From Propionibacteriaceae bacterium (GTDB lineage Bacteria; Actinomycetota; Actinomycetes; Propionibacteriales; Propionibacteriaceae): a DNA stretch of 64,000 nucleotides. The translations under genes and the position numbers were made by a program. This document shows positions 1 to 64,000 of this stretch, piece after piece (the stretch's first letter is position 1; each line of letters begins with the position of its first letter). The notes under the pieces are model-generated. The model worked only from the letters and a program-made list of their open reading frames with translations. It had not been told where the DNA came from and searched no databases. The DNA lies in NCBI GenBank assembly GCA_009782915.1, contig WRIC01000009.1, positions 26,154-90,153 of the forward strand. Direction: 5' to 3'.

Positions 1-478
1 CAGCGAGAACACCATCAACCTGGTTGAGCACATAATCCACATGGGTGCCCTCTTGACGGATATCGAGCTTCTCCCCAACACAGATGATGGGGGTCATGGA
101 ATTCTCGATGACCTTCTTGGCTTTGGCATTGATGACCTCATCAGTTTCGCCATGGTATTCACGGCGCTCCGAATGGCCCACCACCACATAGGTGCAGTCC
201 AACTTGGCGAGCATTCCCGCAGACACCTCACCGGTGTAGGCCCCCGCATCATAAACCGAGACATCTTGGGCACCAAAACCCAGGGAATAGCGATCCCCTT
301 GGATGAGGGTTTGGACAGTACGCAAGTTGGTGAACGGCACGATCACGGCAGCTTCAGACTTCTTCTTGTCATAGTGATAATCCGACAAAGTCCAGGCGAG
401 TTTCTGAACAACATTGGTGGCTTCGACATGGTTGAGATTCATCTTCCAGTTGCCAGCCATCAGCGGTAGACGACTCAT
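1..478 (-). CDS. tpiA: Triosephosphate isomerase, partial (3' end off the window)
   Basis: Interconverts dihydroxyacetone phosphate and glyceraldehyde 3-phosphate in glycolysis. It is missing from the minus-strand ORF track because the gene runs off the left edge, but translating the reverse complement from 478 gives [14 protein letters not shown], the TIM N-terminus with the substrate-binding Asn and Lys. It continues to [13 protein letters not shown], which carries the electrophilic His95-type residue. The catalytic Glu region and C-terminus are outside the window. The ATG overlaps the pgk stop as ATGA, so translation is probably coupled in a gap-pgk-tpiA operon. About 159 of roughly 250-260 residues are visible. 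Confidence 0.96.
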
Positions 479-1692
479 GAAACCTCCTCCAATACGCTCA
501 ACCCAGGAAGTTCCTTTCCTTCCAGATATTCCAGCGAGGCTCCCCCACCGGTCGAAATATGACCAAACTGGGAATCGTCGTAACCAAAGGCCCTCACAGC
601 CGCTGCGGAGTCACCCCCACCGACCACAGTGAAAGCATCACTATCCACCAGAGCCTTTGCGACGCCTTTCGTACCATCAGCGAGAGCATCAATCTCAAAG
701 ACGCCCATGGGGCCATTCCAGAAGACAGTCTTTGCACCCGCGATCTCGGAGGCAAAAACCTCGGCTGACTTGGGACCAATGTCGCATCCTCCACGATCAG
801 CGGGAAGATCAGTGATGTCGGCTTCAACAACATCACCAGACAGGGTAAAGGTGGAGAAATCAATGGCGTTCTCCCCCACACACAGGGCATCAACAGGCAG
901 AAGAACCTTCTTACCCAAAGCCTCACCCTGCTGGAGATAGCCAGCGCAATCATCGATCTTTGTTTCGTCGAGAAGGGACTTTCCGACCTCATAGCCTTGG
1001 GCCTTAGCGAAGGTGTACGCCATTCCCCCACCAATGATGAGGGTGTCAGCAACCTTCAACAGGTTATCGATCACAGCAAGTTTGTCGGCAACCTTGGCGC
1101 CACCGAGGATCACCACATAGGGACGCTGCGGAGCCACAGTCAGCTTCTTGAGTACTTCAACTTCAGCTTCAACAAGGAAACCCGCGTACGCAGGAAGAAG
1201 CTTGGCCACATCATAGACCGAGGCTTGTTTGCGGTGCACGACACCGAATCCATCAGAGACAAAGAAGTCACCCAAGGCAGCATATTTCTCCGCCAATTCG
1301 AGACGTTCACCATCATCTTTGGATGTTTCACCTGGCTCGAAGCGTACATTCTCCACCAGAGCCACCTGACCATTGTCCAGTCCAGCGACCGTCTCTTGGG
1401 CTGATGACCCGACCACATTAGCGGCGAGTGCGACGTCACAACCCAGCAATTCACCGAGCCTTGCTGCCACGGGAGCAAGTGAATACTTGGGATTCACTTC
1501 ACCATCTGGGCGGCCCATGTGAGCCATGATCACGATCTTGGCTCCCGCTTGCTGGAGAGCGGTCAACGTGGGTAAGGCGGCACGAATGCGCCCATCATCG
1601 GTGATCTGGTCACCTTGGAGGGGAACATTGAAGTCACAACGCACAAGTGCGCGTTGACCAGCAACATCCCCAAGATCAGCAATAGATTTCAT
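475..1692 (-). CDS. pgk: Phosphoglycerate kinase
   Basis: Transfers phosphate from 1,3-bisphosphoglycerate to ADP in glycolysis. The 405-residue product has the family's length. The N-terminal signature VRCDFNVPL and the early substrate-binding stretch [17 protein letters not shown] are present, as are the nucleotide-binding segments [12 protein letters not shown] and [11 protein letters not shown] and the C-terminal [10 protein letters not shown] and [10 protein letters not shown]. The ATG at 1692 lies 68 bp downstream of gap, and the stop overlaps tpiA by 4 bp. Co-transcription with gap and tpiA is the usual actinobacterial arrangement. No anomalies are seen. Confidence 0.98.
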
Positions 1693-1760
1693 GACGATTC
1701 CTTTCTATGCACGCAGGTACGTGATGGGCCGAGGACCCACCACGAACCAGCGCGATTATC

Positions 1761-2822
<1,062 letters not shown>

Positions 2823-2885
2823 CTACTGTGAAAAGGGCCGAATGGGCAGAGAAAAATCCCACCAGTTTGGACCAATCTGTTTCGA

Positions 2886-3863
2886 TCAATCGTCGTCGAG
2901 ACTCAAACCCATGTCTGTGGATTCGAGACCCAGCTCTTGGGCTTTTTTGTCTGCCAAGGCCAGAAGTCTTCTGATTCGCCCAGCGATAGCATCTTTGGTT
3001 AAAGGTGGTTCGTGCAGAGCGCCCAGCTCTTCAAGGGAGGCCTGTTGGTTGTCGATGCGCAGACACCCTGCAGCCCGAAGGTGCTCGGGAACCTCGTCAC
3101 CGAGTATCTCGAAGGCCCGAGAAACACGGGCAGAGGCTGTCACAGCTGCCCGAGCAGAGCGACGCAAATTAGCATCATCAAAATTTGCCAAACGATTGGC
3201 TGAAGCGCGTACCTCACGGCGAAGACGACGATCCTCCCACACTAGGCGGGTCTCGTGAGCGCCCATCTTGGTGAGCATGATCGCAATCGATTCACCGTCG
3301 CGGATGACCACCCGCTCTAAACCACGTACCTCGCGAACCTTGGCCGACACTCCCAGACGCCGAGCAGCCCCCACCAGGGCCATCGCGGCTTCTTGACCGG
3401 GGGCAGTGACCTCCATGGCCATGGATCGACCCGGTTCGGTTAAGCAACCATGGGCGAGGAAGGCACCCCTCCAGGCGGCCACAGCATCACACATTGCTCC
3501 GCCCACGATCCCGGCAGGCAACCCTCGAACCGGGCGCCCTTGGGCGTCAATGAGACCGGTGAGACGAGCAATAGCTGGCCCATCTTTCACCAGGCGCACC
3601 AGGTATCTAGTTCCCCGGCGAAGCCCTGAGCCTCGAACAGTGATCAGATCTGAACTGAGACCAAAAACATCGGTCATGGCCACACGCAACCGGCGGGCAG
3701 CAGCTCCAGTATCGAACTCGGCTTCCACCATAATGTTTCCACCACCGGTGATGTGGAGCCCGCCGGCATACCTCAGCATGGTCGCTATCTCAGCACGACG
3801 GCAACAATGCTTCACTATGGGAAGGACGGCAAGTTCTGCCTTCACATCCTGGGTTAATGCCAT
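2886..3863 (-). CDS. whiA: DNA-binding protein WhiA
   Basis: WhiA links an N-terminal pair of homing-endonuclease-like (LAGLIDADG-derived) domains to a C-terminal helix-turn-helix. In actinobacteria it controls division and sporulation genes. The 325-residue product starts [14 protein letters not shown] and carries [16 protein letters not shown] near the N-terminus. The C-terminal [20 protein letters not shown] is the helix-turn-helix signature. It sits 24 bp after yvcK in the conserved rapZ-yvcK-whiA order. Whether this organism differentiates cannot be told, since non-sporulating relatives also keep the gene. Confidence 0.96.
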
Positions 3864-3887
3864 GAATCACTCCAGATCAGGTGTTGG

Positions 3888-4823
3888 TCATAATTCCATC
3901 ACATGAGCGAGGATAGCAGCAACCAGGAAGGGATCATGACGAGGCGAACCATCGTGCATGGCCACTGGAGCAATCAGCAACTGTCCAGCCATGGCTTTCA
4001 CAGCAGTAGAAAGCGAGGGATCTTGGGCGAAACTTGGGTCGGCGATCACCGTATTGAGGGTGAGTTCTGGGCAGTGCTCCGCCAAAATTTCGATATGTCG
4101 AGAAGGGCTGAATCCACTGGTCTCCCCTGCTGGCAGAAGATTCAACAGGCAGATTCTCTTGGCGGGGGATTCAAGGATCGCTGCGACCAGTTCGGGGACA
4201 AGCAGATGGGGAACCACAGAAGTGAACCATGAACCCGGTCCGAAGACCAGATAATCGGCATCGAGGATGCTTGCCACAGCTTCTGGACAGGCAGGAGGGT
4301 TTTTCGGCGTGAGACGTATGTTGAGAACCTCTCCTTCACTCAAAGCAATGTTGGCTTGTCCTGTCACCACGGTGGTCGATGTGGGGTTATCGTGGTCTAA
4401 ACCAGCAACATCGGCAGAAATCACCAGGGGAAGGGATGACATGGGCAGAACCCTGCCTTGGGCCTCCAGGAGCTTACCCACCTGATCGAGCCCATGAACA
4501 GGATCAGGGTCGCGCTGCCACAGAGCTGAGATGAGCAGGTTGCCCACTGCATGGCCCGCTAGTGGGCCTTCCCCACCGAAACGAGTCTGAAACACATCCG
4601 CCCAGAGTCGCCCTTCAGGGTTGTCACCTGTGAGAGCTGCTAGAGCCATGCGAAGATCGCCAGGGGGAAGACAATCAAATTCATCACGAAGGCGCCCCGA
4701 TGATCCCCCATCATCAGCGACAGTGACCACCGCTGTGAGTTGATCGGTCAACCTTTTGAGTGCTTTGAGAGTGGCCGCTAAACCATGACCACCTCCGAAG
4801 GCCACCACCTTGGGTAGGGTCAT
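3888..4823 (-). CDS. yvcK: Gluconeogenesis factor YvcK/GlmR/CuvA family
   Basis: YvcK-like proteins bind UDP-GlcNAc and connect carbon status to cell-wall precursor supply. The 311-residue protein has the CofD-like fold signatures VVAFGGGHGLAATLKAL at the N-terminus, VTVADDGGSSGRLRDEF, and LPPGDLRMALAAL. ATG at 4823 overlaps the rapZ stop by one base (TAATG), indicating coupled translation. No catalytic activity is implied by the sequence. The role in wall homeostasis is family knowledge. Confidence 0.95.
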   Translation of the reverse strand: MTLPKVVAFGGGHGLAATLKALKRLTDQLTAVVTVADDGGSSGRLRDEFDCLPPGDLRMALAALTGDNPEGRLWADVFQTRFGGEGPLAGHAVGNLLISALWQRDPDPVHGLDQVGKLLEAQGRVLPMSSLPLVISADVAGLDHDNPTSTTVVTGQANIALSEGEVLNIRLTPKNPPACPEAVASILDADYLVFGPGSWFTSVVPHLLVPELVAAILESPAKRICLLNLLPAGETSGFSPSRHIEILAEHCPELTLNTVIADPSFAQDPSLSTAVKAMAGQLLIAPVAMHDGSPRHDPFLVAAILAHVMEL

Positions 4824-5668
4824 TATTCTCTCCCAAGATCACGGTGCATCACCGACACAGTGAACTGCGCCGAGCGAAGGCGACGAGCACATTCTTCAGC
4901 CATGGCCACCGATCGGTGTTTGCCACCGGTGCATCCGATAGCCAAAGTGACCAGTCTCTTTCCTTCGGCAACGTAGCCTTGGGCGGCCGTACGGAAAAGG
5001 TCCTGCAGTTGATCTTGGAATTGCCCAGCTAAAGGAGAATCCAACACATAGGAAGACACCGCCGTACTCAATCCTGTTTGGGGTCGAAGTTCCTCCACCC
5101 AGTGAGGGTTGGGAAGAAAACGGACGTCCATGACCATATCGGCATCAACCGGCACGCCATTTTTGAAACCGAAACTCATCACGGTGACGCTCACGTCGCT
5201 TTGACCTTCCCCAAAAGCCGCCACCATTCGGGCAGTGAGTTGGTGAGGGGTCAACCCTGATGTATCGATCACCAGATCCGCTGTCGCACGCAAGGTGGAC
5301 ATCATCCGTCTTTCTGCTTGGATTCCTTCAAGCAACGACCCCGACCCTTGCAGAGGTACGGGACGACGTGAAGACTCTTGGCGTTTGACGATCTCAGCGT
5401 CATTGGCTTCCAAGAAAACAATCTGCGGTGAACCAGCGATAGGTTCGATCACTGAGAAGAAACTCGGGATCTGCTCAAGGTCCCCCATGGAGCGAACATC
5501 GAGAACCACACAGACATGGTCAACATTTTCCCCATGTAGGAAATCCACCAGGGCAGGCAACATCCCCGGCGGAAGGTTGTCCACAACATACCACCCCAGG
5601 TCCTCCATGGCTTTTGCTGCCGTATGGCGACCTGCTCCGGACATACCAGTGATGATCACCAGATCCAT
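4823..5668 (-). CDS. rapZ: RNase adapter protein RapZ (P-loop)
   Basis: RapZ binds nucleotides and, in enterobacteria, guides RNase E to a small RNA of amino-sugar control. In actinobacteria it is kept in this cluster but its RNA target is unknown. The start chosen is ATG 5668, because AGGAGG lies 8 nt upstream; the track's GTG at 5677 overlaps that ribosome site. The product has about 281 residues with a P-loop ITGMSGAGRHTAAKAM and the C-terminal GCTGGKHRSVAMAEE motif. The usual P-loop Lys is Arg-His here, which is seen in some homologues. Confidence 0.95.
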   Translation of the reverse strand: MDLVIITGMSGAGRHTAAKAMEDLGWYVVDNLPPGMLPALVDFLHGENVDHVCVVLDVRSMGDLEQIPSFFSVIEPIAGSPQIVFLEANDAEIVKRQESSRRPVPLQGSGSLLEGIQAERRMMSTLRATADLVIDTSGLTPHQLTARMVAAFGEGQSDVSVTVMSFGFKNGVPVDADMVMDVRFLPNPHWVEELRPQTGLSTAVSSYVLDSPLAGQFQDQLQDLFRTAAQGYVAEGKRLVTLAIGCTGGKHRSVAMAEECARRLRSAQFTVSVMHRDLGRE

Positions 5669-5701
5669 GAGGCTCACCTCCTGGTGGTTAGTCTAGCGTG
5701 G

Positions 5702-7675
5702 TTAATCAAGAACCTCCCCAGTGGTCATGTTAATCGCACGCGGCTTCTCACCCACCGCCTCCACCACACCTTGGGCAAGAGCTGGACCAAAACCAGGGAC
5801 CTGGGCGATGTCTTCCACACTGGCGCTGCGAAGTTTCTTCAACGAAGGAAAAGCCTTCATCAGAGCCTTCCGGCGTACCTCACCCAAACCAGGAACCCCA
5901 TCGAGCAGAGACTGGGTCATGGAGCGTGATCTTTTCTGGCGATGGTAGGTCACAGCGAAACGATGCGACTCATCACGTACCCTCTGGAGAAGATAGAGCG
6001 CGGGGGAACTCCGCTTCAAGATCAGCGGATACTGCTGACCTGGAATCCACACCTCTTCCAGTCGCTTAGCCAAACCAACCACCACCACCGACTCAAAACC
6101 AAGATCATCAAGAACCGTCCTCGCCACCTGTGCTTGGGGGCCAGCTCCATCAACAACAATGAGCGACGGAGCATAGGAGAATCGTCTCGCGGTTCTCGTG
6201 GTGGAATCGATGATCCCCTCAGCCCCCTGGTTGATCACCTCCTGCTCATCACGAAGGCGGGCCATCCTCCTGGTGAGCAGCTCCTTCATCGCACCCACAT
6301 CATCGGATTCCACCGTGTTGATCGTGAAATGGCGATACTCACTCTTTCTAGCTAATCCGTCTTCAAAAACCACCATCGAGCCAACCGTGTGAGTCCCTTG
6401 AATATGGGAGATGTCATATCCCTCAATCCTCAAAGGAACCTCATCCATGGACAGAACTTGCGCTATCTCATCGAGGGCCTGATTGCGTGAGGTCAGATCA
6501 CTGGCGCGCCTGGTTTTGTGAACCTCCAGAGCTTGGGCAGCATTCTTAGTAGCGGTATCCAAGAGAGTTTTCTTATCTCCACGTTTGGGTACGCGTACGA
6601 CCACGGGCGAACCACGCAACTGGCTCAACAAAGTGCTCACCACCGCAGCGCTGTGGGGAAGAACTGGAACAAGAATCATTGGCGGAATCAACCTTGCCGC
6701 ATCCTCCTGCACCACATCGGAGTAGATCTGCAAGAGAAAGGCCTCCACAAGATCAGGCAGATCAGCACCGGGGTCGTCGTCCTGGTCGTGGGGGCCAGCT
6801 TGTCTTTCCGCCACCCAATTGCGTGAACTGACGATCCTTCCCGCGCGAACATGGAAAACCTGGACCCCCACCTCTAGCGGGTCAACCACCAGAGCAATCA
6901 GGTCAAGATCATCACTATCGGCCAACACCACAGTGTTTTTCTCCATCACCCGTCGAAGGGCTTGGCTTTTATCGCGAGCAATCCCCGCCTTCTCATATTC
7001 CATAGCTTCGGCATGTTGGGCCATCTCTTGATCGAGCTGGTCGAGGAATGCCGAGGTTTTTCCAGAAATTGCCGTACAGAAATCAGTGACCAGTTGACGA
7101 TGATCCTCTTGGGTGATTCTCCCCACACAAGGAGCCGAACACTTGTTGATATGGGCGAGAAGACAAGGACGCCCACTGGAGCGCGCTGAGCGGAAAACCC
7201 CATTCGAACACGACCTCATGGGAAAGACACCCAGCAGAGCATCGATCGAGTCCCGGATCGCCCACGCATGAGCGAAAGGACCGAAATAACGCCAGGGTTT
7301 CTTCTTGGTTCCACGCCCCACAAAGACACGGGGATAGTCCTCATTCCAGGTCACACACAACCAGGGATATGACTTGTCGTCACGGTATTTCACATTGAAC
7401 CGGGGCTCGTACTGCTTGATCCAGGTGTATTCCAGTTGGAGGGCTTCCAGTTCATTGCGGACGATCGTCCACTCCACACTGGAAGCAGACGTCACCATGC
7501 GCTGGGTTCGAGGATGCAAGGAAGCAAGATCAGAAAAATATGAGGTCAACCGTGAGCGCAGCGAATTGGCTTTCCCCACATAGATGATGCGCCCTTGGTC
7601 ATCGATGAAACGATAGACCCCTGCTACGGTGGGAATCTCGGATGTCGCTGGTCGCCACACTGCTGGGTCACTCAT
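5702..7675 (-). CDS. uvrC: Excinuclease ABC subunit C
   Basis: UvrC makes both incisions in nucleotide excision repair after UvrAB marks damage. The 657-residue protein has an N-terminal GIY-YIG nuclease ([18 protein letters not shown]), a central UVR segment that binds UvrB (around [17 protein letters not shown]), an RNase H-like nuclease ([20 protein letters not shown]) and C-terminal helix-hairpin-helix motifs ([16 protein letters not shown]). Its start overlaps the uvrA stop by 4 bp (ATGA). No obvious LexA-type box was found upstream of uvrA, so SOS control is not supported by sequence. Confidence 0.98.
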
Positions 7676-10509
7676 GGAGAAACCTGGGGGGAAACGATGC
7701 GGGCAAGATAATGTCCAGTGTAGGAATCCTGGCAGGTTGCCACCTGCTCCGGTGTCCCAACGGCGACAACAAAACCACCTCGGGAACCTCCCTCAGGACC
7801 CAAATCGATCACCCAATCAGCGGTTTTGATCACATCAATATTGTGCTCGATCACCACCACCGTGTTGCCTTGCTCCACGAGGCGATCAAGCACAATGAGC
7901 AGTTTGCGAATATCCTCGAAATGAAGCCCAGTGGTGGGTTCGTCGAGAACATACATTGTTTTGCCGGTGGATCTCTTCTGCAATTCTGAAGCCAGTTTCA
8001 CTCGCTGGGCCTCACCCCCCGACAGAGTTGTCGCTGATTGGCCAAGTCGAACATAGCCGAGGCCCACCTCAACAAGGGTGTTGAGATGGCGCGCAATCGC
8101 GGGGATCGCACCAAAGAACTCGGCTGCTTCTTCGATAGGCATCGATAACACTTCAGCAATAGTTTTGTTCTTGTAGTGAACCTCCAGGGTCTCCCGGTTA
8201 TATCTGGCCCCATGGCAGACCTCACAGGGAACATAGACATCAGGCAGGAAGTTCATTTCAATCTTGATCGTCCCATCCCCCATGCAGTTCTCGCAGCGAC
8301 CACCTTTGACATTAAAAGAGAAACGCCCGGGCTGATACCCGCGTACCTTTGCCTCAGTGGTTTGAGAAAACAGGGCCCGAATCTTGTCAAAGACCCCAGT
8401 GTAGGTGGCAGGGTTCGACCGGGGGGTACGCCCGATCGGTGACTGATCCACATGGATGATCTTGTCGATCTCTTCGGCACCCTCGATTCGTTTGTGGCGG
8501 CCGGGAACAGCTTTCACACTATAGATTCTCTTTGCTAACCCCCGATAGAGAATCGAATTGACCAGCGATGATTTCCCTGAACCCGACACCCCAGTAACGG
8601 CGATGAGCAAACCCAAAGGGAAGGCAACATCAATATCTTGGAGGTTGTTTTCTCTCGCACCCACCACCACGACTTCCTTGGCTCCGCGTTGACGTCTCAC
8701 AGCGGGCAGGGGAATGGATCGACGCCCAGCAAGATAAGCGCCAGTGAGTGATTCTTCGGTTTCCAGCAACTCTTGAACGGGCCCCGACACCACCACCTGT
8801 CCCCCATGTTCCCCAGCCCCAGGTCCAATATCAACCACCCAGTCGGCGGTACGAATAGTGTCCTCATCATGCTCGACCACAATCAAGGTGTTCCCCAGAT
8901 TCCGCAGGCGTACGAGGGTGTCGATCAGGCGATGATTATCGCGCTGGTGGAGCCCAATACTGGGTTCATCGAGCACATAGAGCACCCCCATGAGCCCCGA
9001 CCCTATCTGGGTGGCCAACCGAATCCGCTGAGCCTCACCACCGGAGAGTGTTCCCGTGGGGCGAGAAAGAGTCAGATAATCCAACCCCACATCCACCAGG
9101 AACCTCAGTCGCTCCCGAATCTCCTTGGTGACCCTTTCGGCGATCGTGGCATCACGAGCTGACAAGGAAAGACTATCCACATAATCCAGGCAGTCCACAA
9201 TACTCATGGAGGTGACCTCGTGAATATTCTTTCCCCCCACGCTCACAGCTAGACTCGCGGGTTTCAGTCGAGCCCCCTGACAGGCAGCGCAGGGAATCTC
9301 CTGCATATAGGAAGCATATCTTTCACGGGCTGTGTCTGTTTCTGCTTCCTGATGGCGTCGACGAATATGGGGAATCACACCCTCGTACTTGGCTGAGAAA
9401 GTCCGGGTTCGTCCAAACCGATTCCTATGTTTGACATAGACCGGGTCACCCACGCCATAGAGGATCACCCGGCGAGCCTCCTCACCTAGTTGCACCCAAG
9501 GAGTGGACATCGAGAATCCCTCAGATGCGGCCAACGACTTCAAGACATGCTGGTAGTAACGACCTATCGCTGGTGTGGCCCACACCGAGATGGCGTTGCG
9601 TTCCAAGGAGAGTCCATCATCGGGAACCACCAGTTCAGGATCCACCTCCATGGTGGTGCCCAACCCCGAGCAGTGTGCGCAGGCACCCCAGGGGCCATTG
9701 AACGAGAATTGCCGAGGTTCGAGTTCATCAATCAATATATCGTGGCCTGAGGGGCAGGCCATCTTCTCAGAGAACCTCTTCTCGGTGCCCTCATCAACCA
9801 GTTCAATGCTCACCACCCCATGAGCTAGCTTGAGCGCAGTTTCAACAGAGTCAGTGATTCTCTGCTTGGCTTCAGGTTTGACCTGAAGACGATCCACAAT
9901 CACGTCAAGATCATGTTTCTTTTGTTTGTCTAGGGTAGGAGGCTCGCTGAGAGGATAAACCTCACTATCAACTCTAATTCTGGCGTAGCCACTGGCAGCT
10001 AACTCAGTGAAAACATCGCGGAACTCCCCCTTGCGACCAGTGATCATCGGGGCAAGGACCTGGAAGCGAGTTCCCGGATCCATCTCCAATATCCGATCAA
10101 CAATCTGTTGAGGGGTCTGGCGGGAAATAGGCTGGGCGCACTGCGGGCAGTGAGGAACACCAATGCGAGCATAAAGAAGCCTGAAATAGTCATAAACCTC
10201 AGTGATCGTACCCACCGTCGAGCGAGGATTCTTGGAGGTTGATTTCTGGTCAATAGACACCGCTGGAGACAGCCCCTCAATGAAATCCACATCCGGCTTA
10301 TCCATCTGCCCGATGAACATCCGTGCGTAGGCACTCAGCGACTCCACGTACCTGCGTTGTCCCTCAGCGAAAATCGTATCGAACGCCAAAGAAGACTTCC
10401 CTGATCCACTGAGCCCGGTGAAAACAATCAGAGAATCACGGGGTATGTCGATAGAGATATTGGCGAGGTTATGCTCCCTTGCCCCTTTGACGATGAGCCG
10501 ATTATGCAC
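7672..10509 (-). CDS. uvrA: Excinuclease ABC subunit A
   Basis: UvrA is the damage-sensing ATPase of nucleotide excision repair. The 945-residue protein has two ABC modules: Walker [17 protein letters not shown] near the start and [16 protein letters not shown] in the second half. It has two LSGGEAQR signatures and zinc-finger cysteine pairs (CPQC, CAHC, CENC, CEVC). It leads a uvrA-uvrC-rapZ-yvcK-whiA line, all leftward, with a 4-bp overlap to uvrC. The 130 bp upstream separates it from a divergent gene and must hold both promoters. Confidence 0.98.
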
Positions 10510-10639
10510 GACAGCCAGTGTAGTTCCCTACCGCCCACAACCAGCACACATTCGTACACGTGTCCCCTATTTGTCTTTCTTTCTCCGCTAAGTGGGATAG
10601 ATGTCGCGCAGGGTCCCCCATCACCCTTAGGTTTGATTT

Positions 10640-11350
10640 GTGCCGTTCCCTCTAGACCTGGATCAGTCGCTCAATCAAGGGCGACTTGAACTCACCTCGG
10701 CAACCCAGCGTTTGCTGGGCGACACCATTGGACTCTCGCATCGCGATTGGAGAATGGTGACCCACCTGCCGGGGTGGACCCGCGCCCACATTGCCACCCA
10801 TCTCACCCACCACGCTCAATGCATGACCACGACACTCACTCAACTGGGGAAACAGCCAGTCACGTGGAATTGTGAACTCACCGACAAAGACTTGTGGGTG
10901 GGAGCTCAGCGCAGCCCCCTGGAATTAACTGAGGATCTTGATCAATCCTCAGCGGAATTAGCCAGAGCCCTCGACCCTCTCAGCAACACCAACTGGGACT
11001 CAACAGTGATCACCTCGGTGGGTGAGATTCCATCAAGTGCTCTGATCCTCGATCGGCTCAACGAAGTAGTCATTCACCATGTCGATCTCAACCTCAGCAT
11101 TGATTTCACTGACCTGAAACCAGAACTCGTCCACCTTCTCTTGGCCTGGAATGCTGTCCGATTGAGTTCGCGGTTCACCGACAATGAGATCACCATCATG
11201 ACCGATGAGGGGGACACGATGGTGGTGGGGTCAGGCGCTCCCAGGACCGTACGCGGAAGCCAGGCGAGTCTTCTCGGTTGGATGGTCGGGCGAAAAGGGT
11301 CCTCGGCAATTCTGGGGGCCGAAGAGTTCGATCAACCACAGCTGGTTTGA
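10640..11350 (+). CDS. Maleylpyruvate isomerase family, mycothiol-dependent (MDMPI/DinB-like)
   Basis: The 236-residue protein begins with a DinB-like four-helix N-terminal domain typical of mycothiol-dependent maleylpyruvate isomerases (RMVTHLPGWTRAHIATHLTHH, with metal-ligand His residues). A C-terminal MDMPI-type domain follows (VVIHHVDL, VRLSSRF, GRKGSSAIL). The family uses mycothiol as a thiol cofactor; the actual substrate is usually unknown, and no aromatic-degradation genes adjoin it. The start is GTG at 10640 with a weak ribosome site, so a leaderless or different start is possible. It is divergent from uvrA and convergent with terC. Confidence 0.82.
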   Translation: MPFPLDLDQSLNQGRLELTSATQRLLGDTIGLSHRDWRMVTHLPGWTRAHIATHLTHHAQCMTTTLTQLGKQPVTWNCELTDKDLWVGAQRSPLELTEDLDQSSAELARALDPLSNTNWDSTVITSVGEIPSSALILDRLNEVVIHHVDLNLSIDFTDLKPELVHLLLAWNAVRLSSRFTDNEITIMTDEGDTMVVGSGAPRTVRGSQASLLGWMVGRKGSSAILGAEEFDQPQLV

Positions 11351-11356
11351 GGGTGT

Positions 11357-12316
11357 TTATCCAGCCTCATGGGGCCGGTCATGTGAGGTCTTCACAAGGC
11401 TGGCCACCGTGGTGAGTGCCAATGTGCCAATGATGACACCCAGCGAGACCAACAAAGGAACCTCCCAGGTCACCACATGGAAATGATGCAGGGCATGCAG
11501 GATCAGTTTGACACCAATGAAAGCCAAGACAATCGACAGTCCCACCGAGAGATAGACCAGTTTCTTCAGTAGACCACCCATCAAGAAATACAATTGCCTC
11601 AGGCCCATCAGAGCAAACACATTCGCGGCAAAAACAAGGTAGGGCTCCTGGGTCAAACCAAAAACAGCAGGAATAGAGTCCAAGGCAAACAGCACATCGG
11701 TGGTTCCCAGGGCAACAACAACCAGGAACATGGGCGTCATCATGCTAGTCTCACCTGTGCGGATAGACATCTTCGTACCATGGAATTCATCGGCTAAACG
11801 AAAATGCTTCTTCACCCATCTCATGGCAGCGTTATCCCCAACCTCCTTGGGGGCATGCTGGCGGTATTCCCTGACCAAGTCGAATGCGGTGTACAGCAGA
11901 AAGGCGCCAAAGAGGAAGAAAACCCAGGTGAACCTTTCGATCACCGCAGCACCCAAGGCAATGAAGACTCCACGAAAAAACAAGGCAAGAACGATGCCCA
12001 CCATCAAGGCATATTGCTGAAGTTGGCGGGGAACCTTGAGCTTGGACATGATGATGAGAAAGATAAAAAGGTTATCGACAGATAGTGAGTATTCAGTCAA
12101 CCACCCAGCAATGAACTCACCGCCATAAACCGGCTCCCAGAAACGACCAACAAAAACGGCGAAAAGAAGAGCGCCGGTGATGTAGATGCTGATCGCGATA
12201 GTGCATTCTTTCGTGGAAGGCTCATGTGGTTTGCGCCCAATGACAAAAACATCAAAGACCAGCACTGCAATCAAGATAGCGAATGTGAGGATCCACGTAC
12301 TATCATCGACAACCAT
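11357..12316 (-). CDS. TerC family integral membrane protein
   Basis: A 319-residue polytopic membrane protein with about nine hydrophobic segments. The TerC signature is clear: LTEYSLSVDNLFIFLIIM in the first third and LGTTDVLFALDSIPAVFGLT further on, both with the conserved acidic Asp residues inside membrane helices. TerC proteins are tied to tellurite resistance and, in recent work, to metal efflux and metalation of exported enzymes. No other ter genes are nearby. It ends 6 bp from the convergent MDMPI gene. Confidence 0.92.
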   Translation of the reverse strand: MVVDDSTWILTFAILIAVLVFDVFVIGRKPHEPSTKECTIAISIYITGALLFAVFVGRFWEPVYGGEFIAGWLTEYSLSVDNLFIFLIIMSKLKVPRQLQQYALMVGIVLALFFRGVFIALGAAVIERFTWVFFLFGAFLLYTAFDLVREYRQHAPKEVGDNAAMRWVKKHFRLADEFHGTKMSIRTGETSMMTPMFLVVVALGTTDVLFALDSIPAVFGLTQEPYLVFAANVFALMGLRQLYFLMGGLLKKLVYLSVGLSIVLAFIGVKLILHALHHFHVVTWEVPLLVSLGVIIGTLALTTVASLVKTSHDRPHEAG

Positions 12317-12371
12317 AGAGACCCTTCAACACGTGAGGGTATCCATTTTACCACGCGAAGAACAAATTAAG

Positions 12372-14435
12372 TCACTTCTGACCTTCGACCATGGCGCGGT
12401 ATTCCTTCTTCAAATCTGCCACCTCATCGCGGAGTCGTGCTGCGATTTCGAATCTCAAATCCGCTGCTGCTGCTTGCATCTGCGCAGTCAGCTCAGCAAT
12501 GAGATCAGCCAATTCCTCCTGGTGAAGATTCGCTGGGCGAGTCGACTCATGCGCCCGGATAACACCGGTGGTCTGGGCACGAGGACGAGTGATCTCATCA
12601 CTAGTTTCGCGCGACAGCATCTCAGTGATGTCAGCAATCTTCTTGCGCAAAGGCTGAGGATCAATCCCGTGCGCCTTGTTGTAGGCCACCTGCTTGGCTC
12701 GACGCCTATTAGTCTCATCGATGGCTGTTGACATCGACGCAGTCACCGAATCGGCGTACATGTGAACCTGCCCAGAGACGTGGCGGGCAGCACGTCCAAT
12801 AGTTTGGATCAGTGATCTCTCAGAACGAAGGAAACCCTGCTTGTCGGCATCCAAGATCGCCACCAGCGAAACCTCGGGAAGATCCAAACCCTCACGAAGA
12901 AGATTGATCCCCACCAAGACATCATATTCGCCAGCGCGCAATTCCCGCAGCAGATCCAGGCGCCGAAGAGTGTCAATATCGGAGTGAAGATAGCGCGTGC
13001 GAATATCGTGGTTCAAAAAGTACTCGGTCAGATCCTCAGCCATTTTCTTGGTGAGCGTGGTGACCAAAACCCTTTCATCCCGCTCGGCTCTCTGACGGAT
13101 CTCCCCCATCAAATCCTCCACCTGGCCCTTGGTGGGTTTCACGATCACCTCAGGGTCAACCAATCCAGTGGGACGGATCAGCAATTCCACCGGGTGGGGG
13201 TCTTTGGCGAGCTCATAGGGGCCAGGGGTTGCCGAGAGATAGACCGTCTGGTCAATCCTTTCCAGGAACTCCTCCCATCTCAGCGGTCGATTGTCAAGCG
13301 CAGAAGGGAGTCTGAATCCGTGCTCCACCAACGTACGTTTGCGTGACATGTCACCTTCATACATTCCACCAATCTGGGGCACGCCCACGTGGGATTCATC
13401 CATGACCAAGACAAAATCCTCCGGAAAATAGTCGAGTAAGCAATTCGGAGCAGAACCGGGGGCACGACCATCGATGTGGCGGGAATAATTCTCAATCCCC
13501 GCACAGGTTCCCACCGTTGACATCATTTCCAGGTCGTAACCTGTCCTCATTTCAAGGCGCTGGGCTTCAAGAAGCTTATTCTGGGCGCGCAACTCAAGTA
13601 GACGTTCCTGCAGTTCGGTTTCTATTCCACGAATCGCTTTGTCCATGCGCTCCGACGAGGCGGTGTATTGGGTGGCCGGGAAAATATGGAGAACCTGATC
13701 ATTGGTCAACACAGCCCCATCGACAGGATCCATGGTCATGAGCGCTTCGACCTCATCACCAAAAAATTCAATCCTCCACGCACTCTGCTCATACATGGGG
13801 AAAACCTCTACCGTGTCCCCACGCACCCGGAAAGTCCCGCGAGTACCCGCCAGATCATTGCGTACGTACTGAATATCGACCAACCGGCGAAGCAGTTTAT
13901 CCCTGCCCACATCGTCACCAACGTGGACAGTGATCGCCTGGTCAACAAATTCCTGGGGGGTCCCCAACCCGTAGATCGCTGACACCGAAGCTACAACAAT
14001 GCAATCGCGACGAGTCAGCAAAGAAAAGGTGGCGTGATAGCGTAACCGTTCAACCTCCTCATTGAGAGAAGAATCCTTCTCGATATAGGTGTCCGATTGG
14101 GGGATGTACGCCTCAGGTTGGTAATAGTCATAATAGGAGACGAAATATTCCACGGCATTATCGGGAAAGAAATCCCTCAGCTCTTGGGCAAACTGCGCAG
14201 CCAAAGTCTTGTTCGGCTGCATCACCAGCATGGGACGCTGGAGTCTTTCCGCCAGCCACGCCACCGTCGCAGTCTTCCCTGTTCCCGTGGCCCCCAACAG
14301 GACGACATCTTTCTCGCCTTCTTTGAGGCGCCTCTCCAGGGCATCGATAGCCTCAGGTTGATCCCCACTGGGCTCAAAATCGGCATGAACTTTAAACGGG
14401 GCTACGGTTCTTTCCAGGTCTGTGATCGGGCGCAT
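12372..14435 (-). CDS. uvrB: Excinuclease ABC subunit B
   Basis: UvrB is the helicase-like subunit that loads onto damage from UvrA and recruits UvrC. The 687-residue protein has Walker [17 protein letters not shown], the beta-hairpin region [12 protein letters not shown], the helicase motif [14 protein letters not shown], and [23 protein letters not shown]-terminal UVR segment ([20 protein letters not shown]) pairs with UvrC. It is unlinked to uvrA and uvrC but within 5 kb. Just upstream lie family B and family A repeats. Confidence 0.98.
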
Positions 14436-14457
14436 ACCCCCACGCTACCGTAGCCCG

Positions 14458-14490
14458 GTGACAAAACGGGGACGGAGGTGTTTTTGTCAC
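14458..14490. repeat. Family B inverted repeat (GTGACA type)
   Basis: GTGACAAAA at the left and TTTTTGTCAC at the right form an inverted repeat around a GGGGACGGAGG core. The same ends and core recur at about 47.9, 55.65, 60.46 and 60.58 kb. This copy is 22 bp upstream of the uvrB start and directly precedes a family A element. Confidence 0.75.
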
Positions 14491-14498
14491 CAACCATC

Positions 14499-14625
14499 GT
14501 CACCCTGCGGAGCACTGCGAGTCGCGCTAGCGCGCTCCGCAGCACAGGCTCCGCGACTCGCAGGGTCCAGAAGTCACAGCTGAATGACTGTGGAGTCTGG
14601 ATTCTGCGACTACGCGCAGAACGAC
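14499..14625. repeat. Family A double-hairpin element, extended left arm
   Basis: A left hairpin begins GTCACCCTGCGGAG and closes CTCGCAGGGTCCAG about 65 bp later, containing further nested dyads (GCGAGTCGCG, CGCGACTCGC). The spacer TCCAGA...TCTGGA follows, then a right hairpin TTCTGCGACTACGCGCAGAA. Compared with standard copies, the left loop is enlarged while the arms remain paired. It lies between the divergent uvrB and the end of coaE. Confidence 0.8.
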
Positions 14626-14632
14626 TCAGGGG

Positions 14633-15289
14633 TTAGAGGTCCTCGCCGACCAGGAAGGAGGTACGCTCGTCGTTGCCACGATAATGCAGACCCTTAGCTA
14701 GGACAGTGTCCATCCACTGGTTTACTTGGGCTTCCAGGTTCTCTGCACTACCAGAACCGTCAAAGACAAAGTCAGCGGCAGCAAGGCGTACCTCATCGTC
14801 GATCTGAGCAGTAATGCGACCCCAGGCTTCCTCTTCATCCATACCACGGCCATCCACGAGACGGGCCACCCGAACCTCGGGGGAAGCATCCACCACAATC
14901 ACTGTGTCAAAAGCCTCAGGTCCAGCAACCTCCACCAGCAGAGGGATCGCATGAACCACCAGTTTGTCACCACGTTTCTCTGCAGCAATATCAATGAGTT
15001 GTCCCTCACTGATCACTCGAGGATGAATGATGTTTTCGAGCCTCTCACGAGCCTCATCATCATCACCGAAAACAAGCTTCGCCACCAGGGAACGATTGAG
15101 ACTGCCATCGGCCTCCAGAACCCTCTCACCGAAGGCCTCCACAATCTCAGCTAAACCATCAGTACCCACAGCCACCACATCACGAGCAAGAATGTCATAG
15201 TCGATGACTTCAACACCACGCAGTTCAAAGGCTCGGCTCGCCACAGATTTCCCTGCTGCAATACCTCCAGTGAGGCCAACTCTAATCAT
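14633..15289 (-). CDS. coaE: Dephospho-CoA kinase
   Basis: Phosphorylates the 3' hydroxyl of dephospho-CoA, the last step of CoA synthesis. The start is ATG 15289 (MIRVGLTGGIAAGKS), which places the P-loop at residues 8-15; the track's longer ORF adds 34 residues that look non-coding and run into the rpsA terminus. The product is 218 residues, near the family norm. The nucleotide-lid region VARLVDGRGMDEEEAWGRI is visible. It follows rpsA by 19 bp, a common actinobacterial pairing. The stop lies at the edge of a family A repeat. Confidence 0.95.
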   Translation of the reverse strand: MIRVGLTGGIAAGKSVASRAFELRGVEVIDYDILARDVVAVGTDGLAEIVEAFGERVLEADGSLNRSLVAKLVFGDDDEARERLENIIHPRVISEGQLIDIAAEKRGDKLVVHAIPLLVEVAGPEAFDTVIVVDASPEVRVARLVDGRGMDEEEAWGRITAQIDDEVRLAAADFVFDGSGSAENLEAQVNQWMDTVLAKGLHYRGNDERTSFLVGEDL

Positions 15290-15308
15290 GGATCCTCTTC
15301 TCGATGGA

Positions 15309-16757
15309 TTATTCCTCCCCGAGTTGCTCCTTGAACGCTTGGAGAGCCTCATCAGCAGCGAGAGTCGGTTCAGCAGGGGCATCAGCTTCACCAGTGGTGT
15401 AGGTTGCGGCGGTCATTTCCTCAACCACTGCCTCCTGGTCAGCTTCGCCGGCTTCCTGGGCCTGCTTCTTGTGGGCCTCCCACAGTTCGCGAGCCTGCTT
15501 CCACTGTTCCTCCCATGCAGCCTGCTGCTCTTCGTAACCTGGCTTCCAATCATTGGTTTCAGGATCGAAGCCCTCAGGATAGATGTAGTTACCCTCAGCA
15601 TCATAGGAGTTCGCCATGCCATAGAGGCTCGGATCGAAGTCATCAGCTACCACGTCAACACCCTCATTGGCCTGCTTCAGTGACAGCGACACGCGACGAC
15701 GCTCCAAGTCGATATCAATGATCTTGACCATGACCGCATCGTTAACAGCGACCACCTGCTCGGGGATCTCCACATGGCGTTCCGCGAGTTCGGAGACGTG
15801 AACCAAACCTTCGATACCTTCAGCGACTCGCACAAAGGCACCAAAAGGAACCAGCTTGGTGACCGTACCCGGTGCGATCTGGCCAATCTGGTTGAGACGG
15901 GCGAAAGTCTGCCACGGATCTTCCTGGGTGGCTTTCAGCGACAGGGAGACACGTTCACGATCCATCTCCACGGAGAGAACCTCGACAGTCACCTCCTGAC
16001 CGATTTCAACAACCTCCGAAGGATGATCAATGTGCTTCCAGGAGAGCTCGGAGACGTGCACCAGTCCATCAACCCCACCCAGGTCCACGAAGGCACCGAA
16101 GTTCACGATCGACGAGACGACACCCTTACGAATCTGGCCCTTGGTGAGATTATCGAGGAAGGTGGCGCGTACCTCGGACTGTGTTTGCTCCAGCCAAGCC
16201 CGACGCGACAGGACCACATTGTTGCGGTTCTTGTCGAGTTCGATGATCTTGGCTTCCAGTTCAGCATTGATGTATGGGGAGAGATCGCGTACGCGCCTCA
16301 TCTCCACCAAGGAGGCAGGAAGGAAGCCACGCAGACCGATGTCCACGATCAGACCGCCCTTGACCACCTCAATGACGCGGCCCGTGACCACCCCATCCTC
16401 GGCTTTGATTTTCTCAATGGTGCCCCAGGCGCGCTCGTACTGGGCACGCTTCTTGGACAGGATCAGTCGTCCTTCTTTGTCTTCTTTTTGCTGGACGAGT
16501 GCTTCAACAGTGTCACCAATGTTGACTTCTGCGAAGGGATCCACGTGATATTTGATGGCGAGTTCTTTGACGGGGATGACACCTTCAGTCTTGTATCCCA
16601 CATCGAGGAGAACTTCGTCTTTGTCTACCTTGACAACAATGCCGGTGACAATATCGCCATCATTGAAGCTTTTGAGTGTTGAATCGATTGCGTCGAGAAA
16701 ATCTTGGTCTGAACCGAGATCGTCAATCGCGATAGGGGCTTGCGCCGTTGAGGTCAT
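15309..16757 (-). CDS. rpsA: 30S ribosomal protein S1
   Basis: S1 binds mRNA on the small subunit and assists initiation. The 482-residue protein has four S1 repeats: GDIVTGIVVKVDKDEVLLDV, then DGVVTGRVIEVVKGGLIVDI, KGVVSSIVNFGAFVDLGG, and PGTVTKLVPFGAFVRVAEG. The C-terminal tail is rich in Glu, Ala and Trp. Four repeats and this length match actinobacterial S1 rather than the six-repeat proteobacterial form. The 172 bp upstream separates it from the next gene and presumably carries its promoter. Confidence 0.97.
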   Translation of the reverse strand: MTSTAQAPIAIDDLGSDQDFLDAIDSTLKSFNDGDIVTGIVVKVDKDEVLLDVGYKTEGVIPVKELAIKYHVDPFAEVNIGDTVEALVQQKEDKEGRLILSKKRAQYERAWGTIEKIKAEDGVVTGRVIEVVKGGLIVDIGLRGFLPASLVEMRRVRDLSPYINAELEAKIIELDKNRNNVVLSRRAWLEQTQSEVRATFLDNLTKGQIRKGVVSSIVNFGAFVDLGGVDGLVHVSELSWKHIDHPSEVVEIGQEVTVEVLSVEMDRERVSLSLKATQEDPWQTFARLNQIGQIAPGTVTKLVPFGAFVRVAEGIEGLVHVSELAERHVEIPEQVVAVNDAVMVKIIDIDLERRRVSLSLKQANEGVDVVADDFDPSLYGMANSYDAEGNYIYPEGFDPETNDWKPGYEEQQAAWEEQWKQARELWEAHKKQAQEAGEADQEAVVEEMTAATYTTGEADAPAEPTLAADEALQAFKEQLGEE

Positions 16758-16929
16758 TGATGATGACTTTCACATATAGTATTCCAGTACGCCTGGTCGT
16801 GGCCATAAGGCACCCTATTCACTCCATGCTGGAATAGAGCCGATCAAGCGCCCACCTATCCTAGCGAGGCGTACGCCCCACAGCAAACAGCCGAGGTAAC
16901 AATCACGCAACAGTATGTCACTATTACTG

Positions 16930-18060
16930 CTAGCCGGAGGTGTCCACAGTGAAAGTGAAGAACTCTTTACCATCACTACCCACGCACCGATATTCAATCG
17001 TGGCATTCACTTTAACAAGACCCGCAAACATGTTGTTTTCTTTGATTTCTTTTGATACATCAGCTTTCAGCGCATCGCGGAACATGTTAATCGTCGCTGG
17101 AGTGAATTGGCTAGCACGATATTTGGTCAGGGTATAATTGAGCCGAACAACCCGACCCTCACGCTTTTCGGCACTATCGAATCTTATTCCTTCGGTGAAC
17201 TCGATTGGCGCGAGACGATTCATTTCTGCAACAACTTCGTCAAGGAAGGTGTCCACGAGCTTCAATGTGCTTGAGACGTTTCGGATCTTTTTGGTTGCTT
17301 CTTCTGTCGCTTCGGAGGCTTCCTGTATTTCTATGACCTGTTCTTCGAGATCAGCGAGCTTCTTTTCCATCTCGGGTACGACAAAGTTGAGCGATTCCGC
17401 TGTAGCGACAGCTTCAGTGAGCCGGTCATAGTCAGCCTCCACCACATAATCGGTGGCAACAGTGGTCTCCAGTATCTCCTTGGCTGAGGTGAGTTCTGTC
17501 TGAAGTTTCTTCTGGTTGGTATCCAATTGAGCGGCGAAATAGTTGAAATCTTCCTTCGCTTCCTCCATGGCCATCTGGTAGGGCCGCACCAGACCAAAGA
17601 AAACACCAGCGCCAGCAAGGAGAGCTAGGACGACACCGCCAATGACAAAGATGGGCCACTTCTTCTTTTTCTTCGGTGGTGGACCCATGGGAGCACCAGG
17701 TGCACCAGGGGATCCGGGCGCATAGGGGTACGCCTGTTGGCCATAGGCGGTTGGAGGTTGAGGGATGCCGGTGGGTGCACCCATGGGTGCTACGGGTGGT
17801 TGGGGCATGCCCGACTGCGGGATGCCCGGTTGTGCAGGACCGGGTTGGGGAATGCCCGGTTGTGGAATCCCAGGCTGTGGCATACCGGGTTGGGGAATGC
17901 CCGGTTGTGGCTGTCCAGTGGTGGTGTTGACACCCTCAGGTGGTATCTGAGATGGAGTAACTTCGGTGGTGGGAACCTCGGGTGTGGGAGTCGAGAATGA
18001 CTCTTGATTCATGGGTTCCTGGGTGTCAGCAGTGAGGTCTTCATTGTTCTCCGTGGCCAT
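16930..18060 (-). CDS. Proline-rich single-pass membrane protein, function unknown
   Basis: I recognise no family. The start is ATG 18060 (MATENNEDL) with GAGGGG upstream; the 24 extra residues of the track are unlikely. The product is about 376 residues. Residues 25-140 are low-complexity Pro/Gly/Gln with repeats of the form PGIPQPGMPQPG, then PPPKKKKK and one membrane segment (IFVIGGVVLALLAGAGVFFGL). An outer region follows with predicted coiled coil (LEEQVIEIQEASEATEEATK) and a C-terminal beta-rich part ending FTFTVDTSG. The topology suggests a cytoplasmic proline tail and an exported domain. Two other proteins in the window share this plan. Confidence 0.75.
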   Translation of the reverse strand: MATENNEDLTADTQEPMNQESFSTPTPEVPTTEVTPSQIPPEGVNTTTGQPQPGIPQPGMPQPGIPQPGIPQPGPAQPGIPQSGMPQPPVAPMGAPTGIPQPPTAYGQQAYPYAPGSPGAPGAPMGPPPKKKKKWPIFVIGGVVLALLAGAGVFFGLVRPYQMAMEEAKEDFNYFAAQLDTNQKKLQTELTSAKEILETTVATDYVVEADYDRLTEAVATAESLNFVVPEMEKKLADLEEQVIEIQEASEATEEATKKIRNVSSTLKLVDTFLDEVVAEMNRLAPIEFTEGIRFDSAEKREGRVVRLNYTLTKYRASQFTPATINMFRDALKADVSKEIKENNMFAGLVKVNATIEYRCVGSDGKEFFTFTVDTSG

Positions 18061-18134
18061 GGTCCGCCCCTCGTCGATACGTTTTCCCCATTCTATCAGC
18101 CCGCGACAGGTGCTCGTGTGCCCATCAACCAAAC

Positions 18135-18505
18135 GTCATTCCGCGCAAAGTCGCGGAATCCAGACTGTATAGTCCAACAAACTGTGGATTCTGGACCCTG
18201 CGACTTCGCGCAGGGAGACGGGGGTAACGTCATTCCGCGCGAAGTCGCGGAATCCAGACTGTATAGTCCAACAACTGTGGATTCTGGACCCTGCGACTTC
18301 GCGCAGGGAGACGGGGGCAACGTCATTCCGCGCGAAGTCGCGGAATCCAGACCGTACGTCCAACAACTGTGGATTCTGGACCCTGCGACTTCGCGCAGGG
18401 AGACGGGGGTAACGTCATTCCGCGCGAAGTCGCGGAATCCAGACTGTACGTCCAACAAACTGTGGATTCTGGACCCTGCGACGTTCGCGCAGGGAGACGG
18501 GGGTG
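18135..18505. repeat. Tandem array of four family A elements
   Basis: Four consecutive units of 94, 93, 92 and about 92 bp start at 18135, 18229, 18322 and 18414. Each has a left hairpin (ATTCCGCG, six-base loop, CGCGGAAT), TCCAGAC, a short variable spacer, CTGTGGATTCTGGA, a right hairpin CCCTGCGACTTCGCGCAGGG and AGACGGGGG. Units differ by a few bases, mostly in the spacer. The fourth right loop has one inserted base. The array fills the gap between polA and the proline-rich membrane gene; nothing else is seen in these 500 bases. Confidence 0.93.
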
Positions 18506-18564
18506 GGGAGTTGTCCAAAAGGAGACGCGGTGGCGCACCGTGGGACTCTGTGCCTGTCGGCTGG

Positions 18565-21219
18565 CTAGTGGGCGGCTTGGGCCCAGGTGGGGCCGACACC
18601 GATGGAGACATCGAGCGGAACACTGAGCTGGACAGCATTGCCCATTTCTGCGCGTACTATCTCTTCCAAGGATTCCTGTTCACCAGGGGCGACCTCGAAG
18701 ATCAACTCATCGTGGACCTGCAGGAGCATCCGTGAAGCAAGTCCAGTTGCCTTCAGTCGGGCATCCAGTTTCAACATCGCCAGTTTGATGATATCGGCTG
18801 CTGTTCCTTGAATGGGGGCGTTGAGGGCCATACGCTCAGCCATCTCCCTCATCGTACGATTCGTTGAATCCAAGTCGGGAAGGTAGCGCCTCCTGCCGAG
18901 GATTGTTTCGGTGTAACCGCGCTGGCGAGCCAGCTGAACCTCCGATTGGAGATAGTCACGAACACGACCAAACTTGTCGAAGAAATCCTCCATGAGTCGA
19001 CTAGCTTCCGCCACCGAAATCTTGAGCTGATTCGATAACCCGAAGGCACTCAACCCGTAGGCCAACCCATAGTTGACTGCTTTGACCCGGCTGCGCTGCT
19101 CACTAGTGACCTCGGATGTTTCCAGACCGAAAACATGACCAGCCATCACCGTGTGAAAATCCTGCCCCGAATTGAAAGCCTCAACAAGCTGCTCATCACC
19201 AGAGACGTGAGCCATGATTCTCATCTCAATCTGGGAATAGTCGGCAGTCAAGAGCGCCTCGAACCCATCGGCCGCGATGAATCCTTCACGAATGCGAGTA
19301 CCTGTGGCTGAGCGCGCAGGAATGTTTTGCAGATTCGGGTCCTGGGAAGACAGGCGCCCAGTGGCTGCCACAGTTTGAAGATAGGTGGTGTGAATCCGAC
19401 CATCAGCTGCAGTCGCCTTGATGAGACCTTCGACGCTCTGGCGCAATTTGATCGAATCGCGATGGGCGAGGAGATGTTCAAGAAAAGGATGACCGGTGGT
19501 CGCCAAAAGATGGTCGAGGGCCTCAGCATCGGTGGTATACCCACTCTTGGTTTTGCGAGTCTTCGGCATCTTCAACTCATCAAAAAGAACCACCTGGAGC
19601 TGCTTGGGTGAGGAGAGGTTGATCTCTTGACCAATCGATTCATAGGCGAGGCGCTGCGCCTCCACCACACGATCATTGAATTGTTCACGCAGGCTGGTGA
19701 GGGTTGTGGTGTCAACCCCAACACCAGTCTTCTCCATCGCTGCCAGTACGCGGGTAAGCGGGATTTCCACATCAACGAGCAACTCGGCGCACTCTTTCGC
19801 GGCGAGCTCCTCACCCAGAGGGGCGGCAAGATCAGCGATAGTACGAGCATTGGTTCCCACTGTTGTGGCGGCAGGGTCGTCAAAAAAGTTGAAGGCCGGT
19901 TGCTCATCGGCGACCGCCGCAACGAGGGTACGGTTGAGATAGCGATCCGCTAAACTCACCAGATCGAGACTACGGCGATCAGGGTTAGCGAGATAGGCAG
20001 CGATCTGTGTATCACACACCACACCGTGAAGATCCCATCCCCGTTCCCACAAACCAATCAGTGGAGCTTTCACCTCGTGGACCACTGTAGGAATCTCCGG
20101 GTTGGCCAGCCACGACACCAGGGCACGCTCATCTTCCGGTGTGATAGCCGCCAAGTCAATCCATCCAACCGAGTCGCTGGTGGCGATCGCCAAAGATTCG
20201 ACAACCCAGGTGCCTGTCCCCCACTGCCCCTGGAATTCGATTCCTGCTTGGCTGTTTCCCTGTTGAGCAAGCCAGGCCTCCACCTCACCAGGTGCGATAG
20301 TGCTGACCTGGGTGGTGACCTCACGAGCAGGAGCCACCTCGCGTACCTCGAAAACTTCCGAAACCCTCTTGCGCAAGGCACGGAACTGAAGCAAATCAAA
20401 GAGCTGGTTGACTGCGCCCATGTCTGGTTGCCCACCAGTGAGTTCACCCACAGAAACAGGCAGATCAAGGTCACGTACCAGGGCATTGAGCCGGCGGTTT
20501 CTTTCCACCGCATCAGTGTGTTGGCGCAAAGACTCACCCGCTTTGCCGGGCACCTGGTCCGCTCGACGAATCAGATTCTCCAACCCGTCATACTCCCCCA
20601 ACCACTTGGCAGCAGTCTTGGGCCCCACCCCGGGAACACCAGGAAGATTGTCGGAGGTTTCACCGACAAGAGCAGCCAACTCTGGATAGCGCTGCGGTGG
20701 CACACCATACTTTTCTTCCACCGCTTGAGGGGTCATTTTGATGGTTTCGTTGCGCCCAGGGTAGAGAACAGTCACCGTATCGGTAATCAGTTGGAAAGTG
20801 TCACGATCACCCGAGGTGATCAGAACCTCCATGTCTTTCGATTGGGCCTGCTGTGACCACGTGGCGATGATGTCGTCGGCCTCATAGTTGTCAACCTCAA
20901 TATGTGTGATACCCAGGGCGTCCAGAAATTCTTTAATCAGTTCGACTTGACCCACAAATTCCGGCGGGGTGGCTCCCCGGTTGGCTTTATAGTCCGAATA
21001 CTTTTCGGTACGAAAGGATGTCCTGGATTTGTCGAAAGCCACACCAATGGCGGTGGGTTGCTCAGCACGGATCGTACCTAAAAGAAGTGTGGCAAAGCCA
21101 TAGATGGCATTGGTGTATTGCCCGGTACTCGTGGTGAAAGATTCGAGCGGATACCCATAGAAGGCCCGAAAAGCCAGAGAATAACCGTCAACGAGCAGGA
21201 CGCGATCTGGTTGATTCAC
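18565..21219 (-). CDS. polA: DNA polymerase I
   Basis: Repair and Okazaki-fragment polymerase. The 884-residue protein has an N-terminal 5'-3' exonuclease (LLVDGYSLAFRAFYG, NYEADDIIATWS, TSGDRDTFQLI, GVPGVGPKTAAKWL) and a C-terminal family A polymerase (LLTADYSQIEMRIMAHVSGD, RSRVKAVNYGLAYGLSAFGL, LLQVHDELIFEV). The middle 3'-5' exonuclease domain is degenerate: no DxE metal motif is seen, as in many actinobacterial enzymes, so proofreading is probably absent. GTG at 21219 overlaps the stop of the ANTAR regulator by 4 bp (GTGA). Confidence 0.97.
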   Translation of the reverse strand: MNQPDRVLLVDGYSLAFRAFYGYPLESFTTSTGQYTNAIYGFATLLLGTIRAEQPTAIGVAFDKSRTSFRTEKYSDYKANRGATPPEFVGQVELIKEFLDALGITHIEVDNYEADDIIATWSQQAQSKDMEVLITSGDRDTFQLITDTVTVLYPGRNETIKMTPQAVEEKYGVPPQRYPELAALVGETSDNLPGVPGVGPKTAAKWLGEYDGLENLIRRADQVPGKAGESLRQHTDAVERNRRLNALVRDLDLPVSVGELTGGQPDMGAVNQLFDLLQFRALRKRVSEVFEVREVAPAREVTTQVSTIAPGEVEAWLAQQGNSQAGIEFQGQWGTGTWVVESLAIATSDSVGWIDLAAITPEDERALVSWLANPEIPTVVHEVKAPLIGLWERGWDLHGVVCDTQIAAYLANPDRRSLDLVSLADRYLNRTLVAAVADEQPAFNFFDDPAATTVGTNARTIADLAAPLGEELAAKECAELLVDVEIPLTRVLAAMEKTGVGVDTTTLTSLREQFNDRVVEAQRLAYESIGQEINLSSPKQLQVVLFDELKMPKTRKTKSGYTTDAEALDHLLATTGHPFLEHLLAHRDSIKLRQSVEGLIKATAADGRIHTTYLQTVAATGRLSSQDPNLQNIPARSATGTRIREGFIAADGFEALLTADYSQIEMRIMAHVSGDEQLVEAFNSGQDFHTVMAGHVFGLETSEVTSEQRSRVKAVNYGLAYGLSAFGLSNQLKISVAEASRLMEDFFDKFGRVRDYLQSEVQLARQRGYTETILGRRRYLPDLDSTNRTMREMAERMALNAPIQGTAADIIKLAMLKLDARLKATGLASRMLLQVHDELIFEVAPGEQESLEEIVRAEMGNAVQLSVPLDVSIGVGPTWAQAAH

Positions 21220-21821
21220 TCGTCACCCTTGGTGACTTTGCCATGATTGATGACACCCTGAGCTACCTCACGCATAGATTTGCGCATATCCATCGCTGTT
21301 TTCTGAATCCAGCGGAAAGCCTCGGCTTCACTGATTCCCAGCCCCTCCTGGATGAGACCCTTGGCCTGGTCAACAACCTTCCTTGAAGCGAGCCGCTCCT
21401 CCAGATCAGCGACCTCATCTTCAACAGCCATGATCTGGGCGAAACGGGCATGGGCGAGCTCAATGGCAGGTATCACATCGGAGGCGTCGAAGGGTTTGAT
21501 GACGTACGCCATCGCGCCGGCTCGAGAGGCCCGGTCAATGAGTTCGCGCTGGGAGAATGCGGTGAGAATAACAACAGGGGCGATACGCTCCTCGGTGATG
21601 GTTTCGCCAGCAGTGATTCCATCCATCTTGGGCATTTTGACATCCATGACCACAACATCGGGGCGGACTTCACGGGCCAGCGCGACAGCTTCTTCGCCAT
21701 CAGCTGCTTGACCAACAACGGTGTAACCCGAGTCTTGAAGTAGTTCCACCAGGTCCATACGGATGAGTGCCTCATCCTCAGCGACAAGAACCCTCATTGG
21801 TTCGGTGGTGATTTCTTTCAC
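21216..21821 (-). CDS. pdtaR: ANTAR-domain response regulator, PdtaR type
   Basis: A two-component receiver whose output binds RNA and prevents termination. The 201-residue product has a receiver (LVAEDEALIRMDLVELL with acidic pocket, phospho-acceptor in VVMDVKMPKMDG, conserved Thr and Lys in LTAFSQ and VIKPFD). A coiled linker and a C-terminal ANTAR domain follow (RKVVDQAKGLIQEGLGISEAEAFRWIQKTAMD). This matches mycobacterial PdtaR, whose partner kinase PdtaS is not in the window. The GTG start at 21821 has GAGAGG upstream. Translational coupling to polA is unusual and may be only positional. Confidence 0.92.
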   Translation of the reverse strand: MKEITTEPMRVLVAEDEALIRMDLVELLQDSGYTVVGQAADGEEAVALAREVRPDVVVMDVKMPKMDGITAGETITEERIAPVVILTAFSQRELIDRASRAGAMAYVIKPFDASDVIPAIELAHARFAQIMAVEDEVADLEERLASRKVVDQAKGLIQEGLGISEAEAFRWIQKTAMDMRKSMREVAQGVINHGKVTKGDE

Positions 21822-21919
21822 CTTGTCATCCTCTCATTTCGAGGTCCACGAGACAAGGGCATGAGCCATATGGCAGAATAGTTCTTCGGTTCTTGTAGAT
21901 GTTTCTTCTCACAAGAGTT

Positions 21920-22002
21920 GCCCAAGTGGCGGAATGGCAGACGCAGTCGACTCAAACTCGGCCGTCCTTACGGACGTGGGGGTTCAACTCCCCCCTTGGG
22001 CA
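21920..22002 (+). tRNA. tRNA-Leu (anticodon CAA)
   Basis: A class II tRNA of 83 nt. Acceptor arms GCCCAAG and CTTGGGC pair perfectly with discriminator A. The anticodon stem GTCGA/TCGGC encloses the loop CTCAAAC, giving anticodon CAA. The long variable arm is GTCCTTACGGAC, and the T arm is GGGGGTTCAACTCCCCC. CCA is not encoded. A large hairpin begins 7 bp downstream. Confidence 0.96.
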
Positions 22003-22008
22003 CTAGAT

Positions 22009-22075
22009 AGTGTGTTCCACCGGCGGGGAGTGCGGATTGCGAAGCAAGACGCCAACTCCCCGAAGGCGGGACACT
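22009..22075 (+). ncRNA. Large structured hairpin directly after tRNA-Leu, possible processed RNA or repeat
   Basis: A 67-bp nested dyad. The outer pair is AGTGT/ACACT, then CGGGGAGT/ACTCCCCG, then GCG/CGC, then TTGC-GAA-GCAA. The two inner stems are separated by facing GA/GA, a tandem G-A mismatch typical of structured RNA. No T-tract follows, so it is not a standard intrinsic terminator. The structure is seen in sequence; RNA function is inference. Confidence 0.4.
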
Positions 22076-22315
22076 CCTGCGTCATTCTGCGCAAAGTCAT
22101 GGTCCCTTGGATAGTGATTGCTGCTGGGGATGTTCACAATGTCTGTGAGCATGGGATGGTGGTTGGTCGGGCAAAAAGGAGGTACGTGATCCCGTGGGCG
22201 ACCATCGACCCTGGTCGCGTTTTCGTGGTCAAGAATATGGGCCACCCGAGCATCAATGTCGGTGTCCCCCACGTACGAAACCTGTGATAATGCGCCCACA
22301 CCGTAAGATGGTGAC
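22076..22315. other. Intergenic stretch with a degenerate family A fragment
   Basis: With the preceding hairpin, this makes a 313-bp gene-free stretch. GTCATTCTGCGCAAAGTC near 22081 matches the left end of family A, but the closing arm is lost. TGTGATAAT near 22282 resembles an extended -10 for the downstream gene. I see no ORF or RNA I can support in the remainder. Confidence 0.5.
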
Positions 22316-22936
22316 ATGCCTGCTGTCGAGCCTCAACTTTTGGAAACCAGAAAGATTCACTACGTACGTTTGGTGGTGAACTGGATTAATTTGTCTACTC
22401 CTTTTGGTTTGCTGATTTCGGTGATTGGGCGAGCGAAACTGTCGAAGGGGCCCCAGGGGTTGATTCTGGCTGATGGTTACAAGTTTTCTTTTCCGATTGC
22501 GAGTGCTTTCACGGTGGGTAATGTCATCATCACCGCATCGAATTTCACAAGGTTCACTGCCCGACTTCCGCAGGGTTTGGTTCATGAGGCCCGTCACTCA
22601 ACCCAGTGGGCTTTCTTTGGGCCACTATTTCTTCCGCTCTATACTCTGTCGATGGGTATCAGCTGGCTGTGGTCGAGAGACCGGGCAGCGTTGAACCTTT
22701 TCGAGATGCATGCAGGACTCGACGATGGGGGTTACAAGAGGTTTGTGAGAAAACCACGCAACAGCAAACGAGCTCAAGAACGTGCAAGTCTCACAGATGC
22801 CACCACGCAGCTCGCCCACAGTGGTCAGGTCGCTTCAACGCTACGTACTGAAGTTGAGACCATGACTCAGGAGCCTACTAACCCGGAATCCACTAACCCA
22901 CCGAGCACACCAGTGACAGATCATCGGTGTGATTAA
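22316..22936 (+). CDS. Conserved hypothetical, probably membrane-associated
   Basis: I do not recognise the family with certainty. The 206-residue product begins at ATG 22316, with an extended -10-like TGTGATAAT just upstream. Residues 20-50 include a weakly hydrophobic stretch. HEARHSTQWAFFGPLFLPLY near residue 90 combines a His-rich motif with a hydrophobic segment, reminiscent of an amphipathic or membrane-inserted peptidase-like helix, though no full HExxH zinc motif is present. The last 40 residues are Thr/Pro-rich and disordered. The 3' end overlaps the convergent LCP gene by 44 bp. Confidence 0.65.
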   Translation: MPAVEPQLLETRKIHYVRLVVNWINLSTPFGLLISVIGRAKLSKGPQGLILADGYKFSFPIASAFTVGNVIITASNFTRFTARLPQGLVHEARHSTQWAFFGPLFLPLYTLSMGISWLWSRDRAALNLFEMHAGLDDGGYKRFVRKPRNSKRAQERASLTDATTQLAHSGQVASTLRTEVETMTQEPTNPESTNPPSTPVTDHRCD

Positions 22937-24365
22937 CCAGGTCGGGGGTGGGGTCTGTGGTTGGTTCAGGATCATCCGGTTCGTTGGATGGTCCAGCAGA
23001 AGAGTCAGTGGATGCCGCCGAGGGGTCAGCGGTAGCTGCCATAGCAGCTTGAGCATCGAGTTCTTCTGACTGGTCGATGGTTGTTTTCACGACCAATTGA
23101 ATATAGGAATAGTCGGGATTACCGGTGTTGATCAGTGGTGGTGTGAACGAGACAGCGATCATGGGCAGGGACTTGGCTTGAACAGCTAAATCCACCATTT
23201 CGGACACATTCCATGGCGGGATGGAGGTGGTCGCCATTTCTTGGGAGGCAGCTGCCATGGAGGTGAATTTCACGGCAACAGTGGAGGGGTCCATTTGGCT
23301 GAGCACTGCTGCCATCACACATTTTTGGCGCTCCATTCGTGAATAGTCGGAGGTGGTGGACCGCGAGCGGGTGAACCACAACACCTGATGTCCGTCGAGG
23401 TGCTGGCTGGGCCCGGCTTCCAACCATTCGGTTTCTTGTTTGTTGATGGGTACGCGCTCGTGAATAGTGATCGTCAAACCACCCATGGCGTTGATGAGGT
23501 CTTTAAACCCTTGCATGTTGATCATGACATAGTAGTTGATGGGTAGCCCTGTGATTCCACTGACCGCCTCCATGGTGGCTTGGATTCCTGGGTTGTCGAC
23601 ACCAGGATACAGATCAGCATGTTCCTCACCGAGCAGATAAACAGCGTTCAACATGCAGTCGTCGGATCCACATTTCCAGCCGTCAGGATAGAGGTTCCGC
23701 AGTGGTGAGCCTTCAGCAAAGGGTACGCTTTGGAGGTTGCGGGGCAGGCTAAACAACACAGTACGCCCAGTGTTACCTTGGACGCTGGCGAGCATGATCG
23801 TGTCGGGTCTCACTCCCGTACGCCCAGGTCCGGAATCGGAACCCAACAACAGGATGTTGTAGCGTCCTTTGTCTTTGGTGGAGTTTCCACCGCCTGAGAA
23901 TATTCCCGACAGTGCACCGCCTGCACTCCAGGTTGCAGCCCCAGCCCAGGCCGTACCGGAGGCGAGAACTGCTGCCATCACAAGGGCAACCACCGAGAAC
24001 ACGGCACCTTTCTTGGCTCCCATGTTTTTGGGGCGCGAAATCCACCACGTGTTGATCGCGAGTCCCAGCCAGAAGATTCCCAGAGCGAGAACAGTCACAG
24101 AAACGATCTTCAACACCAGGCCATTGGCCCAAAATCCCACCATGGCTTTGGTGAGCGCCAGGGAGAGGATCAACAACACCAGTGCCACCACGAGCACGAA
24201 CATCCACAGTTTGAGAGCGAAACGCCCCAGGTTTTTGTTGCCATGGATGGCTTGGGCTGATCCGGGGACGAGCAGACCGAGTCCGAGCAGGGTGTATCCG
24301 CGCCTGGTGGCGACAACCTCACTGCGATGGGAGATCTCCAGATATTCCTCCACCTGGTCAGACAT
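22893..24365 (-). CDS. LytR-CpsA-Psr (LCP) family glycopolymer ligase
   Basis: LCP enzymes transfer polyprenyl-linked glycopolymers to peptidoglycan outside the membrane. The start is ATG 24365 (MSDQVEEYLEI), giving about 490 residues. Several N-terminal hydrophobic segments come first (LGLGLLVPGSAQAI, LWMFVLVVALVLLILSLAL, KIVSVTVLALGIFWLGLAI, SVVALVMAAVLASG), more than the usual single anchor. The catalytic LCP domain follows: ILLLGSDSG, GVRPDTIMLASV, SLPRNLQSVPF, LWFTRSRSTTSDYSRMERQ. A Pro/Asp/Ser tail ends the protein. It is monocistronic here and unlinked to the other LCP gene at 42.3 kb. Confidence 0.92.
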   Translation of the reverse strand: MSDQVEEYLEISHRSEVVATRRGYTLLGLGLLVPGSAQAIHGNKNLGRFALKLWMFVLVVALVLLILSLALTKAMVGFWANGLVLKIVSVTVLALGIFWLGLAINTWWISRPKNMGAKKGAVFSVVALVMAAVLASGTAWAGAATWSAGGALSGIFSGGGNSTKDKGRYNILLLGSDSGPGRTGVRPDTIMLASVQGNTGRTVLFSLPRNLQSVPFAEGSPLRNLYPDGWKCGSDDCMLNAVYLLGEEHADLYPGVDNPGIQATMEAVSGITGLPINYYVMINMQGFKDLINAMGGLTITIHERVPINKQETEWLEAGPSQHLDGHQVLWFTRSRSTTSDYSRMERQKCVMAAVLSQMDPSTVAVKFTSMAAASQEMATTSIPPWNVSEMVDLAVQAKSLPMIAVSFTPPLINTGNPDYSYIQLVVKTTIDQSEELDAQAAMAATADPSAASTDSSAGPSNEPDDPEPTTDPTPDLVNHTDDLSLVCSVG

Positions 24366-24441
24366 GATGCTCCATTCTGTTGACGTACCCCAGTATGGAG
24401 GAACCACCGCGCCCGCCCAAGCAGGCACGCCGGAAGGGAAG

Positions 24442-25785
24442 TTAACCGCCGTAAGGTGCTGGAATGATTCTTTGGTCTGCGTCCAGATAGTACGTGGGGA
24501 TCACCGGTTCGCCTCGACTCATCTTGTAGCCGTCACGCGGGAGTTCACCGCGGGCCATCTCATGGCGGGCGCGGGCATCAGCGATGGGTTCTCGTCCCAC
24601 GATTTCTCCGTTGATGATGAGTTCACGAAGAAGAGGGCGGTCGTTGTCGTCGATGACAGCTGGTTTGCTGATTCCCACGAGTTCTGCTTCAGCGATTCCT
24701 TTCGGGTCAAGTCTGCGCGAGGCATGTTTTCGCCCACCCACGGTAGCTTTCTGCATGGATTTCTTGGCTACCGGTGTCCAGGGGGAATCTGGTGCATCGG
24801 TGGCGGCTCGGGCCACGAGTTTGTAAACCATGGAGCAGGTGGGTGCCCCTGATCCTGTGACAAGCGAGGTGCCCACGCCGTACCCGTTGACAGGGGCACC
24901 GCTGAGGGCAGCGAGCTGCCATTCATCCAGATCGGAGGTCACGATGATCTTGGTGTCAGTGGCACCCAGATCATCGAGTAGGGCGCGTACCTCTTTGGCG
25001 GTGACGGTCAGATCACCGGAGTCGATGCGGACCGCACCCAGGCGACCACCAGTGAGTTTCACCCCGGTGCGTACGGCCTGTTCGATGTCGTAGGTGTCGA
25101 CCAACAGGGTCGTGTTTTCGCCGAGGGTTTCGATCTGGGCTGCGAAGGCTTCCTCCTCGGTGTCGTGGAGCAGGGTGAACGAGTGGGCTGCGGTTCCGGT
25201 GGTGGGGATGCCGTAGGTGCGCCCGGCTTCCATATTGGAGGTGGAGGCGAAACCGGCGATGTAGGCGGCTCGGGCTGCGGCCACAGCGGAGTATTCGTTG
25301 GCGCGTCTGGTACCCATTTCGATGCAGGGGCGATCCTCAGCCATCAGTGTCATGCGGGAGGCCGCTGAGGCGATGGCAGAGTCATAGTTGTAGATCGACA
25401 GGAGCATGGTTTCCAGCAGTACGGCTTCAGCGAAGGTTCCTTCCACAATGAGCAGTGGTGAGCCGGGGAAATAGAGATCCCCCTCGCCGTACCCCCACAT
25501 GGAGCCAGTGAACTTGTAGGTGGACAGATAGTCAGCGGTGGGTGCGTCGATGATTCCCGCCGATGCCATGAAGTCGAGTTCCTCGGTGCCGAAGTGGAAG
25601 TTGGCAACCGCTTCCAGAGCACGCCCCACCCCAGCAACCACCCCATAGCGTCTCCCCGAAGGCAACCGCCGAGCAAACAGCTCAAAGATGGACCGACGAT
25701 GTGCATTCCCGGAGGTCATGGCCGCCCGGACCATGGTCACCTCATACTGATCAGTCAACAGCGCAGTAGTTTCACGACATACCAT
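24442..25785 (-). CDS. pncB: Nicotinate phosphoribosyltransferase
   Basis: Converts nicotinate and PRPP to nicotinate mononucleotide in NAD salvage. The start is ATG 25785 (MVCRETTALLTDQYEVTM); the track's 113 extra N-terminal residues run through a family A repeat and are not coding. The 447-residue product carries the YEVTM substrate-site start, FELFARRLPSGRRYGVVAG, the histidine-phosphorylation region GTAAHSFTLLH, RIDSGDLTVTAKEVR, and VTSDLDEW. Length fits actinobacterial PncB. It is divergent from purE across 129 bp. Confidence 0.96.
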   Translation of the reverse strand: MVCRETTALLTDQYEVTMVRAAMTSGNAHRRSIFELFARRLPSGRRYGVVAGVGRALEAVANFHFGTEELDFMASAGIIDAPTADYLSTYKFTGSMWGYGEGDLYFPGSPLLIVEGTFAEAVLLETMLLSIYNYDSAIASAASRMTLMAEDRPCIEMGTRRANEYSAVAAARAAYIAGFASTSNMEAGRTYGIPTTGTAAHSFTLLHDTEEEAFAAQIETLGENTTLLVDTYDIEQAVRTGVKLTGGRLGAVRIDSGDLTVTAKEVRALLDDLGATDTKIIVTSDLDEWQLAALSGAPVNGYGVGTSLVTGSGAPTCSMVYKLVARAATDAPDSPWTPVAKKSMQKATVGGRKHASRRLDPKGIAEAELVGISKPAVIDDNDRPLLRELIINGEIVGREPIADARARHEMARGELPRDGYKMSRGEPVIPTYYLDADQRIIPAPYGG

Positions 25786-25805
25786 CCCCCCAGCATAGTG
25801 TGTCG

Positions 25806-25855
25806 CCCCCCCGTCTTTCTGCGCGTAGTCGCAGAATCCAGAATCCACAGTCCCC
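25806..25855. repeat. Family A half-element
   Basis: CCCCCCGTCT is followed by a hairpin TTCTGCG-CGTAGT-CGCAGAA and then TCCAGAATCCACAGT, where the element breaks off. This matches the reverse complement of the right half of family A. It sits between the divergent pncB and purE, upstream of both starts, so it may lie in transcribed leaders or between promoters. Confidence 0.8.
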
Positions 25856-25914
25856 ACCCATGTTTCTTCAGATAGAATCACCAGTACCCACACATCTATA
25901 GTGAAAGGTGAACC

Positions 25915-26415
25915 ATGTCCCCCCTGGTGAGCATTCTGATGGGATCGGATTCCGATTGGCCGATCATGGTGGAGGCCGCCAAGGCCCTCCAGGAGTTCAA
26001 CATTGAGTTTGAGGCGAACGCTATATCTGCCCACAGGATGCCAGAGGAGACGATCAACTATGGTCGCACTGCCCACGAGCGCGGGATCAGGGTCATCATT
26101 GCTGGTGCCGGTGGTGCAGCCCATTTGCCTGGGGTTCTCGCAGCGGTGACTCCCCTGCCAGTCATTGGGGTGCCGATCCCGCTGAAGCAGTTGGATGGCT
26201 TGGATTCTTTGCTGTCGATCGTGCAGATGCCTGCGGGCGTACCAGTGGCTACCGTGGGTGTGGGCGCTGGACGTAACGCTGGCTTGCTCGCTGCGCGCAT
26301 CCTCGCTGCTAGTGATGACACCCGCCTGGCCCAGGTCCAGGATTTCCAGGCGAGTTTGCGTGAGGCAGCCCAGGCTAAGGGTGACAAGGTACGCGCGTAC
26401 GCGAAGGAACTCTAG
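25915..26415 (+). CDS. purE: 5-(carboxyamino)imidazole ribonucleotide mutase
   Basis: Class I PurE rearranges N5-CAIR to CAIR in purine synthesis. The 166-residue protein shows [35 protein letters not shown] and [28 protein letters not shown], the octameric enzyme's signatures, including the Ser, Asp and His that line the active site. GAAAGGTGAACC precedes ATG 25915. The partner purK is not adjacent. Its TAG stop lies in a CTAG shared palindromically with the convergent RNase E/G stop. Confidence 0.97.
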
Positions 26416-28718
26416 TTGGTCCTGCGCCGTGAGCGCCTTCCCGTTGTTCTTTCTCCCCCATCGGAGGGTGCTTGACTGGCGACTGGTTCGTCGTATCTGA
26501 TTCGCCCTTGACCTTCACAGGGTTCACAGGTGGTGGTGAAGGCTTCCGCGAGACCTGTCCCGACTTTCTTTCGAGTCATTTGTACTAAACCAAGTGAGGT
26601 CACTTCGGAGACTTGGTGGCGGGTACGATCCCGTCCGAGGCATTCCACGAGTCGGCGTAGCAACAGTTCACGGTTGGTGGGCAGAACCATATCAATGAAG
26701 TCGATGATGATGATTCCACCGATGTCTCGTAAGCGCAGTTGGCGTACGATCTCTTCGGCGGCTTCGAGGTTGTTGGAGGTGACGGTGGCTTCAAGGTTGC
26801 CCCCTGCGCCAGTGAATCGTCCGGTGTTGACATCGATGACGGTCATTGCTTCGGTTCGATCGATGACCAGTGATCCGCCGGAGGGGAGATGGACTTTTCG
26901 GTCCAGGGCTTTGGCAATCTGCTCATCGATGCGATATTTCGCAAAAACATCACCGTCTTGCTCGCGATCCCACCGGCTGATTCTTTCTTGCAGGTGTGGG
27001 GAGACATGCCCAACATAGGCGCTGACTGTTTCAAAGGCGTCTTCCATTCCCCCATTTCCATCGACGATAAGCGTGGAGAAGTCTTCAGTGAACAGGTCTC
27101 GGACGATCCTCATGGTGAGGTCTGGTTCGGTGTAGAGCAATTGGGCGGTTTGTTTGCCTTGGGCTTTCTTTTCGATGACCTCCCATTGGGCTTTGAGACG
27201 GTTGACGTCGCGTACTAGTTCTTCTTCGGAGGTTCCTTCAGCGGCGGTACGGATAACCACGGTGGCGGATTCTTCAACAAGGTTGTCGAGGATGGATTTC
27301 AAGCGGTTGCGCTCATTTTCTCCGAGTTTGCGGGAGATGCCGGCAATGTGGCCATGGGGGGCATAGACCACATATCGTCCTGGGATGGACACATGCGAGG
27401 TCAGGCGTGCCCCTTTGGCGCCCACGGGGTCTTTGGAGACTTGGACAACAGCGAGTTGCCCGGCGGTGAATACTTCCTCAATTTTGCGGTTTTGACCGGC
27501 TTCACCGAAGGAATCCCAGTCGACTTCACCGGCGTAGAGTACGGCGTTGCGCCCTCGTCCGATGTCGATGAATGCTGCTTCCATTCCGGGCAGTACGTTT
27601 TGGACTTTCCCGAGATAGATGTTCCCGATGAGCGAGGCTGCTGATGCGCGATCCACATAGTGTTCAACCAGGATTCCGTCTTCGATCACAGCGATCTGGG
27701 AATACTCTTCTTTCTGCCGGATGAGCATGGTGCGTTCCACTGATTCGCGTCGTGCAAGGAATTCGGCCTCGGACAAAATGGGCGCACGTCTACGTGAGGC
27801 TGCTCTTCCTTCGCGGCGGCGTTGCCTTTTGGCTTCGATTCGAGTGGAGCCTTCGATGCCTTCCACCTTGGCTTGGGTGTTCTTCTTGGTCCGCGGTTCA
27901 CGTACTTTGACGACAACTTCAGCGTCAGTGTCATCAGTATCATCGATGTCTTCTCCGCGTCGACGTCGGCGACGTCGGCGACGGTTGGATGAGTCTTCAT
28001 TGTTGTCGCCGTTGTTGTGGTTGCCGTTGGTGTCAGCAGCGTTGGGGGTTTCTTCTTCTGGTTGGTTGTCGTCGCTGCCCTCAGGGCCAGTGGTGTGACG
28101 TTTGCGTCCTCCCCTGCGGCGTCGGCGACGGTTGGAGCCTGCTTGTTCCTCATCAGTATCGTTCCCTGATGGGCTGTCGGCCGCGATGGCTTGGGCTAGT
28201 TCGTCGAGGGCTTTGGTTTTCTCGGCGTCTTGGCTTGCTGTGTTGTCTTGTTTGGTTTTCCTGCTGCGCGTGCCAGCTGAACGAGTACGTTGGGTGCGGC
28301 TGAGTTCACCGAGAGCTTCGCCAATGGCTTCCTGGGTTTCAGGTGTGGTGTCTGGCACGTCGGATGTGGTGGACTGGTCTGCTGGCTTTTTTCGCGTGGT
28401 TTTGCGCGCGGTTGTCTTGGGGGCTTCAGTGTCCTGGTTTTCTGGGTCTTTGGTTTCCCCGTTTGTCTTGCGCTTAGTGGTTTTCTTGGTTTTCCCTTTG
28501 GCGGCAAATCCGCGATGCCCGGAGGATTCTTCACTAGCGTCAGCTGAGGGCTGCGACTGATCATCAGTGGTGTTGAGTGATTTGGGGGGTTTGCGGGTTT
28601 TCTTGGGCCGGTATTCGGGTTGAGCTTCAACCGTGGGGGCCTCTGCAGGACCTGGGTCTGTTGTTGGGGGTGGTGTTGTGGATTCTGCGGTGGAATCCAT
28701 GGATGTATCGTCGAGCAT
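26412..28718 (-). CDS. rne: Ribonuclease E/G
   Basis: Endoribonuclease that starts mRNA decay and processes stable RNA. The start is ATG 28718 (MLDDTSMDS) with AAAGAGAG upstream, giving 768 residues. The N-terminal ~330 residues are disordered, charged and Arg-rich ([14 protein letters not shown]), as in actinobacterial RNase E, where flanking regions bind partners. The S1 domain is [30 protein letters not shown] (partly shown), the catalytic Asp sites are [13 protein letters not shown] and IIIDFIDM, and the Zn-link is [10 protein letters not shown]. The usual downstream rplU-rpmA are absent; purE is convergent. Confidence 0.95.
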
Positions 28719-28830
28719 AAGCGCTCTCTTTCTCACCGGGGTTTTACCCGGTGCCACAGGCGGGTTTTCCCCGCCAAAAGCTTGAAATCTGGTGGGAACC
28801 CCGCCGCGGTCCCATACGCCGGGTCGCGTC
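28719..28830 (-). promoter_or_regulatory. Structured 5' leader of rne (two or three hairpins)
   Basis: Reading the minus strand, the sequence just before rne contains GGCGGGGAAAACCCGCC and, nearer the start, CACCGGGTAAAACCCCGGTG, both clean stem-loops with A-rich loops. A weaker GC dyad lies further up (GGCGGGGTTCCC). The layout recalls the enterobacterial rne leader, whose hairpins let RNase E cut its own mRNA. That this leader does the same is inference. The rest of the gap to 28966 shows no ORF. Confidence 0.5.
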
Positions 28831-28966
28831 TTGAGTTCGCACTCACGGACCGCAGGTTGCGATCCAATCTGTGTTTATTATTTCACAGGTCTTATTTCGT
28901 TGCACATTAAGCAGTACGGTGAGTCGCTTCTTAGGACCTACCACTTCGTCGCATGAATATCTGATG

Positions 28967-30358
28967 TCAGATTTTCTTGTTATAGGGTTTCCTGGTATTC
29001 CAAAGAAATTTCTGTGACAACTGGTCTAGTCGATTAAAGATGCGATATTGCACCACATAGGGCCACATACGTTTTTTAAAATAGTGCCAATCATCGCGTC
29101 GAACAGCTTCCTGATAGTGGATATGGCTCCACCTAGCCATATCACTACGGGTGTCTTGAATCTTCTTCCTAAAAAAGGAAATCATCTTGCTTGACGGCTC
29201 AACTCGCTTCAGTGGAACCCAATTTCCTCTCTTGTTTTGCCTTTCCAACCTATAAGCTAATTCTTCTCGGTGTCGGACAAGCCCACCTTGAGAACGAAGT
29301 AAAGTTTCCTCGTCAAGTGCAGAAAGCTGGACATTGCCACAATCCATCTCCTGATTAATGAGTTCTAGCAACTCTGAATTGCGAACAATGATGACGTTAT
29401 CACCTCGTTGATCGTCAACATATTCTGGTAGCCACGCATCGCCCAGAACTATGTCTGCATTTTCATTGAACACATTGTCCGTGAAGTCTGAGAACTTTGT
29501 CTTGAAGAAACCATAAGCCCAGGACGCCGCATAGAGTTCGGTTTGAGTTCTGCAGAACGAGACCTTCTGACCATCGACATTACCTGTAAATCTTGTCAGA
29601 TATTGGTTGGACTTCCCAGCGTCGTTTTTGACGCGAAATTCTATATCATGTAAAGCGCCTGGCCTAATTCCATGTTGCCAAGCTAGGCACTCCGCATATT
29701 TCATGCTTTTCTGATGACCACAAATCAACCCGATTGTGTATACGATTCTCTCCTTGAACAGAGCATCGATTTCCTGTAATAAGCGGATCTCCGTAATGAA
29801 TTCTGGAATTCCAACAATGGCGTACCGCCCTGGCATTTCTCTAACTGTCTTGAGCACGTGGGAGAGTTCAACTGGGTAGTAGCGCGACTGGGAACCCAAG
29901 AGGATTTCCGAAACGGAACGGGAAATATCATATTGGAAAAGCACTCCGTCGTTTCCTGTGGCTTTCCTAACATGGACGGCCCCATCGATTCTCCCTGTCT
30001 CCATCAATTTCGCGAGAATCCAGGTTCCAAACCCACCAGAACTCCCATGCTTTCTATACTCCCCCTCAATCACATGACCAGCAAACAGGGCATGATAGAA
30101 GCCGAGAACTCTATGATACCTAATTCCTTCCGCTTTGCCATAGTTATTCTCAGCTAGCTGATATTCGTTAGGCGATGCGTCAGCCATCATGTCTACCAAC
30201 GATTCTTCGCTGCTCTGTTCTTGGGCGTGCAGATACTCATATTGCCCAAATTGGTCAATAGCCATTGCAACATCGTCATCGACGACCGCACGAATACCAC
30301 TACGTACTGAATAGCTATCTCGGGTTTTCCCTGATTCTGAACCGACGTTGTGCTCCAT
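28967..30358 (-). CDS. FrhB/FdhB-like (coenzyme F420 hydrogenase beta C-terminal family) polysaccharide-locus protein
   Basis: Proteins of this family are flavin/Fe-S oxidoreductase-like and recur in exopolysaccharide loci beside pyruvyl transferases; their reaction there is not established. GSSGGFGTWILAKLMETG, VGIPEFITEIRLLQ, GLICGHQKS and NADIVLGDAW match the family's conserved blocks. The N-terminal CxxC-type ferredoxin ligands are absent, and the usual GTPCQ motif reads GIPEF, so Fe-S clusters are unlikely. The start is uncertain: ATG 30358 is chosen, and ATG 30388 or 30403 are alternatives. AT-rich relative to neighbours and divergent from ugd. Confidence 0.75.
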   Translation of the reverse strand: MEHNVGSESGKTRDSYSVRSGIRAVVDDDVAMAIDQFGQYEYLHAQEQSSEESLVDMMADASPNEYQLAENNYGKAEGIRYHRVLGFYHALFAGHVIEGEYRKHGSSGGFGTWILAKLMETGRIDGAVHVRKATGNDGVLFQYDISRSVSEILLGSQSRYYPVELSHVLKTVREMPGRYAIVGIPEFITEIRLLQEIDALFKERIVYTIGLICGHQKSMKYAECLAWQHGIRPGALHDIEFRVKNDAGKSNQYLTRFTGNVDGQKVSFCRTQTELYAASWAYGFFKTKFSDFTDNVFNENADIVLGDAWLPEYVDDQRGDNVIIVRNSELLELINQEMDCGNVQLSALDEETLLRSQGGLVRHREELAYRLERQNKRGNWVPLKRVEPSSKMISFFRKKIQDTRSDMARWSHIHYQEAVRRDDWHYFKKRMWPYVVQYRIFNRLDQLSQKFLWNTRKPYNKKI

Positions 30359-30579
30359 ACCTTCATCGTACCTAAACAGGAAAGGCATGGATTTGTGGAT
30401 CATCAACAATGATATTTCTTCTACACTTGAAGAACTCCCGACATTTCATTTTCGAGAATGCCTTTTCGCAAACTGAGCAGCCTCGTCTAAACGGTAACGA
30501 CATCCATCACTTGATCCATGAGTTAATGATCCATCCACTATGCTGGAATTTCTCAACAGATTCTGGAGGGAAACTACGA

Positions 30580-31746
30580 ATGGATATTGCTGTCTTTGGG
30601 GCCGGGTATGTTGGTTTTGCCAACGCAATTGTCCTTGCCCAACACAATAGAGTCATTGTCGTAGATATCGATCCTGCCAAAGTCGCCTCGATAAATAATG
30701 GTAAGTCACCTGTCCATGAATCAAGAGTTAATGAGTTCCTGGCCGAAACAACATTGCAACTCAGGGCAACCACTGAAATTGCCGAAGCGGTTTCCTGCGC
30801 TTCTGTTGTCATCATTGCCACACCCACTGATTATGATCTTCAGACAGGCTTCTTTAACACATCTACAGTGGAGCAATGCATCAATCAGACTCTTCAAATC
30901 AATCCTCAAGCAATAATTGTCATCCGCTCGACTATTCCTATTGGTTTCACTTCTTCGATGCAGAAAGAGTATGAGTCACAATCAATTTTCTTTGTTCCTG
31001 AGTTTCTTCGGGAAGGTCAGACGCTCCAAGACAGCCTGTATCCCTCTCGCATCGTCATAGGAGGTGCGCCTCATCAGAGCCAGAAGGTGGTTGACCTTTT
31101 TCTCACCTCGTCGCGCAATCAAGACGTACCTGTCCTGCTAACCGGTCCACGAGAAGCCGAGGCAATTAAACTGTTTTCCAACTCCTATCTCGCTCTGCGT
31201 GTTGCCTATTTCAATGAAGTTGACACCTATGCAATTTCTGAAGAACTCAATGCAGGTGAAATTATTACCGGGATAGGGCTGGATCCTCGAATTGGTGCCC
31301 ACTATAACAATCCATCTTTCGGCTATGGTGGTTATTGTCTACCTAAGGACACCAAACAGCTACTTGCCAACTATTCCGGAATCCCGCAGGATCTCATTAG
31401 TGCTGTAGTGGAATCGAATAGCACCAGAAAGTCTTTCATCGCATCTGACATCCTTTCTCGACACCCCCAGACAGTCGGCATTTTTCGTTTGATTATGAAA
31501 GTAGGCTCAGACAATTTCCGCTCATCGTCAATCTTTGGGATCATTGAGAGGTTGCGACCATCTGGTGTCAGTATTATCGTTTTCGAGCCCAATATCGATG
31601 ATGAAACGGTTGCCGGCTGTGAAGTGGTCACAGACATTTCTACATTCAAACAACGAAGCGATCTGATCGTCACCAACCGAAGATCACCAGAGCTCGATGA
31701 TGTGCAAGACAAGGTATATACCCGTGACCTTTTTGACAGAGACTAA
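30580..31746 (+). CDS. ugd: UDP-glucose/GDP-mannose dehydrogenase family, likely UDP-glucose 6-dehydrogenase
   Basis: Oxidises a nucleotide sugar to its uronic acid for polysaccharide synthesis. ATG 30580 follows GGAGGG by 9 nt and opens directly on the Rossmann motif MDIAVFGAGYVGFANA; the track's 57 extra residues are rejected. The 388-residue product has VFFVPEFLREG-like substrate-site residues (FFVPEFLREGQ), the hinge LFSNSYLALRVAYFNEVD, and the catalytic Cys in FGYGGYCLPKDTKQL. It is the only rightward gene of the locus and ends 24 bp from the convergent flippase. The short length matches the UDP-glucose class. Confidence 0.9.
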   Translation: MDIAVFGAGYVGFANAIVLAQHNRVIVVDIDPAKVASINNGKSPVHESRVNEFLAETTLQLRATTEIAEAVSCASVVIIATPTDYDLQTGFFNTSTVEQCINQTLQINPQAIIVIRSTIPIGFTSSMQKEYESQSIFFVPEFLREGQTLQDSLYPSRIVIGGAPHQSQKVVDLFLTSSRNQDVPVLLTGPREAEAIKLFSNSYLALRVAYFNEVDTYAISEELNAGEIITGIGLDPRIGAHYNNPSFGYGGYCLPKDTKQLLANYSGIPQDLISAVVESNSTRKSFIASDILSRHPQTVGIFRLIMKVGSDNFRSSSIFGIIERLRPSGVSIIVFEPNIDDETVAGCEVVTDISTFKQRSDLIVTNRRSPELDDVQDKVYTRDLFDRD

Positions 31747-31770
31747 ATAGGTGACTGGGATACCTGACCG

Positions 31771-33303
31771 TCAATTTTCATCTGATTGTCTTCTCATCTG
31801 ATCAGACGTCCGCCTGAGAAGATCCTTAACCTGTTTTCTTTCCTCACCCTGCATAGTGATTCTCCATGTAGCCCATGAATAGCAAGCAGTAAAAACAAGA
31901 CCAACTACTGCAAATAAGGAAAGTGAATTGATGTCAATAATGGTTTCACATATCCAGAGAAATACACCAGTGCATACGAGGGCAACCAGGAGTGTCTTCC
32001 ACATCGAGCTCCAGAACTTCACCATATTCAAACCCATCCGTGCATGGTAATACCAGTTCATAGCAAGACATGGTCCAAGCACCATGATCACGCAGTATCC
32101 CACAGTGGCGCCCAACGCACCCATGTGAGGAGCAAGCATCCAACAAACCATAGCACCCAGGAGTGCTGATATCAAATAGACTATGGAGCGAAATTTGTGC
32201 CTATTTTTTGCCTGCTGAATGGCGATTCCAACATTCTGAACCAAAGGAATGGTCGTGATCGCTGCTAAAAGAATGACCATCTGATACGTGGAGCTGAATT
32301 CCTCACCTGCCCACATAGTAATAAAGAAGCGCCCAGTGATAATAAATCCGCCCAGAAGAAGAAAATGTACCATAAGTTGATATCTCCCAACTCTCATCAT
32401 GAGGCTCAAAAGGGAATCATTGCTTGCATCTTTTGCCACCATGAAATTGACTCTGGGTGTGAACACATTCGACAAGGCAGTGGACACTGAAAAGAACAGG
32501 TGGCGAAACAAGAAGGCAACTGAAAATAGCGCGACATCTGCCGAACTTGACCTTGACGCAAGTATGAAATTGGGCGCATTGTCAGAAAAAATATTAAATA
32601 GGAGCGACAAGAATACCCAGAAAGAAAAGGATGCAATTTCTCTCAGGAGATGGAATCTAAATGGGAAAAACTGAAATTCCATTCCCAGGCGCTTGGCGAA
32701 AAAGGCAGTCCAAGTCAATGACATGAAAGTCGAAATAGTTGTTGCCAGAGTTGCGCCAAAAGCGCCAAACCCAAACAACAGGAGCACAATCCCCAGAATC
32801 GTCCCCCCCAGTCTCATGCAAATAGCGATCCCATATAACGCTTTAAATCGTTCGTGGACAAGCAGATAGCTACTGAACACCGAGGAGGGAAAAGTCATAG
32901 CCACATTGATAGTCATGAGAACCATGAGCCTTTTCGCCAACACGATTTCTGCTGGGCTTAATCCGCCACCAAAGAGACCTTCAGCAAAGAAAACTATGAG
33001 TCCACCTCCAACACACGCTAGAAGGCCCATAAAACAAAAAATGATGAGGTACATCCCATTGAGATTGGATATTCCTTGAGAATCGTTCTTTACTCTAAGT
33101 CGTGTGTAGAACCGAACGTAGGCAACTCCAAAACCAAAATTCAAGATGAGAAGGGCAGAGATAACTGAATCCGACAGTCTATAAACCCCATATTCGTTTT
33201 GCCCTAAGACTCTAATAACAAATGGGGTGTAAAGAAGTGCGACAACATTTGACACTGCGACATTGGCATAGGCAAGCACTGCTCCTGATTTCACCTCAGA
33301 CAC
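31771..33303 (-). CDS. Wzx-like polysaccharide flippase
   Basis: Moves lipid-linked repeat units across the membrane. The 510-residue protein is hydrophobic throughout with about 12-14 membrane segments and the family's opening SGAVLAYANVAVSNVVALLYTP (first part). GQNEYGVYRLSDS matches the conserved GxxxYG motif. GTG 33303 has GGAG upstream. It is the last gene of the leftward polysaccharide run, 57 bp after the pyruvyl transferase. Base composition is AT-rich, like its neighbours. Which glycan it flips cannot be told from sequence. Confidence 0.88.
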   Translation of the reverse strand: MSEVKSGAVLAYANVAVSNVVALLYTPFVIRVLGQNEYGVYRLSDSVISALLILNFGFGVAYVRFYTRLRVKNDSQGISNLNGMYLIIFCFMGLLACVGGGLIVFFAEGLFGGGLSPAEIVLAKRLMVLMTINVAMTFPSSVFSSYLLVHERFKALYGIAICMRLGGTILGIVLLLFGFGAFGATLATTISTFMSLTWTAFFAKRLGMEFQFFPFRFHLLREIASFSFWVFLSLLFNIFSDNAPNFILASRSSSADVALFSVAFLFRHLFFSVSTALSNVFTPRVNFMVAKDASNDSLLSLMMRVGRYQLMVHFLLLGGFIITGRFFITMWAGEEFSSTYQMVILLAAITTIPLVQNVGIAIQQAKNRHKFRSIVYLISALLGAMVCWMLAPHMGALGATVGYCVIMVLGPCLAMNWYYHARMGLNMVKFWSSMWKTLLVALVCTGVFLWICETIIDINSLSLFAVVGLVFTACYSWATWRITMQGEERKQVKDLLRRTSDQMRRQSDEN

Positions 33304-33360
33304 AGTGATCTCCGCTGGTGGGCATCAAACACAAAATGATTGTGGCAGACATTTCATCGC

Positions 33361-34464
33361 TCATAGCGACTCGGCATCCGTGATTGCTCGATCTATCACC
33401 GCACTCAACCATCCCATGCTATCTGCACGCCTTTGATTCAGTATGCAATTCACCGAGTCGAAATTTATTGAATAAGCAATGTCACTCACGCTCGAGCCCC
33501 CTCCCCATTGGCATATTTCTAGCCCGAAAGCACGCAATAGGGTGATAACACGTGAATTCATGCCATCCCCGTCGGATCGAGGTCCAACCACGACTGGTCT
33601 ATTCATGATGATGCTAAAAACAAGACCGTGAAAGGAATCGGTCACCACCAGGTCAGCCTTCGACACAGCATGTACGAATTCAGCTGGGGTTAGTGCAACA
33701 TGGCTGGAATGAAAATGGTCCCCCATGACATCGAGAATTCTTGCTCCCGTATCGCGAGAATACTCCAAAATCCTTTCCCTAATTTCTGAGTTTGCTTCTC
33801 GTAGATGATAAGAAAAAATGAATGGCTCCTCAGGAATGCGATGATCTGGAGGCAATTCAAGTGACAACCATTCTTCAGGAGAAAGTAGCATTGTGGGGTC
33901 CAGAACAACCTGAGCATTGCGCCCGGTCAGCGACTCAACAATCTCAGCTGCGGATTCTTCTCTGACAGAAATGTGTTCAATACCACTAAGCCAGTTGATA
34001 TAGGAAGCACGCTTTTCATCAGGAATGGTGGAAACACCAAAGCTGGCAGCATACGCCACTCTTTTCCGCCGTGGAGCAAACTGCAAAAACATCCTGCTAC
34101 TTGTGCTTGTTAGATGAGGATTCCAAACTTGATCACTACCAACGATGAAGCAATCAACAGTCTTGAACCAAGATTTCGCAGTAAAAACAGAGAGATATCG
34201 TTTGGTGGGAACATATTGCCGTGAGAATCTTCGAAAAGCAAGCCTCTTTGCTTCTGTTGCCAGACCCCATGGCGTGCCGAATAACCGATGATACCACTGG
34301 GCAATTGCCCGCCTGGCACTCCTAAGAAAAGTGGATTGTGAGTAAAACTCAATCATCGTTGCGTCGTGGTCCAATTTGACTAAAGCCTGCGACAAAGCGT
34401 AAGCCTGCAATCGATTCCCGTAGTTCCTTTCACTGGGTAGCGTCAGCACAACAATTCGGGCCAT
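33361..34464 (-). CDS. Polysaccharide pyruvyl transferase family protein
   Basis: Family members add pyruvate ketals from phosphoenolpyruvate to surface sugars. The 367-residue product starts MARIVVLTLPSERNYGNRLQ, has the conserved FIVGSDQVWNP near residue 115, YAASFGVSTIP, SVREESAAEIV, VVLDPTMLL and the C-terminal VVTDSFHGLVFSIIMNRP. It is separated from GT2 by one base. In many bacteria this gene pairs with the FrhB-like family, also present 3 kb away. The acceptor sugar is unknown. Confidence 0.9.
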   Translation of the reverse strand: MARIVVLTLPSERNYGNRLQAYALSQALVKLDHDATMIEFYSQSTFLRSARRAIAQWYHRLFGTPWGLATEAKRLAFRRFSRQYVPTKRYLSVFTAKSWFKTVDCFIVGSDQVWNPHLTSTSSRMFLQFAPRRKRVAYAASFGVSTIPDEKRASYINWLSGIEHISVREESAAEIVESLTGRNAQVVLDPTMLLSPEEWLSLELPPDHRIPEEPFIFSYHLREANSEIRERILEYSRDTGARILDVMGDHFHSSHVALTPAEFVHAVSKADLVVTDSFHGLVFSIIMNRPVVVGPRSDGDGMNSRVITLLRAFGLEICQWGGGSSVSDIAYSINFDSVNCILNQRRADSMGWLSAVIDRAITDAESL

Positions 34465-34465
34465 G

Positions 34466-35449
34466 CTATACCTTTTCTTCTCGGGAATGATGAAGATTCG
34501 TTCGTCGTTGCTTCTTCACCGTATTGGATATCGGACAAAACAAAAACTCAATAGTATGAAGGAGAACCTGCATTAATCCGCCCAATGCGCTTCTTCGGGT
34601 TTTTGCAGAAACTGGATGTTGCACCACCAGCCTCATGATTGTTCTCACAGCGCCATAATTCTTCAGCAATAACCACCAACCTGCTCTTACTGAAATCCTC
34701 ATGGTTTTTGCAGTGGACCTATAGCCCTGAGACACTGCAATCAAACCTTCAACATGTTGATCTGCTGGTCTACTAGTCATTGTTGAGTTTGAATGGAGTC
34801 TTCGATTGAAAAGTATTCTGTCAAGATGCCCGCACCTTTTGGCAGAAAGAATTGCCTGCACAGTATAAAGTTCATCCTCCCGAATAATCCCTTCCGGAAA
34901 AGTCAGCTTATTATCAATGATGAAATCTCGTCGAGTTATGTACATACATGGCTGAACACGAAATTCTCGACGCTTCATCATTTCAGCGAAGAGATCCGAT
35001 CCTTTCCACACCCCTGGATACGATGTAATCCTCTGATAAAGCTGGGGGCAATTATGCTCTTCCTGACCCGACAAATCATCAACAGTAAAGGTGTTGCCAT
35101 CAAAGAACAGTAAGTCGTAGTCGTTAGCAGTCATTTCATTTATACACTCTTCTGCAAATGAAGAATCAATGTAGTCATCTGCATCAAGAAAGTAGATGAA
35201 TTCCCCTCGTGCTAACTCCATCCCGCGGTTCCTGGCCGCCGCCTGCCCTTGGTTTTTCTGACGATGTAATTGCACCCGATTATCTTGATCAGAGATCTGT
35301 TGAACAATTACTGCACTGTTGTCACTTGAGCCGTCGTCTATGCAGATGACTTCCATATTGACGCATGTTTGTTGTAGCACAGACTGGATGCACTGGCCTA
35401 CATAAGATGCAACATTGAAAACTGGAATGATTACCGACAGCTTAATCAT
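34466..35449 (-). CDS. Glycosyltransferase family 2
   Basis: GT-A fold transferase extending the lipid-linked repeat unit on the cytoplasmic face. The 327-residue protein begins LSVIIPVFNVASYVGQCIQS, with the nucleotide-binding ICIDDGSSDNS, QGQAAARNRGMELA and the metal-binding FLDADDYID. The C-terminus is basic and mildly hydrophobic, suggesting membrane association. It overlaps the upstream Wzy gene by 4 bp and is one base from the next gene, so the operon is tight. Donor and acceptor sugars cannot be assigned. Confidence 0.92.
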   Translation of the reverse strand: MIKLSVIIPVFNVASYVGQCIQSVLQQTCVNMEVICIDDGSSDNSAVIVQQISDQDNRVQLHRQKNQGQAAARNRGMELARGEFIYFLDADDYIDSSFAEECINEMTANDYDLLFFDGNTFTVDDLSGQEEHNCPQLYQRITSYPGVWKGSDLFAEMMKRREFRVQPCMYITRRDFIIDNKLTFPEGIIREDELYTVQAILSAKRCGHLDRILFNRRLHSNSTMTSRPADQHVEGLIAVSQGYRSTAKTMRISVRAGWWLLLKNYGAVRTIMRLVVQHPVSAKTRRSALGGLMQVLLHTIEFLFCPISNTVKKQRRTNLHHSREEKV

Positions 35450-36768
35450 GGTTTCTCTCTGATCAAATCTCTGTGATGTGAAAGCGGCTCCAGAGCATCG
35501 GAAACCTCCTGGATTGAACCCTCACACCCTGAGGTAGAGGTGACCAATGGTTCAATCTCAGGTTCACGAATGGTGCAAGTTGAGTACAAACATACGGTAG
35601 TGATAACAACATATAACGTTAATTGCCAAAAGGAGGCAGACAGATACCCTCCGCGAGCAAAACACAAACCAATGAACAACAATCCAAGTGGCCAATGGCG
35701 CATTATCAACCACATGGTGAACCCAATTGCAACCAGAAAAGCAACAACCCCCAGATCTGAAATAACATACGCATAGTTGTTCCAAATTGGGGGTGTAGCC
35801 CCTATACCGTTCCCAAGTACTAAGTCATCTACATACGCCCAACTCCCCACTAATCGACTTGTTGCTGAACCGTCCTCACCTTCTAGAATTTTGTCCAATC
35901 TACCTGTGATTGCCACGTTAATGCTGTGCCTAAATAGATCTTGTGCGACGACTGCAACTACAGCCACTAGGACCATCAGGCCACCAACAAGTGTTCTTCC
36001 AACACCTCTAACTGTGAATACACCCCTGACGATCCCCAAAAGTCGCCATGCGATTAAATACATGAGTATGGGCCAAGTTGCCGTACTAAAGGTGAGTAAC
36101 CCTGCTAATAGAATGACCAGTTCAGCGAGAGTGGAATTGCGTCTAACATGTCTAGAGGCGTACATAATGCCCAGTACCAAGCATACAAGTTGACCAAAAT
36201 ATGACGGCTCGCGAGACATAGAACGTAGCCGGATGACATCTGTTGTTCCGAAGGTATAACTACGAAAATCATCACGTGTGAAAGTCCAAAAGAAATCATA
36301 TGGGAGGCTGAGATTAAATATCTGAACAATGTAGATGTAAATACCTATGCTAGAAAAGAGTACTGCGATGGGAACTAGCCACTTAATGAGAAATAAGAAT
36401 AGGTTGTTATCTCTCACATAGGAATAGGTCCTGGTCAAGAAAACGGCGTAAACCGGCACTTTGACTATATATACCATATATTGGTCTGGGAGGTATTCCG
36501 GATCGAACCATACGTGTAGAAATATGCTCCACACTGGCACTGCGACACTCATAATCAGGAGCAGAACTTGAATTCGTGAGGTTCGAACAATCACTCCCAC
36601 AAGAAGTACTACACCCACGAGGACATGAATGTCCGAAAAATCTATATCACCCAAACCAGGGAATCTGTTGCCACCCATGAAAAGAATCAAGGCACAGTTA
36701 ATAGCAATGAGATGATCGCGAAAAGTAGGGGTAGCCTGCGTGAATCGTTGCTGCGTTTCCAGAAGCAT
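35446..36768 (-). CDS. Wzy-like O-antigen/capsule polymerase (membrane)
   Basis: A 440-residue polytopic protein with 10-12 hydrophobic segments (such as VLVGVVLLVGVIVRT, LVILLAGLLTFSTATWPILMYL) and one long hydrophilic loop containing NGIGATPPIWNNYAYV, the usual Wzy plan. Sequence similarity among Wzy proteins is low, so the call rests on topology and position between glycosyltransferases. ATG 36768 is preferred because GGAGTGGGATAAGA precedes it; ATG 36804 is the alternative. It overlaps GT2 by 4 bp. Strongly AT-rich, with many ATA codons. Confidence 0.75.
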   Translation of the reverse strand: MLLETQQRFTQATPTFRDHLIAINCALILFMGGNRFPGLGDIDFSDIHVLVGVVLLVGVIVRTSRIQVLLLIMSVAVPVWSIFLHVWFDPEYLPDQYMVYIVKVPVYAVFLTRTYSYVRDNNLFLFLIKWLVPIAVLFSSIGIYIYIVQIFNLSLPYDFFWTFTRDDFRSYTFGTTDVIRLRSMSREPSYFGQLVCLVLGIMYASRHVRRNSTLAELVILLAGLLTFSTATWPILMYLIAWRLLGIVRGVFTVRGVGRTLVGGLMVLVAVVAVVAQDLFRHSINVAITGRLDKILEGEDGSATSRLVGSWAYVDDLVLGNGIGATPPIWNNYAYVISDLGVVAFLVAIGFTMWLIMRHWPLGLLFIGLCFARGGYLSASFWQLTLYVVITTVCLYSTCTIREPEIEPLVTSTSGCEGSIQEVSDALEPLSHHRDLIREKP

Positions 36769-36830
36769 TCTTATCCCACTCCAATTTTGCTGTCCACCAG
36801 GCATTGATAGGCTACACCCGCTTGGACCAT

Positions 36831-38048
36831 CTATTTCAACACCGACCTCAATACACTGAGTAGTCTGAGAAAAAGTTTATCCCGAGAATAGACCGTTTCC
36901 GCCAGATGTCGTGAGTTTCGAGACATGGATTCTAGGCGATCCTCGTCTTCAAGTAGTTGGACAATTTCCGTTGCTGATTCTTGCGGTGATGCGGATACAC
37001 TCATTCCCGCTTGTGCCGACTCCAATACATTCTTCTGCCAACCGCCATAGTTTATTATCACTGGTTTCCCCGCAGCTAAAGCATCAAAGAACTTATTCGC
37101 GCTATTTGCTTCCATTTCTGGAATTGGTAGAAACAGTGAGGTTGCCACCTTGCACGAAGCCAGAACACTGGGCATTTCGTTTTTAGTAAACGCGGGGCGC
37201 ATGAAAAAATTGACATCCATAACTCCAAGATGTCGGGCACGCTCAGCAATCTGTTGTTGCTGCGAACCATCACCGATCACTAAAAAGGCGACATCCTTAT
37301 GAGTATCCTTTACAATAGCTGCAACCTCTGCAAGATAATCAACTCCGTTAATGAAGCCGAGCGTCCCACCATAAAGAACAACTTTCTTCCCGACCAATTC
37401 TGGACAATCCTGGGACCAGTCTCTTGGTTCGACTTGAGGATGAAACAAGTCCACATCAGATGAATTCGGAATCACTGTAACCCGATCTGGGGGTATCCCA
37501 CGCGCTAGTATTCCGGACTGCATTCCAGGCGACAGCGCGACAATCTGATCGGCCTTTTTATAGGCGATCTTTTCGAGATATCGCGAAAGAGCAATGGCAA
37601 GAGGATGGCGAAGTGCTCCAACAGCAATAGGTAGCTCTGGCCATAAATCCCTCACCTCGAAAACAAGTGGCGAAGACCGGAATAACGAGGCCCATAGGAC
37701 TGGAAGGATGATCGTCAAGGGCGTACTCGTCGCGAAGATGAGATCACCTCGGAGGGAACGGCTCCGGTGGGCCGCCCCCACTGCGAAGGAAAGAAAGGCG
37801 ATAATTCGACGATTGAAAGACTGCTTGTTCGAGTATGGCACCTTCAACCAATGCACAGTGAATCCAGAGACTTTCTCTACAGTCCACCCTGGTGGCGCAT
37901 CTTCAGATGTATCACTTGTCACCATCTGGACGTCATAACCTTCATCCGCAAGTCGGCGTGCGAACTCAAAGGACCGCGTGCCTCCCTGCATACTTGGAGT
38001 CTTGAAATACTGGTGAAGGTATACGATGCGCATGGTCAGCTCAGCCAT
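36831..38048 (-). CDS. Glycosyltransferase family 4
   Basis: GT-B fold retaining transferase. After a start at ATG 38048 (AAAGGG 7 nt upstream; alternative ATG 38033), the protein reads MRIVYLHQYFKTPSMQGGTR, the opening of WbuB/WcaI-type transferases that act on amino sugars. The N-terminal half has VFEVRDLWPELPIAVGAL; the C-terminal half has VVLYGGTLGFINGVDYLAE, VAFLVIGDGSQ, and EANSANKFFDALAAGKPVI, the E-x7-E nucleotide site region. It likely adds the second sugar after PglC. It overlaps the acetyltransferase gene. Confidence 0.88.
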   Translation of the reverse strand: MAELTMRIVYLHQYFKTPSMQGGTRSFEFARRLADEGYDVQMVTSDTSEDAPPGWTVEKVSGFTVHWLKVPYSNKQSFNRRIIAFLSFAVGAAHRSRSLRGDLIFATSTPLTIILPVLWASLFRSSPLVFEVRDLWPELPIAVGALRHPLAIALSRYLEKIAYKKADQIVALSPGMQSGILARGIPPDRVTVIPNSSDVDLFHPQVEPRDWSQDCPELVGKKVVLYGGTLGFINGVDYLAEVAAIVKDTHKDVAFLVIGDGSQQQQIAERARHLGVMDVNFFMRPAFTKNEMPSVLASCKVATSLFLPIPEMEANSANKFFDALAAGKPVIINYGGWQKNVLESAQAGMSVSASPQESATEIVQLLEDEDRLESMSRNSRHLAETVYSRDKLFLRLLSVLRSVLK

Positions 38049-38683
38049 CTGGCTGGAATCCCTTTCGCAACCACACCGTCAGGAACGCCTTCAACGACAC
38101 ATGCCGATGCCCCGACTGTTACTTGAGCGCCAACAGTGAGACCCTGAAGAATGACTGCTCCTGCCCCAATCAGTGTTTCGTCATTGAGAGTAACCTCACC
38201 CGATATGATCGCGCCAGGATTAATCGAAACGAAGTTGGCCACTGTGACATCATGGCCGATAGTGACGGAAGGATTCACGTGAACATGATCACCCAATTTC
38301 ACATTCGTAGATACTTGCACCCCAGCGCAAATGACGGTTCCAGAACCAACATCACAAAGAGAACCAACCATCGCCCGGGGATGGATAACAGGTGGAGCAG
38401 AAGGTAGACCAACCAAGCACTGGGCGATGATGCTCCGCTTGGACGGGCTACCAACAGCTATGAGGTAAGCATCGCCGACACCCGAGCTTTTCCAGTCACT
38501 GATAGTGCCAAGATGTCGGTAACCTCTTCGGGAAAGTCGCATAAGATTTTCATCGCTTGGGCTGTCATCAACAACGCCTATCACCCGAAATCCATGTCCT
38601 TCATTCGCTTGGTTGACTGATTCGAGGACATCGAGAGTTTCTCGTCCAAAACCGCCAGCACCTATAACGACCATATCAATCAT
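38036..38683 (-). CDS. NeuD/PglD-family sugar O/N-acetyltransferase
   Basis: Acetylates the amino group of a UDP-4-amino sugar. The start is ATG 38683 (MIDMVVIGAGGFGRETLDVL), and 215 residues follow, the family's length. A Rossmann-like N-terminal domain binds the nucleotide sugar; the C-terminal half is a left-handed beta helix of hexapeptides (VQVSTNVKLGDHVHVNPSVTIG in part), including the catalytic His of NPSVTIGHDVTV. Its order with the phosphoglycosyl transferase, aminotransferase and dehydratase matches the bacillosamine pathway. It overlaps both neighbours. Confidence 0.87.
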   Translation of the reverse strand: MIDMVVIGAGGFGRETLDVLESVNQANEGHGFRVIGVVDDSPSDENLMRLSRRGYRHLGTISDWKSSGVGDAYLIAVGSPSKRSIIAQCLVGLPSAPPVIHPRAMVGSLCDVGSGTVICAGVQVSTNVKLGDHVHVNPSVTIGHDVTVANFVSINPGAIISGEVTLNDETLIGAGAVILQGLTVGAQVTVGASACVVEGVPDGVVAKGIPARWLS

Positions 38684-39299
38684 GATGAGCCCCCTGGAAT
38701 ACATTCATAGTGGCTTGACCCACTTCAGAGATTCCTTGTCGCTTCGCAACGATTGACATAGTTCGGGCAATGATACTCAGATCAAGTCCCCAACTTCTGG
38801 AATCAATATATTCCACATCACACTTGAATTTCTCCTCCCAGGACAAAGCATTTCTTCCCCTAACTTGAGCTAACCCTGTGATTCCAGGTCTCACCTCGTG
38901 GCGCCGAGCTTGCTTTGAGGAATACAAAGGCAAGTACTCGACCAGGAGTGGTCGCGGGCCAACGATGCTCATGTCTCCTTTGAGGACATTCCAGAGAGTC
39001 GGCAACTCGTCAAGGCTAGTTGCCCTTAGTTTTCTGCCGAAACTAGTAAGACGTTCTTCATCCGTCGTGAGACCGCTATTAGCGTCCTCATGATGCATAG
39101 ATCGAAATTTGTAGAGTCGGAAAACCTTGGCATTCTTCCCTGGGCGGTCCTGTGAAAACATGACGGGGCTACCCAAGTGGTGACGAACCAGAAGAGCAGT
39201 CGCAGCCATGACAGGTGAGAGGACGACAAGTCCCACACCCGACACCACCACATCGAAGAGGCGCTTAGAAAAATCAAAGCCACGATGATCCTGGGTCAC
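38676..39299 (-). CDS. Sugar-phosphate transferase, PglC-type monotopic phosphoglycosyl transferase
   Basis: Starts glycan assembly by moving a phospho-sugar from UDP-sugar to undecaprenyl phosphate. The 207-residue product has one N-terminal re-entrant hydrophobic helix (LFDVVVSGVGLVVLSPVMAA), then the bacterial sugar transferase domain: FSQDRPGKNAKVFRLYKFRSM, SLDELPTLWNVLKGDMSIVGPRPLL (in part) with the catalytic Asp-Glu dyad, and RPGITGLAQVRGRN. The size matches the minimal PglC form rather than WbaP. GTG at 39299 overlaps the aminotransferase stop by 4 bp. Confidence 0.93.
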   Translation of the reverse strand: MTQDHRGFDFSKRLFDVVVSGVGLVVLSPVMAATALLVRHHLGSPVMFSQDRPGKNAKVFRLYKFRSMHHEDANSGLTTDEERLTSFGRKLRATSLDELPTLWNVLKGDMSIVGPRPLLVEYLPLYSSKQARRHEVRPGITGLAQVRGRNALSWEEKFKCDVEYIDSRSWGLDLSIIARTMSIVAKRQGISEVGQATMNVFQGAHHD

Positions 39300-40435
39300 T
39301 TTCCCACCTCCTGCTGTGACACAAACGTAGCTAGCGTGCCTAATATCCTATCCCGCCCGGTATCTGTGAGAACAGAACCACTGGGTAGCGTTAATCCCGC
39401 CTCAAACAGCTTCTGCGCAACACCAGTAATCTCGCCTCGAGTTTCAGCGAACACGGGCTGAAGATGCATAGGCTTCCACAGTGGGCGCGCTTCGATTCGC
39501 TCAGAAGCCAGATGTTCAGCAAGAACAGTTGGCGAAAACCCTGCCACCTCAGTGTCGATCATGATTGAGGTTAACCACGAATTGTCGGATGAATCGTCAT
39601 GACCACCCAGAATTGTGACACCGGGAACTTCGGCGAAAAAATCCTTGTAAAGAATCCGCAGTTCCTTGCGGCGGGCGATCATGTCATCCAATCTCATCAA
39701 TTGCGCTCGCCCTACTGCGGCAAGAAGATTCGACATTCGATAGTTGAAGCCAATGTCCTCATGTTGATACCACGGAACTGGCTGGCGGGCTTGGGTCCCG
39801 AGATATCTCGCGTGTGAAGCCAGGTCCCCATCGTTGGTCAGCAACATCCCTCCACCCGAGGTGGTCATGATCTTGTTGCCATTGAAAGAAAATATCGAAG
39901 CCTGTCCAAAGCTTCCTGCAGGTCGGCCAGCATGGGAAGACCCCACAGCCTCAGCTGCATCACACACCATCGGAATGCCATAGTCAGCAATAATCGGCTC
40001 TAAGGTGGTGTAGTCAGCCATTTTGCCCAGCATGTCCACCGGGATCACCGCGCCCACCTTGTCACCTAGGGAAGTCAGTGCCCTCTTTAACGCTTCAGGA
40101 TCCATGTTTCCTGTCTCGGGAAGCACATCAACAAAGAAAGGCTCCGCGCCAGTGTAAACAATCGCATTCGCTGTCGCAGCAAAAGTCAACGTGCTCGTGA
40201 TAACAACGTCCCCTGGGCCAACTCCCAAACCCAGTAAAGCCAGATGTAAAGCAGCCGTACCAGAAGACAAAGCCACCGCGTGACCCACCCCCACCCGGGA
40301 AGCCATTTCAGCCTCAAACGCGTCCACCATGGGTCCTAGAGGAGCCACCCAGCCCGATTGAATCGCCTCGAGAAGCATTGTCTGCTCAAGATCTCCCACA
40401 TCAGGAGCAGACAGATAGATAGGATTTTTAGTCAC
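39296..40435 (-). CDS. DegT/DnrJ/EryC1 aminotransferase (PglE-like)
   Basis: PLP-dependent transfer of an amino group to a UDP-4-keto-6-deoxy sugar. The 379-residue protein has HAVALSSGTAALHLALLGLG for cofactor phosphate binding, PVDMLGKMADYTTLEPI, VCDAAEAVGSSHAGRPAG with the pyridine-binding Asp, and FSFNGNKIMTTSGGGML with the Schiff-base Lys. YRMSNLLAAVGRAQL completes the family. It overlaps the dehydratase by 8 bp. Together these suggest UDP-4-amino-4,6-dideoxy-GlcNAc as product, an inference from order. Confidence 0.92.
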   Translation of the reverse strand: MTKNPIYLSAPDVGDLEQTMLLEAIQSGWVAPLGPMVDAFEAEMASRVGVGHAVALSSGTAALHLALLGLGVGPGDVVITSTLTFAATANAIVYTGAEPFFVDVLPETGNMDPEALKRALTSLGDKVGAVIPVDMLGKMADYTTLEPIIADYGIPMVCDAAEAVGSSHAGRPAGSFGQASIFSFNGNKIMTTSGGGMLLTNDGDLASHARYLGTQARQPVPWYQHEDIGFNYRMSNLLAAVGRAQLMRLDDMIARRKELRILYKDFFAEVPGVTILGGHDDSSDNSWLTSIMIDTEVAGFSPTVLAEHLASERIEARPLWKPMHLQPVFAETRGEITGVAQKLFEAGLTLPSGSVLTDTGRDRILGTLATFVSQQEVGK

Positions 40436-42236
40436 GGGCCTTCACCACTGTTTCCATCCACTGATCATAGTCGAGGTTTTCCGCAGAGATCGGGGGAACC
40501 TTGGCCCGTGTCGTACGGTCCGCAATAACAGTGAGTTCACCCTCTTCGTCGTCGGAGACAAGAACCTCATGGATCTTCTCCCCCTCGCGCATACCTGTGA
40601 ACTCGACCTGGCAATCCTTGCCAGAGATTTCCATCATCTTATTGATGATGTCAGTAACACGAACAGGGTCACCCATATCCAGGATCATGACATCCCCACT
40701 GTTGCCCAAACCACCGGCTTGAACCACCAGCTGACAGGCCTCCGGGATCGTCATGAAATAACGCGTTGCTTCCTCGTGGGTGATTGTGATCGTCAAACCC
40801 CGCTCAATCAGAGTCTGAACCAGGGGAACCATCGACCCGCGTGAGCCAATCACATTACCGAAACGAACCGAACAATAACGCTGACCAGTCTGTTCCCCCA
40901 TCCACGAGGTTAAGCGCTCAGCTAAACGCTTCGAATGGCCCAAAGCAGTCGAAGGATTCGCGGCTTTATCAGTGGAAATATTGACAAAAACCTCAGTCCC
41001 AACCGATGATGCGCACTCCAAGACATTCAAGGTTCCCAGAACATTAGTGTCCCAAGCCTCACGAGGATGACGCTGCAACATCGGAACATGCTTGTAGGCA
41101 GCAGCATGGAATACTACCTCCGGTTTCCACTGCTCAAACACCTTTGCCAACGACTCCTGGTCACGGATATCAGCCAAGACGATCTCTGGGCGCGTCAACA
41201 AACCAGTTCCCCACAATGCCAATTCCGTGTCCTGGAGATGAGTCTCATCATTGTCCAGTAACACCAGAGAACTCGGCCCGAATTTCCTGATTTGGACACA
41301 TAGTTCCTGCCCGATGGACCCACCTGCCCCGGTCACCAGTACGCGACGAGACGACAAGTAATCCGCAATCGTATCCAGATCCAATTTCACTGGTGGTCTC
41401 TCAATGAGATCCTCGATAGCGATGTCGCGAATCTGCCCCACGCGAGTACGCTCACCAAAACTCTTATCCAAGGTGGGAACAACCTTGACATCGATACCCA
41501 AGGGAGAAGCAACCTCCATCACCCGAGCCATCAGTGCAGGGCTGGCATCAGCAATCGCGACAATCATCACCGAAGCGTGGACTCGCTCCGAGACCTCGGC
41601 CAAGTCATCAAGAGTGCCCAACACCCGGACGTTGCGAATCTCCAGATTCACTTTATCGGCGTCATCATCCAAGAAACCCACCGGATCATAGGAGGCACGA
41701 GAATCCATCAAAATGCGATGGACGATGATGCGCCCAAGGCTGCCGGCCCCAAAGATGAGAGTACGACGCCCACCGGTAGCCTGATGGGACTGGGGGCGTT
41801 CCCGAATGAAACGACGAATCAACCTAGTGGCCAACATCACACACACAGTGATCGGTGCAGCAATGAACACCAAGCTACGCGGTAGACCAATCGCATTAGC
41901 AGCCAGAACACAGATCACACCCATGACCATGGTGATGATCCCCATGATCCACCCCAAGGCCTTCGTCTCCTCCAAGCTGCCGGTGGTGAACCTCCCCTGA
42001 TAAAGCCAACCAGCCATCCCAGCAATGAACTGCACCCCTGACATGACAAGCATCACCAGCAGTAATGCCGGAATGTTGATCGACGACAACGTGAAGTCGT
42101 ACCTCATGATCGCTGCACCGAACAGCGCTACACCCCAGGCGCAAGCATCAAGGAACCATTGACCCCAACCCGATTTCGAGATGCGGAAGAAGGCATGGTT
42201 ACTTGCCGATGGCGCTGAATCTTTGCTCACCGTCAC
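40428..42236 (-). CDS. Membrane nucleotide-sugar 4,6-dehydratase (PglF/CapD-like)
   Basis: Converts UDP-GlcNAc to its 4-keto-6-deoxy form, the first bacillosamine-type step. The 602-residue protein has four N-terminal membrane helices (WFLDACAWGVALFGAAIM, ALLLVMLVMSGVQFIAGMAG and others), a first Rossmann domain (LIFGAGSLGRIIVHRIL), then an SDR domain: VLVTGAGGSIGQELCVQI, VFHAAAYKHVPML, and the catalytic region FVNISTDKAANPSTALGHSKRL where Tyr of the usual YxxxK is replaced by Met-type variation seen in this class (DKAANPSTxLGxSKR). GTG 42236 or 42230 starts it. Confidence 0.92.
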   Translation of the reverse strand: MTVSKDSAPSASNHAFFRISKSGWGQWFLDACAWGVALFGAAIMRYDFTLSSINIPALLLVMLVMSGVQFIAGMAGWLYQGRFTTGSLEETKALGWIMGIITMVMGVICVLAANAIGLPRSLVFIAAPITVCVMLATRLIRRFIRERPQSHQATGGRRTLIFGAGSLGRIIVHRILMDSRASYDPVGFLDDDADKVNLEIRNVRVLGTLDDLAEVSERVHASVMIVAIADASPALMARVMEVASPLGIDVKVVPTLDKSFGERTRVGQIRDIAIEDLIERPPVKLDLDTIADYLSSRRVLVTGAGGSIGQELCVQIRKFGPSSLVLLDNDETHLQDTELALWGTGLLTRPEIVLADIRDQESLAKVFEQWKPEVVFHAAAYKHVPMLQRHPREAWDTNVLGTLNVLECASSVGTEVFVNISTDKAANPSTALGHSKRLAERLTSWMGEQTGQRYCSVRFGNVIGSRGSMVPLVQTLIERGLTITITHEEATRYFMTIPEACQLVVQAGGLGNSGDVMILDMGDPVRVTDIINKMMEISGKDCQVEFTGMREGEKIHEVLVSDDEEGELTVIADRTTRAKVPPISAENLDYDQWMETVVKARD

Positions 42237-42317
42237 TCAGCCCCTTCCTTCCATGGTCTGGAGTAAAGATTCTAGTAGAAACGAGGGCAACCAAGAACCC
42301 TTGCCCACCGGTGGACT

Positions 42318-43772
42318 TTACCCTCCCAAGGTTTGGCGAATCTTTTGCTTGGCAGTGTCCACGGTTGCCTGATTCGGAACCATCACATATAGCCTTTGAC
42401 CAGGATAGGTGTAGGTGTAATCCATTGCACCCACCCCATCGACACTGATCGTCTCAATATCCCAATCCTGCCCAGAAGAGAGCTGGGTTTTCACCTGGGC
42501 TGAGATCGCTGAGCGTGGCATCGAGGTTTCCACAGAACCCTCCACAGCACTCAAAATCCGGTCATACCTGGCCAAAACCGACGGATCAGTGAGCCGGTGA
42601 ATGATCCCCACGATGACCCTCTGCTGGTTTTCACCGCGAACCCGATCACCACCAGAAAAACTATAGCGATTACGGCAAAAAGCCAACGCTGCTTCACCGT
42701 CGAGATGATTCATCCCCACCGTGAACTTGTAGCCATTTTGACTGAAGGCGTACGCCGAATCCACATCAATACCACCCAAAGCATCAACCACTGTGATCGT
42801 TGAGCTGAAATTCAAGCGCAGATAGTAGTCGATGTCGATGTCATAGAGGTCTTCCATAGTTCCGATTGACACCCCAATACCGTACACACCGGCGTGGGTA
42901 AGCTTATCCCTCAGCCCTGTCGTACCACGAAATTGTACGTAGAAGTCACGCGGAGTGTTGACCAAAAGGATCTGGCCACTCTCCGGATTAACAACCATCA
43001 ACATGTTCACATCGCTACGGGAACGCGAACTAATCGACCCATAGGTGTCAATCCCGCTGATATAAACAACATAAGGTTGATCAGGTTGCTGGGTGGGAGG
43101 GGCCGGCGGTGGGGCCACCCAGTTGGCATCCACGTCGACCGTGGCCAAGATCACCAGTTTGTCGTATGATTCCTCATCAGCATCCTCCAACACCTGCATC
43201 AAGGCATCCTGGATCACCATCGATCTAATCTCCCCTGAGATCACCTCCTCAACCATGTTGACCCAGGTGGGACTCGGGGTGAAATCCACCTCCACCAGTT
43301 TCACGACCTCATCACGTACTGCTTGGCCCAAAGGATCACTGCCCACCTCAGCCATGAAAGACCCACTCAGGTCAGACAATTCCAGGGAAGCCGACGATAG
43401 CGCCACAATGTCGTAAGCGACTGTCTCAGTGGTGGGAGCCTGAATATTCGAACTGAAACGAAGATAATCCACACCCACCTTGACCATGGCGCAATTCGAG
43501 ACAAACAACAAGAAAGCCATCATGGTGGCCATCGTGAATCTCACCTTATGGATCTGCGGGCGAGACCGCAGCAAAACGAAAGCCAACACGCATGCGAAAA
43601 CCAGCTCAATGACAATGATCGATAAAAGCGCCGACGTGGGCAACACGCCCATCAGCAACAGAACGACGATCACGACCACACTCGACAGCCCCACCACACC
43701 AGCGATCGCTAGAGAAACCCGTGGGAATCCTGGAGCCTCATCCTCCCGAATATCATCGAAGATATCAGTCAC
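42318..43772 (-). CDS. LytR-CpsA-Psr family ligase next to the polysaccharide operon
   Basis: Probably attaches this locus's glycan to peptidoglycan. The 484-residue product has three N-terminal membrane helices (VSLAIAGVVGLSSVVVIVVLLLMG, ALLSIIVIELVFACVLAFVLL, MATMMAFLLFVSNCAMV; partly shown), an accessory region, then the LCP domain: YVVYISGIDTYGSI, RSDVNMLMVV, LVNTPRDFYVQFRG, LDGEAALAFCRNRYSFSGGDRVRGENQQ with the key Arg residues. GTG 43772 overlaps the malQ stop as GTGA. It lies 81 bp ahead of the dehydratase, so it may head the same transcript. Confidence 0.93.
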   Translation of the reverse strand: MTDIFDDIREDEAPGFPRVSLAIAGVVGLSSVVVIVVLLLMGVLPTSALLSIIVIELVFACVLAFVLLRSRPQIHKVRFTMATMMAFLLFVSNCAMVKVGVDYLRFSSNIQAPTTETVAYDIVALSSASLELSDLSGSFMAEVGSDPLGQAVRDEVVKLVEVDFTPSPTWVNMVEEVISGEIRSMVIQDALMQVLEDADEESYDKLVILATVDVDANWVAPPPAPPTQQPDQPYVVYISGIDTYGSISSRSRSDVNMLMVVNPESGQILLVNTPRDFYVQFRGTTGLRDKLTHAGVYGIGVSIGTMEDLYDIDIDYYLRLNFSSTITVVDALGGIDVDSAYAFSQNGYKFTVGMNHLDGEAALAFCRNRYSFSGGDRVRGENQQRVIVGIIHRLTDPSVLARYDRILSAVEGSVETSMPRSAISAQVKTQLSSGQDWDIETISVDGVGAMDYTYTYPGQRLYVMVPNQATVDTAKQKIRQTLGG

Positions 43773-45928
43773 TGCTGATCCTTTCCGTTCATCAGATCGG
43801 CTATGCGACGTACGGACTCCATCTGATAAATATCCTCCAACATCAGTCGCTTTCCAGTGTGGTCACCTAGTGGAACCCTCCAATTAGGATACTCGTCGAC
43901 TGTTCCCGGTTGGTTCTGGGTACGCCGCTCACCCAAGGCGTCCGTGAGCGCCACACACTTCAGTTTGGCTGGAGTGGAACGCAGAAAACGATACAGGGCT
44001 TCCATGACCTGGTGAGGATCACGCTGACCGGTGGCAAGGAAACCCCGATCCTCCAGAAAACAAATCGTCTTCATTTGATCGTGTGAATCCCGCTCCAGCT
44101 CCTCAGCAAGTGGTCGGGTTAAAAGACCCAGGTCGCTGCGAAGCTGAACATGACTCTGCTCAAGATAACCCAACGTGGGGGGAAGATCATGGGTGGTGAC
44201 CGATGCCAGACACAGATTCCGCCACTTCTCGGGCGGGAGTAGCCCCTCCCCGGTTTGCTCAAACCACACCACCGAGGTTCCCAAGACACCACGGTCAGTC
44301 AAGTAATCCCTCACCCACGGTTCAACCGTACCCAGGTCTTCACCAATCACCAGCGCCCCGGCCCGCTGCGCTTCCAGAGCAATAATTCCCACCATCGCCT
44401 CATGGTCATAGCGAAGATAGGTTCCCTGATCAGGACTCATGCCCTGGGGAATCCACCACAGCCGAAACAAACCCATAACATGATCGATGCGTACACCGCC
44501 AGACCTACTCGACGAGGAATCAGATCCACCGTGGTCAGTGGAATCCGACAACAGCGCTGCCATCATCGCACGAACAGGCTCATACCCCTGCTGCGCTAAA
44601 CGATGAGGGCTCCATGGTGGTTGAGACCAATCCTGTCCCACCTGATTGTAGGCATCCGGTGGGGCACCTACTGTTACCCCAGGAGCAAACAGATTCCGAC
44701 GCGCCCACACCTCTTCGCTAGCCTGGCTCACCCCCACAGCAAGATCGCAGAGAACCCCCACCTTCATTCCTGCCCGCTGCGCCATCTTATGGGCTCCACG
44801 GGCTTGCTGGTGCGCCACCCATTGAAGCCACATATGGAATCTCAGTCGATCTCCCTGCGTGGCGACAAAGTCACGTACCTCCTGGGAGGAAGGGTCCTGG
44901 AAACTGGGGGGCCATTTCTTCCAATCCTGACCGTACTTCTCCGTGAGAACACACCAGGTGGCATAGGTGGACAATGCGGAGCCTTCACTGCGAATGAAAT
45001 CCTCGAAGGTCTGCTCACTCATGTCATCTTGTGGTTGGGCAAAAATCAGTTCAAGAGCTGCCCTCTTGCGCGTCCACACCTCGTCGCGAGTAATCAACTC
45101 AGAGTCACTGGTCGCCTTCATCGCCATCTGGCGAAAGGCCTCCACCGTGGCCTGCACCTCATCAGAGGCGCGATAACACTGGCGGATCTGACCAGGGCGA
45201 ATATAGATCGGATTGATATAACGCCTTGTCGAAGGGTAGTACGGGGAAGGGTCCATCGGTTCGGTCACCTCACACACATGGGTGGGGTTAATCAAAATGA
45301 AGTCAGCACCCAGCTCCTGTTTCGCCCAGTACGCCAAGCCACCCAGATCATAGAAATCACCCACCCCCCAGGAGCCCTCACTACAGATCGAATACAGCTG
45401 CACCATGAACCCCCAGAGCGAATCAATCCCCTGTGATGTGGTGAGCTGTGAAGGAGTGATGATCAGTGGGGTCGAGAAGGTTACCCCATCTGATTCCAAG
45501 GTGAGCTGGTGATACCCCAGTGGAACATCGCCCGGAATACTGAAACTTGCGCGCCCCACCGCTCGGTCGCCAACCATACGATCCGGTTCCCAGTTATCCA
45601 CCTGATCGAGTACGCGCGTTGCTCCATCTTCTTCGGTGAGCCACACCTGGGCAGGGCGCCCAGAATCCACATGGACGTTGATGGTTTTTTCTTCCCCCTG
45701 CTGCACAACAATATAAGGTGGAACAGGTTGTTTCCACGGCTTGTCTTCCAGATCCTTCAAAGCCCGATCAACCCAATCCTCGCCACTGACATCCACACCG
45801 AGACCAGCAAGGCAGGCATGAATCGTCTCTGGGGAAACAACCTGGGTCTCACCACGATAATCCACGTACGAGGTGGACACTCCATGCCCCTGGGCAAGGT
45901 GGGCCAAGCGGGGATCAATTTCAGGCAT
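43769..45928 (-). CDS. malQ: 4-alpha-glucanotransferase (amylomaltase)
   Basis: Disproportionates maltodextrins or glycogen branches (GH77). The start is ATG 45928 with AGGAGGG upstream; the product has 719 residues, the long actinobacterial form with an N-terminal beta-sandwich extension. Catalytic blocks are GVRIDHVMGLFRLWWIP (nucleophile Asp), LVIGEDLGTVEPWVRDYL (acid/base Glu) and SVTTHDLPPTLGYL (stabilising Asp). DFILINPTH is also typical. It overlaps the RDD gene by 8 bp and the LCP gene by 4 bp, an unusual partner set. Confidence 0.95.
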   Translation of the reverse strand: MPEIDPRLAHLAQGHGVSTSYVDYRGETQVVSPETIHACLAGLGVDVSGEDWVDRALKDLEDKPWKQPVPPYIVVQQGEEKTINVHVDSGRPAQVWLTEEDGATRVLDQVDNWEPDRMVGDRAVGRASFSIPGDVPLGYHQLTLESDGVTFSTPLIITPSQLTTSQGIDSLWGFMVQLYSICSEGSWGVGDFYDLGGLAYWAKQELGADFILINPTHVCEVTEPMDPSPYYPSTRRYINPIYIRPGQIRQCYRASDEVQATVEAFRQMAMKATSDSELITRDEVWTRKRAALELIFAQPQDDMSEQTFEDFIRSEGSALSTYATWCVLTEKYGQDWKKWPPSFQDPSSQEVRDFVATQGDRLRFHMWLQWVAHQQARGAHKMAQRAGMKVGVLCDLAVGVSQASEEVWARRNLFAPGVTVGAPPDAYNQVGQDWSQPPWSPHRLAQQGYEPVRAMMAALLSDSTDHGGSDSSSSRSGGVRIDHVMGLFRLWWIPQGMSPDQGTYLRYDHEAMVGIIALEAQRAGALVIGEDLGTVEPWVRDYLTDRGVLGTSVVWFEQTGEGLLPPEKWRNLCLASVTTHDLPPTLGYLEQSHVQLRSDLGLLTRPLAEELERDSHDQMKTICFLEDRGFLATGQRDPHQVMEALYRFLRSTPAKLKCVALTDALGERRTQNQPGTVDEYPNWRVPLGDHTGKRLMLEDIYQMESVRRIADLMNGKDQQ

Positions 45929-46634
45929 GGGAGCCCTCCTGGGTAGGTTGAGGAATATCACGAACCAGCAAGGTCGAAGCGAAAACATCGGTCACCGACT
46001 GTTTGCGGGGATGCCACAGCGGAAGTAACACGTTCACAATCTGGACCAAGGCAAACCACGACGTACCGGTCGAAAACAGCGCCCAGCCCAATCCTTTAGA
46101 AATCGAGCGCATCCAACCAGGTTTCTCTTCCACGAATCTCGGATAACCGGCCAGCGACAGCCATCTCATTGGTAGAGGGGCCTTGATCACTTTCACACCC
46201 ATCAGGCGGTGCCCCACTGTGGCTCCACGCACACCCAACATGATGATGGAATAAAAGGCCGTGATCACCCCGAGAACAAGCACCACAGTCATCGAAGCCT
46301 CAGCAAGCGCCTGAGGAGGTTCAACAAAGCGCCCCAATCGTGCGCCCTCCATAAACTCTGCTCGATAAGTGGTCGCGAGCTTATTCCAACCGGTGACCAA
46401 GTCGGGCACAGACAGATTCAACACCACACCGGTCAAAATCCACGCAATGATCGTGTCCACTATTCCCGCACCACACCGACTCCACCACGATGCCAAAGGA
46501 AACAGCAGAGCTGGGTCTCTCGGAGGCGACTTCCGAACCACCTTGGACCACGCACTACCCGACCAAAAACGCTCCTGAGCAGGGTGAGCCGGATCAGGAT
46601 ACCAACCCCGGTCGGGGGAACTCGCGGACTTCAC
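45921..46634 (-). CDS. RDD family membrane protein with DUF2510 N-terminus
   Basis: The 237-residue protein starts with a DUF2510 motif (RGWYPDPAHPAQERFWSGSA), common at the cytoplasmic N-terminus of actinobacterial membrane proteins. An RDD domain follows: LASWWSRCGAGIVDTIIAWILTG carries the Arg-Asp pattern, and ATVGHRLMGVKVI is the second RDD signature. It has three or four membrane helices. RDD proteins are poorly characterised and some move ions or small molecules. GTG 46634 lies 18 bp after proA, and the 3' end overlaps malQ. Confidence 0.88.
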   Translation of the reverse strand: MKSASSPDRGWYPDPAHPAQERFWSGSAWSKVVRKSPPRDPALLFPLASWWSRCGAGIVDTIIAWILTGVVLNLSVPDLVTGWNKLATTYRAEFMEGARLGRFVEPPQALAEASMTVVLVLGVITAFYSIIMLGVRGATVGHRLMGVKVIKAPLPMRWLSLAGYPRFVEEKPGWMRSISKGLGWALFSTGTSWFALVQIVNVLLPLWHPRKQSVTDVFASTLLVRDIPQPTQEGSHA

Positions 46635-46652
46635 CAGACTATTGTGCCAGAT

Positions 46653-47897
46653 TCAGCGAACCTGGCCATCACCAGTGATCACATATTTAGTGGTGGTCAT
46701 CTCAGGTAGAGCCATCGGGCCACGGGCGTGAAGTTTCTGAGTGGATATCCCAATCTCTGCACCAAAACCAAACTGTTCGCCATCAGCAAACCGACTCGAT
46801 GTGTTGACAAAGACACAGGCGCAATCCATCTCAGCAATGAAACGTTTCTGGTGGGAGGCGTCATCGGAGATGATCGTTTCCGAATGCCCAGAGGTGTGAT
46901 CGCGAATGAAAGCGATCCCCTCATCAATCCCATCCACAATCGCAACCCGAAGATCAAGGCTCAAGGCTTCGTTATCCCAATCGTCGTCGGTGACATCGGT
47001 GATCCTTGAATCAAGAGACTGCGCCTGGGAGTCGCCGTGAACCGAAACCCCAGCCTTCACCAAGGCGTCCACAGCATCAGGAATGAACAGCTTTGCAATC
47101 TCTGCGTCCACCACAAGAGTCTCCAGCGCATTACAGACCGAGGGCCGTTGAGTTTTCGCATTCAACATGATGTCGATAGCCATCTGTTGGTTGGCTGACC
47201 GATCAACATAGAGGTGACAGTTGCCAGAACCCGTTTCCAGTACGGGCACCTGAGCGCCACGTACCACTGCTTCAATGAGCGAAGCCCCACCACGAGGAAT
47301 AAGCACATCCACCAAACCACGCGCCGCCATCATGGTGTCAGTGACCGAGCGATCCCCCTCCACCAGCGAGATAGCACGAGGATCAATGTTGGCGTTGCTC
47401 AAACCCTCCTGGAGTGCCGCCACTATAGCCCTATTAGAGTTCGTAGCACTCGACGAACCCCTCAGCAACACTGCATTACCGGACTTGAGACAGATCCCAG
47501 CAGCATCAGCAGTCACATTAGGGCGAGCCTCATAGATGATCCCCACCACACCCAGGGGAACCCGTACCTGGTCAATATGAACACCATTAGGCAACTGCCA
47601 CCCGCGAATCACCTCACCGACCGGGTCAATCAGATTCGCTAAGGCGCGCAAACCCTGAGCCATGGATTCCAGGCGCGCCGAATCTAATCTCAGCCGATCG
47701 AGCAAAGCATCACTCACCCCGGCCGTGCGCGAGCTCTCCACATCCTGAGCATTTGCACTCAAAATCTGTGGCTCATGAGCCAACAGCGCCTCAGCCATGG
47801 AATGCAACGCAGCGTCCTTAGCCCCACGGGTCAATGTGGCAACGCCGAGCGAAGCCTCACGCGCACCGCGAGCAAGATCAACAAACTCAGTATTCAT
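46653..47897 (-). CDS. proA: Glutamate-5-semialdehyde dehydrogenase (gamma-glutamyl phosphate reductase)
   Basis: Second step of proline synthesis: NADPH reduction of gamma-glutamyl phosphate. The 414-residue protein has VPLGVVGIIYEARPNVTADAA (in part), the nucleotide-site CLKSGNAVLLRGSSSA, VLIPRGGASLIEAVV, ETGSGNCHLYVD and the catalytic Cys in AKTQRPSVCNALETLVV. CVFVNTSSRFADGEQFGFGAE is the C-terminal signature. It follows proB by 126 bp filled almost wholly by family B repeats, so repeat hairpins lie between the two genes of the pathway. Confidence 0.97.
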   Translation of the reverse strand: MNTEFVDLARGAREASLGVATLTRGAKDAALHSMAEALLAHEPQILSANAQDVESSRTAGVSDALLDRLRLDSARLESMAQGLRALANLIDPVGEVIRGWQLPNGVHIDQVRVPLGVVGIIYEARPNVTADAAGICLKSGNAVLLRGSSSATNSNRAIVAALQEGLSNANIDPRAISLVEGDRSVTDTMMAARGLVDVLIPRGGASLIEAVVRGAQVPVLETGSGNCHLYVDRSANQQMAIDIMLNAKTQRPSVCNALETLVVDAEIAKLFIPDAVDALVKAGVSVHGDSQAQSLDSRITDVTDDDWDNEALSLDLRVAIVDGIDEGIAFIRDHTSGHSETIISDDASHQKRFIAEMDCACVFVNTSSRFADGEQFGFGAEIGISTQKLHARGPMALPEMTTTKYVITGDGQVR

Positions 47898-47922
47898 GCA
47901 CTCACACTACCGCACACAACTG

Positions 47923-48026
47923 TGTGAAAAGGGGACGGGGCGTTTGTCACACGCGTGTGACATGTGAAAAGGGGACGGGGCGTTTGTCACACGCGTGTGA
48001 CAACCGCCCCGTCCCCTTTTCTGTCA
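47923..48026. repeat. Family B cluster: 40-bp tandem duplication plus inverted copy
   Basis: An exact 40-bp unit is present twice in tandem (47923-47962 and 47963-48002). Each unit has a GGGGACGGGGCG core and the perfect 18-bp palindrome TGTCACACGCGTGTGACA. An inverted core follows (CCGCCCCGTCCCC, 48005 onward), ending TGTCAC, whose complement supplies the proB TGA stop. The cluster can fold into several alternative hairpins and lies between proB and proA. Confidence 0.9.
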
Positions 48027-49178
48027 CGCTAGGACCATGTCGTCGCGGTGAACCACGGGTTTGGTGAACTCCTCACCCAAGTCGGCTGAAATCTCTGCTG
48101 AAGTGCGCCCCACCATGGTGACCAAATCTTGGGAATCACGTCCCACTGCACCGCGGGCAATGACCTCACCAGACGAATCCACAATCTCCACCGGGTCACC
48201 TGCGCTAAAAGGGCCCTCCAGACCAATCACCCCAGCCGCCAAAAGAGAGGCACCAGTCGATCTCAGAGCCCGAACAGCGCCATCGTCAATGATAATCCGG
48301 CCCTGGGTCTCACTAGCATGGGCAAGCCATCCCTCTCGGCGAGAAAACCTCTTTCCGCTGGCTGCGAACACCGTACCCACCTGTTCACCAGCCAGAATCG
48401 CTTCGGCCTGATCCCAGCGGGCCAAACCCACAGGGATACCAGCCTCACTGGCCAACCGAGCAGCCTCCACCTTGGTCGCCATGCCACCGCTGCCCACACC
48501 CGAGGAACCCGCCTTGAGCACATCCGCTTCGATATGGGTCAGATCAGGGACAAAAGTGATCAGCTCCGCACGAGAATCCGAAGGATGATGAGTGAACAAC
48601 CCCTGCGTGTCAGTCAACAAAATCAAGGCGTCCGCGCGTACCAACTCGGCCACCAGAGCAGCCAAATAGTCGTTGTCACCCATACGAATCTCCTGGGTGG
48701 CAACCGTGTCATTCTCATTGACCACCGGAATCACCCCCAGGCGGGTCAACGCCCCAAAAGTCTGCAGCGCATTGGTGTAGCTCGACTTCTGCGAGAGATC
48801 CTCCTTGGTGAGCAACACCTGGGCGGTGTGAAGATCAAACTTGGCGAAACCCTGGGTGTAGGCGGCCATGAGCTGGCCCTGACCCACTGCAGCAGCTGCC
48901 TGTTGTTGAGCGACATCAGTGGGGCGCTGAGAAAACCCCAGCGGTTCCAACCCGGCGGCGATAGCTCCCGAACTCACCAGGACGATTTCCGAGCCACGCA
49001 ATTGACGCTGTGCAAGAGCCTCAACGATCACAGTCAGATGGCCCAGATCCAGTCCAGCTCGGGCAGACGCCAGGGAGGAGGAGCCAACCTTCACCACCAC
49101 TCTCCTGGCTGTCGATAGGTGAGTACGCAGGGCAGCCTCAGCTGTGTCGTCTGGGATGACAGGTGTTGTTGTGCTCAC
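48024..49178 (-). CDS. proB: Glutamate 5-kinase
   Basis: First step of proline synthesis, phosphorylating glutamate. The 384-residue product has an amino-acid-kinase domain (RVVVKVGSSSLAS, LVSSGAIAAGLEPLGF, VPVVNENDTV, GDNDYLAALVAEL, LLTDTQGLFTHHP, GSGGMATKVEAARLA) and a C-terminal PUA domain (GRIIIDDGAVRALRSTGASLL in part), as in full-length ProB. Feedback inhibition by proline is usual for this form. The TGA stop falls inside a family B repeat. It is probably first in proB-proA-RDD-malQ-LCP. Confidence 0.97.
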   Translation of the reverse strand: MSTTTPVIPDDTAEAALRTHLSTARRVVVKVGSSSLASARAGLDLGHLTVIVEALAQRQLRGSEIVLVSSGAIAAGLEPLGFSQRPTDVAQQQAAAAVGQGQLMAAYTQGFAKFDLHTAQVLLTKEDLSQKSSYTNALQTFGALTRLGVIPVVNENDTVATQEIRMGDNDYLAALVAELVRADALILLTDTQGLFTHHPSDSRAELITFVPDLTHIEADVLKAGSSGVGSGGMATKVEAARLASEAGIPVGLARWDQAEAILAGEQVGTVFAASGKRFSRREGWLAHASETQGRIIIDDGAVRALRSTGASLLAAGVIGLEGPFSAGDPVEIVDSSGEVIARGAVGRDSQDLVTMVGRTSAEISADLGEEFTKPVVHRDDMVLA

Positions 49179-49215
49179 CTGACAGAGTCTACCGGGTGTG
49201 GTGAATCCTCATCCC

Positions 49216-49315
49216 GTCATTCTGTGGACGGCAACGACCGTCTCACAGAATCCAGACTCCACAGTTAGACAACTGGGTAGTCTGGACCCTGCGACTTCGC
49301 GCAGGGAGACGGAGG
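49216..49315. repeat. Family A element with a covarying, lengthened left stem
   Basis: The left hairpin pairs ATTCTGTG with CACAGAAT and, inside it, GACGG with CCGTC around CAACGA, an arm not found in the other copies. TCCAGACT, a spacer, and AGTCTGGA follow, then the standard right hairpin CCCTGCGACTTCGCGCAGGG and AGACGGAGG. It lies upstream of proB, in the divergent gap. Confidence 0.88.
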
Positions 49316-49334
49316 GGTGAACGTGAGAAACACA

Positions 49335-49391
49335 CCGGCCCCTTGTCACGTGACCGGTCCCTTGTCACGTGACCGGCCCCTTGTTACGTGA
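49335..49391. repeat. Three 19-bp direct repeats with GTCACGTGAC palindromes
   Basis: CCGGCCCCTTGTCACGTGA is repeated three times head to tail. Single changes occur in units two (GGT for GGC) and three (GTTACGTGA). Each unit junction makes the palindrome GTCACGTGAC. The array ends 54 bp before the next start codon. Tandem palindromes at helical-scale spacing could be operators; the binding protein is unknown. Confidence 0.8.
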
Positions 49392-49445
49392 CCAAAATGT
49401 CGTCGGGGCAAACAATGAGTCCAAATTCACGTATTCTTGGGTGTG

Positions 49446-50165
49446 ATGACATACTCTTCACCTCCTCGCGGCGGACCACGGCGATCAGCTCAAAGGTCAC
49501 AGTCGTCGCCCTCAGCCACCCCACGTCGGGCGTACGGCCACGAAGACAATACCGACATCACGGCCGGGTATACCTATGGGGGAATCCAACCTGTGGAAGA
49601 ATCCCTGCATCGTTCCACTGATGCCAGGGATCCGATTGTTCCCTCAGCCCAACCAACGAGGTCCATCGACCACTACAAACCCAAGACCCAGATCGCAATC
49701 CTCATCGGAATGGGGCTCCTGCTGATCGTGACCCTCGCTGGGGGAATCCTTATCAATCAGATTCCCGCCCCCGGTCCAACCGTGAACGCCACACCCTCTC
49801 GACTGCCACCACCGACACCCCTGCCCTCCGATGGGCGTACTGGTGGTCTACCGTTCAAAGACAAAGATGTCGAAGGATACTGGAAGATCGTGGAAGCCAA
49901 TTGGGAGGATGATTCGCTGACCATCACCATCAATATCCAGGTTGATGAAGGAATCCTCTACTACAGTTTCTATGCTTACGCCACCGATGATCTCACCCAG
50001 CATTACCCTGTCGAGGGTATAGCTGAGGATCTGACTGCCGGGTTTGCTGGCCCGGGTGACACAGTACGAGGAACCCTCACTTTTAACCTGCCACCCCAAC
50101 CCATGACACTCATCCTAGTTGGGATAGGGCAGAACCAAATCTCGGCTCTCTCTATCGATATCTGA
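49446..50165 (+). CDS. Single-pass membrane protein of unknown function
   Basis: I do not recognise the family. ATG 49446 is chosen over the track's TTG at 49437. The 239-residue product has a hydrophilic Ser/Pro/Arg-rich N-terminal region of about 75 residues, one membrane helix (IAILIGMGLLLIVTLAGGIL), a Pro-rich linker (PSRLPPPTPLPS), and a beta-rich outer domain (YWKIVEANWEDDSLTITINI, TVRGTLTFNLPPQPMTLILV). The plan resembles DUF4352-type exported proteins, but that assignment is weak. A triple palindromic repeat lies upstream. Confidence 0.68.
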   Translation: MTYSSPPRGGPRRSAQRSQSSPSATPRRAYGHEDNTDITAGYTYGGIQPVEESLHRSTDARDPIVPSAQPTRSIDHYKPKTQIAILIGMGLLLIVTLAGGILINQIPAPGPTVNATPSRLPPPTPLPSDGRTGGLPFKDKDVEGYWKIVEANWEDDSLTITINIQVDEGILYYSFYAYATDDLTQHYPVEGIAEDLTAGFAGPGDTVRGTLTFNLPPQPMTLILVGIGQNQISALSIDI

Positions 50166-50234
50166 GCAAGATCTGTGGATTCCTTCACCAACACGCCCCC
50201 GCAGTAGGCACTAGGGGTCGAAGTACGGTAGCGT

Positions 50235-50256
50235 TAACCTACGCAACCGTAAGTTA
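50235..50256 (+). promoter_or_regulatory. Putative operator upstream of the acyl-CoA ligase gene
   Basis: TAACCTACG-CAAC-CGTAAGTTA is an inverted repeat matching at 8 of 9 positions. It ends just ahead of the ribosome site AAGGA and 11 bp before the start codon. CTACG/CGTA dyads of this look are bound by TetR-family regulators of fatty-acid genes in actinobacteria. No such regulator is in the window, so the assignment is by resemblance. Confidence 0.55.
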
Positions 50257-50267
50257 AGGATGGCGAG

Positions 50268-51947
50268 ATGGTCGATTACGCTGCGCTCTACCAGCCCGGG
50301 GTGCCACGCCAGATAAACCTGCCCACAGGATCCCTGGTGGACATGGTGGACAAGGCAGTCACCGAATCTGCCGATCGGATAGCCCTCGATTTCTTCGGGC
50401 GCACCACCACGTACCGCCAACTAGGCGACCAGATATCCCGCGTGGCTGAAGGGTTGCGAACCCTGGGAGTGAGCGCTGGGGATCGAGTAGCCATCATCCT
50501 GCCCAACTCCCCTCAACATGTGGTCGCCTACTACGCCATCCTTCGCCTCGGCGCCATTGTGGTTGAACACAATCCCCTCTACACCTCGCGTGAGCTTCGC
50601 CACCTCTTCGAGAACCACACAGCCCGGGTGGCTATCGCATGGGATAGCGCTGTTGAGAAGCTACGCAGCCAACCCGATGATATTGGCCTTGAGCACATCA
50701 TCTCGGTGAACCTTCTCCACGAATTCCCAGCCATGAAAAGAATGGCACTGAAACTCCCTGTCCCCTCCCTGCGCGCAACACGAGCCAAGCTCACCACCAA
50801 GGTTCGCGGGGAAATGACGTGGAAGGACCTGCTCAAACACAAACCACTGAAGAAGAACCATCCCCGACCACAGGTCAGTGATATTGCAGCCATTCAATAC
50901 ACCTCCGGCACAACAGGGTTGCCCAAGGGCGCGATCCTCACCCACCTCAACCTTCACTCCAACGCCACCCAGGGCAAAGCCTGGATGCCCGAAACCCAGC
51001 TTGGCCACGAAGTGTTCTATGCCTTCCTTCCTTTCTTCCATGCTTTCGGTACGACCACCCTGCTCATCTATGGAATCCTCCAACAGGCAAGAATCCATCT
51101 CTTCCCCACCTTTGATGTCTCCCTGGTTTTGGCCGCAGCGAAAAAAGACCCACCCACGGTCCTCGTTGGCGTACCACCCATCTTTGAAGCCCTCGCCGCC
51201 ACAGCGAAAAAGCGCAAGATTTCTTTGGCCTCCGCTAAATTCTGTCTGTCTGGAGCGATGAGCCTGCCCGTGTCTACCTTGGAAACCTGGGAGTCCAGCG
51301 CGGGGGGTCGCCTTGTTGAAGGGTACGGGATGACCGAAGCTTCACCGGTGTGCCTCGGAAACCCCTTCCACCACACTCGACGCCCCGGAACAATAGGTCT
51401 GCCTTTCCCCTCAACCGATATTCGCATCGTGGACCCCGATGATCCATCCCGCGAAGTCACCCAAGGGGAACGCGGTGAGTTGCTCGTACGCGGACCCCAA
51501 GTATTCTCCGGCTACTGGAATAACCCCGAGGAAACAGCCAAAGTGCTGCTCGACGGTGGATGGTTAGCCACAGGGGACATCGTCGTCCAGGACGCTGATG
51601 GTTTCACCGCTGTGGTGGATCGCAAGAAAGAACTCATCATCACCTCAGGGTTCAACGTCTCCCCCACTGAGGTGGAATTGGTCCTCCAGTCCTATCCAGG
51701 AATCGTTGATGCCACAGTGGTTGGGTTGCCTCATCCCCATGCGGGCGAAGAAGTAGTGGCTGGGCTCGTGATGGAAACAGGCCACAGTGCTGACCTGGAG
51801 GCCATTCGTGGCTTCTGCAAAACCCGGCTTGCTGCATATAAGGTTCCTCGGCGAGTCTTCGAGATGGACGAATTACCGAAGTCTCTCCTGGGGAAAGTGC
51901 TACGGGCAGAGGTACGTACGCGCCTGATCACCCATGCCAAAGGCTAG
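50268..51947 (+). CDS. Long-chain fatty acid-CoA ligase (AMP-forming)
   Basis: Activates fatty acids to acyl-CoA through an acyl-adenylate. The 559-residue protein has the AMP-binding loop IQYTSGTTGLPKGAIL near residue 210, the second motif VEGYGMTEASPV, the hinge region ATGDIVVQDADGFTAVVDRKKEL and the C-terminal catalytic Lys in PKSLLGKVLRAEV. HNPLYTSRELRHLFENH is typical of FadD-like ligases. AAGGA precedes ATG 50268. It ends 2 bp from a convergent gene. The chain length accepted cannot be read from sequence. Confidence 0.92.
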   Translation: MVDYAALYQPGVPRQINLPTGSLVDMVDKAVTESADRIALDFFGRTTTYRQLGDQISRVAEGLRTLGVSAGDRVAIILPNSPQHVVAYYAILRLGAIVVEHNPLYTSRELRHLFENHTARVAIAWDSAVEKLRSQPDDIGLEHIISVNLLHEFPAMKRMALKLPVPSLRATRAKLTTKVRGEMTWKDLLKHKPLKKNHPRPQVSDIAAIQYTSGTTGLPKGAILTHLNLHSNATQGKAWMPETQLGHEVFYAFLPFFHAFGTTTLLIYGILQQARIHLFPTFDVSLVLAAAKKDPPTVLVGVPPIFEALAATAKKRKISLASAKFCLSGAMSLPVSTLETWESSAGGRLVEGYGMTEASPVCLGNPFHHTRRPGTIGLPFPSTDIRIVDPDDPSREVTQGERGELLVRGPQVFSGYWNNPEETAKVLLDGGWLATGDIVVQDADGFTAVVDRKKELIITSGFNVSPTEVELVLQSYPGIVDATVVGLPHPHAGEEVVAGLVMETGHSADLEAIRGFCKTRLAAYKVPRRVFEMDELPKSLLGKVLRAEVRTRLITHAKG

Positions 51948-51949
51948 GA

Positions 51950-53062
51950 CTACAAACCTGTCTTCATCGTGACCACGGGCGCCTCTGTGAGCGACAACTG
52001 GAACATCACCCCATGGGTTTTAAGTTCAGGGACCTGATAAACGAAGAGTCCTTCGGCCTGTTCCCCAGCCCTCAAATCAAGAACAATGAAAGGGTTCGTT
52101 TCACCACCAGGGCCCTTCGCTGCGACCATACCGGGAAGATCAGGGAGATACTCCGTACCATCTGTTCCCACTAAAACCGACCGAGAGTGAACATGGAGAT
52201 AGGTCTGGGACCCACCATAGGTGACCTTCACCGGAACAAGGACATAGACGTATGCTTCCTCGGGTTTCGTTGAGCCCAATGCATCAGCAACGGTTGCCTC
52301 ATCGGTGATCGTGAAGGTCACTGGCCCGTAATAACAGGTGAATGCAGCTGCTTCCCCCACGGCAATAGGACCGAGTGTCTCCACGGGTGAGCCTTGAGAA
52401 GCTGTGGGCGAAGAATCTGTAGCGGTGGGATCTTGCGTCGGGCTACTAGAGAGACCCAGATAGGCCAAGATTCCCACACCCCCCACCAGGAGAACACTCA
52501 AAGCGATCAGGATAATCAGCAGTGCACGATTGAATCTTCCCGGCTTGGTTGGTGGTACGGGCTCAGGTGATGGTTCGCTGTCTGCCACTGGGGAAGGCTG
52601 AGGTGGGGTGTCTGTCTGAGGTGCTTCATCGCCTTGCGGTGCAACTTCGAGTGGCTGGTCAACTTCTTGTGACTGGTCAACTTCTGGGGGGTGGGGAGCT
52701 TGTGGGGCTTGGGGAGCAATCGCTGAAACCTGAGGTATTGCCCCCTGTGGTTGAGTGGGTGGAGTGGATTGAGTGGGTGGAGTGGGTGCTGTGGGCTGTG
52801 TGGGTTGACTGGGTGGTATGGGTTGACTGGGTGGTATGGGTTGACTGGGTTCTGATGGCTGAATGGGTGCTGGTGACTGAATGGGTTCTGGGTGATCCAC
52901 CGGCTGGGGAAGATCTCCAACCCAAGGTGGTGTAGCAGCAGGAGCTGCTTCAGGAATCGACTGAGCTGTCCACGGTTGAGCTTTCGTCGCGGGTAGGGCA
53001 GGCGGGACAAAGGGTTCCGAGGTTGAGCCAGTGTTCGCCACCTCTTCTTGGGCTTGGTCCAT
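51950..53062 (-). CDS. Proline-rich single-pass protein with DUF4352-like outer domain
   Basis: The start is ATG 53062 with AAGGA upstream; GTG 53065 is possible. Of about 370 residues, the first 180 are low-complexity Pro/Gln/Thr with tandem PSQPIPPSQPIPP-type repeats. A single membrane helix follows (ALLIILIALSVLLVGGVGIL). The outer domain (VTFTITDEATV, AYVYVLVPVKVTYGG, SVLVGTDGTEYLPD, FIVLDLRAGEQAEGLFVYQVP) follows the DUF4352 immunoglobulin-like pattern. Function unknown. The DNA of the repeat zone is a near-perfect tandem of GGGTTGACT-type units, prone to slippage. Confidence 0.75.
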   Translation of the reverse strand: MDQAQEEVANTGSTSEPFVPPALPATKAQPWTAQSIPEAAPAATPPWVGDLPQPVDHPEPIQSPAPIQPSEPSQPIPPSQPIPPSQPTQPTAPTPPTQSTPPTQPQGAIPQVSAIAPQAPQAPHPPEVDQSQEVDQPLEVAPQGDEAPQTDTPPQPSPVADSEPSPEPVPPTKPGRFNRALLIILIALSVLLVGGVGILAYLGLSSSPTQDPTATDSSPTASQGSPVETLGPIAVGEAAAFTCYYGPVTFTITDEATVADALGSTKPEEAYVYVLVPVKVTYGGSQTYLHVHSRSVLVGTDGTEYLPDLPGMVAAKGPGGETNPFIVLDLRAGEQAEGLFVYQVPELKTHGVMFQLSLTEAPVVTMKTGL

Positions 53063-53374
53063 CACCTTTTCCTTAGGTCAATTCAGTGCCCAAGGGTATC
53101 GCATTGCGACCAACCTGACGATTCCTGCGTACACCACATGCTCCTTGTGATGTTCCCCCAACTGATCCATCACCGTCATTACCGTGATCAACAACAAGCT
53201 TTTCTCACAATCCATTGCGACAATTTTCGTCATTTTATTTTCATCAATAATTCTTCAAGAAAACTCAGTCAATCGTTTGCGTCAATCCTTTGTGTGATGT
53301 ATCTTTGGGAGCCAGCAGGCGATACACTGGCACTATTATTCTCACAACATTGAAACAACTCAAGAAGGGATGCC
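53063..53374. other. AT-rich divergent intergenic region before the LacI-type gene
   Basis: 312 bases without a gene I can support. TTAGG leads into the ribosome site of the left gene. A direct repeat CGTCATT/CGTCATT and a TGATC...GATCA dyad lie near 53161-53188, and GTCAATCGTTTGCGTCAATCC near 53269 has a direct GTCAATC repeat. These are candidate operators of the adjoining LacI-type regulator, without clear symmetry. GAAGGG precedes the ATG at 53375. Confidence 0.4.
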
Positions 53375-54442
53375 ATGCCTATCCGCATCAACCAGCGCCC
53401 CACACAACGCCAGATAGCTGCCCGGGTTGGAGTCAGCGTCACCACTGTGTCAAGGATCCTCAATCCGAGTGAAACCCATCCAGAACGATGGGCCTCCCCA
53501 GAGACGATTGAAGCGATACGTGAAGTAGCTGAGGTCCTCGGATATCGCAGAAATTCTCTGGCCGTCTCCCTGCGAACCTCCAGGTCCCAAACCATCGGTG
53601 TCTTTCTCCCAGTCATCGGTGACTACACCCTCGCCTCTATTTTTGCTGGCATTGATGATGTGGCTCGTGAACACGGCATCATGGCATTGACCGCTTCAAC
53701 CCTCGACACCCCAGGACTACGCTCCGATCGCGCCATGAACATGCTCGACCATCTTGTCGATGGGATCATCGGAGCAGATGCTCACCTCGGTGAACGCTAT
53801 CTTGGTGGTCTGGATGCCCAACGCGTACCCATCGTCCTGGTGCACCGTCGCCATGACGACCATGTGTCCGTGACCGCTGACGATGTTGCAGCAGGACAGA
53901 TGGCTGCCCGCCACCTCATCAGCCTCGGACGCACACGCCTGGCAGTCATCATTGGGCGACGATACATGTCCACGGGTGTAGATCGGGCCGCAGGATTCGT
54001 ACAAACGGCGCTCGAAGCAGGACTAGAAGAACCAGTAGTCTACGACCATGGATTCACTGTCCAAGCAGGACGAGAAGCCGCCCTAGCCATGATCGGGCGC
54101 GAGAGTGTTCCCGATGGGCTGTTCGGAATGCACGACCTGTGTGTCTTGGGCGCCACCTCGGTGCTACGACAACATGGGTACGTCACTGGTGAAGATGTTG
54201 CTGCTGTGGGAGTCTACGACTCTCCAGTAGCGGGGGCCTGTGATCTTTCATCCATTGGTATCGGGCTACACAACATGGGTCGGCGATCCCTCGAACTCCT
54301 GCTTGATCGTTTAGGAGGAAGTGACATTGAGTCAGAAACCCTGCCCGTACATCTGACCGTCAGAGCATCCAGCGATCCTTCCCTCCAGCGAACCGGTCAC
54401 ACCTGGGGAACAATGACACCCAAGGCGCCACCCACGCCATAG
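53375..54442 (+). CDS. LacI family transcriptional regulator
   Basis: DNA-binding repressor or activator sensing a sugar-like ligand. The 355-residue protein has an N-terminal helix-turn-helix (TQRQIAARVGVSVTTVSRIL) with hinge (EVLGYRRNSLAVSLRT), then a periplasmic-binding-like core (TIGVFLPVIGDYTLASIFAGI, VDGIIGADAHL, VSVTADDVAAGQMAARHLISLG). The C-terminal signature is VAAVGVYDSPVAG. No sugar transporter or catabolic gene is next to it, so its targets are likely elsewhere. Start supported by GAAGGG 5 nt upstream. Confidence 0.92.
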   Translation: MPIRINQRPTQRQIAARVGVSVTTVSRILNPSETHPERWASPETIEAIREVAEVLGYRRNSLAVSLRTSRSQTIGVFLPVIGDYTLASIFAGIDDVAREHGIMALTASTLDTPGLRSDRAMNMLDHLVDGIIGADAHLGERYLGGLDAQRVPIVLVHRRHDDHVSVTADDVAAGQMAARHLISLGRTRLAVIIGRRYMSTGVDRAAGFVQTALEAGLEEPVVYDHGFTVQAGREAALAMIGRESVPDGLFGMHDLCVLGATSVLRQHGYVTGEDVAAVGVYDSPVAGACDLSSIGIGLHNMGRRSLELLLDRLGGSDIESETLPVHLTVRASSDPSLQRTGHTWGTMTPKAPPTP

Positions 54443-54456
54443 GCCAGCACATCCGC

Positions 54457-54816
54457 CTAAAGGTAGAGCCCTGTGTTCTCCTCATCGAGACGTGTGGTGG
54501 CTATCGCGTGAAGATCGCGTTCCCGCAGAAGGATATACACCTCGGCGCGTACCTCCACTTCAGCTACCTCCGCCGGATCAAACAGTACGCGGTCCCCCAC
54601 CTTCACACTGCGCACATTCGGACCCGTAGCTGCCACCCGTGCCCAATCCAACCGGTGGCCCATCTTCACGGTTGCCGGGATCAGGATTCCACCACCCGAA
54701 CGTCGCTCACCGGCATCCTCACAGGACACCAGGATACGGTCGTGGAGCATGTGGATGGGGAGAGGATCAGTTGGTGAAGTGTCCACAGCGGTGGTGGAAG
54801 GTTTTTTCGCCGCCAT
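54457..54816 (-). CDS. GroES-like co-chaperonin, solitary
   Basis: Small cpn10-fold protein of 119 residues (ATG 54816; GTG 54819 possible). HMLHDRILVSCEDAGERRSGG covers the first strands and a mobile loop unlike the canonical one; GGGILIPATVKMGHRLDWARVAATGP, VKVGDRVLFDPAEVAEVEV and EVYILLRERDLHAIAT cover the rest (quoted in part). There is no groEL nearby, and the about 20-residue N-terminal extension is atypical. It could be a specialised paralogue rather than the housekeeping partner of GroEL. It immediately follows the DUF3618 gene. Confidence 0.8.
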   Translation of the reverse strand: MAAKKPSTTAVDTSPTDPLPIHMLHDRILVSCEDAGERRSGGGILIPATVKMGHRLDWARVAATGPNVRSVKVGDRVLFDPAEVAEVEVRAEVYILLRERDLHAIATTRLDEENTGLYL

Positions 54817-54819
54817 CAC

Positions 54820-55122
54820 TTACTTCTTCTTGGTTGCAGCAACAACAACAATAACCCCCGCCACGATAGCGACTGCAACAGGGACGGGCCTCCAGCCTGA
54901 CTCATCTTTGAACAATCCCAGTACCCGCTGGGAGGATTGCTTGACCTGTGCCCTGACATCGTCCAGCCCGCGCTTCACGCGAGACTTGTGCTCTTGTACG
55001 GCCCGATGGGTGACAGCTCTGGGATGGACCTCAGTGACGAATCGAGAAATATTTTCCGTCAAACGCTGGCGTGCATCAGCAAGATCCTGCTCGATTGCCT
55101 CAACACTACGATGATCAGCCAT
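54820..55122 (-). CDS. DUF3618 small membrane protein
   Basis: A 100-residue actinobacterial protein. The DUF3618 signature is VEAIEQDLADARQRLTENIS at the N-terminus, a charged amphipathic helix that may form coiled coil. A C-terminal membrane helix follows (VAVAIVAGVIVVVAAT) ending KKK. The start is ATG 55122 (MADHRS), within CCATGG. Function unknown; family members often sit beside peroxiredoxins and envelope genes, as here. Stop codon abuts the GroES-like start, so the two are one transcript. Confidence 0.88.
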   Translation of the reverse strand: MADHRSVEAIEQDLADARQRLTENISRFVTEVHPRAVTHRAVQEHKSRVKRGLDDVRAQVKQSSQRVLGLFKDESGWRPVPVAVAIVAGVIVVVAATKKK

Positions 55123-55177
55123 GGCCTCTCCTGAGAAAAATCCCACCACAACACGTGATGTGGACTACTATCGTACT

Positions 55178-55657
55178 ATGGCTGAATTAGTTCAAGGTGA
55201 CCAAGCACCTGATTTCCGTTTGCAAGATGCACAAGAAAACTGGGTCTCTCTCAGCGATTACGCGGGCGGGAAACTCATTTTGTATTTCTATCCCAAAGCA
55301 ATGACCCCCGGGTGCACGATCGAAGCAGTTGATTTCTCTGCCTCAGTGGATGCTTTCGCCCAGGCGGGCTATTCCATTGCTGGGGTCTCCCCCGACAAAC
55401 CCGCCTCATTGATGAGATTCATGGAACGCAACGACCTGACGATCAAGTTGCTGTCGGACCCGGAGATGGAATGCATCACACCCTATGGCGCCTGGGGAGA
55501 CAAGACCCTGTGGGGCAAGGTCATCAACGGACTGATTCGCTCCACCTTCATCATTGATGTGGACTCCCACGGCAAAGGCAAGATCCTCGAAGCCGAATAT
55601 GGCGTACGCGCCACCGGCCACGTCGAACGCCTGCGCACCCACCTGGGTATCTCCTGA
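55178..55657 (+). CDS. bcp: Thioredoxin-dependent peroxiredoxin, Bcp/PrxQ type
   Basis: Reduces peroxides using thioredoxin-type donors. ATG 55178 is chosen because MAELVQGDQAPDFRLQD is the usual opening, and TACTAT lies exactly 6 nt upstream, suggesting a leaderless message; the track's 55121 start lies inside the divergent gene's start. The 159-residue product has the peroxidatic Cys in KAMTPGCTIEAVDF. The resolving Cys expected five residues later is absent (GCTIEAV instead of GCTxxxC), so it is a 1-Cys-like form. TGA stop is in a family B repeat. Confidence 0.88.
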   Translation: MAELVQGDQAPDFRLQDAQENWVSLSDYAGGKLILYFYPKAMTPGCTIEAVDFSASVDAFAQAGYSIAGVSPDKPASLMRFMERNDLTIKLLSDPEMECITPYGAWGDKTLWGKVINGLIRSTFIIDVDSHGKGKILEAEYGVRATGHVERLRTHLGIS

Positions 55658-55685
55658 CAAAAGGGGGACGGGGCGTTTGTCACAC
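55654..55685. repeat. Family B inverted repeat at the bcp stop codon
   Basis: CTGACAAAAGGGGG at the left and TTTGTCACAC at the right flank a GGGGCG core. The left TGA is the bcp stop codon. This places the element exactly at the end of the coding sequence, where it may act as a transcription end or RNA-stabilising hairpin. Confidence 0.75.
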
Positions 55686-55739
55686 TGACCCTGGTGTCAC
55701 ATACCCACACCGTCCGCGGGCGTTGTGGCACACCGATAG

Positions 55740-55821
55740 TGCAGGAGAAGAGACTTGAACTCTCACGCCCGAAGGCACAGGAACCTAAATCCTGCGTGTC
55801 TACCAATTCCACCACACCTGC
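55740..55821 (-). tRNA. tRNA-Leu (anticodon TAG)
   Basis: Class II tRNA read on the minus strand. Acceptor GCAGGTG pairs with CTCCTGC with one T-T mismatch at position 6; discriminator A. The anticodon stem CAGGA/TCCTG encloses TTTAGGT, giving anticodon TAG. The variable arm is TGCCTTCGGGCGT-like, and the T arm is GAGAGTTCAAGTCTCTT. CCA is not encoded. The region between it and bcp holds only the family B repeat. Confidence 0.94.
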
Positions 55822-55863
55822 AAGTGCTCCCATTCTATCAGTACCTCAGCTGTGATAATTGGG

Positions 55864-57240
55864 TCAGTTGGTACCGTCCCCACTGACCCAGCCGGGGCCT
55901 GATGATTCACCATCGGGATCGGGTGGGAGTTGAACTGGGGTGGGACGCAATAGCGGGTCATCGATTGACAGTGTTTTGATGGGGCCGGGTCCAGTCTCGG
56001 CGGTCTCAAACCTGACGGTCACCAAACCGAGCCCCGAACCCCACACCCAGCCCGGGCCGTACTCATCATGGGTGACATCGTCCCCGGGACGATACCCGTC
56101 CCAACTGTGGCGCGAAGGTGAGCTCGGCAACTCCACCTGGGAAATATCACTGTGGGCAAGGTCAACCTCAAACAAGGCTTCCTGAGCCTCCAAGGTGAAC
56201 CCGGAGACACCCACACCCAGTAGTCGAACCCCGCGCTTCAGTAGGGCACGTTGCTCCTCCAGCAGGGCCAGCGCCACCGAGGCGATCGTCTCCGGGAAGT
56301 CGATCGCCCCCAGGAGAGTCCGCGAGCGGGAATGAATCGTGAAATCAGCGAGCTTGAGTTTGACCGTGATCGTACGGGCAAAGAAACCAGACTTGCGTAA
56401 CCTTCCAGCCACCAAAACCGCATCACGAGCAGCAATCGGTGCAAGCTGTTCAACGGTGGTCAGATCAGTCTCGAAGGTGTCCTCCATGGAGATTGATTTC
56501 ACCTCCCTCTCACCAGAGATCTGGCGGTCATCCTCACCATAGGCAACCGCCATCAGCCATGAAGCATGCGCTTGACCCAGTTCACGTTGAAGCTCCTTCA
56601 CGGTGGCATGGCGCAGATCATCGACCACTCGTATCCCCAGTTTCGCTAAACGCTCCGCCGTTGCTGGACCAACCCCCGGAAGAACACGCACCGAAAGAAA
56701 CTGGATATGATCGACCTCGGTCCCCGGTTCGATGATCGACACCCCATCAGGCTTAGCTTCCTCACAAGCCAACTTGGCCATGAACTTACTCGATCCAAAC
56801 CCCACCGAAGCAGTCAAACCACCAGTCACCTCGACCACCTGCTGTCGTACCTTCTCCCCCAAAGCCGTGAGGGCGGAAGAAGAAAAATCGGTGACACCAC
56901 CGGCAGCCAGATCCACGAAAGCCTCATCCAGACTCAAAGGCTCCACCAAAGGTGAGAGCTGCTCCAAGACCCCCATCACCTGGCGCGAAGCAATCCGATA
57001 GGCAGTAAACCGGCCAGACAGAATCGCGGCACTCGGGCACAGACTCCGCGCCTCATGGGTGGGCATCGCGGAGTGTATCCCGAACTTCCGCGCCTCGTAG
57101 GAGGCCGTGGACACCACCGATCTGTTGGAAACTCCACCGATAACCACAGGTTTCCCCTGCAGTGAAGGTTTGTCTCTCTGCTCGACCGCGGCAAAGAAAG
57201 CATCCAGATCGAGGTGGAGAACTGACGGCTCAGCGCGCAC
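55864..57240 (-). CDS. dinB: DNA polymerase IV (Y-family)
   Basis: Error-prone translesion polymerase. GTG 57240 is preferred (MRAEPSVLHLDLDAFFAAVE) because the catalytic LDLDAFFAAVEQRD then sits near the N-terminus; the track's TTG at 57291 would overlap folA by 62 bp. The 458-residue product has SYEARKFGIHSAMPTHEA, PLSLDEAFVDLA with the second acidic pair, and VLPGVGPATAERLAKLGI. A C-terminal tail of roughly 90 residues past the little-finger domain (WDGYRPGDDVTHDEYGPGWV) is a known actinobacterial extension. It follows folA with a short overlap. Confidence 0.93.
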   Translation of the reverse strand: MRAEPSVLHLDLDAFFAAVEQRDKPSLQGKPVVIGGVSNRSVVSTASYEARKFGIHSAMPTHEARSLCPSAAILSGRFTAYRIASRQVMGVLEQLSPLVEPLSLDEAFVDLAAGGVTDFSSSALTALGEKVRQQVVEVTGGLTASVGFGSSKFMAKLACEEAKPDGVSIIEPGTEVDHIQFLSVRVLPGVGPATAERLAKLGIRVVDDLRHATVKELQRELGQAHASWLMAVAYGEDDRQISGEREVKSISMEDTFETDLTTVEQLAPIAARDAVLVAGRLRKSGFFARTITVKLKLADFTIHSRSRTLLGAIDFPETIASVALALLEEQRALLKRGVRLLGVGVSGFTLEAQEALFEVDLAHSDISQVELPSSPSRHSWDGYRPGDDVTHDEYGPGWVWGSGLGLVTVRFETAETGPGPIKTLSIDDPLLRPTPVQLPPDPDGESSGPGWVSGDGTN

Positions 57241-57787
57241 GAGACGTCCATTCGCCCAAGGCTTCCAGCGCTCTATTCCTGGTACGTTCAAAGGTCACAA
57301 AGTCAAAGGGTCCACGCGGATTGCGACTAGTTTCGCGCCAATCATCCAGGTTAAAATCAGGAAAAGTGACCCGCCCCTGGTGAGAATCGTAGATCTCGGT
57401 GATGTCGAGATGGGTGGTGTAGGGCCACAACAGTCGATAAACCTCTCCCCCACCAATCGACCACCACTGCTTGTTGGGGAACTGCCCCAGATAGTCACCC
57501 ACCTCTTGAAGGGTTCGAGCCACCAATATGGTGGTTGTTTTGTCGTCCCTGCACACTTCTGGCGATGTCCATGTTGGATTTCGCGTGATCACAATGGATG
57601 TGCGCTGCGGGAGTGGTCCCCCTAAAGAGTCGAAGGTACGCCGCCCCATCACGAGAACACCACCTGTGGTGACCTGCTTGAACCGCTCAAAATCCTCAGG
57701 GTAATGCCACAGGAGTCCCACCCCATCACCAATCACACCGTTAGCCGCCACCGCGGCTATCGCGGTCAGTGAGGGATGGTTCTTCAT
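57230..57787 (-). CDS. folA: Dihydrofolate reductase
   Basis: Reduces dihydrofolate with NADPH. The start is ATG 57787 (MKNHPSLTAIAAVAANGVIG), product 185 residues. GLLWHYPEDFERFKQVTTGG carries the substrate-binding Trp and the acidic residue region (WHYPED in place of the common WxxPxD), VLVMGRRTFDSLGGPLPQR binds cofactor, and WWSIGGGEVYRLL is the C-terminal signature. No thyA lies next to it. The stop overlaps the dinB start, so the two are likely co-transcribed. Confidence 0.95.
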   Translation of the reverse strand: MKNHPSLTAIAAVAANGVIGDGVGLLWHYPEDFERFKQVTTGGVLVMGRRTFDSLGGPLPQRTSIVITRNPTWTSPEVCRDDKTTTILVARTLQEVGDYLGQFPNKQWWSIGGGEVYRLLWPYTTHLDITEIYDSHQGRVTFPDFNLDDWRETSRNPRGPFDFVTFERTRNRALEALGEWTSRAR

Positions 57788-57840
57788 GCCCATAACGGTA
57801 CCAAACAGCCCTCCACCCCTCCAGAAGCAACGCCACCCCC

Positions 57841-58170
57841 GTCACCGTACGCAACACTGCGAGATGCAACACCACCGCCGTCACCCTGCGGAGCGGAGCG
57901 ACTCGCAACACCTCCCGCGTCACCCTGCGCACTTACCCCGTCACCCTGCGCACTCACCCCGTCACCCTGCGCACTCACCCCGTCACCCTGCGCGAAGTCG
58001 CAGGGTCCAGACTACCTAGTTGTTCGACTGTGGATTCTGGATTCCGCGAGTCGCTGCGCTCCGCGGAATGACGGGTGGGTAGCGCCACGCTCAACAGCAC
58101 GACGGGGGTGAGTCCGCTCCGCGGGGAGACGGGGGTGAGTCCGCTCCGCGGGGAGACGGGGGTGAGTGCT
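57841..58170. repeat. Family A cluster: one full element flanked by tandem half-element ladders
   Basis: Left: GTCACC-led partial units, including three 21-bp copies of GTCACCCTGCGCACTCACCC(C) at 57919, 57940 and 57961. Centre: a full element at 57982-58074 with left hairpin CCCTGCGCGAAGTCGCAGGG and right arms ATTCCGCG/CGCGGAAT around an enlarged loop. Right: two 27-bp units led by GTGAGTCCGCTCCGCGGGG at 58108 and 58135. The right edge runs into the rdgB 3' end. These 383 gene-free bases hold nothing else. Confidence 0.88.
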
Positions 58171-58767
58171 TCACTCTGTTGAAAGACGGAGGTGGGGGAT
58201 CATGGCTCGCAGGGCTCTCCCGCGGTGGCTGATGGCGTCTTTTTCTTCGGGGCTCATCTCGGCGGTGGTCCGGGTTTCACCCTCGGGGATGAACAGCGGA
58301 TCGTACCCGAAACCACCCTGCCCTCGCGGAGCCTCGGCGAGAGTGCCCTCCACGACACCGCGGACCACCTGCTCACCACCATCCCACACCAAAGCCATGG
58401 CACACACGAAACGAGCAGTACGCTTCTCAGGGGCAACATCGTCGATTTGGCGAATCAGCAGGGCAAGATTCTCCCCATCACCAGCACCACTACCCGCCCA
58501 GCGTGCGGAGCGTACCCCAGGCATCCGGTTGAGAACATCGACCTCGATACCAGAATCATCAGCTAAGGTGGGCAAGCCGGTGCGGGCAAACCCCTCACGA
58601 GCTTTGATCAGTGCATTAGCCTCAAAGGTGTCCCCGTCTTCGACCGGCTCCGGGTAAGGATCGACATCACCCAAACCCAGAACAACACCATCGACACCAT
58701 TGGCCACAAGTATTCGTCGAAGCTCGGTGATTTTATGATCAGAACCCGTGGCGAGAAAGAATTTCAT
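58171..58767 (-). CDS. rdgB: RdgB/HAM1 non-canonical purine NTP pyrophosphatase
   Basis: Hydrolyses dITP, ITP and XTP to keep them out of nucleic acids. The 198-residue protein starts [16 protein letters not shown], the substrate-binding SHNKxKExE-like motif variant. It contains DTFEANALIKAREGFARTG, LADDSGIEVDVLNRMPGVRSAR (in part) with metal-binding acids, and FGYDPLFIPEGETRTTAEMS, then ISHRGRAL. ATG overlaps the rph stop (TGATG), so it is coupled. The last residues (HLRLSTE) are read from CCTCCGTCTTTC, the edge of a family A repeat. Confidence 0.95.
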   Translation of the reverse strand: MKFFLATGSDHKITELRRILVANGVDGVVLGLGDVDPYPEPVEDGDTFEANALIKAREGFARTGLPTLADDSGIEVDVLNRMPGVRSARWAGSGAGDGENLALLIRQIDDVAPEKRTARFVCAMALVWDGGEQVVRGVVEGTLAEAPRGQGGFGYDPLFIPEGETRTTAEMSPEEKDAISHRGRALRAMIPHLRLSTE

Positions 58768-59483
58768 CAGCTCTCCAAGGTTTGACGCTGAAGCGCAGTG
58801 AGTTGTTCACAGCCAGCTAACCCCAAGGTCAGCATCGCGTCAAAGGACTCTTTGGTGAAGGGTTGCCCCTCTGCTGTTCCCTGCACTTCAACGAGACGGC
58901 CATCACCGGTAGCCACAATGTTGAGGTCCACCTCCGCGCGAGAATCCTCCTCATAGGGAAGATCGAGCCGGATCGTACCATCAATGATTCCCACCGAAAC
59001 CGCTGCAACTGATCCGATCAAGGGTTCCCCAGCGAGCATCTTTCGTTCACGCATCCAGTTGACTGCGTCCACCAGCGCCACATAAGCACCCGTGATCGAA
59101 GCAGTACGCGTACCGCCATCGGCCTGCAACGCATCGCAATCGATCTGGATGGTGTTTTCTCCCAGTGCCTCATCATCAATGATCGCCCTCAAGCTGCGCC
59201 CAATCAGGCGAGAGATTTCGTGGGTACGCCCACCGATCTTCCCGCGTACCGACTCCCGATCATTACGAGTGTTCGTGGCTCTGGGAAGCATCGAATACTC
59301 TGCGGTCACCCAGCCTTTGCCTGAGTCCTTGCGCCATCGTGGTACGCCAGGGGTCACCGAAGCAGCCACTAACACTTTTGTTTTACCGAACTCGACCAGG
59401 ACTGATCCTTCAGCACTGTCCAACCAATTCCGGGTGAAGGACACTGGTCGTAGTTCATCTAATTGTCTGCCGTCTAGTCTCAT
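58767..59483 (-). CDS. rph: Ribonuclease PH
   Basis: Phosphorolytic 3' exoribonuclease that trims tRNA precursors. The 238-residue product begins [16 protein letters not shown], with [59 protein letters not shown] (in part, with the phosphate and metal site) and [21 protein letters not shown]. Family length is matched. It forms the usual murI-rph-rdgB order with its neighbours, interrupted from murI by a family A half-element in the 73-bp gap. Confidence 0.96.
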
Positions 59484-59514
59484 GGTGATTCTTTCTTTGT
59501 TGACTACTGTTGTA

Positions 59515-59550
59515 TCTGGATTCTGCGACTTCGCGCAGAAAGACGGGGGG
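59515..59550. repeat. Family A right half-element
   Basis: ATCTGGA, hairpin TTCTGCG-ACTTCG-CGCAGAA, then AGACGGGGGG. It lies between the rph start and the murI stop. Only the right half is present. Confidence 0.82.
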
Positions 59551-59556
59551 TAGGCG

Positions 59557-60435
59557 TCATCCAGCGGTTACTCCTTTGCCGTTTCCCTGGACCCTGCGAC
59601 TTCGCGCAGGGAGACGGGGATGGGTGTGCGCAGGGTCCACGATCACTTCCTCGAAGGCTTCCGTGGTGTTGACGAAGTCACCCAGGAGTCGTGAAGCGAT
59701 CTTGGTGAAACGCTGTGGGTTTCCGGTGGTGAGGAAACGCCGTACCCCCTGGTCTCCTTCGCGAAGTAAACCCTCATTGGCAAGTGTCCCGTAGGTAGCG
59801 GTCGCGCATTCCTCAGCAGAGGACACTAAGGTCACCTGATCACCCAACACATAGGAGATGACTCCCGCCAGCAGTGGATAGTGGGTGCAACCAAGAATCA
59901 CTGTGTCAACATCGGTGTCAATGATCGGCGAAAGATAGTCCTTGGCGACACCCATAAGTTCCTCCCCACTGGTGATCCCTGCCTCCACGAAATCCACGAA
60001 CCGCGGGCAAACGATCGTGGTCAGTTCGGCATCTGTGGCTGACACCGCATCCTCGTAGGCGCGCGAGGTGGCGGTTGCCTGGGTGGACAGTACGGCGAGT
60101 TTACCCGTACGCGAAACACGTACTGCCCTCTTGGCCGCAGGAAGGACCACCTCGACTACCGGAATGGAATACCGTTCCCGCGCATCAGCAAGCACAGCGG
60201 CTGAAGCCGAGTTGCAGGCAATGACCAGGGCTTTCACACCCATGTCCACCAGGGCATCCAAACAAGCTAAAGCGAAGGTGCGCACCTCTGCAATCGGTCG
60301 TGGACCATAGGGCGCGCGAGCAGTATCCCCCAGATAGATGAGGTCCTCCCCCGGCAGCAGATCTACGATCGCTCGGGCAACAGTTAGTCCACCGAACCCG
60401 GAGTCGAAGATCCCTACCGGTGCATTCGTGTTCAC
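59557..60435 (-). CDS. murI: Glutamate racemase with repeat-encoded C-terminus
   Basis: Makes D-glutamate for peptidoglycan. The 292-residue protein has [30 protein letters not shown], the first catalytic Cys in [13 protein letters not shown] and the second in [13 protein letters not shown]. Usual homologues end near TEAFEE(VIV). Here about 24 more residues ([20 protein letters not shown] and a few others) are read straight through a family A hairpin before the TGA at 59557. The extension therefore reflects repeat insertion at the 3' end, not a domain. GTG 60435 starts it. Confidence 0.94.
59587..59620. repeat. Family A right half-element inside the murI 3' end
   Basis: CTGGA, hairpin CCCTGCGACTTCGCGCAGGG and AGACGGGG. 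It lies within the murI reading frame and encodes the LPARSRRVQ-like residues. A short CGCAGGGTCCA remnant sits beside it at 59629. Confidence 0.85.
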
Positions 60436-60456
60436 TGTCGTATTCTATCTTCCCGC

Positions 60457-60782
60457 GTGACAAAACACCTCCCCATGCTGTCACGAAACCGTCACCCTGC
60501 GCGAAGTCGCGGGGCCCAGACTACCCAGTTGCTCAACTGTGGATTCTGGATTCTGCGACTACGCGCAGAAAGACGGAGCGATACGTCAAAACACCTCCGT
60601 CCCCATGTCGTCACGGAACCGTCACCCTGCGGAGCGAAGCGACTCGCAGGGTCCAGGCCACCCAGTTGTTCAACTGTGGATTCTGGATTCTGCGACTTCG
60701 CGCAGAAAGACGGAGGAAGAGTCGCGCAGAAAGACGGGGGAAGAGTCGCGCAGAAGGTGGGGGCAGCACAAGGGGACGGTGG
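60457..60782. repeat. Alternating family B and family A elements (B-A-B-A) with trailing fragments
   Basis: Family B at 60457-60484 (GTGACAAAACACC...TGTCAC), family A at 60491-60576, family B at about 60584-60614, family A at 60621-60713. Two further fragments GTCGCGCAGAA follow. The A copies pair CCCTGCG with CGCAGGG (or CGCGGGG in the first, one change) on the left and TTCTGCG with CGCAGAA on the right. The stretch fills the gap between murI and the FeoC-like gene; no gene is seen in it. Confidence 0.88.
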
Positions 60783-61007
60783 TCAGTTGCAGAATGACGG
60801 GAAAGGAACCAGTGAGCAACCTGAGCAGCCGTGGGGTGGGCAGGAGGATTGGAGGGGGGCTCGATGGACTTCACCACTGTGGTGGAGTTGCTTGATGCAG
60901 TCCGTCACCACCTCACGGGGAAGACCGGTCGTCGATGAAATCTGGGAGACCACTCGTACCCCACGATTGATGGCATCACGAACAAGGGTCAAAGACTCAA
61001 CACTCAT
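60783..61007 (-). CDS. feoC: FeoC-like winged-helix protein
   Basis: FeoC proteins are small winged-helix partners of FeoB, sometimes carrying an oxygen-sensitive Fe-S cluster. The start is ATG 61007 (MSVESLTLVRDAIN), overlapping the FeoB-like stop by 4 bp (ATGA). The 74-residue product has a helix-turn-helix-like stretch (VVSQISSTTGLPREVVTDCI) and a Cx4Cx2C group in SSCPPHGCSGCS, fitting the FeoC cluster motif. The final residues SFCN are read from GTCATTCTGC, the edge sequence of family A repeats, so the terminus may be recent. Confidence 0.78.
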   Translation of the reverse strand: MSVESLTLVRDAINRGVRVVSQISSTTGLPREVVTDCIKQLHHSGEVHRAPLQSSCPPHGCSGCSLVPFPSFCN

Positions 61008-62281
61008 AGGATCAGCCTCAGAAACTGGAAGGTCACAATTGCTGCGATAGATGCCATGACCAGTTGAATAGCCATCCCCACCGCAGTCCATTTCCATCCC
61101 ACCTGGCGTACCTGGGTAGCGAAAGTAGCCACGCATGGGGTGTACGCCAAGAGGTACACCATGAAAGCGACAATCGCTGCGATGGCGTGACCACCGGAGG
61201 ACACCTCGAAGGTCATCCAGATATGGTCGCCCAACACCGACAGGTCAACACCTAAAACCCCATAGGTTTGTGCCCAACTGGAAATCACTGCTTCCTTGGC
61301 CACCAGACCCACCACCAGGGCAGCAACAGCCTCCCAGTTGCCGAAACCTGCGGGACTAAACAGTGGGGCCACCAAGGAAGCTGACCATCCGTAGAGTGAA
61401 TCCGTCACCTCCACATGGCCGAAAGACCCACCATGAACGGGAATGGCTTGGAGAAACCATACACCGATCACCGCGGCGACAATGATCCCGCCGGCGGTCT
61501 GCAGGAAGTCTTTGATCCGTGCCCAAGCAATGAACCAGATGGGTTGAAACCGGGGGATCTGGTACGCGGGTAGGTCGAAGACAAGGGGTTGTTCACCGAT
61601 GGTACGCCACAGCGTCTTCCTCATCAGCAACCCGGCTAGGACAACGTACCCCAAAGAAACCAGGTACATCCCGAAGACCACTGTTCCAGCCCACCGCCCG
61701 AAGAACATGCTCCCCAGCATGATGAAAACAGTCAGCCGAGCCGAGCATGCTGTGAAAGGAATGAGCAGGGCAGTCATGAGACGCTGGTGGCGCTGTGGGA
61801 GGTCGCGGGTGGCCATGAGCGCGGGAACATTACATCCAAAACCGACCACCAAAGGCAGGAATGCTTGGCCGGGCAAGCCTAGGATTCCCATGACGCGATC
61901 GGTGAGAACAGCAGCACGCGCCAAATATCCGGAATGCTCGAGGCCCGCCAGCAGAAGAAACATCATGGTCATCATGGGTAGGAAGGTGAGCACCATCCCC
62001 ACTCCAGCAATGAGCCCATCAACAACGAGTCCTTCCATCCATGTTCCCCCGAGCCCGATGGTGTTCATGAGTGCTGAGGTTCCCCCAGCTACGGGGCCAG
62101 TCAGGAGGGTGCTCAACCATTTCTGCAAGGGGGAAGCCAAGGTGGTGGTCAATTGGAAGACCAACCACATCACCACTAAGAAGAACAGTGGTCCGAATAC
62201 GGGGGCGAGCAGGATGCGGTCGATGGAATCGTGGATAGGGGCAGATGTCCGGGTTTTCTGGGCTTCTCTGCTCGGCTTCAC
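61004..62281 (-). CDS. FeoB-like ferrous iron permease membrane domain, lacking the GTPase domain
   Basis: FeoB imports Fe(II). The 425-residue product holds only the permease part: a SIDRILLAPVFGPLFFLVV opening, the first gate with VGFGCNVPALMATRDLP and CSARLTVFIML, and the second gate with FGNWEAVAALVVGLVAKEAVISS. About eight membrane helices are predicted. The N-terminal ~250-residue G domain (GxxNxGKT, NxxD) is absent, and upstream is an iron box then birA, so no split half lies beside it. No FeoA is seen. GTG 62281 starts it; the feoC pairing supports the family call. Confidence 0.85.
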   Translation of the reverse strand: MKPSREAQKTRTSAPIHDSIDRILLAPVFGPLFFLVVMWLVFQLTTTLASPLQKWLSTLLTGPVAGGTSALMNTIGLGGTWMEGLVVDGLIAGVGMVLTFLPMMTMMFLLLAGLEHSGYLARAAVLTDRVMGILGLPGQAFLPLVVGFGCNVPALMATRDLPQRHQRLMTALLIPFTACSARLTVFIMLGSMFFGRWAGTVVFGMYLVSLGYVVLAGLLMRKTLWRTIGEQPLVFDLPAYQIPRFQPIWFIAWARIKDFLQTAGGIIVAAVIGVWFLQAIPVHGGSFGHVEVTDSLYGWSASLVAPLFSPAGFGNWEAVAALVVGLVAKEAVISSWAQTYGVLGVDLSVLGDHIWMTFEVSSGGHAIAAIVAFMVYLLAYTPCVATFATQVRQVGWKWTAVGMAIQLVMASIAAIVTFQFLRLIL

Positions 62282-62300
62282 ATAGGTAAGGCTAACCTAA
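62282..62300 (-). promoter_or_regulatory. DtxR/IdeR-type iron box at the FeoB-like gene
   Basis: ATAGGTAAGGCTAACCTAA matches the consensus TTAGGTTAGGCTAACCTAA at 17 of 19 positions by eye. It directly abuts the GTG start on the minus strand. DtxR/IdeR binding with Fe(II) would repress the operon in iron-replete cells. The absence of room for a ribosome site suggests a leaderless transcript or a start slightly inside the gene. Confidence 0.88.
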
Positions 62301-62334
62301 CTTTCTTTCATCCTGCAAGTATTGCGCTATCCAT

Positions 62335-63105
62335 CTACGGCGCCGTACGGCAATGGAAAACATCCCCAGCATAGAAGGTTCGGATATCCCCTGAGACCTC
62401 CACCAGTAGTGCCCCATCCTCGTTGATATCCACCGCTCGCCCACTGACAACCACGTGCTCGTCCACGGAGATGTCCACATCACGGCCCAGGGTGGCACTG
62501 AGTTTCCGGTAGTCATCCAAGAGCAGATGATCACGGTGACCCATCATGTCCAGTCGCGTACCCACACAGTTGAGCACCTCAACAATGACATCCTCGTTGG
62601 TGGTCGTGACCCCAGCCATGGCCAAAGAAATCGCGGTATCCACACCGATCTCCTGGGCTGACTGGGACACATTGACACCGACACCCACCACTGCGATGCC
62701 CTGAACAATACGTACGCGAATCCCACACAACTTCTTGTCACCGATGAGAACATCATTCGGCCATTTCACTTGCGCAGTTCCCCCGATGATGGTGACCGCA
62801 TCCACCACACCCACTCCCACAGCCAGAGGGATCAAGCCCAATGAGTGGGCAAACCTCTCCACAGGAAGGGCCAGCGACATCGCAACAGCCGTACCGGGAG
62901 GGAAAAACCAACCACGGCCCAACCGCCCACCACCGGAGGTCTGTTCTGTAGAGATCAGAACCTTGTACGGCGGGCACCCGTGGCTCACTCGCATAGCCAA
63001 CTCGTCGTCGGTTGAGGTCACTGTGGGAAGGAATTCCAATTCCCAGGGGCAAGAATCACCGGTCAACCGCGACGCGTGGGAGGAAAAACTCTGTTCAGTG
63101 ACCAT
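62335..63105 (-). CDS. birA: Biotin-[acetyl-CoA-carboxylase] ligase
   Basis: Attaches biotin to carboxylase carrier proteins. The start is ATG 63105 (MVTEQSFSSH), product 256 residues, so it is the short form with no N-terminal DNA-binding domain. TVTSTDDELAMR opens the catalytic domain. The family motif usually reads GRGRxGRxW, here SGGGRLGRGWFFPPG. VKWPNDVLIGDKKLCGIRV carries the catalytic Lys and VVGVGVNVSQ follows. A C-terminal SH3-like domain ends it (VSGRAVDINEDGALLVEV). Divergent from maf across 18 bp. Confidence 0.93.
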   Translation of the reverse strand: MVTEQSFSSHASRLTGDSCPWELEFLPTVTSTDDELAMRVSHGCPPYKVLISTEQTSGGGRLGRGWFFPPGTAVAMSLALPVERFAHSLGLIPLAVGVGVVDAVTIIGGTAQVKWPNDVLIGDKKLCGIRVRIVQGIAVVGVGVNVSQSAQEIGVDTAISLAMAGVTTTNEDVIVEVLNCVGTRLDMMGHRDHLLLDDYRKLSATLGRDVDISVDEHVVVSGRAVDINEDGALLVEVSGDIRTFYAGDVFHCRTAP

Positions 63106-63123
63106 GCCTGGTACCGTAGCAGA
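63106..63123. promoter_or_regulatory. Overlapping divergent promoters of birA and maf, probably leaderless
   Basis: Only 18 bp part the two start codons. On the plus strand TACCGT is 6 nt before the maf ATG; on the minus strand TACGGT is 7 nt before the birA ATG. The two overlap across a GGTACC core. No ribosome site is visible for either. That spacing fits -10 elements of leaderless mRNAs, common in actinobacteria. Confidence 0.5.
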
Positions 63124-63723
63124 ATGAGAGTCATCCTCGCTTCGGCTTCCCCCGCACGCCTGCAAACCCTACGCAACGCCGGCATCAATCCTGAGGTCAT
63201 CGTCTCCGAGGTTGACGAATCAGTGTTCACCGCCGCCACCCCCTCAGAGTTGGCCTGCCTGCTGGCTGAGAAGAAAGCTGAGGAAGTATTCACTCGACTT
63301 GGCTCCCCAGCTGACACCATCATCATTGGATGTGACTCTATCCTCGACTTTGAGGGGCGACCTCAGGGAAAACCTGGTTCTCCTGAGGCGGCTGTTGAGC
63401 TTCTTCGCCGTACGCGCCGCCGTTCCGGTGTCCTGGTGACTGGACACCACATCATTGTCTCCACCGACAGGGTCCAACGAGTCAACCGCGGGGGAAAAAC
63501 CATCATCCATGTGGCAGACCTCTCCGATGAAGAGATCGATGCCTATGTTGCCACCGGTGAACCCGAACATGTCGCCGGTGGGTTCACCATCGACGCCCTG
63601 GGTGGCCCCTTCATCACCGGCATCGAAGGTGACCCCCACAACGTGGTGGGCTTGTCCCTTCCGCTAGTACGCATGATGCTCGCCGACTGCGGTATCCAGT
63701 GGACCTCCCTGTGGGGAGCGTAA
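63124..63723 (+). CDS. maf: Maf family nucleotide pyrophosphatase
   Basis: Hydrolyses selected (modified) nucleoside triphosphates; linked to septum formation in Bacillus. ATG 63124 opens on MRVILASASPARLQTLRNAG, the family's SASPxR motif; the track's 16 extra residues overlap birA. The 199-residue product has PEVIVSEVDESVF, ADTIIIGCDSILDFEGRPQGKPGS (in part, active-site Asp) and the C-terminal GGFTIDALGGPFITGIEGD (the more common form is GSYAIxGxG, giving Ile-Asp-Ala here). No neighbouring operon partner is seen in the window. Confidence 0.93.
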   Translation: MRVILASASPARLQTLRNAGINPEVIVSEVDESVFTAATPSELACLLAEKKAEEVFTRLGSPADTIIIGCDSILDFEGRPQGKPGSPEAAVELLRRTRRRSGVLVTGHHIIVSTDRVQRVNRGGKTIIHVADLSDEEIDAYVATGEPEHVAGGFTIDALGGPFITGIEGDPHNVVGLSLPLVRMMLADCGIQWTSLWGA

Positions 63724-63767
63724 GTACGCTCAATCCCGATCTGGCATATGAGCACACCTCTTCCCCC

Positions 63768-64000
63768 GTCTGCGGAGCACTGCGAGTCGCGCTGACGCGC
63801 TCTGCAGCACAGGCTCCACGACTCGCAACAACTCCCGCGTCACCCTGCGGAGCGGAGCGACTCGCAGGGTCCAGACTACCCAGTTGTTCGAATTCAGCCT
63901 CCCCCGTCACCCTGCGCGAAGTCGCAGGGCCCAGACTACCCAGTTGTTCGAATTCAGCCTCCCCCCGTCACCCTGCGCGAAGTCGCAGGGTCCAGACTAA
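63768..64000. repeat. Family A cluster, tandem left halves, cut by the window edge
   Basis: An extended-arm remnant first (TCTGCGGAGCACTGCGAGTC...GACTCGC, 63768-63838). Then left half-units begin at 63839, 63906 and 63967, spaced 67 and 61 bp. Each has CCCTGCG/CGCAGGG arms, TCCAGACTACCCAGTTGTTC and GAATTCAGCCTCCCCC. No right hairpins are present in the completed units. The array continues past 64000. Confidence 0.88.

Follow-up and report, generated by a model that had tools for sequence, protein, structure and literature searches.

What does an FrhB-like flavoprotein do beside a polysaccharide pyruvyl transferase (PPT) once most ligands of its iron-sulphur clusters have gone? The question is raised by a gene of a Propionibacteriaceae bacterium, found in a 64,000-nucleotide stretch of one contig (hereafter the window; Table 1). 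It forms the edge of a minus-strand polysaccharide locus with genes for a glycosyltransferase, a PPT and a flippase, and a divergent UDP-glucose dehydrogenase gene lies between the flippase and FrhB-like genes.

Table 1. Genes of the locus and codons of interest in the FrhB-like gene, in window coordinates.
Feature	Position	Strand	Basis
Cys-less FrhB-like flavoprotein, proposed enolpyruvyl-ether reductase	28967..30358	-	PF04432 + PF04422, AlphaFold2, PDB fold matches
Codons S307 to T310, in place of the CDxC ligand pair	29480..29491	-	Ser 18/18, Thr 17/18
Codon C230 (LICGH), sole former ligand kept in all 18 Cys-less proteins	29720..29722	-	invariant 87/87
Codon E203, site of the GxPC proximal-cluster cysteine in relatives	29801..29803	-	alignment
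Codons S34 + S37, site of the first two CxxCxxC cysteines in relatives (distal cluster)	30299..30310	-	alignment, 87 relatives
UDP-glucose 6-dehydrogenase (UDP-glucuronate supply), divergent	30580..31746	+	TIGR03026 324 bits, cut-off 189.8; Pfam UDPG_MGDP_dh
Flippase (Wzx type)	31771..33303	-	Polysacc_synt PF01943
Polysaccharide pyruvyl transferase (PPT), proposed enolpyruvyl transferase partner	33361..34464	-	PF04230 118.8 bits, cut-off 25.3, E=5.6e-34
Glycosyltransferase family 2, same locus	34466..35449	-	PF00535 E=1.7e-33

An FrhB fold without most of its cluster ligands

The open reading frame (28967-30409, minus strand) encodes 480 residues if translation starts at TTG 30409, from which residues are numbered here, and 463 from ATG 30358. 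PF04432 and PF04422 both match above their curated cut-offs (FrhB_FdhB_C, 78.6 bits against 23.3; FrhB_FdhB_N, 60 bits against 22), which places the protein in the FrhB/FdhB family. An AlphaFold2 model based on a 51-sequence alignment (pLDDT 92.5, pTM 0.91) retains the FrhB fold, and all 21 Foldseek matches in the PDB at E<=0.001 belong to the FrhB family, among them FrhB, Fsr, HCAR and the best match, 8riu_B (E=2.1e-19). The family fold that an earlier sequence-only reading had recognized is thus borne out. Pfam finds FrhB domains only, with MurB_C and FAD_binding_4 absent, and the likeness to MurB proposed below would be one of mode of action, not of membership. The FAD-site motifs GSSGG and [SK]xYYP are conserved, and the GG helix and Lys/Arg-Tyr loop motifs are invariant in the alignment; the protein is presumably an FAD protein.

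In BciB the distal cluster is bound by C25, C28, C31 and C43 and the proximal cluster by C171, C195, C259 and C262 (PMC13297055), and for FrhB the cysteines are C104, C134, C192 and C195 (PMC3591093). Alignment assigns the equivalent positions of a Klebsiella plasmid relative (L035) to C20, C23, C26 and C65, and to C196, C223, C296 and C299. The window protein lacks seven of these eight cysteines for two [4Fe-4S] clusters. The ferredoxin motif CxxCxxC reads S34-x-x-S37-x-x-R40 and the CP cysteine is also missing, so that none of the four cysteines of the N-terminal CxxCxxC...C, the BciB/HCAR-type distal cluster, remains. GxPC has become GIPE (E203) and CDxC has become S307-x-x-T310, leaving the proximal cluster one of its four ligands, C230 of LICGH. 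The loss of the iron-sulphur cysteines, including the GIPE change, had been read correctly from the sequence, but the retained C230 and the conserved polar replacements had been overlooked.

All eight cysteines are present in 69 of the 87 proteins compared and the motif is lost in 18, the window protein among them. C20, C23, C196, C296 and C299 (L035 numbering) are lost in all 18, and C26 and C65 appear as isolated letters in a few rows; C223, which is C230 of the window protein (LxCGH), is invariant throughout. Since the ligand sets are either complete or lost, each cluster is fully equipped or dismantled. The vacated sites, among others, hold conserved Ser, Thr, Asn, Gln and Glu in the Cys-less proteins. 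One may speculate that C230, near the flavin, serves as a proton donor or has a structural role.

A single-sequence search of genome contigs with the window protein gave no relatives; an alignment-based query gave 411, the best 80 of which were kept. The 18 Cys-less proteins form one clade (SH-aLRT 99; clade support 99-100) in a tree computed with the ligand columns removed and rooted on distant Cys-type proteins. This clade is nested among Cys-type proteins, its neighbor being a Bacillota/Bifidobacterium group (weaker support, 83), and spans Bacillota, Actinomycetota and candidate phyla. Its hosts, among the best 80 of 411 relatives, include Lactobacillaceae, Aerococcaceae, Carnobacteriaceae, Amphibacillus, Microbacterium, and Saccharibacteria and Nomurabacteria MAGs. 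Outside the ligand columns, seven columns divide Cys-less from Cys-type proteins by the criteria used, five of them within five residues of a ligand. The replacements C296S, A304N and G373E are fixed in 18 of 18, and C299T and L226Q are found in 17. Pairs within the clade have dN/dS of ~0.07-0.2, with dS near saturation in some. Conserved replacements near the ligands together with low dN/dS argue for a remodeled site rather than decay, and both clusters appear from these comparisons to have been lost in one event, the proteins staying intact since.

A different arrangement is found on a Ruminococcus albus plasmid (L142:7751-9228), where the FrhB-like protein is short, having no ferredoxin part, and the next gene encodes a separate 4Fe-4S dicluster protein, as if the missing part had been split off into its own gene.

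The polysaccharide locus and the partners of PPT

GC content is ~0.45-0.47 at 30-38 kb of the window against 0.54-0.59 farther out. None of 18 same-genus genomes has a relative of the FrhB-like gene, and two same-family genomes have distant Cys-type relatives only. Low GC and absence from the same-genus genomes indicate that the polysaccharide module was probably acquired. The UDP-glucose dehydrogenase, whose start at 30580 is inferred from an HMM match beginning at residue 58 of ORF 30409-31746, is of the short enterobacterial type (best NCBIfam PRK15057, 500.5 bits against a cut-off of 757); this is unusual for an actinobacterium and the gene was probably acquired. The locus lies between two genes for LCP-family glycopolymer transferases (22893-24428 and 42318-43772, both on the minus strand), which suggests cell-wall attachment of the polysaccharide. 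The window PPT is the only PF04230 match in the host genome, and no solved structure was found among its relatives by sequence.

Nearly every member of the FrhB-like family has a PPT within a few genes, and usually a flippase too, in the order flippase-FrhB-PPT or PPT-flippase-FrhB. The repeated pairing with pyruvyl transferases suspected earlier therefore holds, both in the window, where PF04230 confirms the PPT, and in relatives. Among the best 80 of 411 relatives, the two nearest to the window protein are themselves FrhB-PPT fusions (L041, 849 aa; L042, 856 aa), and a Cys-type FrhB-PPT fusion of 1018 aa is found in Marinibacterium (L141). The occurrence of FrhB-like genes in polysaccharide (EPS) loci has been published as an uncharacterized link (PMC10267222).

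Is the reductase beside PPT always an FrhB-like protein? Plasmids were searched with the window PPT and 19 neighborhoods were read; 15 hold an FrhB, a MurB homologue or a nitroreductase, and a recognized reductase was not found in four. The order PPT-flippase-nitroreductase is seen in Enterococcus faecalis (L124) and L. plantarum (L128), and PPT-flippase-MurB homologue in Levilactobacillus brevis (L130). A MurB homologue directly follows PPT in Cetobacterium (L127), Novosphingobium (L129) and the archaeon Natrinema (L131), and a nitroreductase lies two genes on in Allorhizobium (L136) and within the PPT region of E. coli plasmid p30COLEC-2 (L126). Pfam and NCBIfam support these assignments, with most MurB-like proteins scoring below the MurB equivalog cut-offs. 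Fusions recur here as well: PPT is joined to a nitroreductase in Gemmobacter and Paracoccus (L139:4947-7562 and L144:2381-4930), and to a complete MurB-type reductase in an 845-aa protein of Paracoccus aestuarii plasmid pAES7 (L143:2417-4954). The MurB-like partners align at the catalytic Arg and Glu; four of five also do so at Ser, where the fifth has Thr.

The window PPT belongs to a 25-member clade (support 99) in which PPT is partnered by FrhB of either type, Cys-less or Cys-type, by MurB or by nitroreductase. Sister PPTs with differing reductases include L046/L124 (98), L106/L130 (96) and L129/L136 (100), in a quick tree under a simpler model whose individual joins are approximate. Such repeated swaps imply that the reductases do one job. 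Among the Lactobacillales read, a small and query-biased sample, Trichococcus palustris has the only clustered form in the PPT slot.

Several of these neighborhoods have features of their own. In Natrinema pellirubrum (plasmid L131:6001-12623) the MurB homologue after PPT is near a UDP-glucose dehydrogenase gene; to our knowledge, haloarchaea such as Natrinema have no peptidoglycan for MurB to serve. On an L. plantarum plasmid (L140:5675-6805) a 376-aa protein with no Pfam match occupies the third position of the PPT-flippase-X order and could be a further reductase type. Insertion sequences break up the polysaccharide island of p30COLEC-2 (L126:5540-13101), in which two pyruvyl transferases and the nitroreductase are accompanied by a 153-aa remnant similar to the C-terminal part of FrhB-like proteins.

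A proposed lactyl-ether route and its alternatives

Bacteria make the muramic acid of their cell wall through an enolpyruvyl ether, which MurA forms and MurB then reduces to a lactyl ether. Given this chemistry and the presence of MurB among the swapped partners, the most economical reading is that PPT delivers an enolpyruvyl group which is then reduced to a 1-carboxyethyl ether. Phosphoenolpyruvate would be the donor of the enolpyruvyl group, which PPT would place on a single hydroxyl of a lipid-linked sugar that may be glucuronic acid. Reduction of the C=C bond by the FrhB-like protein, the counterpart of MurB acting after MurA, would leave a 1-carboxyethyl (lactyl) ether, and the flippase would then export the unit. 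Of the single observations, the PPT-MurB fusion of pAES7 hints most clearly at enolpyruvyl reduction. We put the probability that the window protein is a cluster-free, FrhB-fold FAD enolpyruvyl-ether reductase, acting as the partner of PPT in surface-polysaccharide synthesis, at roughly 0.5. More tentative, and somewhat short of an even chance, is the wider proposal of a route parallel to MurA-MurB, in which PF04230 PPTs act as enolpyruvyl transferases while four types of flavin reductase, namely clustered FrhB, cluster-free FrhB, MurB homologues and nitroreductases, have been exchanged as their partners, and the Cys-less pocket has been rebuilt with polar residues around the kept cysteine.

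How would such a protein receive its electrons? BciB takes them from ferredoxin via its clusters (PMC13297055), and the Cys-type relatives probably do the same through two clusters. With the ligands lost, the Cys-less clade is unable to use this path; hydride would probably pass straight from NAD(P)H to FAD, as in MurB, which is the simplest option, although no NAD(P)H site was identified in the Cys-less FrhB-like protein. An F420 enzyme was rejected for this host, since its genome (93.5% complete) has no CofE/FbiB match and its sole CofD-family match is YvcK by TIGR01826. The earlier doubt about redox chemistry is therefore upheld for cluster-dependent electron transfer but not for redox chemistry in general: the flavin motifs are intact and the slot is otherwise filled by flavin reductases such as MurB and nitroreductases, and this favors cluster-free hydride chemistry at the flavin. 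A role in glycan modification that dispenses with the cluster, as had been suggested, fits well.

Among known systems, the window protein shares fold, both Pfam domains, FAD-site motifs and the LxC cysteine with FrhB, the N-terminal part of Fsr, the 8-vinyl reductase BciB and HCAR, and BciB likewise reduces a C=C bond (PMC13297055). Unlike these proteins, it has no distal cluster, has lost three of four proximal ligands, and belongs to a PPT polysaccharide locus in a host without F420 ligase. MurB is alike in the proposed reaction, from enolpyruvyl ether to lactyl ether, and its homologues share the operon slot and one PPT fusion, but sequence and fold are unrelated and the expected acceptor is a polysaccharide precursor rather than UDP-GlcNAc. 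The nitroreductases occupy the same slot and are also fused to PPT, but are of a differing family (PF00881). The ketal-forming WcaK of colanic acid synthesis is a PF04230 protein, as is the window PPT, but the wcaK neighborhood has no flavin reductase; a WcaK-type pathway yields a ketal where the window locus would yield a lactyl ether.

Other explanations have to be set against an enolpyruvyl-ether reductase. The flavoprotein might act on the sugar itself, by keto-sugar reduction or in a redox-neutral flavin reaction such as that of UDP-galactopyranose mutase, so that pairing with PPT reflects a common sugar and not one reaction sequence. Its location among sugar genes, adjoining a nucleotide-sugar dehydrogenase, would suit such an activity, but linkage and fusions are specific to PPT and we know of no MurB homologues that are sugar-ring enzymes; we regard this as unlikely. 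We also doubt that the protein is a non-catalytic partner which supports or regulates PPT while an ordinary pyruvate ketal is made. All cluster wiring is gone and the fusions imply close physical association with PPT, yet GSSGG, [SK]xYYP and the LxCGH cysteine are conserved, and a scaffold role leaves unexplained why the other occupants of the slot are active-type flavin reductases.

Continued use of a cluster, through other ligands or a separate ferredoxin partner, is very improbable. One cysteine is invariant and the R. albus plasmid has a separate 4Fe-4S protein gene after its FrhB-like gene, but that relative keeps the proximal cysteines, whereas the Cys-less clade has S, T or E at the seven of eight ligand positions that are lost. 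That the gene is an artefact or in decay (start error, frameshift, pseudogene) is hardly credible. It lies on a low-GC insert absent from the same-genus genomes, but the reading frame is full-length and under purifying selection, and the same loss in 17 relatives of other species, united with the window protein in one well-supported clade, is not chance and led us to reject a sequencing, start or frameshift error. The sequence-only reading would have fallen to such an error in a Cys-bearing family; the tree of Cys-less members and their neighbors that it called for instead gives one clade with recurrent PPT pairing.

Consequences and known lactyl ethers

If the proposal is correct, PPT with a flavin reductase would signify a lactyl ether and PPT alone a pyruvate ketal. 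This rule would explain both the uncharacterized FrhB-EPS link and 1-carboxyethyl sugar biosynthesis, and would allow gene content to predict glycan structures in part. The window protein would also be a natural example of an iron-sulphur flavoenzyme turned iron-free, a form possibly suited to hosts like lactic acid bacteria. The literature searched gave no mention of a cluster-free clade, concerted replacement, fusions, interchange with MurB and nitroreductase, or a lactyl-ether hypothesis, which is not proof of absence, and no paper was found in open PMC text that explains how 1-carboxyethyl sugars such as nosturonic acid are made.

Lactyl ethers of Aerococcus viridans, Butyrivibrio and Cyanospira are not used as evidence here, since the literature search gave no confirmation of them. 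Vibrio alginolyticus has 3-O-lactyl glucuronic acid (PMC5983295). The Klebsiella K22 polysaccharide contains 4-O-[(S)-1-carboxyethyl]-D-glucuronic acid; in K37 only the acetylation is different (PMC3857182). Of 79 Klebsiella types, K8, K22, K37 and K66 combine a PPT gene with a lack of pyruvate, and two nitroreductases and one F420 hydrogenase occur among the 79 as a whole (PMC4616057). These PPT-without-pyruvate types and reductase genes fit the proposal at the level of the set; no paper was found that assigns the nitroreductases and the F420 hydrogenase to particular types. In the E. coli genomes, where O-antigen structures are known, the Klebsiella gene has no DNA match. In Nostoc commune the sugar is 3-O-[(R)-1-carboxyethyl]-D-glucuronic acid (PMC6017307), and Nostocales are among the hosts of the FrhB-like family in the best 80 of 411 relatives.
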